Part shown: in pieces, positions 1 through 36,821 of the stretch
How positions within the stretch are numbered: the first letter of the stretch is position 1
Layout: each line of letters starts with the position of its first letter
Assembly (NCBI GenBank): GCA_902525565.1
Contig: CABZHY010000007.1
Location: 1-36,821, forward strand
Reading direction: 5' to 3'
DNA from: an uncultured Pelagibacteraceae bacterium
Lineage (GTDB): Bacteria > Pseudomonadota > Alphaproteobacteria > Pelagibacterales > Pelagibacteraceae
Length of the DNA stretch: 36,821 nucleotides
The notes under the pieces: model-generated
The model's database searches: none
What the model was told of the DNA's origin: nothing
Seen by the model: only the letters and a program-made list of their open reading frames with translations
Position numbers and translations under genes: made by a program

Positions 1-589
1 GAATTATGAGCTAGAAATTAAAGAACTTCAAAATAAAATTCCTGAAAGCTGGAAAACCAAAAATGGAGAGTTTGAAATATTACATAAAGCAAAAAATACA
101 AGAACCAAGAGATATAGAAAAAATGTAGATGAAGCTTATGAAACTTTAGATCAAATTGTATTGTTTATAAATGACAACAAAAAATTAAAAGAACTCTCCC
201 CAGAAATAAAAGAATTAAAATATACTATTGATAATAAAAATTTTGAAAAATCTATTTCAATAATTGATAATCTTTTTGAAAAGCTTGGAGAAATTTCGGG
301 AACAGAAGAATTTGCAAATAAACTAGATGACCTAATTTCTATCATAGATAATGATGAGGTAGATGAACAAAAATTACTTGAAACAAGTTCAGAGACTTTT
401 GATCTTTTCAATGCTGAAGTCACGTGGAGAGCTGATGCTAATAAAAATTTATTACCTGAATTAATTAAATACAATGATGTAATTAAACACAATATTGGAC
501 TAAGGCTTCAAACTAGGTTAACTAAAGAACAAGCTAAATTTGTTGCAAGATGTAACTCAGTTCATAGAGATATATCTTTAAACTTTTAA
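1..589 (+). CDS. Unrecognised alpha-helical protein, 5' end outside window (partial)
   Basis: The reading frame is open from base 2 to the TAA at 587-589, giving 195 residues with no stop, so the gene begins upstream of the window. A TTG at 161 is an internal codon, because the frame continues upstream with the same charged, helical composition. The visible part is rich in Lys, Glu, Asp, Asn and Ile with repeated hydrophobic spacing, as in long amphipathic helices or coiled coil. I see no signal peptide, membrane segment or catalytic motif, though the N-terminus is missing. I do not recognise the family. The stop lies 3 bases before the MFS gene, so the two are probably co-transcribed. Confidence 0.75.
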   Translation, partial: NYELEIKELQNKIPESWKTKNGEFEILHKAKNTRTKRYRKNVDEAYETLDQIVLFINDNKKLKELSPEIKELKYTIDNKNFEKSISIIDNLFEKLGEISGTEEFANKLDDLISIIDNDEVDEQKLLETSSETFDLFNAEVTWRADANKNLLPELIKYNDVIKHNIGLRLQTRLTKEQAKFVARCNSVHRDISLNF

Positions 590-592
590 TTA

Positions 593-1831
593 ATGGAAAA
601 TTATATTTTACCAAAGAAACAGGCTATTATTGTTTTTTTTGTATTTGCATTTGGTTATTTTTTATCATGTTTGTTACGTGCAATTACCGCAACACTTTCA
701 CCAGTATTAACCTCTGAATTTAATTTATTAGCAGCTGATTTAGGATTATTAGCTGGAGGTTATTTTTTGGGTTTTGCATGTATGCAAATACCGCTTGGAT
801 ATTTGTTAGATAAATATGGACCAAAAAAAATTGTCTCTTCTTTTTTATTTATAGCATTAGTGGGAACAGGATCATTTGCTTTAGCTGAAAGCTTTTCAGG
901 ATTGTTAGTTTCACGAATTCTAATTGGTGTAGGTGTAAGTGCTTGTTTGATGGCTCCGTTAACGGGTTACAGAATATGGTATGCAGAAAATCAACAACAA
1001 AGAGCAAATTCATGGATGCTAATGATTGCATCATTAGGTTTTTTGTCATCTACATTGCCTGTGCAACTTTTATTACCTAGTTTCGGTTGGAGATGGATAT
1101 TTGGCGGTATCGCTATCTTAATTTTAATTAGTATTTTTTTAATTTTAGTTTTCATTCCAAAATGGAATTTAACTAAAAATAAAGAGTCAGAAGAGCCAAG
1201 CAATACTGGAACTTTATCAGAAGTTTGGAAAAATAGATTTTTTATAAGTGTAATTCCAATGGGTTTATTTAATTATGGGGGCTTAATGGCTATACAAACT
1301 TTATGGGCAGGACCATGGATGACTAGAGTTGCTGGTTATACACCACTTCAGAGCGCTACAGGATTATTTTGGATCAATGTGACTATGTTGGTGTCCTTTT
1401 TTTTGTGGGGTTATTTTTTACCAAAAATTTCAGGAATAGGGTTTAGCGCTAAAAGAATACTTAAATTAGGTTTGCCAATAAGTTTTTCTGTAATGTTAGT
1501 GATAATTTTATTAGGTCCAAAAGCTGGAGCTTTTTACATAACTTTATTTATTTTAAGTTCAATTTTTTTATCAGTTACACAGCCAGCTGTGGGCCTTTCT
1601 TTTTCGGGTTATTCTGCAGGTAAAGCACTAACTTCATTCAATTTATTGATATTTGCAGGAACATTCATAATGCAATGGCTAATGGGCTTAGTGATAGATA
1701 TTGTTAAAGGGATGGGTCACACAGAAATATTTGCTTTTAAATCAGCTTTTTCAGTTTTCTTAATCTTAAGTATTATTTCTTATATATTTTTTTTAATATT
1801 AAATAGAAAAAAATATGAACATAAAACGTAG
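593..1831 (+). CDS. Major facilitator superfamily (MFS) transporter
   Basis: The 412-residue protein is strongly hydrophobic, with about twelve predicted membrane segments in two halves separated by a charged loop near residues 190-210 (a Lys/Glu/Ser-rich stretch). The loop between helices 2 and 3 carries an MFS motif A variant (GYLLDKYGPKK, residues 69-79), and helix 4 holds the usual SRILIGVG-type motif. MFS proteins are inner-membrane secondary carriers for small solutes. The substrate cannot be read from sequence. It starts 3 bases after the preceding gene, and its last 17 bases overlap the start of the hydrolase gene, which suggests one transcript and possibly translational coupling. Confidence 0.9.
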   Translation: MENYILPKKQAIIVFFVFAFGYFLSCLLRAITATLSPVLTSEFNLLAADLGLLAGGYFLGFACMQIPLGYLLDKYGPKKIVSSFLFIALVGTGSFALAESFSGLLVSRILIGVGVSACLMAPLTGYRIWYAENQQQRANSWMLMIASLGFLSSTLPVQLLLPSFGWRWIFGGIAILILISIFLILVFIPKWNLTKNKESEEPSNTGTLSEVWKNRFFISVIPMGLFNYGGLMAIQTLWAGPWMTRVAGYTPLQSATGLFWINVTMLVSFFLWGYFLPKISGIGFSAKRILKLGLPISFSVMLVIILLGPKAGAFYITLFILSSIFLSVTQPAVGLSFSGYSAGKALTSFNLLIFAGTFIMQWLMGLVIDIVKGMGHTEIFAFKSAFSVFLILSIISYIFFLILNRKKYEHKT

Positions 1832-2633
1832 GAATTTTTTTTTGGAATTATTTATTGGTATTGTTGCTATTTACTTAATCGTTTTAATTTTCTTATTCTT
1901 TTTTCAAAGAAATTTAATGTATCATCCTGATGAGAATAATTATTCTGGAGATAATTTAGAGGTTAACATTGAAAAAGTTACTATCAAAACAACAGATAAT
2001 ATTAATCTTTTAGGCTGGTTTCATAATAAAAATTTAAATAGTTATAAAACAATAGTTTATTTTCACGGAAATGCAGGGACACTTGAAAACAGAATCCATA
2101 AGTTAAATCATTTTAAAGACATGGATGTTAATTTTTTAATTATTGCATGGAGAGGGTTTAGCGGCAATAAAGGAAAACCAAGTGAGGAGGGCCTTTATAC
2201 AGATGGTGCTAGTGCAATAAATTGGCTTAAAGAAAAAGGTCTAAAAGAAGAAGATATAATTATTTATGGAGAGTCTTTAGGAACTGGCATTGCGACCGAA
2301 ATTACTCAGAATAAAAATTTTGCAGGAATAATTTTAGAAACGCCCTTTACATCAATGATAGAGGCTGCGAAAAATTTTTATCCATATATTCCAGTAGGTT
2401 TAATTTTAAAAGATAAGTATGAAAATAATGAAAAAATTAAAAATATTAATATTCCATTATTAGTAATGCATGGTGAGGCTGACCAAATAGTTCCATTTTG
2501 GATGGGAAAAAAAATTTTTAATTTAGCAAGTGAACCTAAATATTCATATTTCACAAAATATGACGATCATATGATGGAATATGATGATAAACTTGTATTA
2601 GCCCTAAAATCGTTTGTTGATAGTTTAAATTAA
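1815..2633 (+). CDS. Membrane-anchored alpha/beta hydrolase, BEM46/ABHD-like
   Basis: The 272-residue protein opens with a hydrophobic segment (about residues 10-30), likely a signal anchor. An alpha/beta hydrolase domain follows, with oxyanion motif FHGNAG, nucleophile elbow GESLG (Ser154), acid Asp223 in HGEADQIVPF and His252 in YDDHMMEY, giving a complete Ser-Asp-His triad. Order and spacing fit the BEM46/ABHD13-type serine hydrolases, whose bacterial substrates are largely unknown; esters, thioesters or lipids are possible. The ATG lies inside the end of the MFS gene (17-base overlap), so expression is probably coupled. A link between the carrier and this hydrolase is inference. Confidence 0.88.
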   Translation: MNIKRRNFFLELFIGIVAIYLIVLIFLFFFQRNLMYHPDENNYSGDNLEVNIEKVTIKTTDNINLLGWFHNKNLNSYKTIVYFHGNAGTLENRIHKLNHFKDMDVNFLIIAWRGFSGNKGKPSEEGLYTDGASAINWLKEKGLKEEDIIIYGESLGTGIATEITQNKNFAGIILETPFTSMIEAAKNFYPYIPVGLILKDKYENNEKIKNINIPLLVMHGEADQIVPFWMGKKIFNLASEPKYSYFTKYDDHMMEYDDKLVLALKSFVDSLN

Positions 2634-2681
2634 GCCATAATCTAAACAAAGATAATTCAAATTTTTTTTTTAAGTTAATCT

Positions 2682-3245
2682 ATGAAAAATTTTTTCTTAT
2701 TTTTTATTGTTCTTTTTTCTTTAAATAATTTATCAAATGCCAAAGAAAATTTAGCATCTGTAGCCAGCCTTTTTCATATTGATCAAATGAATTCGCACGA
2801 TGAAAATTTTGCATTATATTTTAAAACCCGTGAAAAAGCTGTCTTGGCTCGAGGAGAAAATTCAAATTATATTAATGATTTTCCAAAAGATCTTTATATT
2901 TATAACTACAAAACGAAAGAGTCTTTGCCATTAATTTCTTATGAATGGTTTCCCAAAACAGCAAAATATTATTTACAGGAATATGATTTCCCAGTTTTTC
3001 CAGATGATTTTGCATATTATCTTTTAAAAGATAATAAAACTCTGGTGATGATTAGTGCTGTAAAAAGTCTAAAAGCTAATTTTAAATTTGATATTGTTGA
3101 AAAAAAGTTAGAGCTTTATCCTGTAAATGGAAAATTTGATTTTATTATTTCTTCGATAGCTAAAAATTGCGGACACTATGATTTTAAAGAACATTATAAA
3201 TGTAGTTTTTACAAACCTCTAATTTCCAGTACCTTAATTAATTAA
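2682..3245 (+). CDS. Small secreted or periplasmic protein of unknown function
   Basis: The 187-residue protein begins with a clear signal peptide: Lys2, a Phe/Leu/Ile core, and probable cleavage after the Asn-Ala near residue 20-21. The mature part has many aromatic residues (several Tyr-Tyr and Phe-Tyr pairs) and alternating short hydrophobic stretches, as in a beta-rich fold. Two Cys near the C-terminus (in KNCGHY and YKCSFY) could form a disulfide. I do not recognise the family. It follows the hydrolase after 48 AT-rich bases and converges with ftsY; the two coding ends overlap by 8 bases across a TTAATTAATTAA stretch that supplies stop codons in both directions. Confidence 0.72.
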   Translation: MKNFFLFFIVLFSLNNLSNAKENLASVASLFHIDQMNSHDENFALYFKTREKAVLARGENSNYINDFPKDLYIYNYKTKESLPLISYEWFPKTAKYYLQEYDFPVFPDDFAYYLLKDNKTLVMISAVKSLKANFKFDIVEKKLELYPVNGKFDFIISSIAKNCGHYDFKEHYKCSFYKPLISSTLIN

Positions 3246-4155
3246 TTTGAGTAAATGCTTCTGCAAATTTTTCAGCTTCAAAAATTTGTAAATCATCCTC
3301 TTTTTCTCCTAATCCAAGTGCAATAATTGGTAGTTTATATTTCTTAGCAACAGCTAGAAGAATACCTCCTTTTGCTGTGCCATCTAATTTTGTCATAATA
3401 AGACCAGTTATTGGAATAATTTTATTAAATTCTTCAACTTGATTAATAACATTTTGCCCCGAAGTCGCGTCCAAAACTAAAATAACATCATGTGGAGCAT
3501 CTGGATCAATTTTTTTAGTAACATTTGCAATTTTTTTATATTCCTCCATCAAATTTTTTTTATTTTGTAATCTTCCAGCTGTATCAATTAAAACTTGGTC
3601 AAAATTATTGTTTAATGCTTCATCAATAGCTTTGTAAGCAACTGATGCAGGATCTGAACCTTGGGATGATTTTGTAATTTGAACATCAACTTTGTTTGCC
3701 CAATTTTCTAGTTGCTCAATAGCTGCTGCTCTAAAAGTATCTGATGCAGCTAACATTACTTTATTTCCATTACCCTTTAATATTTTGCTTATTTTTCCAA
3801 TAGTAGTTGTCTTTCCAACACCATTAACACCTGAAATTAATGTTGCATTTAATTTTTCTTTTTTTTTGAAGAATTCAATATTTTCTAAAGGTTTCATAAT
3901 TGAAATAATATAATTTTTTAAAATATTATTTATTTCGTCAGTTAAATCTTTATTGGGATCAATTTTTGTCTGAGAAATTATTTCTCTTATTTCTGAAGCC
4001 GAAACAATACCAACATCGGATTGAATTAAGTAATCTTCAATTTTGTCTAATGTTTTGTCATCAATCTCTTTTTTTACAACTATATCTCTTAAACCCGTTG
4101 TAAAAGCTGAGGCACTTTTTTTAAAACCTGATTTAAATTTTTCAAAAATTCCCAT
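3238..4155 (-). CDS. ftsY: Signal recognition particle receptor FtsY
   Basis: FtsY is the membrane-bound SRP receptor GTPase that docks Ffh-ribosome complexes at the translocon. The 305-residue protein has the NG domain: helical N domain (about 25-95), P-loop around GVNGVGKTT (109-117), DTFRAAA, DTAGR (191-195) and TKLDGT (255-260). It lacks the long acidic A domain of E. coli FtsY and starts with a short amphipathic, basic helix (MGIFEKFKSGFKK) suited to membrane contact. Its ATG overlaps the dapF stop by one base (TAATG), so it is the second gene of a dapF-ftsY operon. The Ffh gene lies just across the divergent promoter region. Confidence 0.97.
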   Translation of the reverse strand: MGIFEKFKSGFKKSASAFTTGLRDIVVKKEIDDKTLDKIEDYLIQSDVGIVSASEIREIISQTKIDPNKDLTDEINNILKNYIISIMKPLENIEFFKKKEKLNATLISGVNGVGKTTTIGKISKILKGNGNKVMLAASDTFRAAAIEQLENWANKVDVQITKSSQGSDPASVAYKAIDEALNNNFDQVLIDTAGRLQNKKNLMEEYKKIANVTKKIDPDAPHDVILVLDATSGQNVINQVEEFNKIIPITGLIMTKLDGTAKGGILLAVAKKYKLPIIALGLGEKEDDLQIFEAEKFAEAFTQIN

Positions 4156-4979
4156 TAAATTTTAAAATTTATCTCCTCGATATCTGAAACTGGTCCTTTC
4201 ATATGAATACTATTGTTTTCATCAATTAAAATTGTCAATCTACCTGTAGAAAATTCAATATTCACTTTATCATTTACCAGTCCGTTTTGTTTTGCAGCAA
4301 AAGCTGTTGCACAAGCTGCTGTACCACATGCTTTAGTAAGTCCAGCTCCTCTTTCCCACACTCTAACTTTAATCAATTCTTTATTAACAACAGTTGCTAA
4401 AGTAACATTACATTTTTCTGGGAATAAAGAATGGTTTTCAATTTCTGGTCCAATTTTTTTAATTTCAAAATTTTCGTTATTATTAACAAAAAAAACTACA
4501 TGTGGGTTTCCAACATTTACAGCAGTTCCACCAGAAAATTCGTTATTATTTTTGTCAATAATTTTAATTCCTAAATTATTAGTATTTAATTCTTTAGACA
4601 ACGGAATCTCATCCCATTTTGTTTTTGCAACACCTATTTCTGTAGAAACTATTTTTTCTCCAACAATATTAGATTTTAATTTGCCGGATAAAGTTGTTAG
4701 GACAATTTCTTTTTTGTTGTTTTCCTTGCCTAATAAATCAGCAATACATCGTGTACCATTTCCACACGCACCAGACATTCCTCCGTCTGAATTATAAAAT
4801 TCTAGCGAAGCATCTGAAATATCATTTTTTTTAATCAATATTAGCTGGTCACAACCAATAAATTTTCTGTCACAAATCTTTATTATTTGCTCTTTCGTCA
4901 AATTTGTAATTGTTTGTCTATTATCTATGATGACAAAATCATTACCTAAACCGTCCATTTTAAATGCTTTAATATCCAT
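4155..4979 (-). CDS. dapF: Diaminopimelate epimerase
   Basis: DapF converts LL- to meso-diaminopimelate, the last step before lysine and a peptidoglycan precursor. The 274-residue protein shows both active-site cysteine motifs: SGACGNGTRC with Cys72 and GLTKACGTAAC with Cys218, the usual acid/base pair of this PLP-independent epimerase. N-terminal FKMDGLGNDF is also diagnostic. Length is normal. The gene leads a two-gene operon with ftsY on the minus strand, expressed from a promoter shared back-to-back with ffh. In many alphaproteobacteria a methylthiotransferase gene (mtaB) lies between dapF and ftsY; it is absent here. Confidence 0.97.
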   Translation of the reverse strand: MDIKAFKMDGLGNDFVIIDNRQTITNLTKEQIIKICDRKFIGCDQLILIKKNDISDASLEFYNSDGGMSGACGNGTRCIADLLGKENNKKEIVLTTLSGKLKSNIVGEKIVSTEIGVAKTKWDEIPLSKELNTNNLGIKIIDKNNNEFSGGTAVNVGNPHVVFFVNNNENFEIKKIGPEIENHSLFPEKCNVTLATVVNKELIKVRVWERGAGLTKACGTAACATAFAAKQNGLVNDKVNIEFSTGRLTILIDENNSIHMKGPVSDIEEINFKI

Positions 4980-5001
4980 ATATAGATATTTAACTTATTT
5001 A

Positions 5002-5028
5002 TTGACTTTTTGAACCTCTATTATAGGT
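5002..5028 (+). promoter_or_regulatory. Probable promoter for the ffh leader RNA and ffh operon
   Basis: A good -35 hexamer TTGACT is at 5002-5007. The best-placed -10 candidates overlap in TATTATAGG (5019-5027): TATAGG at 5023-5028 gives a 15-base spacer. The start would lie near 5035, directly before the structured element. The same bases serve as the -10 of the opposing dapF promoter, so the two promoters would compete. Confidence 0.4.
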
Positions 5029-5048
5029 TGTTGCCGTTTCCGCAAAAA
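5020..5048 (-). promoter_or_regulatory. Probable promoter for dapF-ftsY
   Basis: On the minus strand a perfect -10 hexamer TATAAT occupies 5025-5020. With a 17-base spacer a weak -35 (TTTTTG) falls at 5048-5043. Transcription would start near 5012, leaving a leader of about 33 bases before the dapF ATG at 4979. This is a reading of consensus only. Confidence 0.4.
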
Positions 5049-5125
5049 CATTAACTTTGCGGTGTCTTTGGAAACAAAGGGATCGACACTAGTCAGCGAG
5101 GGTTCGCCCACTAGTGGGTTACTGC
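5036..5125 (+). ncRNA. Probable structured RNA or cis-regulatory leader upstream of ffh, family unknown
   Basis: This short stretch is clearly richer in G+C than its surroundings and folds compactly. Helix 1 is CCGCAAA (5040-5046) with TTTGCGG (5056-5062). Helix 2 is CTTTG-GAAA-CAAAG (5066-5079), a GNRA-capped hairpin that can be extended by GTGT (5062-5065) with ACAC (5086-5089). Helix 3 is CACTAGT (5087-5093) with ACTAGTG (5110-5116), enclosing a bulge and GGG-TTCG-CCC (5100-5109). GTTTC (5036-5040) can also pair with GAAAC (5071-5075), an alternative or pseudoknot. It sits in the longest gene-free gap of the window. It lacks the conserved GGAA-tetraloop core of 4.5S SRP RNA and I cannot match it to tmRNA, RNase P or a riboswitch I know. 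Confidence 0.5.
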
Positions 5126-5139
5126 TATGCGTAATAAAT

Positions 5140-6498
5140 ATGTTTGAAAATTTAACAAATAAATTTGAAGAAATTTTTTCTTCTCTGAAAAAGGCACCTT
5201 CGCTTGATGAAGCTCAAGTAGATGAAGGTTTAAGAGGTATTAGGCAAGCCTTACTTGAAGCAGATGTCTCTTTGGATGTTGCAAAAGATTTTATTGAAAA
5301 AGTTAAGCCAAAAGCATTAGGCCAAGAGATAATAAGGTCTACCTCTCCTGGGGATATGGTTGTTAAAATTGTTTATGATGAGCTTGTAGATTTATTAGGT
5401 GCAACGAATAACGAGATAAACTTAAACGCAGTACCGCCTGTGCCAATGATGTTAGTTGGGTTACAAGGTTCTGGAAAAACAACAACAACAGCAAAATTAG
5501 CAAAATTTTTAGAAAATAATAAAAAGAAAAAAGTAATGATGGTCAGTCTAGATATTTACAGACCAGCTGCACAAGAACAACTTAGATCTTTAGGAGAACA
5601 AAATAATATTTTAACTTTACCTATTATAGAAGGTCAGCAACCTGCTGATATTTGTAGAAGAGCAATAAGTGCTGCTAATTTAAATGGAGCTGAAATAATT
5701 TTATTTGATACTGCTGGTAGAACTCAAATCGATTTACAAATGATGAGTGAGATTAAGCAAATTGAAGCTGTAATTAATCCAACAGAAACTTTCTTAGTTG
5801 CAGACTCTTTAACAGGTCAAGTTGCAGCCTCAGTGGCAAAAGAATTTAAAAATACAGTTAATTTATCTGGAATTATTTTAACTAGGGCTGACGGTGACGC
5901 AAGAGGCGGGGCCGCTGTGAGTATGAAATATGTTTCAAATGTTCCAATTAAATTTTTAGGTATAGGAGAAAAAATAGATAATCTTGAAGTATTCCATCCA
6001 GATAGAATTGCAAACAGAATACTTGGAATGGGAGATATCGTATCTCTTGTAGAAAAAGCTGCACAAGATTTAGGTGAAGAGAATATTAAAAAAGCAGAGG
6101 AAAATTTAAAAAAAGGTCAATTCTCTATGGAAGATTATTTGTCTCAATTAAGACAAATGAAAAAAATGGGTGGTATTGAGGGAATTATGTCTTTTATGCC
6201 AGGAGTATCTAAAATTAAATCTCAAATGGACTCTGCAGGTATTGATGAAAGTATAATATCAAAAAATGAAGCTATTATTCTATCAATGACAAAAAAAGAA
6301 AGAGAGAATCCAAAAATAATAGATGGTTCTAGAAAAAAAAGAATTGCTAATGGCTCTGGCACAGATCCAGCCACTATCAATAAATTGCTTAAGCAGTTTA
6401 AAATGATGTCTGAAATGATGAAAAAGATGTCAAAAGGAAATCTGAAAGGTATGTCAGATAAAGGTATACCGCCAGAGCTATTTAACCAATTAAAGTAA
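5140..6498 (+). CDS. ffh: Signal recognition particle protein Ffh
   Basis: Ffh binds signal sequences and 4.5S RNA and delivers nascent chains to FtsY. I place the start at the ATG at 5140 (MFENLTNKF, the usual Ffh N-terminus), giving 452 residues; the frame is open back to a GTG at 5062, but that part overlaps the structured RNA and resembles no Ffh. Visible are the N domain, P-loop GLQGSGKTT (107-115), [15 protein letters not shown] and a methionine-rich M domain. The RNA-binding signature RIANGSGT followed by LLKQF is intact, so the cell should encode a normal SRP RNA elsewhere. No clear ribosome-binding site precedes the ATG. It leads the ffh-rpsP-trmD-rplS operon. Confidence 0.97.
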
Positions 6499-6502
6499 AA
6501 AA

Positions 6503-6507
6503 AGGAG
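6503..6507 (+). promoter_or_regulatory. Strong ribosome-binding site for rpsP
   Basis: AGGAG lies 5 bases before the rpsP ATG at 6513. Most genes in this window have no recognisable Shine-Dalgarno site, so this strong one stands out and fixes the S16 start. Confidence 0.75.
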
Positions 6508-6512
6508 AACAA

Positions 6513-6944
6513 ATGTTAAAATTAAGATTATCAAGAGGTGGAACAAAAAAACGTCCTGTTTATAAGGTTGTTGTTGCCGACAGTCGTTTTGCAAGAGATG
6601 GAAGATTTATAGAGAAGGTTGGTTTCTTTAACCCTTTATTACCAAAAGAGAAAAAAGAAAGAGTGGGCCTAGAAGCTGAGAGAATAAAATATTGGCTTGG
6701 TCAAGGCGCTAAACCAACAACTAGAGTAGCAAGAATTTTAGGTGAGAACGAATTAATGCCTATGCCTGCTAATGGAAATAATCCAATTAAAGCAGTACCA
6801 AAAAAAGAGAGAAATAAAAAAGAAGAGGATAATAAAGAAGCTCCTAAAGCAGACGCAGCTCCTAAGGAAGAAGCTCCAAAAGCAGAAGCAGCTCCTAAGG
6901 AAGAAGCTCCTAAGGAAGAAGCTCCAGCAGAGGAAAAAAAATAA
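6513..6944 (+). CDS. rpsP: Ribosomal protein S16 with a long low-complexity C-terminal tail
   Basis: S16 is a small-subunit assembly protein. Residues 1 to about 84 are the canonical fold ([20 protein letters not shown], then [10 protein letters not shown] and [14 protein letters not shown]). The family is normally about 80-90 residues, but this protein is 143. The extra part (about 85-143) starts basic (Lys/Arg/Asn) and becomes repeats of [12 protein letters not shown] type, likely disordered. The tail of L19 downstream has nearly the same composition and repeat unit. rpsP starts 14 bases after ffh; trmD follows after 14 bases, and rimM, which usually sits between them, is absent. Confidence 0.96.
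6836..6934 (+). repeat. Repeat encoding the S16 Ala/Pro/Glu/Lys tail
   Basis: Imperfect tandem copies of a unit like GCTCCTAAGGAAGAAGCTCC encode [17 protein letters not shown]. The same codons are reused in successive copies, pointing to expansion by slippage or duplication. A related repeat occurs in rplS at 8086-8205. Confidence 0.8.
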
Positions 6945-6958
6945 TTTAAAGATTATTT

Positions 6959-7645
6959 ATGTGGCAAGCTCAAGTGTTTACACTTTATCCAGAGGTTTTT
7001 CCTGGTCCTTTATCTAAAGGACTCTATGGAAAAGCTTTATCAAATAATTTATGGAAACTTAAAGTTGTAAATATAAGAGATGCAGCTGATGACAAACATA
7101 AAACAGTAGATGACACACCTTATGGGGGTGGTTCAGGGATGTTGTTAAAAGCAGATGTTCTTGCAAAGTCTTTAGATGAAAACAAAAATGAGAGTGAGAG
7201 AATTTTATACTTATCGCCAAAAGGAAAAAAATTTGATCAAAATTTAGCAAAAGAGCTAGCTAGTGAAAAATCTCTGTCTTTAATTTGTGGTCATTTTGAA
7301 GGTGTGGACGAAAGAATACTTTCAACAAGAAATATTGAGGAAATTAGTATTGGAGATTATGTTTTGTCAGGGGGGGAGTCAGCTGCGTATGTAGTTATAG
7401 ATAGTATTTTAAGATTGCTGCCAGGTGTATTAGGAAATAAAAACTCTAAATTAGATGAAACCTTTGAAAATGGTCTTCTAGAGTATCCTCAGTATACAAA
7501 ACCTCAAATTTGGGAGGAAAAAGCTGTGCCAGACGTGCTATTATCAGGTGATCATAATAAAATTAAACACTGGCGTTTATCTCAATCTGAGGCTATAACA
7601 CGCGACCGAAGACCAGATTTATGGGAAAAATATAAGAAGAATTGA
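6959..7645 (+). CDS. trmD: tRNA (guanine37-N1)-methyltransferase
   Basis: TrmD methylates G37 next to the anticodon of tRNAs reading CNN codons (Leu, Pro, Arg), preventing +1 frameshifts. The 228-residue protein shows the SPOUT trefoil-knot features: [36 protein letters not shown] and [11 protein letters not shown]. Length is slightly short of the usual 240-250, with a trimmed C-terminus. The ATG at 6959 gives the family N-terminus ([13 protein letters not shown]). It sits in the conserved rpsP-(rimM)-trmD-rplS order without rimM. The rplS ATG follows after 16 bases. Confidence 0.96.
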
Positions 7646-7661
7646 CTTGATAAATATTAAC

Positions 7662-8237
7662 ATGAAAACAATTGAAGAAATAAATCAGCATAACGTTAAC
7701 AAAATTCTTTCAGAGAAAAAAATTCCAGAATTTTATCCTGGAGACGTTGTTAAAGTTGGTGTGAGAATTACCGAGGGTAAAAAAGAAAGAATTCAATATT
7801 TTGAGGGAGTGTGTATTGCTAAAAAAAGCAGAGACTTAAACTCATCTTTTACGGTTAGAAAGATTTCATTTGGAGAGGGTGTTGAGAGAACTTTTCCTTT
7901 ATTTGGAACTTTAATTGACTCAATTAAGGTTATTAGATCAGGTAAAGTAAGAAGAGCAAAACTTTATTATTTAAGAGACAGAACTGGTAAATCAGCAAGG
8001 ATTGCAGAAAAAATTAGAAAAAAAATTGGTATTGATATCGAGGCAAAACCAGAGACAGTTACAGAAGAAAATGTAGCTCCTGCAGTAGAAGCAACAAAAG
8101 AAGAAGCTCCAAAAGCAGAAGCAGCACCAGTAGCAGAGGCTCCTAAAGCAGAAGCAGCACCTAAAGAAGAGGCGGCTCCAGCAGCAGAGGCTCCTAAAGA
8201 AGAACAAAAATCAGAAAGCTCTACAGAAAAAAAATAA
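7662..8237 (+). CDS. rplS: Ribosomal protein L19 with a long low-complexity C-terminal tail
   Basis: L19 lies at the 30S-50S interface. I start at the ATG at 7662 ([16 protein letters not shown], the usual N-terminus) rather than the in-frame TTG at 7647, giving 191 residues. Residues 1 to about 127 are the complete L19 fold ([49 protein letters not shown]). The family is normally about 115-130 residues. Residues 128-191 are an added Ala/Pro/Glu/Lys tail with units such as [10 protein letters not shown], closely resembling the S16 tail. It is the last gene of the ffh operon, but leuC begins only 11 bases later, so read-through is likely. Confidence 0.96.
8086..8205 (+). repeat. Repeat encoding the L19 Ala/Pro/Glu/Lys tail
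   Basis: Imperfect repeats of GCTCC(A/T)AAAGCAGAAGCAGCACC type encode APKAEAAP and related units. It resembles the rpsP tail repeat at 6836-6934 in both DNA and encoded protein. Confidence 0.75.
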
Positions 8238-8248
8238 TTTTTTTTTCA

Positions 8249-9652
8249 ATGTCTACAACATTATACGATAAAATTTGGAACGATCATCTAGTTGACCAAC
8301 AAGATGATGGCACATCTTTACTTTTTGTAGATAGACATTTAATTCATGAGGTGACAAGCCCCCAAGCTTTTGAAGGATTAAGAAATTCTAACAGAAAAGT
8401 TAGACATCCAAATTTAACTTTAGCAGTTGCAGATCATAATGTTCCAACAACTGACAGATCAAAAGGTATTTCAGATGAAGAGTCAAAAATTCAAGTAGAT
8501 ACTTTAGAGGCAAATTGTAAAGAATTCGGTGTTCAGTTATTTGGTATGGATGATAAGAGGCAAGGTATCGTTCATATTATTGGACCTGAACAAGGTTTTA
8601 CTCAACCAGGTACAGTTATTGTTTGTGGAGATAGTCATACCGCAACGCATGGAGCATTTGGTGCTTTAGCATTTGGAATAGGAACTTCAGAAGTTGAACA
8701 TGTTTTAGCAACCCAAACACTAGTTCAGAAGAAAGCTAAAAATTTTAGAATTAATGTTAACGGTGAACTTCCTTTGGGAGTTACTTCTAAAGATGTAATA
8801 CTTCAAATAATTGGAAAAATAGGTACAGCAGGTGGAACAGGATCTGTTGTAGAATATGCTGGAGATTTAATAAGATCTTTAAGTGTTGAGCAAAGAATGA
8901 CTATTTGCAATATGACAATTGAAGGTGGTGCAAGAGCAGGATTAATTGCACCAGATGAAAAAATTTTTGAATATTTAAAAGGAAAACCAATGTCACCAAA
9001 AAATGAAAATTGGGATAAAGCTTTGAACTATTGGGAAACTTTAAAAACAGACTCTGATGCTAGTTTTGATAAAGAAATTAGCCTAAATGCAAATGAAATT
9101 TTACCCATGATTACATGGGGCACTTCACCACAAGATGTAATAACAATTGATGGAAAAGTTCCAAATCCAAATAATGAGACCGATGAAGATAAAAAAAATT
9201 CAATTGAAAGAGCTTTAAAGTATATGGGTCTAAAACCTGACATGGCAGCCACAGATATAAAAATAGATAAAGTATTTATTGGCAGTTGTACTAATGGTAG
9301 AATAGAAGATTTGAGAGAAGCAGCAAAAATCTTAAAAGATAAAAAAGTATCATCGCATGTTAATGCTATAGTAGTTCCAGGGTCAGGCTTAGTTAAAGAA
9401 CAAGCAGAGCAAGAAGGACTAGATAAAATTTTTGTTAGTTCAGGGTTTGAATGGAGAGAACCAGGTTGCTCTATGTGTTTGGCGATGAATGCTGATAAAT
9501 TAAAGCCAGAAGAGAGATGCGCCTCTACATCAAATAGAAATTTTGAGGGAAGACAAGGTAGAGGTGGTAGAACCCATCTAGTTAGTCCAGGAATGGCTGC
9601 AGCAGCTGCAATTTCAGGTAATTTAGATGATGTCAGAAAGTATCAAAATTAA
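8249..9652 (+). CDS. leuC: 3-isopropylmalate dehydratase large subunit
   Basis: LeuC with LeuD isomerises 2-isopropylmalate to 3-isopropylmalate through a [4Fe-4S] cluster, the second step of leucine synthesis. The 467-residue protein has normal length. The three cluster cysteines are present: Cys347 in GSCTNGR, and Cys407 and Cys410 in PGCSMC. Substrate-binding motifs [16 protein letters not shown] and [20 protein letters not shown] are intact. The leuD ATG begins at the base after the leuC stop, so the subunits are made together. No leuA is in the window. Confidence 0.98.
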
Positions 9653-10258
9653 ATGCAAAAATTTAATAAATTAAAAAGTATTCCAGCTTATTTACCAATT
9701 GTAAATATTGATACAGACATGATAATTCCAAAACAGTTTTTAAAAACTATCAAAAGAACTGGCCTCGGAAAAAATTTGTTTTTTGAAATGAGATATGATG
9801 ATCAAGGCAAAGAAATAAATGATTTTGTGTTAAACAAAGATCCATTTAATCAATCTAAAATTTTAATTGCTGGAAAAAACTTTGGATGTGGTTCGTCAAG
9901 AGAACATGCTCCTTGGGCTTTATTAGATTTTGGAATTACTTGTGTAATAAGTTCAAGTTATGCAGATATTTTTTTTAGTAATTGTTTTAAAAATGGAATT
10001 TTGCCTATAATCCTTGAAGAAGAAAAAATAAAAGAGCTATCTGAATACGCAAATAGACAAGAAGAAATTTCTATTGATTTGCAAGAGGAAAAAATAGTTT
10101 ATGGAAATAATGAGCTAAAATTTGCAGTTGATCCATTTAAGAAAAAATGTTTGTTAGAAGGACTTGATGATATCGCTTTATCGCTAAAAAAATCAGAAAA
10201 AATAGAAAAGTTTGAAACAAATTTAAAAAACGAAAAGCCTTGGGTATTTAATGATTAA
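9653..10258 (+). CDS. leuD: 3-isopropylmalate dehydratase small subunit
   Basis: LeuD is the swivelling substrate-binding subunit of isopropylmalate isomerase. The 201-residue protein has [12 protein letters not shown] near the N-terminus and the [15 protein letters not shown] substrate-recognition motif around residues 80-95, both diagnostic. Length is normal. It abuts leuC with no spacer, and its stop overlaps the leuB start by 8 bases, an arrangement that supports translational coupling of leuC-leuD-leuB. Confidence 0.98.
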
Positions 10259-11357
10259 AGTAAAAAAAAGAAAAATACTTTTACTTCCTGGTGATGGTAT
10301 TGGTCCGGAGGTAATAGCTGAGGTAAAAAAAATTATTAACTGGTTTAATGATAAAAAATCTTTAGATTTTGAAATTGATCAGGAGCTAGTTGGTGGTTGT
10401 TCTTATGATAAACACGGTACCCCAATCACTGATGAGGTTTTTTACAAAGCACTAGAAAGTGAAGTAATTATGCTTGGAGCAGTTGGTGGTCCTACATGGG
10501 ATAACCTAGAATTTTCCAAAAAACCAGAAAGAGCATTATTAAAACTTAGAAAAGAATTAAAGCTTTTTGCTAACTTAAGGCCTGCAATTTGTTTTAAACA
10601 ATTAGTAGATGCTTCAACCCTAAAGCCAGAGGTAGTTTCAGGACTAGATATAATGATAGTAAGAGAGTTAACTGGTGGAATATATTTTGGTGAACCTAGA
10701 GGAATTAAGCCAATTGAAAATGGAGAAAGAAGAGGAATTAATACACATACTTATACGACTAGCGAAATTACTAGAGTAGCTAGGATTGCTTTTGATTTAG
10801 CTAGAAAAAGATCAAACAAGGTTACTTCATGTGAAAAATCAAATGTGATGGAAGCAGGACAATTGTGGAAAGAAGAAGTCCAAGAACTTCATGAAAAAGA
10901 ATACAAAGATGTAGAATTAAGTCATATGTTAGCAGACAATTGTGCTATGCAGCTTTTAAGAAACCCAAAACAATTTGATGTAATTGTAACAGATAATTTG
11001 TTTGGAGATATGTTGTCAGACCAAGCTTCAATGTTAACAGGATCTTTAGGTCTTTTACCTTCAGCATCTTTAGGTGCAAAAAATAAAGATGGTGAAATGA
11101 GAGCAATGTACGAGCCTATACACGGGTCAGCTCCAGATATAGCTGGTAAAGGGATAGCAAATCCAATTGCTTCTATTTTGAGCTTTGCTATGGCACTAAG
11201 ATATTCTTTAGATCTTGATAAAGAAGCAGATATTTTAGAAAAAGCAGTTCAAGATGTTTTAAATGATGGGTTAAGAACTAAAGATATAATGTCAGGGGGC
11301 ATGAAAGAGACTTCCACCTCAGCAATGGGTGATGCGATAATTTCAAAATTGCAATAA
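10251..11357 (+). CDS. leuB: 3-isopropylmalate dehydrogenase
   Basis: LeuB oxidatively decarboxylates 3-isopropylmalate with NAD+ to 2-oxoisocaproate, the third step of leucine synthesis. The 368-residue protein shows [11 protein letters not shown] at the N-terminus, the [10 protein letters not shown] loop, and the metal-binding region with [30 protein letters not shown] near the C-terminus is typical of the NAD-dependent isopropylmalate enzymes. Its start lies inside leuD. After 26 bases the dmdC gene begins on the same strand. Confidence 0.98.
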
Positions 11358-11383
11358 AACTAGAATTATTCTAAGCTTTAAAT

Positions 11384-13147
11384 ATGCCAAGTTACACCGC
11401 ACCAGTAAAAGATATGATGTTTCTCTTTGAAAAATTAAGAGATAATAAAAATTATAATGAGCTTGAAAAATATAATGAGGTGAGTGCAGATCTTGTTAAA
11501 GATATTTTAGAAGAAGCAGCTAAAATAAATCAAAATTTAATTTTACCTCTTGCTAAAGCAGGTGACGAAAATCCAGCAATTTTAGAAAATGGTGTTGTCA
11601 GAACACCACCGGGTTACAAAGAAGCATATCAGAAATACATTGAAGATGGTTGGACGTCATTGTCTTGTGACCCCAAATATGGAGGCCAAGGAATGCCAAA
11701 AACAGTAAGCGCGTTCTTTGATGAAATGCTTTCCTCAGCCAGTTTGTCATTTAAATTATATAGTGAACTTAGTATTGGTGCCTATAATTGTATTAATCAT
11801 CATGCTTCAGATGAAATTAAAGATAAATATTTACCAAAGATCGTCGAAGGTAAATGGAGTGGTACTATGTGTTTAACAGAACCAGTCTGTGGTACAGACT
11901 TAGGTTTGTTAAAAACCAAAGCCGTAAAACAATCTGATGACACCTATAAAATTAGTGGTCAAAAGATTTTTATAACTTCTGGTGATCATGACTTAACTGA
12001 AAATATTATTCATTTAGTTTTAGCAAGATCAACAGACTCTCCTGCGGGCACTAAAGGAATTAGTTTATTTTTAGTACCAAAATTTATTGTAAATGAAGAT
12101 GGTAGTGTTGGTCAAAGAAATGGAATTTCAACAGGATCTATAGAGAGTAAAATGGGAATAAAGGGTTCAGCAACGTGTGTGTTAAATTTTGATGAAGCAA
12201 CTGGTTATATGATTGGTAACAAAGATAAAGGTCTTAGTGCTATGTTTACCATGATGAACCTTGAGAGAATAGTGGTAGGCATTCAAGGTTTAGGAATTTC
12301 TGAAATTGCGTATCAGAACTCACTTGCTTATGCAAAAGAGAGAAAGCAAGGAAAAACAAATAATTCAAAATCTACAAATGGTGCAGACTTTATAATAGAT
12401 CATGCGGATATTAGAAGATCTTTACTTAATATGAAGTCAATTATTGAAGGAGAAAGAGCTTTATGTTTTTGGTTATCACAACAAACTGAGGTGAGTCTTT
12501 ATCATCCTGATGAAAAGATTAAACAAGAAGCTTTGGATTATGTTTCATTGATGACACCAGTTGTTAAGTCATTATTTACAGATTTAGCTATGGAAATTAC
12601 GAACGACGCGATGCAAATACATGGTGGATATGGGTACACTAAAGACCAAGGAATAGAGCAATTATATAGAGATAATCGTATTACGCCAATCTATGAAGGA
12701 ACAAATTCTGTTCAGGCAGCAGATTTAGTATTTAGAAAATTATCAAATAAAAATGGCGATGTTATAAATAAGTTTTTAGATATGATTAAATCTGAATGTG
12801 ATAGTAAAAATGAAAAAGTAAAAACATTTTCAAAAGAATTAAATCATTATTTAGATATTTTATCTAAGTTTACCGACTGGATTAAGGATAAACATAAAAT
12901 CGAAAAAGACGATGTTAGTGCTGCAGCAAATGATTATTTGAGAAGTCTGGGATATGTTTCAATTGCTTATGCTTGGATTAAAATTTTAGATGTAAGTTTT
13001 AGTGATTTTGAAAAAAATAAAGAATTTTATAGCGATAAAATAAATACAGCAAAATTTTATTTTGATAAGGTATTGCCTAGAGCTGAGTATCATTACAAAT
13101 CTGCTATTTCTGGAAGTTCTAATATAATGAATTTTAAGTTTAACTAA
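11384..13147 (+). CDS. dmdC: 3-methylmercaptopropionyl-CoA dehydrogenase
   Basis: DmdC is an FAD-dependent acyl-CoA dehydrogenase that oxidises methylmercaptopropionyl-CoA to methylthioacryloyl-CoA in the DMSP demethylation pathway. The 587-residue length fits the long DmdC-type family, not the roughly 380-residue short-chain enzymes. Motifs seen: CLTEPVCGTDLG and KIFITSGDHD in the middle domain, MQIHGGYGYTKDQGIEQ, and IYEGTNSVQ carrying the probable catalytic base Glu438. A C-terminal helical extension follows. The name rests on family resemblance plus context: dmdB follows after 2 bases and dmdA is in the same run. Other long acyl-CoA dehydrogenases look similar, so context matters. Confidence 0.92.
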   Translation: MPSYTAPVKDMMFLFEKLRDNKNYNELEKYNEVSADLVKDILEEAAKINQNLILPLAKAGDENPAILENGVVRTPPGYKEAYQKYIEDGWTSLSCDPKYGGQGMPKTVSAFFDEMLSSASLSFKLYSELSIGAYNCINHHASDEIKDKYLPKIVEGKWSGTMCLTEPVCGTDLGLLKTKAVKQSDDTYKISGQKIFITSGDHDLTENIIHLVLARSTDSPAGTKGISLFLVPKFIVNEDGSVGQRNGISTGSIESKMGIKGSATCVLNFDEATGYMIGNKDKGLSAMFTMMNLERIVVGIQGLGISEIAYQNSLAYAKERKQGKTNNSKSTNGADFIIDHADIRRSLLNMKSIIEGERALCFWLSQQTEVSLYHPDEKIKQEALDYVSLMTPVVKSLFTDLAMEITNDAMQIHGGYGYTKDQGIEQLYRDNRITPIYEGTNSVQAADLVFRKLSNKNGDVINKFLDMIKSECDSKNEKVKTFSKELNHYLDILSKFTDWIKDKHKIEKDDVSAAANDYLRSLGYVSIAYAWIKILDVSFSDFEKNKEFYSDKINTAKFYFDKVLPRAEYHYKSAISGSSNIMNFKFN

Positions 13148-13149
13148 TA

Positions 13150-14766
13150 ATGAATCATTACGAGACAAATTTAGATAAAAATAAAGCTAATTACGTACCA
13201 CTTACCCCATTAACGTTTCTTAAAAGAGCAATGGAAATTTATCCAAATTATGAAGCTATAATTTATGAAGATAGGAAATATACTTGGAATGATGTTTACA
13301 AAAGAGCTGTAAAATTTGCTAGTGCACTGTCAAAAATTGGAATTAAAAAAGGGGACACTGTCTCATTCTTAGCCTTTAATACACCAGAGATTTTCGAAGG
13401 ACATTACTCAGTACCTATGGCAGGTGCAGTATTAAATACAATTAATATAAGATTAGATGCAAATACAATTTCATATATTTTAGATCACAGTGATGCAAAG
13501 GTACTAGTAGTTGATAGACAATTACATGGAGAAGTTAAGAAAGCATTAAAAACTATAAATAAAAAAATTATAATAATTGATATAGATGATAAAAATGCTG
13601 ATCAATCGAAATTAGAAAAAATTGGCGATTTAGAATATGAAAGTTTTTTAAATACAGGTGATGAAAATTTCGATTGGCAAATGCCAGAGGATGAATGGCA
13701 AGCAATATCATTAAGCTATACATCAGGTACTACAGGAAATCCCAAAGGAGTAGTTTATCATCATAGAGGTGCATATTTAATGTCTACAGGAAGTTCGGTA
13801 GCTTGGAACATGCCAAATAGATTAAATTTTTTAACAGTGGTTCCAATGTTTCATTGTAATGGTTGGTGTTATCCATGGACAGTTCCAATGTTAAACGGAA
13901 GAACAATTTGTTTAAGAAATATTGACATAAAAAAAATTTTTGAATTAATTGATAAATATGAAGTAACTCATTTTGGCGGTGCCCCAATAGTATTAAATAT
14001 GATTACAGGAGCTCCTGAAAGTGACAAAAAAAAATTAAAACAAAAAGTTTATGTTTTGACTGCTGGAGCGCCACCACCAAGTATAATTTTCAAAAAAATG
14101 AGAGCATTAGGTTTTGAGGTTATGCATGTATACGGTTTAACGGAAACTTATGGACATGTTACTCAGTGTGCGTGGAATGATGAATGGAACAATTTCGATG
14201 AGGAAAAACAAAATGAAATTAAGGCTAGGCAAGGTGTGAGATATCCAAATACTGAAGGTGTCGTTGTTTTGGATCCAGAAACAATGAAAGAAGTTCCTAA
14301 AGATGGAAAAACAATTGGTGAAATTATGATTAGAGGGAATGTCGTAATGAAAGGTTACTTTAAAGACAAAGATGCTACTGATAAAGCCATGAAAGATGGA
14401 TGGTTTCATAGTGGTGATTTAGCTGTAATGCATCCTGATGGGTATGTAAAAATACAAGATAGATCAAAAGATATAATTATTTCTGGAGGAGAAAATATTT
14501 CTTCAATTGAAATAGAAAATACACTTTCTAAACATCCATCAGTTTCTATTGCTGCAGTTGTTGCAAAACCAGATGAAAAATGGGGAGAAGTTCCTTGTGC
14601 ATTTATTGAAATGGTTAAAGATAAGCCGGTATCAGAAAAAGAATTAATTGATTTTTGTAAAGAAACTTTAGCGGGATTTAAAGTTCCTAAAAAGGTTGTG
14701 TTCTGTGATTTGCCAAAAACTTCGACAGGAAAAATACAAAAGTTTGAATTAAGAAAACAAGTTTAG
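13150..14766 (+). CDS. dmdB: 3-methylmercaptopropionate-CoA ligase
   Basis: DmdB activates 3-methylmercaptopropionate to its CoA thioester using ATP. The 538-residue protein is an ANL-superfamily acyl-CoA synthetase: P-loop-like YTSGTTGNPKG (190-200), GLTETYG, GWFHSGDLAVMHPDGYV, and C-terminal PKTSTGKIQK with the adenylation lysine Lys528. Length and motifs are complete. Without context it could be called a medium-chain acyl-CoA ligase; its position between dmdC and dmdA makes DmdB the best call. It starts 2 bases after dmdC. Confidence 0.92.
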   Translation: MNHYETNLDKNKANYVPLTPLTFLKRAMEIYPNYEAIIYEDRKYTWNDVYKRAVKFASALSKIGIKKGDTVSFLAFNTPEIFEGHYSVPMAGAVLNTINIRLDANTISYILDHSDAKVLVVDRQLHGEVKKALKTINKKIIIIDIDDKNADQSKLEKIGDLEYESFLNTGDENFDWQMPEDEWQAISLSYTSGTTGNPKGVVYHHRGAYLMSTGSSVAWNMPNRLNFLTVVPMFHCNGWCYPWTVPMLNGRTICLRNIDIKKIFELIDKYEVTHFGGAPIVLNMITGAPESDKKKLKQKVYVLTAGAPPPSIIFKKMRALGFEVMHVYGLTETYGHVTQCAWNDEWNNFDEEKQNEIKARQGVRYPNTEGVVVLDPETMKEVPKDGKTIGEIMIRGNVVMKGYFKDKDATDKAMKDGWFHSGDLAVMHPDGYVKIQDRSKDIIISGGENISSIEIENTLSKHPSVSIAAVVAKPDEKWGEVPCAFIEMVKDKPVSEKELIDFCKETLAGFKVPKKVVFCDLPKTSTGKIQKFELRKQV

Positions 14767-14773
14767 GTAATTT

Positions 14774-15550
14774 TTGAATTTTCAATTGGAAAATAAAAAT
14801 GTTTATGCGTCCGATGCAGGACAGGGTATTGATGAAAATAAAGAAACAATAGTATTTCTTCATGGAAGTGGTCTTTCGCATATTGTTTGGTCTCTAACTG
14901 AACAGTTTTTTTCAAATAATAATTTTAACGTATTATCTATTGATTTACCTGGGCACGGTAATTCTGATGGCCCTTGCTTAGATAGTATTGAAAAAATAGC
15001 TGATTGGTTGGAGCAGGTTTTTAATAAACTTAATTTAAATAATTTAATTTTAATTGGTCATTCCCAAGGTTGCTTGGAGATACTTGAATATGCTCACAAA
15101 TATAAAAATAGATTAAAAAAGTTAGTTTTTATCGGAGGGTCAAATAAGATGCCAGTTCATCCAGATTTAATTGATCTAGCAAAAAATGGGGACTCCGATG
15201 CTGTTAAATTAATGATGAAGTGGGGTTATGAAGGTTCAAAAAGATTTATTGGTGGTAACCCAGTAGAAAAAATAATACAATCACCTCGAGACATAAGAGA
15301 CATACTGGCGGTGGACCTTGTTGCATGTAACAATTACAAAAATGGTTCTGATGCTGCTAAATTAATAGAATTTCCATCAATGTTTATTTTTGGTTCTCTA
15401 GATAAGATGGTAAATCTAGAAGCTGGAAAAAAATTTTCTAGTCTAATTAACAACTCATCTACACACATAATCGACGGTTGTGGCCATATGATTATGATTG
15501 AAAAAGCATTTGAAATGAGAGACAAAGTTTTAGAATTTTTGAAAAAATGA
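14774..15550 (+). CDS. Alpha/beta hydrolase embedded in the DMSP demethylation operon
   Basis: The 258-residue protein is a complete soluble alpha/beta hydrolase: oxyanion motif FLHGSGLSH, nucleophile elbow GHSQG with Ser97, acid in FGSLDKMV, and the histidine in DGCGHMI. It has no signal peptide, so it should act in the cytoplasm. The start is a TTG at 14774, 7 bases after dmdB; I see no suitable ATG nearby. Its end overlaps dmdA by 4 bases (ATGA), which ties its translation to DMSP demethylase. Substrate is unknown; a thioester or ester in the methylmercaptopropionate route is inference. No dmdD or acuH-like hydratase is in the window. Confidence 0.9.
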
Positions 15551-16656
15551 AGAACTTTTTAATTGCGAAATCAAGAAGACTTAGAGGTACGCCATATACT
15601 TCTCGAATTGAGGAACAGGGTGTTACAGCTTATACAATTTATAATCATATGTTGCTTCCAGCTGCCTTTGGTTCAATTGAAGATTCTTATCATCATTTAA
15701 AAGAGCATGTTCAAATTTGGGATGTAGCAGCTGAAAGACAGGTAGAAATCTCAGGAAAAGATTCTGCAAAATTAGTTCAGCTAATGACTTGTAGAGATTT
15801 ATCAAAATCTAAAGATGGAAGATGTTATTATTGTCCGATTATAGATGATAATGCTGGATTAATTAATGATCCAGTTGTTTTAAGAATTAATGAAAATAAA
15901 TGGTGGATTTCTATTGCAGATACGGACGTAATATTATTTGCAAAAGGATTAGCAATTGGAAATAAATTTGATGTTAAAATCATAGAGCCAAAAGTTGATA
16001 TCATGGCTGTACAAGGTCCAAAATCATTTCAATTGATGGAAAAAGTATTTGGAGAACAGATCACAAAATTAAAATTTTTTGGTTTTGATTATTTTGAATT
16101 TGGAGGTGCAAAACACCTCATCGCACAATCTGGATGGTCTAAACAAGGAGGTTATGAATTATATGTTCAAAATACTGAAGCAGGCTTAAAACTATATGAT
16201 CATTTATTTGAAATTGGAAAAGAATTTAATATTAAACCAGGGTGCCCTAATTTAATAGAACGAATCGAAAGTGGACTGTTATCTCATGGCAATGATATGG
16301 ATAACGGAGATAATCCTTATGAATGTGGATTTGATAAATATGTTAACATAGATAGTGATATTATTTTTTTAGGAAAAGAAAAATTAAAGAAAATAAAATC
16401 TGAAGGTATAAAAAGAAAATTAATGGGTGTGAAGTTAGATTTGGACAAAATAAGTTTAACAGGATCTTTAGATCTGACTGATGATAATAACAAAATCATT
16501 GGGGAATTAAGGTCAGCCTGTTATTCGCCTCATTTTAAAAAAGTAATTGGTATTGCTATGATGAAAAAATCGCATTGGAATATAGACCAGAACGTAAAAG
16601 CAAGCATAAATGGTGATATTTGCAGTGGTAAAGTTTGCGATTTACCTTTTATTTAG
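15547..16656 (+). CDS. dmdA: Dimethylsulfoniopropionate demethylase
   Basis: DmdA transfers a methyl group from DMSP to tetrahydrofolate, giving 3-methylmercaptopropionate and 5-methyl-THF; it is the committed step of DMSP assimilation in marine bacteria. The 369-residue protein matches the length of the SAR11 enzyme. It is a GcvT-family protein, with an aminomethyltransferase-like fold (about 1-265) and a GcvT C-terminal barrel (about 270-369). Recognisable segments include [39 protein letters not shown] and [15 protein letters not shown]. The [10 protein letters not shown] opening and DVAAERQVE separate DmdA from glycine-cleavage GcvT. The ATG overlaps the upstream hydrolase stop by 4 bases. 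Confidence 0.97.
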
Positions 16657-16671
16657 TATAACAACTTTAAA

Positions 16672-17667
16672 ATGAACATAGCTATAGTAGGTGCAACAGG
16701 AAATGTTGGAAGGAAAACTCTTGAGGTATTTGATAAAAAAAACTTCAAGTTTAATAATCTATATTTAGTTGCCTCAGAAAAAAGTGCAGGAAAAAAAATC
16801 TCTTTTAGAGATAAAGAGTATGTTATTGAAAATTTAGAGACATATGATTTTTCAAAAGCAGATATAACTTTTTTTGCAGCAGGAGGAAAAATTGCTGAAA
16901 AATTTGCAGAAAAGGCTGCCAAGCACACAATTGTAATAGATAATTCAAGTTTTTTTAGGATGGATCCTGATGTTCCATTGATCGTTCCACAAGTGAATGC
17001 AGCCGAAATTAAAAATATGAAAAAAAATATTATTGCCAATCCAAATTGTTCTACAGCACAACTTGTTATAGCACTTAAACCACTACATAATTTATTTAAA
17101 ATTAAAAGAGTTGTAGTTTCAACTTACCAATCTGTTTCAGGTGGTGGTAAAAGTCCAATGGACGAATTGATTGATCAAACTAAACAATATTTAGATGGAA
17201 AAAAAATAGAGTCAAAAAATTTTACTAAACAAATCGCTTTTAATGTTATTCCACATATCGATGTTTTTGCTGATGATGGATATACAAAAGAAGAATTAAA
17301 AATGACATATGAAACAAAAAAAATCTTAGACGAGTCAATTGAACTTACAGCTACATGTGTAAGAATTCCTGTTTTAGTATCTCATTCGGAGTCTGTAAAT
17401 ATAGAATTTGAAAAACCATATACTTTAGAAAAAGTGAGAGATGTTTTAAGTAAAGCAGATGGTTGTCAGGTTATTGATAAAAGAGAAAATGGAGGTTATA
17501 GCACACCATTTGAAGCAGCTGGGAGTGATGAGACATATATATCTAGAATTAGGGATGACAAAACTAAAAAAAATTCGTTAAATTTGTGGATTGTATCAGA
17601 TAATCTATTGAGAGGTGCTGCACTTAATTCTGTTGAAATTGCTGAAACAATTATTAATTCAAAATAA
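16672..17667 (+). CDS. asd: Aspartate-semialdehyde dehydrogenase
   Basis: Asd reduces aspartyl phosphate to aspartate semialdehyde with NADPH, the branch point to lysine/diaminopimelate, threonine and methionine. The 331-residue protein has the nucleotide-binding GATGNVGRKTLEV start, catalytic Cys126 in NPNCSTAQL, SVSGGGKSPMDEL, and His238 in RIPVLVSHSESV. Length is normal. It lies 15 bases after dmdA and 3 bases before sdhC. The placement next to dmdA is suggestive, because homoserine made through Asd is the acceptor for methanethiol-derived sulfur in methionine synthesis; that link is inference. Confidence 0.97.
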   Translation: MNIAIVGATGNVGRKTLEVFDKKNFKFNNLYLVASEKSAGKKISFRDKEYVIENLETYDFSKADITFFAAGGKIAEKFAEKAAKHTIVIDNSSFFRMDPDVPLIVPQVNAAEIKNMKKNIIANPNCSTAQLVIALKPLHNLFKIKRVVVSTYQSVSGGGKSPMDELIDQTKQYLDGKKIESKNFTKQIAFNVIPHIDVFADDGYTKEELKMTYETKKILDESIELTATCVRIPVLVSHSESVNIEFEKPYTLEKVRDVLSKADGCQVIDKRENGGYSTPFEAAGSDETYISRIRDDKTKKNSLNLWIVSDNLLRGAALNSVEIAETIINSK

Positions 17668-17670
17668 AAT

Positions 17671-18051
17671 ATGGAAAACAGACCTTTATCACCACACATA
17701 CAGATTTATAAATGGCATATTTCTTCATTAGTATCTATTTCACACAGAATTACAGGTATAATTAATTTTTTTGCAATCACATTAATTTGTATTTGGTTTG
17801 CATTAATGATTCTAGGAGAAAGTAATTATCAAATTATTAAAAATTTTTTAGAAACTTTTTTAGGTAAATTTATTTTAATTGGAATAACCTGGTCATTTAG
17901 TTTTCAAATGTTAAGTGAAGTAAGACACTTGATTATGGATTTAGGTTATGGATTTGAATTACAAACAACAAAAATTACAGGTTTGGTAGTTATTTTTGGT
18001 TCGATTATTCTGACTATCCTAATTTATTTAATTGGCAGAGGATTAATATAA
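17671..18051 (+). CDS. sdhC: Succinate dehydrogenase cytochrome b556-type subunit, heme-ligand residue replaced
   Basis: SdhC is a membrane anchor of complex II. The 126-residue protein has RPLSPHIQIYKWH at the N-terminus, the quinone-site motif SISHRITG (the Ser and Arg equal to E. coli Ser27 and Arg31) and three membrane helices. RHLIMDLGY (Arg85, His86, Asp90) aligns with E. coli RHMMMDFGY. The heme b ligand, E. coli His84, lies six residues before that Arg; here the position is Gln79 (FSFQMLSEVRH). The first gene of sdhCDAB, it ends on TAATG shared with sdhD. Confidence 0.95.
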   Translation: MENRPLSPHIQIYKWHISSLVSISHRITGIINFFAITLICIWFALMILGESNYQIIKNFLETFLGKFILIGITWSFSFQMLSEVRHLIMDLGYGFELQTTKITGLVVIFGSIILTILIYLIGRGLI

Positions 18052-18380
18052 TGCTGCCAGTAACAAAAAAATGGTTATTCTTGAAAATTAGTTCTGCAAT
18101 CTTATTACCTTTAATGCTTTGGTTTATTATAAACTTAGTGAATATTTATGATAAAAGTTATTTGGAAATAATGAATTTTTTAACAACACAACCATCTAAA
18201 TTCTTAATTGGGTTATTTTTAGTTATTGCTTATTTTTTTTCAGCTTTAACTATAAGTGAGGTTTTTGAAGACTATATTAACGATAAAAAAATCAAAAATG
18301 CCGCAAACAAAGTCCTAAATTTTTTTGCTATAACAATCCCAATAATTACAATAATTGTAATTTTAAACTTAAATACATGA
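18051..18380 (+). CDS. sdhD: Succinate dehydrogenase hydrophobic anchor subunit, without any histidine
   Basis: The 109-residue protein has three membrane helices and the family Asp-Tyr pair (Asp74-Tyr75 in VFEDYI), equal to E. coli Asp82-Tyr83 at the quinone site. E. coli His71, the second heme b ligand, lies 12 residues before that Tyr; here the position is Phe63 ([15 protein letters not shown]). There is no histidine anywhere in the protein. Identity rests on position between sdhC and sdhA, topology and the DY motif. It overlaps sdhC by one base and sdhA by four (ATGA). Confidence 0.92.
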
Positions 18381-20152
18381 AAGCATATAATATTATAGAC
18401 CATGAGTACGATGTTGTTGTACTTGGAGCAGGTGGATCAGGTTTGAGAGCGGCAGTAGGGCTTAGCGAAGCTGGCTTAAAAACAGCTTGTATCTCAAAAG
18501 TATTTCCAACCAGAAGCCATACATCTGCTGCGCAAGGTGGAATATCAGCAGCACTTGGAAACATGGGAGAAGATGATTGGAGATGGCACATGTATGACAC
18601 TGTCAAAGGTGCAGATTGGTTAGGTGATCAAGATAGTATTGAATATCTATGTAAAGAAGCACCTAAAGCAGTTTTAGAATTAGAGAAATACGGAGTTCCA
18701 TTTAGTAGAACTGAAGAGGGAAAAATTTATCAAAGACCATTTGGTGGAATGACGAAAAATTATGGGAACGGAATAGTTCAAAGAACTTGTGCAGCAGCCG
18801 ATAGAACAGGACATGCTATTTTACACACATTATATGGACAAGCGTTAAAGCATAATACAGAATTTTTTATAGAATATTTTGCATTAGATTTGTTAATGAA
18901 GAATGGAGAATGCAAAGGTCTAATTGCTTGGAATTTGAATGATGGAACAATTCATAGATTTAGAGCACATTCAGTAATTATTGCTACAGGTGGTTATGGA
19001 AAAGTTTATTATTCAGCAACATCAGCACATACTTGCACTGGTGATGGTAATGCAATGGTTTTAAGAGCTGGATTGCCGCTTCAGGATATGGAGTTTGTTC
19101 AATTTCACCCAACAGGAATTTATGGCCACGGTACCTTAATAACAGAAGGTGCGCGAGGAGAAGGGGGTTATCTTACAAATTCTAAAGGTGAAAGATTTAT
19201 GGAAAGGTATGCTCCAAATGCAAAAGATTTAGCATCAAGAGATGTTGTTAGCAGATCAATGTCTATAGAGATTAATGAGGGAAGAGGTGTTGGAAAAGAT
19301 CAAGATCATGTTCATTTGAACCTAAGTCACTTAGATAAAGATATTATTGAAAGCAGGCTTCCTGGAATTACTGATGCAGCAAGATTATTTGCAAATGTAG
19401 ATGTAACTAAAGAACCAATTCCTGTTGTACCAACAGTTCATTATAATATGGGTGGTATTCCAACAAACTATAAAGCAGAAGTATTAACTGTAAATGGCTC
19501 AGAAAAAACTGTTCCAGGTTTAATGGCTATAGGAGAAGCGGCATGTGTCTCTGTTCACGGAGCAAATAGACTTGGTTCTAATTCTTTAATTGATTTAGTA
19601 GTATTTGGAAGAGCAGCAGCAAAAAGAGCAGCTGAGTTAGTTAAGCCAGGAACACCTCATGAAGAAATTCCTGAGTCAGAAACACAAAAATGTTTAGATA
19701 GATTTGATAAACTTAGAAATGCACAAGGAAATAATAGTACTGCAGAACTTAGACTTTCAATGCAAAAAACTATGCAGTCGAAATGTGCAGTTTTTAGAAC
19801 AGAAAAAAATCTTAAAGCAGGTGTTGATGAGATTAAAAAAACTTATGATGGTATGGACTCAATTTCAGTTAAAGATAGGTCTTTAGTATTTAATACTGAT
19901 TTAGTTGAAACATTAGAATTTGATAATTTAATAAGACAAGCAGTAACTACTGTAGAGTCTGCATATCATAGAAAAGAGAGCAGAGGTGCTCACGCGAGAG
20001 ATGACTATCCAAAAAGAGATGACGAAAAATTTATGCAACATACTCTTGCTTGGTGTGATGGAAAAAATACAAAGATTAGTTACAGAGCAGTACACAAATC
20101 AACTTTAACAAATGAAGTTCAATATTTTCCACCACAAGAGCGAGTATATTAA
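18377..20152 (+). CDS. sdhA: Succinate dehydrogenase flavoprotein subunit
   Basis: SdhA oxidises succinate to fumarate at covalently bound FAD on the cytoplasmic face of complex II. The 591-residue protein has [16 protein letters not shown] for FAD binding, [10 protein letters not shown] with His48 as the likely covalent FAD attachment site, [23 protein letters not shown] split across the active site, [10 protein letters not shown] and the C-terminal [16 protein letters not shown]. All expected catalytic regions are present and the length is normal. It overlaps sdhD by 4 bases and sdhB by 1, so the four subunits should be made together. Confidence 0.98.
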
Positions 20153-20931
20153 TGGTTCAGCTAAGTTTACCTAAAAATTCAGAGGTTAAAAAAGGCAAAT
20201 ATTTTAAAGACAAAACTGGATCTAAAAATTTAAGAAAAGTAAATATTTATAGATGGGATCCATCGACAGAAGAAAATCCTAGAATTGATACATACGAAGT
20301 TGATATGGATAATTGTCCATCTAAGGTGCTGGATATTCTGAATAAAATTAAAAACGAAATTGATCCTACATTGGCCTATAGAAGATCTTGTGCTCATGGT
20401 GTTTGTGGTTCTTGTGCTATGAATATGGGAGGAAAAAACGGACTTGCTTGTACAACTCCTCATGCAGAGATAGACGGTGACATCGATATTTATCCTCTAC
20501 CTCATTTAAAAGTTAAAAGAGATTTGATTGGTGATTTAGATGGCTTATATAAACAATATCAATCTATTGAACCTTGGTTAAAAAATAACTCAACAAAACA
20601 GACAACAGAAATTTATCAGTCTAAAGAAGATAGAGCAAAACTTGATGGTGCTTACGAATGCATTATGTGTGCTTGCTGCTCTACATCTTGCCCAAGTTAT
20701 TGGTGGAATGGAGATAAATATTTAGGTCCAGCAGTTCTGCTACAGGCTTATAGATGGATTATTGATAGTAGAGATGAAGAGAGAAAAGCTAGATTAAAAA
20801 AAGTTTCAGATGAATTAAAATTATATAGATGCCATACAATATTAAATTGTACAAATGCATGTCCTAAGGGCTTGAATCCAGCAAAAGCTATAGCTGAAAT
20901 AAAAAAAATGTTAGCAACAGCTAATGTTTAA
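20152..20931 (+). CDS. sdhB: Succinate dehydrogenase iron-sulfur subunit
   Basis: SdhB carries electrons from FAD to quinone through three Fe-S clusters. The 259-residue protein shows the [2Fe-2S] ligands [15 protein letters not shown] plus a later Cys in GLACTT, and the [4Fe-4S]/[3Fe-4S] motifs [13 protein letters not shown] and [14 protein letters not shown]. The quinone-site Trp in YWWNGDKY and His in YRCHTILNC (equal to E. coli Trp164 and His207) are kept, which matters because the heme ligands in SdhC and SdhD are not. It is the last sdh gene; mmsA follows after 39 bases. Confidence 0.98.
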
Positions 20932-20970
20932 ATAGACTATTCGATATTTTTGATCTAAAACACCGTATTC

Positions 20971-22464
20971 ATGAAATTAATAGAACACTTCGTAAACGGT
21001 AAAATAATTCCGGGATCTTCAGATAAAAAAGGAAAAGTTTTTAATCCAGCAACTGGCGAACAAGAGTCAGAGGTAAGACTTGCTTCAAAATCTGATCTAG
21101 ACATTGCTGTTGAGGTAGCAAAAAAAGCATTTGAAAGTTGGTCTTTAAAACCTGCTCTACAAAGAGCTAGAATAATATTTAAATTTAAAGAATTAATTGA
21201 AAAAAATTCTGATGAATTAACGAAGTTAATAGTTTCAGAACATGGAAAAGTTTATGAAGATGCAAGAGGCTCTTTAACTAGAGGACTTGAGGTGGTAGAA
21301 TTTGCTTGTGGAATACCACATTTATTAAAAGGTGAGTTTTCAGAAAATGTTGGAACCAATGTTGATAGTTGGTCAATCAGACAACCATTAGGAGTTGTTG
21401 CAGGTATTACACCTTTTAATTTTCCTGCTATGGTACCAATGTGGATGTTTCCAATAGCAATAGCTTGTGGAAACACTTTTATTCTTAAACCATCAGAAAA
21501 AGACCCTTCTTGCGCAATAAGATTAGCAGAATTACTTTCTGAGGCGGGTCTTCCAGAGGGAGTATTTAACGTAATAAATGGAGATAAAGAAGCTGTTGAT
21601 GCAATTTTGGAAAACAAAGATATCAAAGCTGTTAGTTTCGTAGGATCTACTCCTATTGCAAAATATATTTATGAAAATTCAGCTAAAAATGAAAAAAGAG
21701 TTCAAGCTTTGGGTGGAGCAAAAAATCATTTAGTTGTTATGCCAGATTGCGATTTAGATGGTGCAGTAAATGGTTTAATGGGTGCTGCTTATGGTTCAGC
21801 TGGAGAAAGATGTATGGCTCAATCAGTTGCGGTTGCGGTTGGAGATATTGGTGATGAACTTGTATCAAGATTATCAAAAAAAGCTGAAGCTTTAAAAGTT
21901 GGTCCTGGAATGGATAAAGCATCAGAAATGGGACCTTTAGTTACAAAAGAACATTTAGAAAAAGTTACAAGTTACGTTGATTTAGGTGTCAAGGAAGGCG
22001 CAAAGCTATTGGTTGATGGAAGAGGTTTAAAACTTCAAGGTTATGAAAATGGTTTCTATATAGGTGGATGCTTGTTTGATCATGTAAATAAAGATATGAG
22101 AATTTACAAAGAGGAGATATTCGGTCCAGTCTTATCAGTTGTTCGAGTAAAAAATTTTGAAGAAGCTGCAAAATTAATTAACGACCATGAGTACGGAAAT
22201 GGAGTCAGTATTTATACAAGAGATGGTGATGCAGGTAGAACTTTTGCAAGTAAAATTCAAGTAGGTATGGTTGGTATTAACGTGCCGATCCCAGTTCCAA
22301 TGGCATTTCATAGTTTTGGTGGTTGGAAAAGATCATTATTTGGAGATAGTGGAATGCATGGTATGGAAGGAATAAAATTTTATACTAAACTTAAAACGGT
22401 AACATCCAGATGGCCTTCAGGTGTTCGATCAAATGCGGAATTTGTTATGCCAACAATGAAATAA
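20971..22464 (+). CDS. mmsA: Methylmalonate-semialdehyde dehydrogenase (acylating)
   Basis: This CoA-dependent aldehyde dehydrogenase converts methylmalonate semialdehyde to propionyl-CoA, or malonate semialdehyde to acetyl-CoA, with loss of CO2 and NADH formation. The 497-residue protein has the family start HFVNGK, the NAD site GITPFNFPAMVPMWM, SFVGSTPIAKYIY, QALGGAKNH (family-specific) and catalytic Cys281 in SAGERCMAQSV. Its place inside the TCA block suggests it brings carbon from valine, beta-alanine, taurine-type or DMSP/acrylate-derived C3 compounds into central metabolism; the real substrate cannot be read from sequence. Confidence 0.93.
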   Translation: MKLIEHFVNGKIIPGSSDKKGKVFNPATGEQESEVRLASKSDLDIAVEVAKKAFESWSLKPALQRARIIFKFKELIEKNSDELTKLIVSEHGKVYEDARGSLTRGLEVVEFACGIPHLLKGEFSENVGTNVDSWSIRQPLGVVAGITPFNFPAMVPMWMFPIAIACGNTFILKPSEKDPSCAIRLAELLSEAGLPEGVFNVINGDKEAVDAILENKDIKAVSFVGSTPIAKYIYENSAKNEKRVQALGGAKNHLVVMPDCDLDGAVNGLMGAAYGSAGERCMAQSVAVAVGDIGDELVSRLSKKAEALKVGPGMDKASEMGPLVTKEHLEKVTSYVDLGVKEGAKLLVDGRGLKLQGYENGFYIGGCLFDHVNKDMRIYKEEIFGPVLSVVRVKNFEEAAKLINDHEYGNGVSIYTRDGDAGRTFASKIQVGMVGINVPIPVPMAFHSFGGWKRSLFGDSGMHGMEGIKFYTKLKTVTSRWPSGVRSNAEFVMPTMK

Positions 22465-22473
22465 AGGAAATAA

Positions 22474-23436
22474 ATGACAAAAATATCTTTAATTGGTGCA
22501 GGCCAAATAGGCGGAACTCTTGCACATTTAATAGGAACAAAAGAATTAGCAAATGAAGTGGTTTTATTTGATGTAGCTAGTGGTATTGCAAAAGGAAAAG
22601 CATTAGATATTGCACAATCTTCATCTGTAGATGGTTTCAATGTTAGGTTTTCAGGAACTGATAACTATGAGGATATAAAAGATTCAGATGTAATTATAAT
22701 TACAGCAGGTGTTCCAAGAAAACCTGGAATGAGCCGAGACGATCTTCTTGGAATTAATTTAAAAATTATTAAACAAGTTGCTGAGGGGGTAAAGAAAAAT
22801 GCTCCTAACGCTTTTGTGATCTGTATCACCAATCCTTTAGACGTTATGGTTATGGCATTTCAAAAATTTTCAGGTTTGCCATCAAATAAAGTTGTTGGTA
22901 TGGCAGGTATTTTAGATAGTTCGAGATTTAAATTATTTTTATCATTAGAACTTAATGTGCCAGTAAGAGAAATTGAGGCAATGGTTATGGGTGGTCATGG
23001 TGACACCATGGTTCCTATGCCAAGATTTACAAAAATTTCAGGTAAACCATTGTTGGATCTTGTAAAGGATGGAAAGATTTCTTCAGAAACAGTTGAGGAG
23101 ATTAATCAAAGAACACGAGATGGTGGTGCGGAAATAGTTAAGTATTTAGAAAAAGGATCAGCCTTTTATGCGCCAGCAGCTTCAGGTGTTCAAATGGCAG
23201 AAACATATTTAAATGATCAAAAAAAATTATTACCCTGTGCTGTACAATTAAATGGAGAATATGGTGTGAAAAATGTTTATGCAGGTGTTCCTGTTGTCAT
23301 TGGAAAAGATGGTGTAGAAAAAATTGAAGAGATTGATTTAGATGAAAAAGAAAAAAAAGAATTTATGCATTCAATAGATGCTGTAAAAGCTTTATGGGAA
23401 GCTGCATCTAAAATAGATCCTGATTTATCTAAATAA
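22474..23436 (+). CDS. mdh: Malate dehydrogenase
   Basis: Mdh oxidises malate to oxaloacetate with NAD+. The 320-residue protein belongs to the LDH-like malate dehydrogenases common in alphaproteobacteria: [12 protein letters not shown] for NAD, substrate loop [16 protein letters not shown] (its second Arg and Met favour oxaloacetate over pyruvate), ITNPLDVM, and catalytic His175 in [10 protein letters not shown]. An AAGGA ribosome-binding site 5 bases before the ATG is visible. sucC starts 2 bases after it; the mdh-sucCDAB-lpd order is the classical alphaproteobacterial TCA operon. Confidence 0.97.
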
Positions 23437-23438
23437 TA

Positions 23439-24599
23439 ATGAATATTCACGAGCATCAAGCTAAACAAATATTAAAAAAATATGGAGCTGTAGTTCCCGA
23501 AGGAGTATTTGCGCTTAATGTTGATGAACTTATTGAAAAAGCAAAAGCACTCAAAACTGAGAAATATGTGCTCAAAGCACAAATCCATGCGGGAGGTAGG
23601 GGAAAAGCTGGTGGTGTAAAAATTTTAAATTCTATTGAAGAGCTGACTGTAGCAGCTAAAGAATTACTAGGAAAAACACTAGTTACTCATCAAACTGGCC
23701 CTGAAGGTAGAGAGGTAAAAAGATTATACGTAGAAGAATCATCAAATATAGATAAAGAATTTTACTTATCGTGCCTGGTTGATAGGGCAAGTTCTAAAAT
23801 TGCATTCATATCAAGTGACCAAGGAGGGATGGACATCGAAGAAGTTGCAAGCAGTTCACCTGAAAAAATTATAACTACAAAAGTTGATATGGATGACGAA
23901 ATTTCTGAGTCAGATTGTGAAAAAATAATTAATATTTTTAATTTAAATGAAGACGCAAAAAAGCAAGCAATAACAGTAATTAAATCATTATATAAAATGT
24001 TTGTGGGTACTGATGCAAACATGGTTGAAGTAAATCCATTAATTTTAACAAAAGAAAAAAAAATTGTTTGCTTAGATGCAAAAGTTAATTTCGACTCTAA
24101 CGCTTTATTCAGAAATCCAGAAATTGTCGAATTAAGAGATTTAAATGAGGAAGATCCTACCGAAATTGAAGCTAGCAAGCATGATCTTGCGTATATCAAG
24201 TTAGATGGAAGTATAGGCTGTATGGTGAATGGAGCAGGATTAGCTATGGCAACAATGGATATAATTAAATTGTATGGTCAAGAGCCAGCAAATTTTTTAG
24301 ATGTAGGCGGTGGTGCATCCAAAGAAAAAGTATCTGCCGCATTAAAGATAATTCTTTCAGATAAAAATGTTAAAGGTATTTTAATAAATATTTTTGGAGG
24401 AATTATGCGATGCGATGTTCTTGCTCAAGGAGTAGTTGATGCAGCTAAGGAAATAAATATAAGTGTACCTTTAGTTGTACGATTAGCAGGTACAAATTTC
24501 AAGGAAGGAAAAGAAATTCTTGATAATTCTGAATTGAAATTAATTTCTGCAGAAAATTTAGATGATGCTGCTAAGAAAATTGTTGAGGCGATAAAATAA
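23439..24599 (+). CDS. sucC: Succinyl-CoA synthetase beta subunit
   Basis: SucC holds the ATP-grasp nucleotide-binding part of succinyl-CoA synthetase, which couples succinyl-CoA hydrolysis to ATP or GTP formation. The 386-residue length is normal. [16 protein letters not shown] at the start, [16 protein letters not shown] in the ATP-grasp domain, [10 protein letters not shown], and [17 protein letters not shown] in the C-terminal domain are all diagnostic. It begins 2 bases after mdh, and sucD follows after one base, so the two subunits are co-translated in a fixed ratio. Confidence 0.98.
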
Positions 24600-24600
24600 A

Positions 24601-25476
24601 ATGTCAGTTTTGGTAAATAAAAATACTAAAGTAATTTGTCAGGGATTTACTGGCTCACACGGAACATTTCACTCAGAGCAGGCTATAAAATATGGAACCA
24701 ATCTTGTTGGTGGAGTTACGCCAAAGAAAGGTGGACAAAAACATTTAGATAGACCAGTTTTTAATAGCGTTTTAGAGGCAAAAAATGAAGTAGGAGCGGA
24801 TGCAACTATGATTTATGTACCTGCTAAATTTGCAGCTGCAGCAATCATCGAAGCTATTGATGCATCAATTGAACTTATTGTTTGTATAACGGAGGGAATT
24901 CCAATTCAGGATATGCTTAAGATCAGACAAAAATTAAGTGGATCTGGTAGCAGATTAATTGGGCCTAATTGTCCAGGAATAATCACACCAGATGAATGTA
25001 AAATTGGGATTATGCCGGGAAGTATTCACAAAAGAGGAAGTGTTGGAATTGTATCAAGGTCAGGAACATTGACATATGAAGCAGTAGCCCAAACAACTGA
25101 AAATGGACTTGGTCAATCAACTTGTATTGGTATTGGTGGTGATCCTATTAATGGAACAAATTTTATAGATTGTTTAGATTTATTTTTAAATGACTCTGAA
25201 ACAGAATCTATTTTAATGATAGGTGAAATTGGAGGGACAGCTGAAGAAGAAGCGGCTGACTTTATAAAAAATCATAAAATTAAAAAACCTATAGTTGGAT
25301 TTATAGCTGGAATTACTGCTCCTCCAGGAAGGAGAATGGGGCATGCTGGCGCCATAATATCGGGTGGCAAGGGTGGAGCTGAAGACAAAATAAAAAAAAT
25401 GGAAGAATGTGGTATTACAGTTGCTAAATCACCATCAATTATTGGAAAAACTTTATTTGATAAACTGTCTAATTGA
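24601..25476 (+). CDS. sucD: Succinyl-CoA synthetase alpha subunit
   Basis: SucD binds CoA and carries the phosphohistidine intermediate. The 291-residue protein shows [16 protein letters not shown] for CoA binding, [25 protein letters not shown], and [17 protein letters not shown] with the phosphorylated His248. Length is normal. It starts one base after sucC. A 34-base AT-rich gap separates it from sucA. Confidence 0.98.
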
Positions 25477-25510
25477 AAAAAAATATTAGAGGGATATATT
25501 AAAAAAAAAG

Positions 25511-28429
25511 ATGTCTTCATCAAAAAATCTTGATTTCGAAAAAACTTCATTTTTAAACAAATCTAATAGTGCATTTATAGAAGAAATGTATTTAAAGTTT
25601 GTTAATAAAGATGCTGATCTTCCAGAAAGTTGGGCAAATTATTTTGAGGGAATTGGTGAAGAATTAAATGTGATAGCAAAAGAAATTAATGGTCCATCAT
25701 GGGGACCTACTAAAAAAAAGATTGATATTGATGAATTACAAAAAAAAATAGAAGAACAAGATAAAAATGATTTTGATAATGTCAAATTAGACACTTCAGA
25801 AAAATTTAATTTTCAATTACTTGCTGACTCGAATAAAGATTCTATTAGTGCTGTAGCATTAATTAGAGCATATAGACTAAGAGGACATTTATTAGCGGAT
25901 CTTGATCCTTTAGAAATGAGAGAGTCAGAATATCTAGACGAGCTTCATCCAGACTTTTACGGTTTTAAAAAAGAAAATTACGATAAGAAAATTTTTCTAA
26001 ACGGAATAATCAATCGTAAATATGCAAATATAAGAGAAATACTTAAGTTTATGAAGAAAACCTACTGTGGAAAAATAGGTTATGAGTTCATGCATATTTC
26101 AAACCCAGATGAAAGAAAGTGGTTTAGAGACAGGATAGAGCAGGATAAAAATGCACTTCAATTTACAAAAAATGGTAAAGAGGCAATTTTAAATAAATTA
26201 GTACAGGCAGAAGGATTTGAAAAATTTTTAGCTACAAAGTATGTGGGAACAAAAAGATTTGGTTTAGATGGTGGAGAAAGTTTAATACCTGCACTTGAAC
26301 AAATAATAAAAATTGGTGGTCAAAATAAAATAAAAGAAGTTAAAATAGGTATGTCTCATAGAGGTAGACTTAACGTTTTGGCAAACGTTTTACAAAAATC
26401 TTACAAAAAAATTTTTAATGAGTTTGCTGGTGAGTTTAGTACTGACTCTGAAGATAGTGCTGGAGATGTAAAATATCATCTTGGAGCGTCGTCTGACAGA
26501 GAATTTGATGGAAACTTAGTACATGTCAGTTTAACAGACAACCCTTCTCATTTAGAAGCTGTTAACCCTGTTGTTTTAGGACAAACAAGAGCCAAACAAT
26601 TTTTTCACAAAGACCGTGAAAGAAATAAAGTTATTCCTATTCTCATTCATGGGGATGCAGCCTTTGCTGGTCAAGGAGTTGTAGCAGAATGTTTTGCAAT
26701 GTCTGGACTACCAGGACACAACACTGGAGGAACAATTCATATTATTGTTAATAACCAGATAGGATTTACTACTAGTCCAAGATTTGCCAGGTCTTCACCT
26801 TATCCATCTGATGTTGCAAAAATGGTAGAGGCACCAATTCTTCATGTTAATGGAGATGATCCAGAAGCAGTTGTTTATGCAACTAGAATAGCAGCAGAAT
26901 TTCGATTAAAATTTAATAGAGACGTTGTAGTAGATTTAATTTGTTATAGAAGATTTGGACATAATGAGGGAGATGAGCCTTCATTTACTCAACCTTTAAT
27001 GTATAAAAAGATTAGATCTCATCCAAGTGTTTACAAAATTTATGGAAATAAATTAGTAAACGAAAAATCTATAACTGAAGAATTATTAAATCAAAATGTT
27101 AAATCATTTAAAGATTTACTTGATGAACAATACAAAAGTGCAAAAGATTATAAACCTAAAATAGAATGGTTTGAGGGAACATGGTCAAGATATAAACCTG
27201 AAAGAGGTAAAGATAAAAGGGGTATAACAGGTTTTGAAGAAAATAAATTAAAAATAATTTCAGATAAAATAAATGATATTCCTGAAGAAAAAAATATTCA
27301 TAAGACTATCTCTAAAATATTCAATGCTAGAAAAGAAAGTATCGAAAAAGGTACTGGAATTGATTGGTCTTCAGCAGAAGCTCTTGCTTTTGGATCTTTA
27401 CTAGAAGAGGGATATCCAGTTAGGCTTGTAGGACAAGACTCTGGAAGAGGAACATTTAGTCAACGACATTCTGTACTGAGAAATCAAATAGATAATTCTA
27501 GGTACATTCCTCTTAATAATATTTCTAAAAATCAAAAGCAATTTGAAGTAGTAGATAGTTTTTTGTCTGAACTTGCAGTTTTGGGCTTTGAATATGGTTA
27601 TAGTTTAGTAGAGCCAAACACACTCACTCTTTGGGAAGCACAATTCGGTGATTTTGCGAATGGCGCCCAAGTAGTAATTGATCAATTTATTGCATCTGGT
27701 GAAAGAAAGTGGAATAGAGCATCTGGTATAGTGATGCTGTTGCCTCATGGATATGAAGGGCAAGGACCAGAACATTCATCGGCAAGGTTAGAGAGATTTT
27801 TACAACTGTGCTCAAACGATAATATGCAAGTAATGAACTGCACAACACCAGCAAATTATTTTCATGCTTTAAGAAGACAAATGCATAGGAGTTTCAGAAA
27901 ACCACTAATCATAATGACACCAAAATCATTATTAAGAAATAAGTATTGTGTTTCAGATTTAGAGGATTTTAACAAAAAAAATACTTTCCATAGAGTACTA
28001 TGGGATCATGCTATCGATCCTAAGTCTAAAGGATTTGTTAAACTAAAAGAAAGTTCTAAAATTAGAAAAGTAATTCTTTGCTCTGGAAAAGTATATTTCG
28101 ATTTATTAGATGCTAGAGAAAAGCTCAAAAGAGATGATGTAGTGTTGTATAGAATTGAACAACTGTATCCATTTCCAGCAAAAGCTTTAGTTAAGGAGCT
28201 AAAACCATATGCTAAAAATGCTGAATTCTTTTGGTGCCAAGAGGAACCAAAAAATATGGGTGCTTGGTTTTCAGTTAGAGATTATATCCAATGGACATTA
28301 GACACTTTAAAGGCTAATAATAATATAATTTCTTATATAGGAAGAAGCCCAGACGCAACTCCTGCTACAGGATATGCCAAAAGGCATAATTCTCAACAAC
28401 AAGAAATAATTAACAAGGTATTTGATTAA
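25511..28429 (+). CDS. sucA: 2-oxoglutarate dehydrogenase E1 component
   Basis: SucA is the thiamine-diphosphate decarboxylase of the 2-oxoglutarate dehydrogenase complex and passes the succinyl group to SucB lipoate. The 972-residue protein has the E1o N-terminal segment (FIEEMYLKF...SWANYFEG), active-site [31 protein letters not shown], and the ThDP motif from [12 protein letters not shown] through [13 protein letters not shown]. The C-terminal half has [16 protein letters not shown] and [13 protein letters not shown]. It is somewhat longer than the E. coli enzyme, and complete. sucB follows after 5 bases. Confidence 0.98.
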
Positions 28430-28434
28430 TTTTA

Positions 28435-29736
28435 ATGAGTGAAAAAATAGTAGTCCCAGTACTTGGTGAAAGTATAACAGAGGCAACAGTTGCAAAATGG
28501 TTAAAAAACCCAGGTGATACAGTCGAAGCGGATGAGCCTATTGTAGAACTTGAGACAGACAAAGTAAACTTAGAAGTGCCATCTCCAATTTCTGGTGTGT
28601 TAACCGAGATAAATTCACATGATGGATCAGTCGTTGAAGTAGGAGCATTATTAGGTTCTGTATCAGACGATGCTGGGGTGGCGGTTAAATCTGCGGCGAA
28701 AATCAGCGAAGAAACAAAGATAGAAGAAATTGTTCCTGTAGAGAGCAATGTAATAAAATTAGATGCAAATAAAAAAGAACCAAAAGTATTTGAAGAAAAA
28801 GAGATCGAGAAACCAAAAGATAAACCTTTAGTTTTAACTGAGGAAGTTAAATCAAATGTTGCTCAAAAAAGAGACGTTAACCCAACCTTGTCTCCAGCAG
28901 TGAGAAAAATTGTTATTGAAAATAATATAGACATTAATTCAATTCAAGGCTCAGGAAAAGATGGAAGAGTTTTAAAAGGCGATTTATTAAGTTTGATGGG
29001 AGCAAATCCAAAACCATCTGAAAGAAAAATTCAGTATGGTGAGGAAGAACGAATTAAAATGAGCAGGTTGAGACAAACTATTGCAAAAAGATTGAAGCAA
29101 GCCCAGGAGAATGCTGCTCTTTTAACAACATTTAACGAAGTTGATATGAGTAGCGTAATGGAAATGAGAAAAGAAAATCAAGAGGATTTCCAATCTCGTT
29201 ATGGAATAAAATTAGGATTTATGTCTTTCTTTGTAAAAGCATGTGTAGTTGCTTTAAAAAATTTCCCTGCAGTGAATGCTGAAGTAGACGGAGATGAGAT
29301 TATCTATAAAAACTATTATAATATTAGCTTTGCTGTTGGAACAGATAAGGGTTTGGTTGTTCCAGTTTTAAGAAATGCAGATGAATTATCTTTTGCTGAT
29401 ATTGAAAAAAATATTAAAGAAATTTCAGAAAAAGCACGAGATGGAAAGTTAACTATTGAAGATCTTCAGGGAGGAACATTTACAATAAGTAATGGAGGTG
29501 TGTATGGATCTATGCTTTCAACACCAATTCTAAATTTACCTCAATCTGGTGTGTTGGGCATGCATAATATAGTCGAAAGACCTATTGTTGTAGATGGTGA
29601 AATCAAAATAAGACCAATTATGTATTTAGCACTGTCGTATGATCATAGAATTATTGATGGAAAAGAATCTGTATCTTTCCTTAAAATGATTAAAGAAAAC
29701 TTAGAGGACCCTAGAAGGTTGTTTTTAGATATTTAA
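28435..29736 (+). CDS. sucB: Dihydrolipoyl succinyltransferase (E2 of 2-oxoglutarate dehydrogenase)
   Basis: SucB forms the core of the complex and transfers succinyl to CoA. The 433-residue protein has one lipoyl domain (about 1-77) with lipoylated Lys43 in [11 protein letters not shown], a Lys/Glu/Val-rich linker, a peripheral subunit-binding domain (about 148-185, with LSPAVRKIV and [12 protein letters not shown]) and a catalytic domain ending in [11 protein letters not shown] with His404. One lipoyl domain is typical of E2o. The lpd ATG follows the stop directly. Confidence 0.98.
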
Positions 29737-31137
29737 ATGTCAGAAAAATTTCAAGCTGTAGTTATTGGAGGTGGACCGGGTGGATATGTGTGTGCAATAA
29801 GACTTGCTCAATTAGGATTAAAAACTGCATGTATAGAATCCAGAGGGTCTTTGGGAGGTACTTGTTTAAATGTTGGTTGTATCCCATCAAAAAGTTTACT
29901 TAATCTGTCTGAAGAATTTCACAAAGTAAAGAGTTTAGCAAATAAAGGTATTGAAGTTGGTGAAGTAAAATTAAATTTAGACAAAATGATGAAAAGCAAA
30001 GATAAAGCTGTAACAGTTCTTACAAAAGGCGTTGAATTTCTTTTGAAAAAAAACAAAGTTGCTTACTTTAAAGGACACGGAAGTTTTAAATCTAAAAATG
30101 AAATTTTAATAAAGGATGATAAAAATAAAGAGACCATCATCCAAACAGAAAAAACAGTTATTGCAACAGGATCAGTTCCAGTTTCATTGCCAGGAATAGA
30201 AATAGATGAGAAAACAATTGTATCATCAACAGGTGCTTTAAAGTTAGAAAAGGTACCTAATAAAATGATTGTAGTAGGTGGAGGCTATATAGGGTTGGAG
30301 ATGGGATCTGTATGGTCAAGACTTGGAGCAGAGGTGCAAGTTGTTGAATTTTTAGATCATATCACACCTGGAATGGATAAAGAAATCTCTTCAGAATTTA
30401 TGAAAATTTTGAAAAAACAGGGAATGAAATTTAATATGCAAAATAAAGTTGAGACAATTAAAAAAAATGCAGCAGGCGCAGTGGTCTCAACAGTAGATAA
30501 AGATGGTAAAAAAAATAATTTCGAGTGTGATGTTGTTTTGATTTCGGTTGGTAGAAAACCTAATACAGATGGCTTAAATTTAGAGTCTGTAGGAGTAGAT
30601 CTTGATGAAAGAAACAGAATTAAAACTGATAAAATCTTTAAGACTAATGTTGAAAATATTTATGCAATAGGCGATGTAATTGTTGGTCCGATGCTTGCAC
30701 ATAAAGCGGAGGACGAGGGTATAGCAGTTGCAGAAAACATCGTTGGTCAATCTGGACATGTAAATTACGATACAATTCCAGGAGTAGTTTATACAACACC
30801 AGAAGTAGCATCAATTGGTAAAACTGAGGAACAATTAAAAGAATTAAATAAAAAATATAAAGTAGGTAAATTTTCGTTTATGGCTAATTCAAGAGCTAAG
30901 GCCATAGATGATGCAGAAGGTTTTGTTAAAATTTTAGCTGATGAGCAAACAGATAAAGTATTAGGTGCACATATAATTGGACCTCATGCAGGAGAATTAA
31001 TTGCAGAGATCGGTGTTGCAATGGAATTTGGTGCAAGTGCAGAAGATATTGCCCGAACTTGCCATGCTCATCCAACGTTTTCTGAAGCAGTTAAAGAAGC
31101 CGCTTTATCAGTAGATAAAAGAGCCATACACTCTTAA
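29737..31137 (+). CDS. lpd: Dihydrolipoamide dehydrogenase (E3)
   Basis: Lpd reoxidises dihydrolipoamide with NAD+. The 466-residue protein shows FAD-binding [14 protein letters not shown], redox disulfide [13 protein letters not shown] (Cys43, Cys48), NAD-binding [21 protein letters not shown], and the C-terminal [15 protein letters not shown] with the His-Glu pair. It abuts sucB, ending the TCA block, and is probably the E3 for 2-oxoglutarate dehydrogenase; whether it also serves pyruvate dehydrogenase and glycine cleavage cannot be told from the window. A 49-base AT-only gap before the pilin gene may hold a promoter but I see no clear hexamers. Confidence 0.98.
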
Positions 31138-31186
31138 AAAAATAATTTTTTTACTTTTAATAATTTGGTAGATTTTATTTATTAAT

Positions 31187-31669
31187 ATGAGAAATAAAGC
31201 CTTTACTCTAATTGAACTTCTGGTTGTTGTAGCCATTATAGGTATTCTAGCTGCAGTAGGAGTTGTTGCATACAACGGTTATACTTCAAGTGCAAAAAAA
31301 TCGGCAGCAACAGCGAACCATAGAAATGTAGTTAAATATATAACAACTGAAGTAATGAAATGCTCTACAGGTGCAGCTACAGCAATGAATAATGAATTAG
31401 ATTGTTCAAAACAAGGTTTAAACAACTGGAAAGACTTTGTTGCAAAAGGTGTGGAAAAATCTTTATCAGGATTTAAAAATCCATATTTTCCATCAGAACC
31501 AGCTGTAACTCATGGTGGAGGCATAACAAATGACAAATTCGTTGGATATAATAGAATGTTATCACCTGGATTAAAAATTGAAGTAATGACTTGTGTTATA
31601 ACCCCATGTTCCGGGACTAGATGCCAAGGAGATAATCACCTTTGTAGTGGTGATATAATTTTAGACTAA
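31187..31669 (+). CDS. Type IV pilin-like protein with a short prepilin leader
   Basis: The 160-residue protein has a five-residue leader MRNKA and the class III/type IVa prepilin motif FTLIELLVVVAIIGILAAVG, with Glu at +5 of the mature protein. The residue before cleavage is Ala5, not the usual Gly. After the hydrophobic helix comes a soluble domain with six cysteines (59, 73, 136, 141, 146, 153); the cluster of four near the C-terminus suggests a disulfide-stabilised loop. It could be a major pilin (PilA) or a minor one. It starts the pilus block, 49 bases after lpd, and its TAA shares a base with the ATG of the next gene (TAATG). Confidence 0.9.
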   Translation: MRNKAFTLIELLVVVAIIGILAAVGVVAYNGYTSSAKKSAATANHRNVVKYITTEVMKCSTGAATAMNNELDCSKQGLNNWKDFVAKGVEKSLSGFKNPYFPSEPAVTHGGGITNDKFVGYNRMLSPGLKIEVMTCVITPCSGTRCQGDNHLCSGDIILD

Positions 31670-34374
31670 TGAAAAAATTATTTATATTTTATTTCTTATT
31701 TAAATTTTTAGTTCTATTTATAAATCCCTCATACGGTTTTATTTCTTTAAATTGCGATGATACGGTATCACTAGCAGTTACAATTCAGCAAACTTGCCAA
31801 GATGATGATAGTCTTACGGTAACATCTGCAGGATCAATATCGGTTAATGATCATAAGAGTGTTGATCTTGAAGATGAAAAAGGAGTACAGATAACAAATA
31901 ACGGAACAATTGAAACAGCCAATAATTCTAATAAGCAAAAAACAATATATGCCGAGTCTTCACTTGACACTACAATAACTAATAGTGGAACCATCAACTC
32001 AGATAACAATGAAGCTATATATTTGGATTATGCAGAAAATGTTACGATTACAAATAATTCTGGAGCCACAATAAGTGCTGAGGGAGCTAATGCAATTGAG
32101 GGAAGAAATATTGGTTGGTGTGATCAGGGTGGAGACAATAGCAATTGTCAATCTACATTATCTTCATCAGGATCAACTGCAGTTGGACTTATATTAAATA
32201 ATTATGGAACAATCAGTTCACTAAATAATACAATCTGGTTAGGTAGTGGAGGGGAAGGTAAAAAAAGTAGAGGAGTTAAAATTTACAACCATGATGGTGG
32301 AATAATCGAAACCACCTCAGGTACACATCCAATCATAGGAAAATTTCTCACTGATAGTGAAATTATAAATTATCAAGGAGCAACAATTGAAAGCGCAAAC
32401 AGGTATGGCATAGACACAGAATCTGGATCAAATCTTACAATAGATAATCGTGGAACGATAACTTCAGATAGAAATAGTATTTATTGTAGAGAGTGTTCTG
32501 GCGTTACCTTTACAAATTCAGGAACGATTAGCTCGACAAATACAGGCACTAACACTGGTACAGTTCTTATTGATAGACAGGGAGATAGTGATGCCTCACA
32601 TACAATTACTAATAGTGGAACTATAGAGTCTGCATTTGGAGCAGCAATACAAGTAGCTAGAAATACAGGTGGAACAACTATCAATAATACAGGAACAATA
32701 ACATCAACAACAGGCGGTATAGGAGCCGGTAGAACAAAAAACCTAACTATAAATAATCATGGCACCATTACAGTAACAGGTGAACATAATCAGAATCACT
32801 TTGGTATAGGATTTGGAAACAGTTCTACGTCTGCAGAGGCTGGTGAAAATGTAGTTCTAAATAATTTTGGAACTATTAGTGCATCCAATGGTGACGCAGA
32901 TGGAATTAAAGTTGGAGATTATCATGACAATAAAAATTTTAACGGCTTAACAATTAATAATTCAGGAACTATTTCGGGAGGTGACAATTCTATTGTTATG
33001 GCAAATTCGAATAACACAGGACTAGAAATAGTTACTAAGAGTGAGGGTACTTATGTTGGTGAAATTGAATTAAATAGTACTACTACTACAATGACATTAG
33101 ATTGTAGTATTTCAAAAGATCAGGATATTGAACTACACGGAAAAACAAATATTACAATTACAAATAATTTGTGTGGAAATGATACATATCAAATACTAGA
33201 TGCAAATAAAAATTTAGACTCAGATAATTCAGAAACTAATGGTTATTTAAGAATTTATGGAGAAGAATTAGATGTTGTTAGTAATAATAAAAAATACAGA
33301 ACTGAAATTTTTAGCAATACTATAAGTAATATTTTTAAGTCATTAAGCGACATTAAAGAGAAATCAACATTTTATACTCAATCCAAAAGAAACAATGTTT
33401 ATAACAATACCACAAAGGGAATATCTGGTTATTTTTTAAAAAATGAATTTGACGAGGAAAAAACAAGAACTTTTTTAACTTATTTTGAGCAAAATGCTAA
33501 TTTTAATAGTGAAGAAAAAAGTAAAAGCGAAAACTTAGCTTTTGGTTATGATATAAAAACAAATATTGATAATCTTTCAATAAAGCCAATGATTGGTATT
33601 TCTAGTAATAAAATTACTGATATTGAAACTGAGTCTAATCAAATAATAAGAAACAATTTTATAGGTCAGTTTTTAGCATTACATTCCAATTATAAACTAA
33701 CTAGAAAAGTTCAAAAAAATAACGAGTTATCTTTGACAATAATTGGAGAATATGGAGCTCATAGACTTCCAAAATATTTATCAAAGTTTACTCATGGAGA
33801 TTTATCAGTTGATGAGGCAATCGATCAAGTTCTAGGTAGCGGTTTTGAGGTTAATTATTCAATAAATAATGAAAATGGTTTCGTTTTAAAACCGTATTTT
33901 GGTTTAGCTTTTAACAAAACTCTAAGTGGTAAAGTTAAAATAAATGATATTAACGGCGCAGGATTAAAGGAGGATATATCTCAAGATCATATCATGAATG
34001 GAGCTGTTGCAAAAAAAATTGGATTTTCTTTAACCAAAAATTCAGAGGATATTAGTTTAAGTTTTAATTTTGAACACAGTAATCAAAATAACTTAATTGA
34101 TAATAATTTAAATTTTTCAATTAGTAAAAAACTTCAAAGAGTTGCTAAAAAAATAGCAAGGGAAAGAAAAGAAGAGGAAAAAATGGATCCTGAACTTGAG
34201 AACTTATTTGATCAGCTTCAAATTGTTAGAGAAAATGAAAGACTTGCATTAGTTGCAAACAAGTTAAATAAAGAAAACCAAGTAATGAAAGAGTTAATAA
34301 TACAATTAATTAAAGACAATCAAAAACTTAAAACTGAAAAAAAATTATTAATGCAAAATATTAAAAATAATTAA
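31669..34374 (+). CDS. Autotransporter-like surface protein with NxGTI repeats and C-terminal coiled coil
   Basis: The 901-residue protein has a signal peptide (about 1-23), then Cys29 and Cys43, and about thirteen degenerate repeats around ITNSGTI-S/E (about 72-440) spaced 20-40 residues apart, as in a right-handed beta helix. Residues about 590-819 alternate polar and hydrophobic residues with many aromatic strand ends (GISGYFLKNEF, LAFGYDIKT, SLSFNFEHS, LNFSISKKL), resembling an outer-membrane beta-barrel. Residues 820-901 are a Lys/Glu-rich helix with heptad-like Leu/Ile spacing. Classical autotransporters end at the last barrel strand, so this tail is unusual. Translation is probably coupled to the upstream pilin. 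Function as adhesin or surface fibre is inference. Confidence 0.8.
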   Translation: MKKLFIFYFLFKFLVLFINPSYGFISLNCDDTVSLAVTIQQTCQDDDSLTVTSAGSISVNDHKSVDLEDEKGVQITNNGTIETANNSNKQKTIYAESSLDTTITNSGTINSDNNEAIYLDYAENVTITNNSGATISAEGANAIEGRNIGWCDQGGDNSNCQSTLSSSGSTAVGLILNNYGTISSLNNTIWLGSGGEGKKSRGVKIYNHDGGIIETTSGTHPIIGKFLTDSEIINYQGATIESANRYGIDTESGSNLTIDNRGTITSDRNSIYCRECSGVTFTNSGTISSTNTGTNTGTVLIDRQGDSDASHTITNSGTIESAFGAAIQVARNTGGTTINNTGTITSTTGGIGAGRTKNLTINNHGTITVTGEHNQNHFGIGFGNSSTSAEAGENVVLNNFGTISASNGDADGIKVGDYHDNKNFNGLTINNSGTISGGDNSIVMANSNNTGLEIVTKSEGTYVGEIELNSTTTTMTLDCSISKDQDIELHGKTNITITNNLCGNDTYQILDANKNLDSDNSETNGYLRIYGEELDVVSNNKKYRTEIFSNTISNIFKSLSDIKEKSTFYTQSKRNNVYNNTTKGISGYFLKNEFDEEKTRTFLTYFEQNANFNSEEKSKSENLAFGYDIKTNIDNLSIKPMIGISSNKITDIETESNQIIRNNFIGQFLALHSNYKLTRKVQKNNELSLTIIGEYGAHRLPKYLSKFTHGDLSVDEAIDQVLGSGFEVNYSINNENGFVLKPYFGLAFNKTLSGKVKINDINGAGLKEDISQDHIMNGAVAKKIGFSLTKNSEDISLSFNFEHSNQNNLIDNNLNFSISKKLQRVAKKIARERKEEEKMDPELENLFDQLQIVRENERLALVANKLNKENQVMKELIIQLIKDNQKLKTEKKLLMQNIKNN
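31882..32985 (+). repeat. Degenerate in-frame repeats encoding NxGTI beta-helix turns
   Basis: About thirteen copies of a unit resembling ACAAATTCAGGAACGATTAG encode NSGTIS-type turns with variable spacing. Copies differ at many third positions, so the array is old rather than freshly expanded. Confidence 0.75.
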
Positions 34375-34383
34375 TTTTCTATG

Positions 34384-34403
34384 GGTAAAATAAAGGTTTT
34401 ACC
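34384..34403 (+). terminator. Possible weak hairpin terminator after the autotransporter-like gene
   Basis: GGTAAAA (34384-34390) and TTTTACC (34397-34403) form a 7-bp stem with a 6-base loop, 9 bases after the stop codon. There is no proper T-run after it (TTATTAAACTT), so it may instead protect the 3' end of the message. Confidence 0.3.
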
Positions 34404-34452
34404 TTATTAAACTTGTCTTAAAATTGCTTTAGTTTAAAATTATTTTTTAGAT

Positions 34453-34692
34453 ATGAGATCAAAAATATTTTTAACAGTATCACTTTTTTGGATTGTTTTA
34501 GTTGGATATCTTGTATGGGTAAATGGAATTGTTTCAAAAGGTGACAAAAGTTTTAGATGGGATGAATGGATATGGTTTGGTTTCATACCAGCTATTGTTC
34601 CTTATTTATTTTATTTTATATGGAAGCCAGAGATTATCAAAAAATATTTAAACAATAATAAAAAAAATGAAAATAGCGATTTACACAAATAA
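34453..34692 (+). CDS. Small two-helix membrane protein of unknown function
   Basis: The 79-residue protein has two hydrophobic segments, about residues 5-25 and 42-59, separated by a charged stretch with several Trp (SFRWDEWIWFGF), and a Lys/Asn-rich polar C-terminus. I do not recognise the family. It sits between the autotransporter-like gene and prepilin peptidase on the same strand, so it may belong to the pilus block, but nothing in the sequence assigns it a role. Confidence 0.65.
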   Translation: MRSKIFLTVSLFWIVLVGYLVWVNGIVSKGDKSFRWDEWIWFGFIPAIVPYLFYFIWKPEIIKKYLNNNKKNENSDLHK

Positions 34693-34780
34693 TCTACAAG
34701 CAGTTTTTGAAAATGGGCAATTATTTTTTTCTTATTACTATCAAAATCTTATAAATCTAGTTGGATTAATTAATCTTTAG
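34667..34780 (+). CDS. Possible 37-residue small protein overlapping the membrane-protein gene
   Basis: An ATG at 34667 opens a frame of 37 codons to the TAG at 34778-34780. It overlaps the end of the two-helix membrane protein by 26 bases in another frame and stops 2 bases before the pilD TTG start, filling the apparent gap exactly. The product starts MKIAIYTNNLQAVF and has a Tyr/Leu/Ile-rich second half. The tight fit suits SAR11 packing and could couple pilD translation, but at this length and AT content chance is quite possible. Confidence 0.3.
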   Translation: MKIAIYTNNLQAVFENGQLFFSYYYQNLINLVGLINL

Positions 34781-34782
34781 CC

Positions 34783-35559
34783 TTGTTTACTTTTAAAATA
34801 TTTACTGTTTTTTTTATTGGATTAATTTTTGGAAGTTTTGCAAACGTTTGCATTGCCAGATTACCAAAAGATAAAACAATTATTTTTGGAAGATCAAATT
34901 GTCCAAAATGTAAAAAAAAAATTTCTTGGTATGATAATATTCCTCTAATTTCATTTATTTTACTCAGGGGCAAATGCAGACAATGTAATAAAAAAATTTC
35001 TGCAAATTATTTTTTTGTAGAATTAATTATAGGTATTTTTTTTATTTTAATTTATTTACACACTAATAATTATTTTGATTTTGTTTTAATTAATTTAATA
35101 TTAATTTTATTTTTAATAATTTTCTTTATTGATTTAAAACATTTTATAATCCCAGATATTTTAAATTTTAGCTTAATTTTTCTAGGGTTGCTAAAAAACT
35201 TTATACCTACAAAAAATTTAAATTTTAATTATGATATTGAACAATCCATAATTGGAGGTGTTATTGGTTATTTAACAATATGGATAATTATTTTCTTTTA
35301 TAAAAAATTAAAAAATTTAGATGCTATGGGTTTAGGTGATGCTAAGCTTATGGCTGCAATTGGAACCTTTTTTGGCTTAAAATCTATTCCATTAATACTG
35401 TTTTCTTCGTCAATAATTGCACTTTTAATAGTCCTTCCGTCGTTAATAAACAAAACTAGAAATTTGAAAGCAGAAATACCATTTGGGCCTTATATTTTGA
35501 TATCATCTGGTTTTTACTATTTTTATGGAGATAAAATTTATGAAATTTTACTTATTTAA
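34783..35559 (+). CDS. pilD: Prepilin peptidase / N-methyltransferase
   Basis: PilD is the inner-membrane aspartyl protease that cleaves prepilin leaders and N-methylates the new N-terminus. The 258-residue protein keeps both domains: the cytoplasmic zinc-type CPKC and CRQC pairs (Cys40, 43, 65, 68) and the two catalytic aspartates, Asp117 in FIDLKH and Asp186 in GLGDAKLM, among about eight membrane helices. The start is a TTG at 34783, giving the family opening FIGLIFGSFANV; an in-frame stop lies just upstream at 34771 and no ATG precedes that motif. Expected substrates here are the pilins at 31187 and 36596. Confidence 0.96.
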   Translation: MFTFKIFTVFFIGLIFGSFANVCIARLPKDKTIIFGRSNCPKCKKKISWYDNIPLISFILLRGKCRQCNKKISANYFFVELIIGIFFILIYLHTNNYFDFVLINLILILFLIIFFIDLKHFIIPDILNFSLIFLGLLKNFIPTKNLNFNYDIEQSIIGGVIGYLTIWIIIFFYKKLKNLDAMGLGDAKLMAAIGTFFGLKSIPLILFSSSIIALLIVLPSLINKTRNLKAEIPFGPYILISSGFYYFYGDKIYEILLI

Positions 35560-35571
35560 ATTTATTTCACT

Positions 35572-35588
35572 TTATAATTAAATTATAA
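35572..35588. promoter_or_regulatory. AT-only palindrome before pilT, possible promoter
   Basis: TTATAATT-A-AATTATAA is a perfect inverted repeat in the 45-base pilD-pilT gap. It contains TATAAT (35573-35578), and a second TATAAT lies at 35584-35589, 15 bases before the pilT ATG. It could be a -10 region or operator. No convincing -35 is present, and such palindromes arise easily in AT-rich DNA. Confidence 0.3.
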
Positions 35589-35604
35589 TTATTTTAAATT
35601 AAAT

Positions 35605-36615
35605 ATGTTAGAAAAAATTACAAAACTTGCTAATGAAAATAAAAATATTTCTGATTTTCACTTAAGAGGTGGATCAGATATAGCTTATCGTGCTTTAGGA
35701 GATATTATACTTGAACCTGATAGTAAAATTACTGAGGAAAACTTAAATGAACTGTTAAGTAAAAATTGCACTGATGAGGAGATCAAATTATTTGAAAAAA
35801 AGAGAGAATTAGACACAGCAGTAATGCTAGGTGATCTTAGATTTAGAGCAAATTTTTATAAAACTTTAAATGGAACTGCTTCTGTATTGAGAAGAATAGA
35901 AACTAAAATTCCATTAATGGAAAATTTAAATTTACCCCCAATTTTATATGAATTGTTGGATACTCATAAAGGACTAGTTTTAGTTACTGGTCCAACAGGA
36001 TCTGGAAAATCTACCACGCTTGCAGCAATAATTAATCAGATTAACGAAGGACGACAAGCAAATATTATTACGATTGAAGATCCAGTAGAATTTATTCATA
36101 ATGACAAAAAAAGTATTGTTTCTCAAAGAGAGGTAGGAAAACAAACTGAAAGTTTCGCTCATGCACTAAAAGGTGCTTTAAGAGAAGATCCTGATGTTAT
36201 TTTGGTAGGTGAGTTAAGAGATCTGGAGACTATTGGTATGGCGCTTACTGCTGCAGAAACGGGTCATTTAGTTTTTGGAACACTTCATACTAGCGGTGCT
36301 CCGAATACAATTAACAGAATAATAGATGTCTTTCCACCTGAACAACAAGGTCAAATAAGAGCTCAAATAGCTGAGTCACTTAAAATGGTTGTAACACAAA
36401 AATTATTTAAGAAAAAAGATGGCTCAGGACGTGTTGGAGCTTTCGAAGTTATGGTTTGTAATGCTCCTATTAAAAATTTAATTAGAGAAGCTAAAATCCA
36501 TCAGATCCCAAGTGTCATGCAAACAGCACAAAGAGAAGGCATGATGACTATGGAAAAATCTATAGAGGATTTAGTTGGTACTGGAGTTATTTCAAGTGCG
36601 GATAAAAACAATTAA
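35605..36615 (+). CDS. pilT: Type IV pilus retraction ATPase PilT
   Basis: PilT is a cytoplasmic hexameric ATPase that powers pilus retraction. The 336-residue protein has Walker A GPTGSGKST (129-136), the Asp box IITIEDPVEF, Walker B DVILVGE with Glu203, and the His box TGHLVFGTLHT (His221, His228). The C-terminal APIKNLIREAKIHQI corresponds to the AIRNLIRE retraction signature, which favours PilT over the extension ATPase PilB; the length also fits PilT. PilU is a less likely alternative. The next gene, a minor pilin, starts inside its last 20 bases. Confidence 0.93.
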   Translation: MLEKITKLANENKNISDFHLRGGSDIAYRALGDIILEPDSKITEENLNELLSKNCTDEEIKLFEKKRELDTAVMLGDLRFRANFYKTLNGTASVLRRIETKIPLMENLNLPPILYELLDTHKGLVLVTGPTGSGKSTTLAAIINQINEGRQANIITIEDPVEFIHNDKKSIVSQREVGKQTESFAHALKGALREDPDVILVGELRDLETIGMALTAAETGHLVFGTLHTSGAPNTINRIIDVFPPEQQGQIRAQIAESLKMVVTQKLFKKKDGSGRVGAFEVMVCNAPIKNLIREAKIHQIPSVMQTAQREGMMTMEKSIEDLVGTGVISSADKNN

Positions 36616-36821
36616 AGGATTTACCATTTTAGAATTGCTAGTTGTTATAGCAATATTAGGAATATTTACAGTTGTTGCTTATCCTAATATTTCAAAATGG
36701 ATAGACGATAGAGCAGTTAAAAAAGATGTTTATGATGTCATCAATTACATTAATGAGCGGAAAAACGAAATTCAGAGTGGTGAGTATGGAATGCATCAAG
36801 TAGCACTTAATACAAGAGTAC
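36596..36821 (+). CDS. Minor pilin / pseudopilin, FimT/GspH-like (partial, runs off the window)
   Basis: A GTG at 36596 overlaps the end of pilT by 20 bases and opens the frame MRIKTIKG followed by FTILELLVVIAILGIFTVV, a clear prepilin leader with Gly before the cleavage site and Glu at mature position 5. The next part (AYPNISKWIDDRAVKKDVYD) resembles FimT/GspH-type minor pilins, which have a similar Pro-Asn and Trp/Arg arrangement after the helix. The frame is open to the window end (75 codons seen). The overlap implies translational coupling to pilT. Confidence 0.85.
   Translation, partial: MRIKTIKGFTILELLVVIAILGIFTVVAYPNISKWIDDRAVKKDVYDVINYINERKNEIQSGEYGMHQVALNTRV

Follow-up and report, generated by a model that had tools for sequence, protein, structure and literature searches.

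The stretch of DNA analyzed here, hereafter the window, covers 36,821 nucleotides of contig CABZHY010000007.1 and belongs to the genome of an uncultured Pelagibacteraceae bacterium, which is spread over 53 contigs and is 71% complete. The window carries sdhCDAB as four intact, adjacent genes that form one compact operon on the plus strand, in which the stop of sdhC and the start of sdhD overlap by one base. All four Sdh proteins score above the curated cut-off of NCBIfam models:

17671..18051, + strand: sdhC, membrane anchor and former cytochrome b556 subunit, 126 aa (TIGR02970, 128.8 bits, cut-off 52.3; AlphaFold pLDDT 85.4)
18051..18380, + strand: sdhD, second membrane anchor, 109 aa (TIGR02968, 48.5 bits, cut-off 41.8; AlphaFold pLDDT 88.7)
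18377..20152, + strand: sdhA, flavoprotein, 591 aa (TIGR01816, 960.8 bits, cut-off 727.35)
20152..20931, + strand: sdhB, iron-sulfur subunit, 259 aa (PRK05950, 355.9 bits, cut-off 228; alignment with avian and porcine SdhB)

The operon is preceded by an aspartate-semialdehyde dehydrogenase gene (16672-17667) and followed by genes for methylmalonate-semialdehyde dehydrogenase and then malate dehydrogenase. In the region 13150-16656, a dimethylsulfoniopropionate demethylase (579 bits, cut-off 410) was also observed near an acyl-CoA synthetase gene and, by eye, a hydrolase-like frame. Since dmdA is described as absent from IIIa and LD12 genomes (excerpt of PMC10030771), the demethylase would be in keeping with subclade I/II. 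The AlphaFold models of SdhC and SdhD are helical and give two three-helix membrane anchors, which is the architecture of type C complex II.

The His of avian SDHC and the E. coli residues SdhC His84 and SdhD His71 are established heme ligands. The corresponding positions in the window are occupied as follows:

17905..17907, + strand: codon CAA of SdhC Gln79, heme ligand column (E. coli His84), six residues before Arg85
18237..18239, + strand: codon TTT of SdhD Phe63, second heme ligand column (E. coli His71), twelve residues before Tyr75

The SdhC sequence around Gln79 reads FSFQMLSEVRHLIMDLGY, and in a profile of 16 SdhC relatives the Gln79 column falls on the avian SDHC His within YHTWNGIRHLVWD. 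Likewise, a profile of 16 SdhD relatives aligns with E. coli SdhD without gaps and places the ligand column on the His of LIHAWIGMWQVLTDY. The SdhD model gave a third line of evidence, as its residues 3-107 superpose on residues 11-115 of E. coli SdhD (105 residues aligned, Z 12.2, rmsd 2.1) with a constant offset of 8, which equates Phe63 with His71, Lys12 with Arg20, Thr67 with Gly75, and Tyr75 with Tyr83. The superposition of the SdhC model on E. coli SdhC (Z 12.1, 121 aligned) was not used for the register because its rmsd is 5.8 and its ends are shifted by 7 and 6, where the sequences are shifted by 5. A Mycobacterium smegmatis Sdh2 chain was a tied structural match at Z 13.1, and it should be noted that for helical bundles Z values of this size carry little weight by themselves, as unrelated rows reach about 8-9. 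A misalignment was considered and rejected, as the SdhC profile, the SdhD profile, and the SdhD structure agree and the ligand helices align gap-free. The codons, the profiles, and the SdhD model thus bear out the initial annotation, which had placed Gln79 and Phe63 at the two heme ligand columns. Its further statement that SdhD has no histidine is correct for the window, where SdhD contains zero His and zero Cys and SdhC a single Cys, but does not extend to some relatives (L009 and L028-L031), which have one His elsewhere in the protein.

The two columns were then read across relatives. Among 201 distinct SdhC/SdhD pairs, 87 were without both His, 43 lacked the SdhD His only, 11 lacked the SdhC His only, and 60 kept both (the both-lost pairs number 87 or 88, by slightly different counting rules). 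Written as SdhC/SdhD, the states were Gln/Phe (72), Gln/Tyr (14), Gln/Asn (1), His/Phe (42), His/Asn (1), His/His (60), Tyr/His (10), and Asn/His (1). SdhC Gln paired with SdhD His was found in 0 of the 201; in the sampled pairs SdhC Gln always accompanies a lost SdhD His, and SdhC Tyr or Asn always a retained one. Within the window's genus, all 29 pairs read, the window included, have Gln together with Phe (21) or Tyr (8). Among 300 genomes from this genus, many of them incomplete, 216 carried a DNA pattern for F-Q-x-x-x-E-x-R-H, as did 37 of the 44 that are fairly complete and clean. A reversed control pattern matched about 48 of the 300 genomes (counted by eye) and some matches to the Gln pattern were unlike SdhC, so that a share of the Gln-pattern matches is due to chance. 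The His version of the pattern, which demands an Asn three residues past the His and would let a His with Ser there escape, appeared in 2 of the 300 genomes and in neither case in an open frame of at least 40 codons. The single-contig genomes L244 (1,308,759 bases), L238 (1,456,888 bases), and L239 (1,343,202 bases) are all Gln/Phe, as is the named record HTCC9565 (L179).

Other genera of the family show different states. Three of them keep both His, namely g5 (L093/L094), g7 (L095-L098), and g6 (L033/L034). The genus g8, which includes HIMB058 (L183 and L099, identical in SdhA and SdhB), presumably a member of subclade II, combines SdhC His with SdhD Phe in 8/8 loci. Genus g9 is mixed, with His/Phe in L107 and Gln/Phe in L125 and L126. 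A loss ascribed to SAR11 in general needs narrowing, as both ligands persist in three genera of this family and a fourth has lost only that of SdhD. The initial annotation had also held that His in close relatives would point to a sequencing artefact, which is not the case here: the His of sister genera belongs to a graded series and Gln recurs in many independent genomes, among them single-contig ones. A further set of 80 named Pelagibacteraceae loci, the best 80 among 569 loci matched by a query taken from the intermediate genus and not a random draw, gave a readable SdhC in 79 (L197 being the exception) and a readable SdhD in all but two of these. They were His/Phe in 40, Gln/Phe in 29, Gln/Tyr in 6, Gln/Asn in 1, and His/Asn in 1, and the remaining two, read for SdhC only, had one His and one Gln. 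Asn at the SdhD ligand column was seen in two SAR11 loci, L175 and L207 (His/Asn in AG-914-D21 and Gln/Asn in MED-G107).

An order-wide search matched 218 genomes, and the ligand columns were read in part of them. Three of the four genera read in the sister family f2 have lost the opposite ligand and combine SdhC Tyr or Asn with a retained SdhD His (L109-L112); the fourth, g3, keeps both. SdhC Tyr or Asn with a kept SdhD His was also observed in L129, L130, L134, L136, and L137, and SdhC Tyr or Asn in L141, which was read for SdhC only. The Alphaproteobacteria with this opposite, one-sided loss have genome sizes between about 0.9 and 2 Mb. Beyond the family, class genomes carry SdhC His in 50/56 and Tyr in 6/56, and SdhD His in 52/52, in a sample of 56 of 310 matching genomes that comprised the 30 loci with the best scores and 26 of 27 picked for low scores (the other was truncated); SdhD was read in 52 of the 56, and rarer losses elsewhere could be missed. 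In the pairs read, both ligands are gone throughout the window's genus, and loss of the SdhD ligand is confined, in this sample, to one clade.

The order of the losses was read from a tree of SdhA and SdhB (110 rows, 850 columns, LG+G4, quick search), from which SdhC and SdhD were left out. On this tree the SdhD column changes between His and not-His once, at a clade of 88 rows (SH-aLRT 100) that adjoins the family's seven His/His rows (SH-aLRT 96). Inside the 88-row clade, the SdhC column changes between His and Gln five times in the simplest account, and at least three of these changes are forced by well supported branches. The tree itself counts changes and not their direction, and we read them as losses because the outgroups are His/His. 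Several early branches of the window's both-lost clade have Tyr at the SdhD column, and a path from His through Tyr to Phe would fit these branches, though it is unproven.

The residues around the former ligands were compared in the same pairs. Three positions are relevant:

17917..17919, + strand: codon GAA of SdhC Glu83, at the position of a conserved glycine (Gly88 in E. coli), putative substitute for a heme propionate
18249..18251, + strand: codon of SdhD Thr67, at the position of the other conserved glycine (Gly75 in E. coli)
18084..18086, + strand: codon of SdhD Lys12, at E. coli Arg20, proposed partner of SdhC Glu83

His/His pairs have a glycine four residues past each ligand (SdhC Gly in 58/60 and SdhD Gly in 56/60). 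SdhC Glu83, by comparison, is present in all 131 distinct pairs that lost the SdhD ligand, and in the same 131 the SdhD position is never Gly, being Thr, Ser, Asn, or in one case Ala. On the tree, the SdhC Glu is found in 88/88 lost rows and in 1/22 others (L234). Both replacements are already complete in the His/Phe clade, with SdhC Glu83 in 43/43 and the SdhD glycine gone in 43/43. SdhD position 12 is Lys in 127/131 lost pairs and, among His/His pairs, Arg in 48/60, Lys in 11/60, and His in 1/60; because of these 11, Lys12 is not specific to the lost clade. A few more positions differ between the groups. SdhD Met22 is newly conserved (85/88 both-lost and 40/43 His/Phe pairs, with Leu in 8/8 of the family's His/His rows), whereas SdhC Cys40 (79/88 and 42/43) also occurs in 4/8 of those rows. 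The His/Phe clade has SdhC Cys73 in 41/43 and, at the N-terminus, SdhD His2 in 42/43. At SdhC position 16 (17716-17718), where helix 1 starts, His was gained in 82/88 both-lost pairs, the family's His/His rows having Gln in 8/8. At SdhC position 119 (18025-18027), in the last helix, Trp stands in 49/60 His/His pairs and Tyr in 73/88 both-lost and 40/43 His/Phe pairs, a difference that is possibly part of the same remodelling.

The catalytic parts of the enzyme are retained. In the anchors, these include:

17734..17748, + strand: SdhC Ser22-Arg26, including His25, retained residues of the quinone site and the heme side (E. coli Ser27, His30, Arg31)
18270..18275, + strand: SdhD Asp74-Tyr75, kept quinone-site residues (E. 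coli Asp82-Tyr83)

SdhC Ser22 and Arg26 and SdhD Asp74 and Tyr75 are kept in 98-100% of rows per group, near-copies included. The SdhB cysteines and RCH motif align with those of mitochondrial SdhB, which suggests that the catalytic subunits hold the usual FAD and three clusters, and the earlier observation that quinone-site and Fe-S residues were kept is confirmed. A heme-free E. coli variant is described as having significant activity and supporting growth on succinate (excerpt of PMC3290573). As that variant is active, and as the window enzyme keeps both its quinone-site residues and its SdhB ligands, electrons from succinate would pass from FAD through the three Fe-S clusters of SdhB to ubiquinone at the SdhB/SdhC/SdhD site, with no need for heme.

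Taken together, these sequence data make it likely that SAR11 subclade I has a four-subunit, type C-derived succinate:quinone oxidoreductase that works without heme b. The naturally heme-free complex II proposed in the initial annotation is well supported by the genus-wide ligand loss, the loss of the glycines, and a mirrored arrangement in yeast; alternative ligands, discussed below, keep it short of certainty. The substitutions took the following course. In the ancestor of the large marine clade, the SdhD ligand His was replaced, giving what is now Phe, Tyr, or rarely Asn. Coextensive with this loss, the heme-packing glycine of SdhC became Glu and that of SdhD Thr or Ser. Later, the stranded SdhC His gave way to Gln repeatedly, and one of these changes lies at the base of the window's clade. 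Aromatic and other side chains may close the space of the ring, and a pair formed by SdhC Glu83 and SdhD Lys12 may take over the site of the former heme propionate. In E. coli, SdhD Arg20 is described as contacting the propionate together with SdhC His91 and SdhB His207, and SdhD Arg20 and SdhC Arg31 as equivalent across the pseudo-twofold axis (excerpts of PMC3290573). In yeast complex II, excerpts of PMC13066397 describe a Tyr that replaces the ligand His of Sdh4, with the Sdh3 His retained, no heme by cryo-EM, and an Sdh4 Glu112 at the former glycine that pairs with Sdh3 Arg97 in the propionate's place. As the SAR11 Glu lies at the pseudo-symmetric SdhC glycine, whose partner would be SdhD Lys12, we propose a mirror image of the yeast solution; the Glu83-Lys12 contact as a propionate replacement is suggested by this analogy.

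Two alternatives retain some weight, though we hold neither to be likely. According to the first, only the both-lost clades would be heme-free, and the His/Phe clade would still bind heme through its one His, with several losses of heme each accompanying a change from His to Gln. The SdhC His does outlast the SdhD ligand across a large clade (43 distinct pairs), and in E. coli heme can reportedly be kept when one axial ligand is mutated, to go by the title of a 2001 paper, so that heme loss is less sure in the His/Phe clade than in the Gln/Phe clade. However, Glu83 and the loss of the SdhD glycine are already universal among those 43 pairs, and yeast, with His/Tyr at the ligand positions, has no heme according to the excerpted cryo-EM report (PMC13066397). 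The second alternative concerns the content of the pocket, which could be a phospholipid or cardiolipin instead of heme; the complex would still be heme-free, and this would be compatible with the main reading. Precedents come from Tetrahymena complex II, where cardiolipin is reported at the place of heme b (excerpt of PMC10227065), and from yeast complex II, where a conserved phospholipid is described as buried deeper (excerpt of PMC13066397). In the window, Phe63 and Glu83 would occupy part of the space, which makes a lipid at this place somewhat doubtful.

An improbable alternative is that heme b is still bound, through other ligands such as SdhC His25 or His86 or SdhD Met22, or through packing and the propionates. 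SdhC His25 and His86 are conserved in 84/88 and 88/88 distinct both-lost pairs, Met22 and SdhC His16 are nearly as constant there (as noted, 85/88 and 82/88), and Met22 contrasts with the Leu of the family's His/His rows. The reported retention of heme in single-ligand E. coli mutants could be read in the same direction, and structures of the His84Met and His71Met mutants exist (2wu2 and 2wu5). On the other hand, the conservation of His25 and His86 is much the same in ligated relatives, both residues have a role on the quinone side as well, and their E. coli counterparts are described as touching a pyrrole ring and a propionate, not the iron (excerpt of PMC3290573). Both pocket glycines are now larger or charged residues, the window SdhD offers no His or Cys, and from helix spacing the newly conserved residues that could in principle ligate heme (SdhD Met22, SdhC His16 and Cys40, and in the His/Phe clade SdhC Cys73 and SdhD His2) would lie off the iron. 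That the substitutions are artefacts of annotation, assembly, or alignment, as the fragmentary genome of the window might suggest, can be dismissed, since the same states occur in the single-contig genomes L236-L239 and L244 and in many independent assemblies, and the alignment runs without gaps across the ligand helices.

A general loss of heme was also rejected as an account of these substitutions. Of 41 relatives, 33 have a ferrochelatase (within the window's genus, 18 of 25), which did not turn up in the incomplete genome of the window itself, and 37 have a member of the cytochrome b family, among them the window's genome. As most relatives searched retain both, heme is still made and used, and the loss of heme from complex II would be local.

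The proposed heme-free complex II can be placed in the context of habitat and iron. Subclade IIIa is described as brackish and LD12 as freshwater (excerpts of PMC10030771 and PMC6018831), and the clade that lost the SdhD ligand is marine, as far as strain names tell. Brackish and freshwater lineages thus kept the ligands and marine ones lost them, a single transition across which many other traits differ too. Iron saving would be a plausible cause of the proposed heme loss, with this one transition behind it. Heme accounts for one of the ten iron atoms of the enzyme. Extending the proposal to subclades I and II, we tentatively suggest, with rather less confidence than for subclade I, a heme-free complex II of single origin that mirrors the yeast enzyme, in which the leftover SdhC His became Gln three to five times and which may spare that one iron atom. 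The role of the complex II heme is still debated (excerpts of PMC3290573 and PMC13066397). Free-living bacteria appear to have dropped it, and the states before, between, and after are alive in related, partly cultured strains; this ligand series is a natural set for probing what heme contributes to stability, semiquinone handling, and ROS. Since SAR11 are among the commonest bacteria of the sea, the ligand loss also bears on their iron demand.

Among known enzymes, the closest in descent are the type C complexes, E. coli SdhCDAB and mitochondrial complex II. The SAR11 enzyme shares with them the four subunits, the two three-helix anchors of the SdhC and SdhD families, the quinone-site residues, and the Fe-S ligands. 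It differs in that both pocket glycines are replaced and in that neither anchor of the window enzyme supplies the His ligand by which type C holds its one heme b, Gln79 and Phe63 standing at these positions. Type D fumarate reductase (E. coli FrdABCD) is described as having two anchors and no heme (excerpt of PMC10238741); its anchors are of different families. The window SdhC scores 17.9 bits with Fumarate_red_D (cut-off 25) versus 100.2 with Sdh_cyt, and no Frd model appeared among the family-model matches of the window SdhD, so the pair is not of the FrdC/FrdD kind. Type F likewise lacks heme, and the Cys/His ligands of its Rieske-type anchor have no counterpart in the window, where SdhD is devoid of both residues and SdhC has its single Cys. 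The Rieske cluster of type F is described for mycobacterial Sdh1 (excerpt of PMC10238741).

Heme-free complex II has precedents. An engineered heme b-less E. coli Sdh (Tran 2007) is reported to work, with heme needed for stability of the isolated enzyme (excerpt of PMC3290573); that enzyme was made in the laboratory, whereas the SAR11 case is natural and its pocket is remodelled. Tetrahymena thermophila complex II is respiratory and described as lacking heme b (excerpt of PMC10227065), a likeness that for SAR11 depends on the predicted absence of heme. It differs in having strongly divergent anchors, many extra subunits, and the cardiolipin mentioned above, and its authors consider it most likely type D (same source). 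Heme-free complex II is also described in yeast and Perkinsus (excerpt of PMC13066397), and among the open-licence literature matches listed, no earlier report of a natural bacterial relative of type C with lost ligands was found; excerpts of PMC8879329 and PMC4013037 contained no statement about the heme of complex II. The best parallel is that of Saccharomyces cerevisiae. In both, the SdhD ligand His has become aromatic (Tyr in yeast; Phe or Tyr in SAR11) and a glycine of the former heme pocket has become Glu, a combination seen in the window as Phe63 and Glu83, and yeast and the HIMB058 genus alike retain the SdhC His. The differences are that the Glu lies in Sdh4 in yeast and in SdhC in SAR11, at pseudo-symmetric positions, that SAR11 is bacterial, and that the window's genus has also lost the SdhC His. 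The window enzyme is type C by descent and architecture and departs from type C in its heme ligands. This would lend weight to the subdivision of type C for which the authors of the yeast study argue (excerpt of PMC13066397) and would add bacteria to it.
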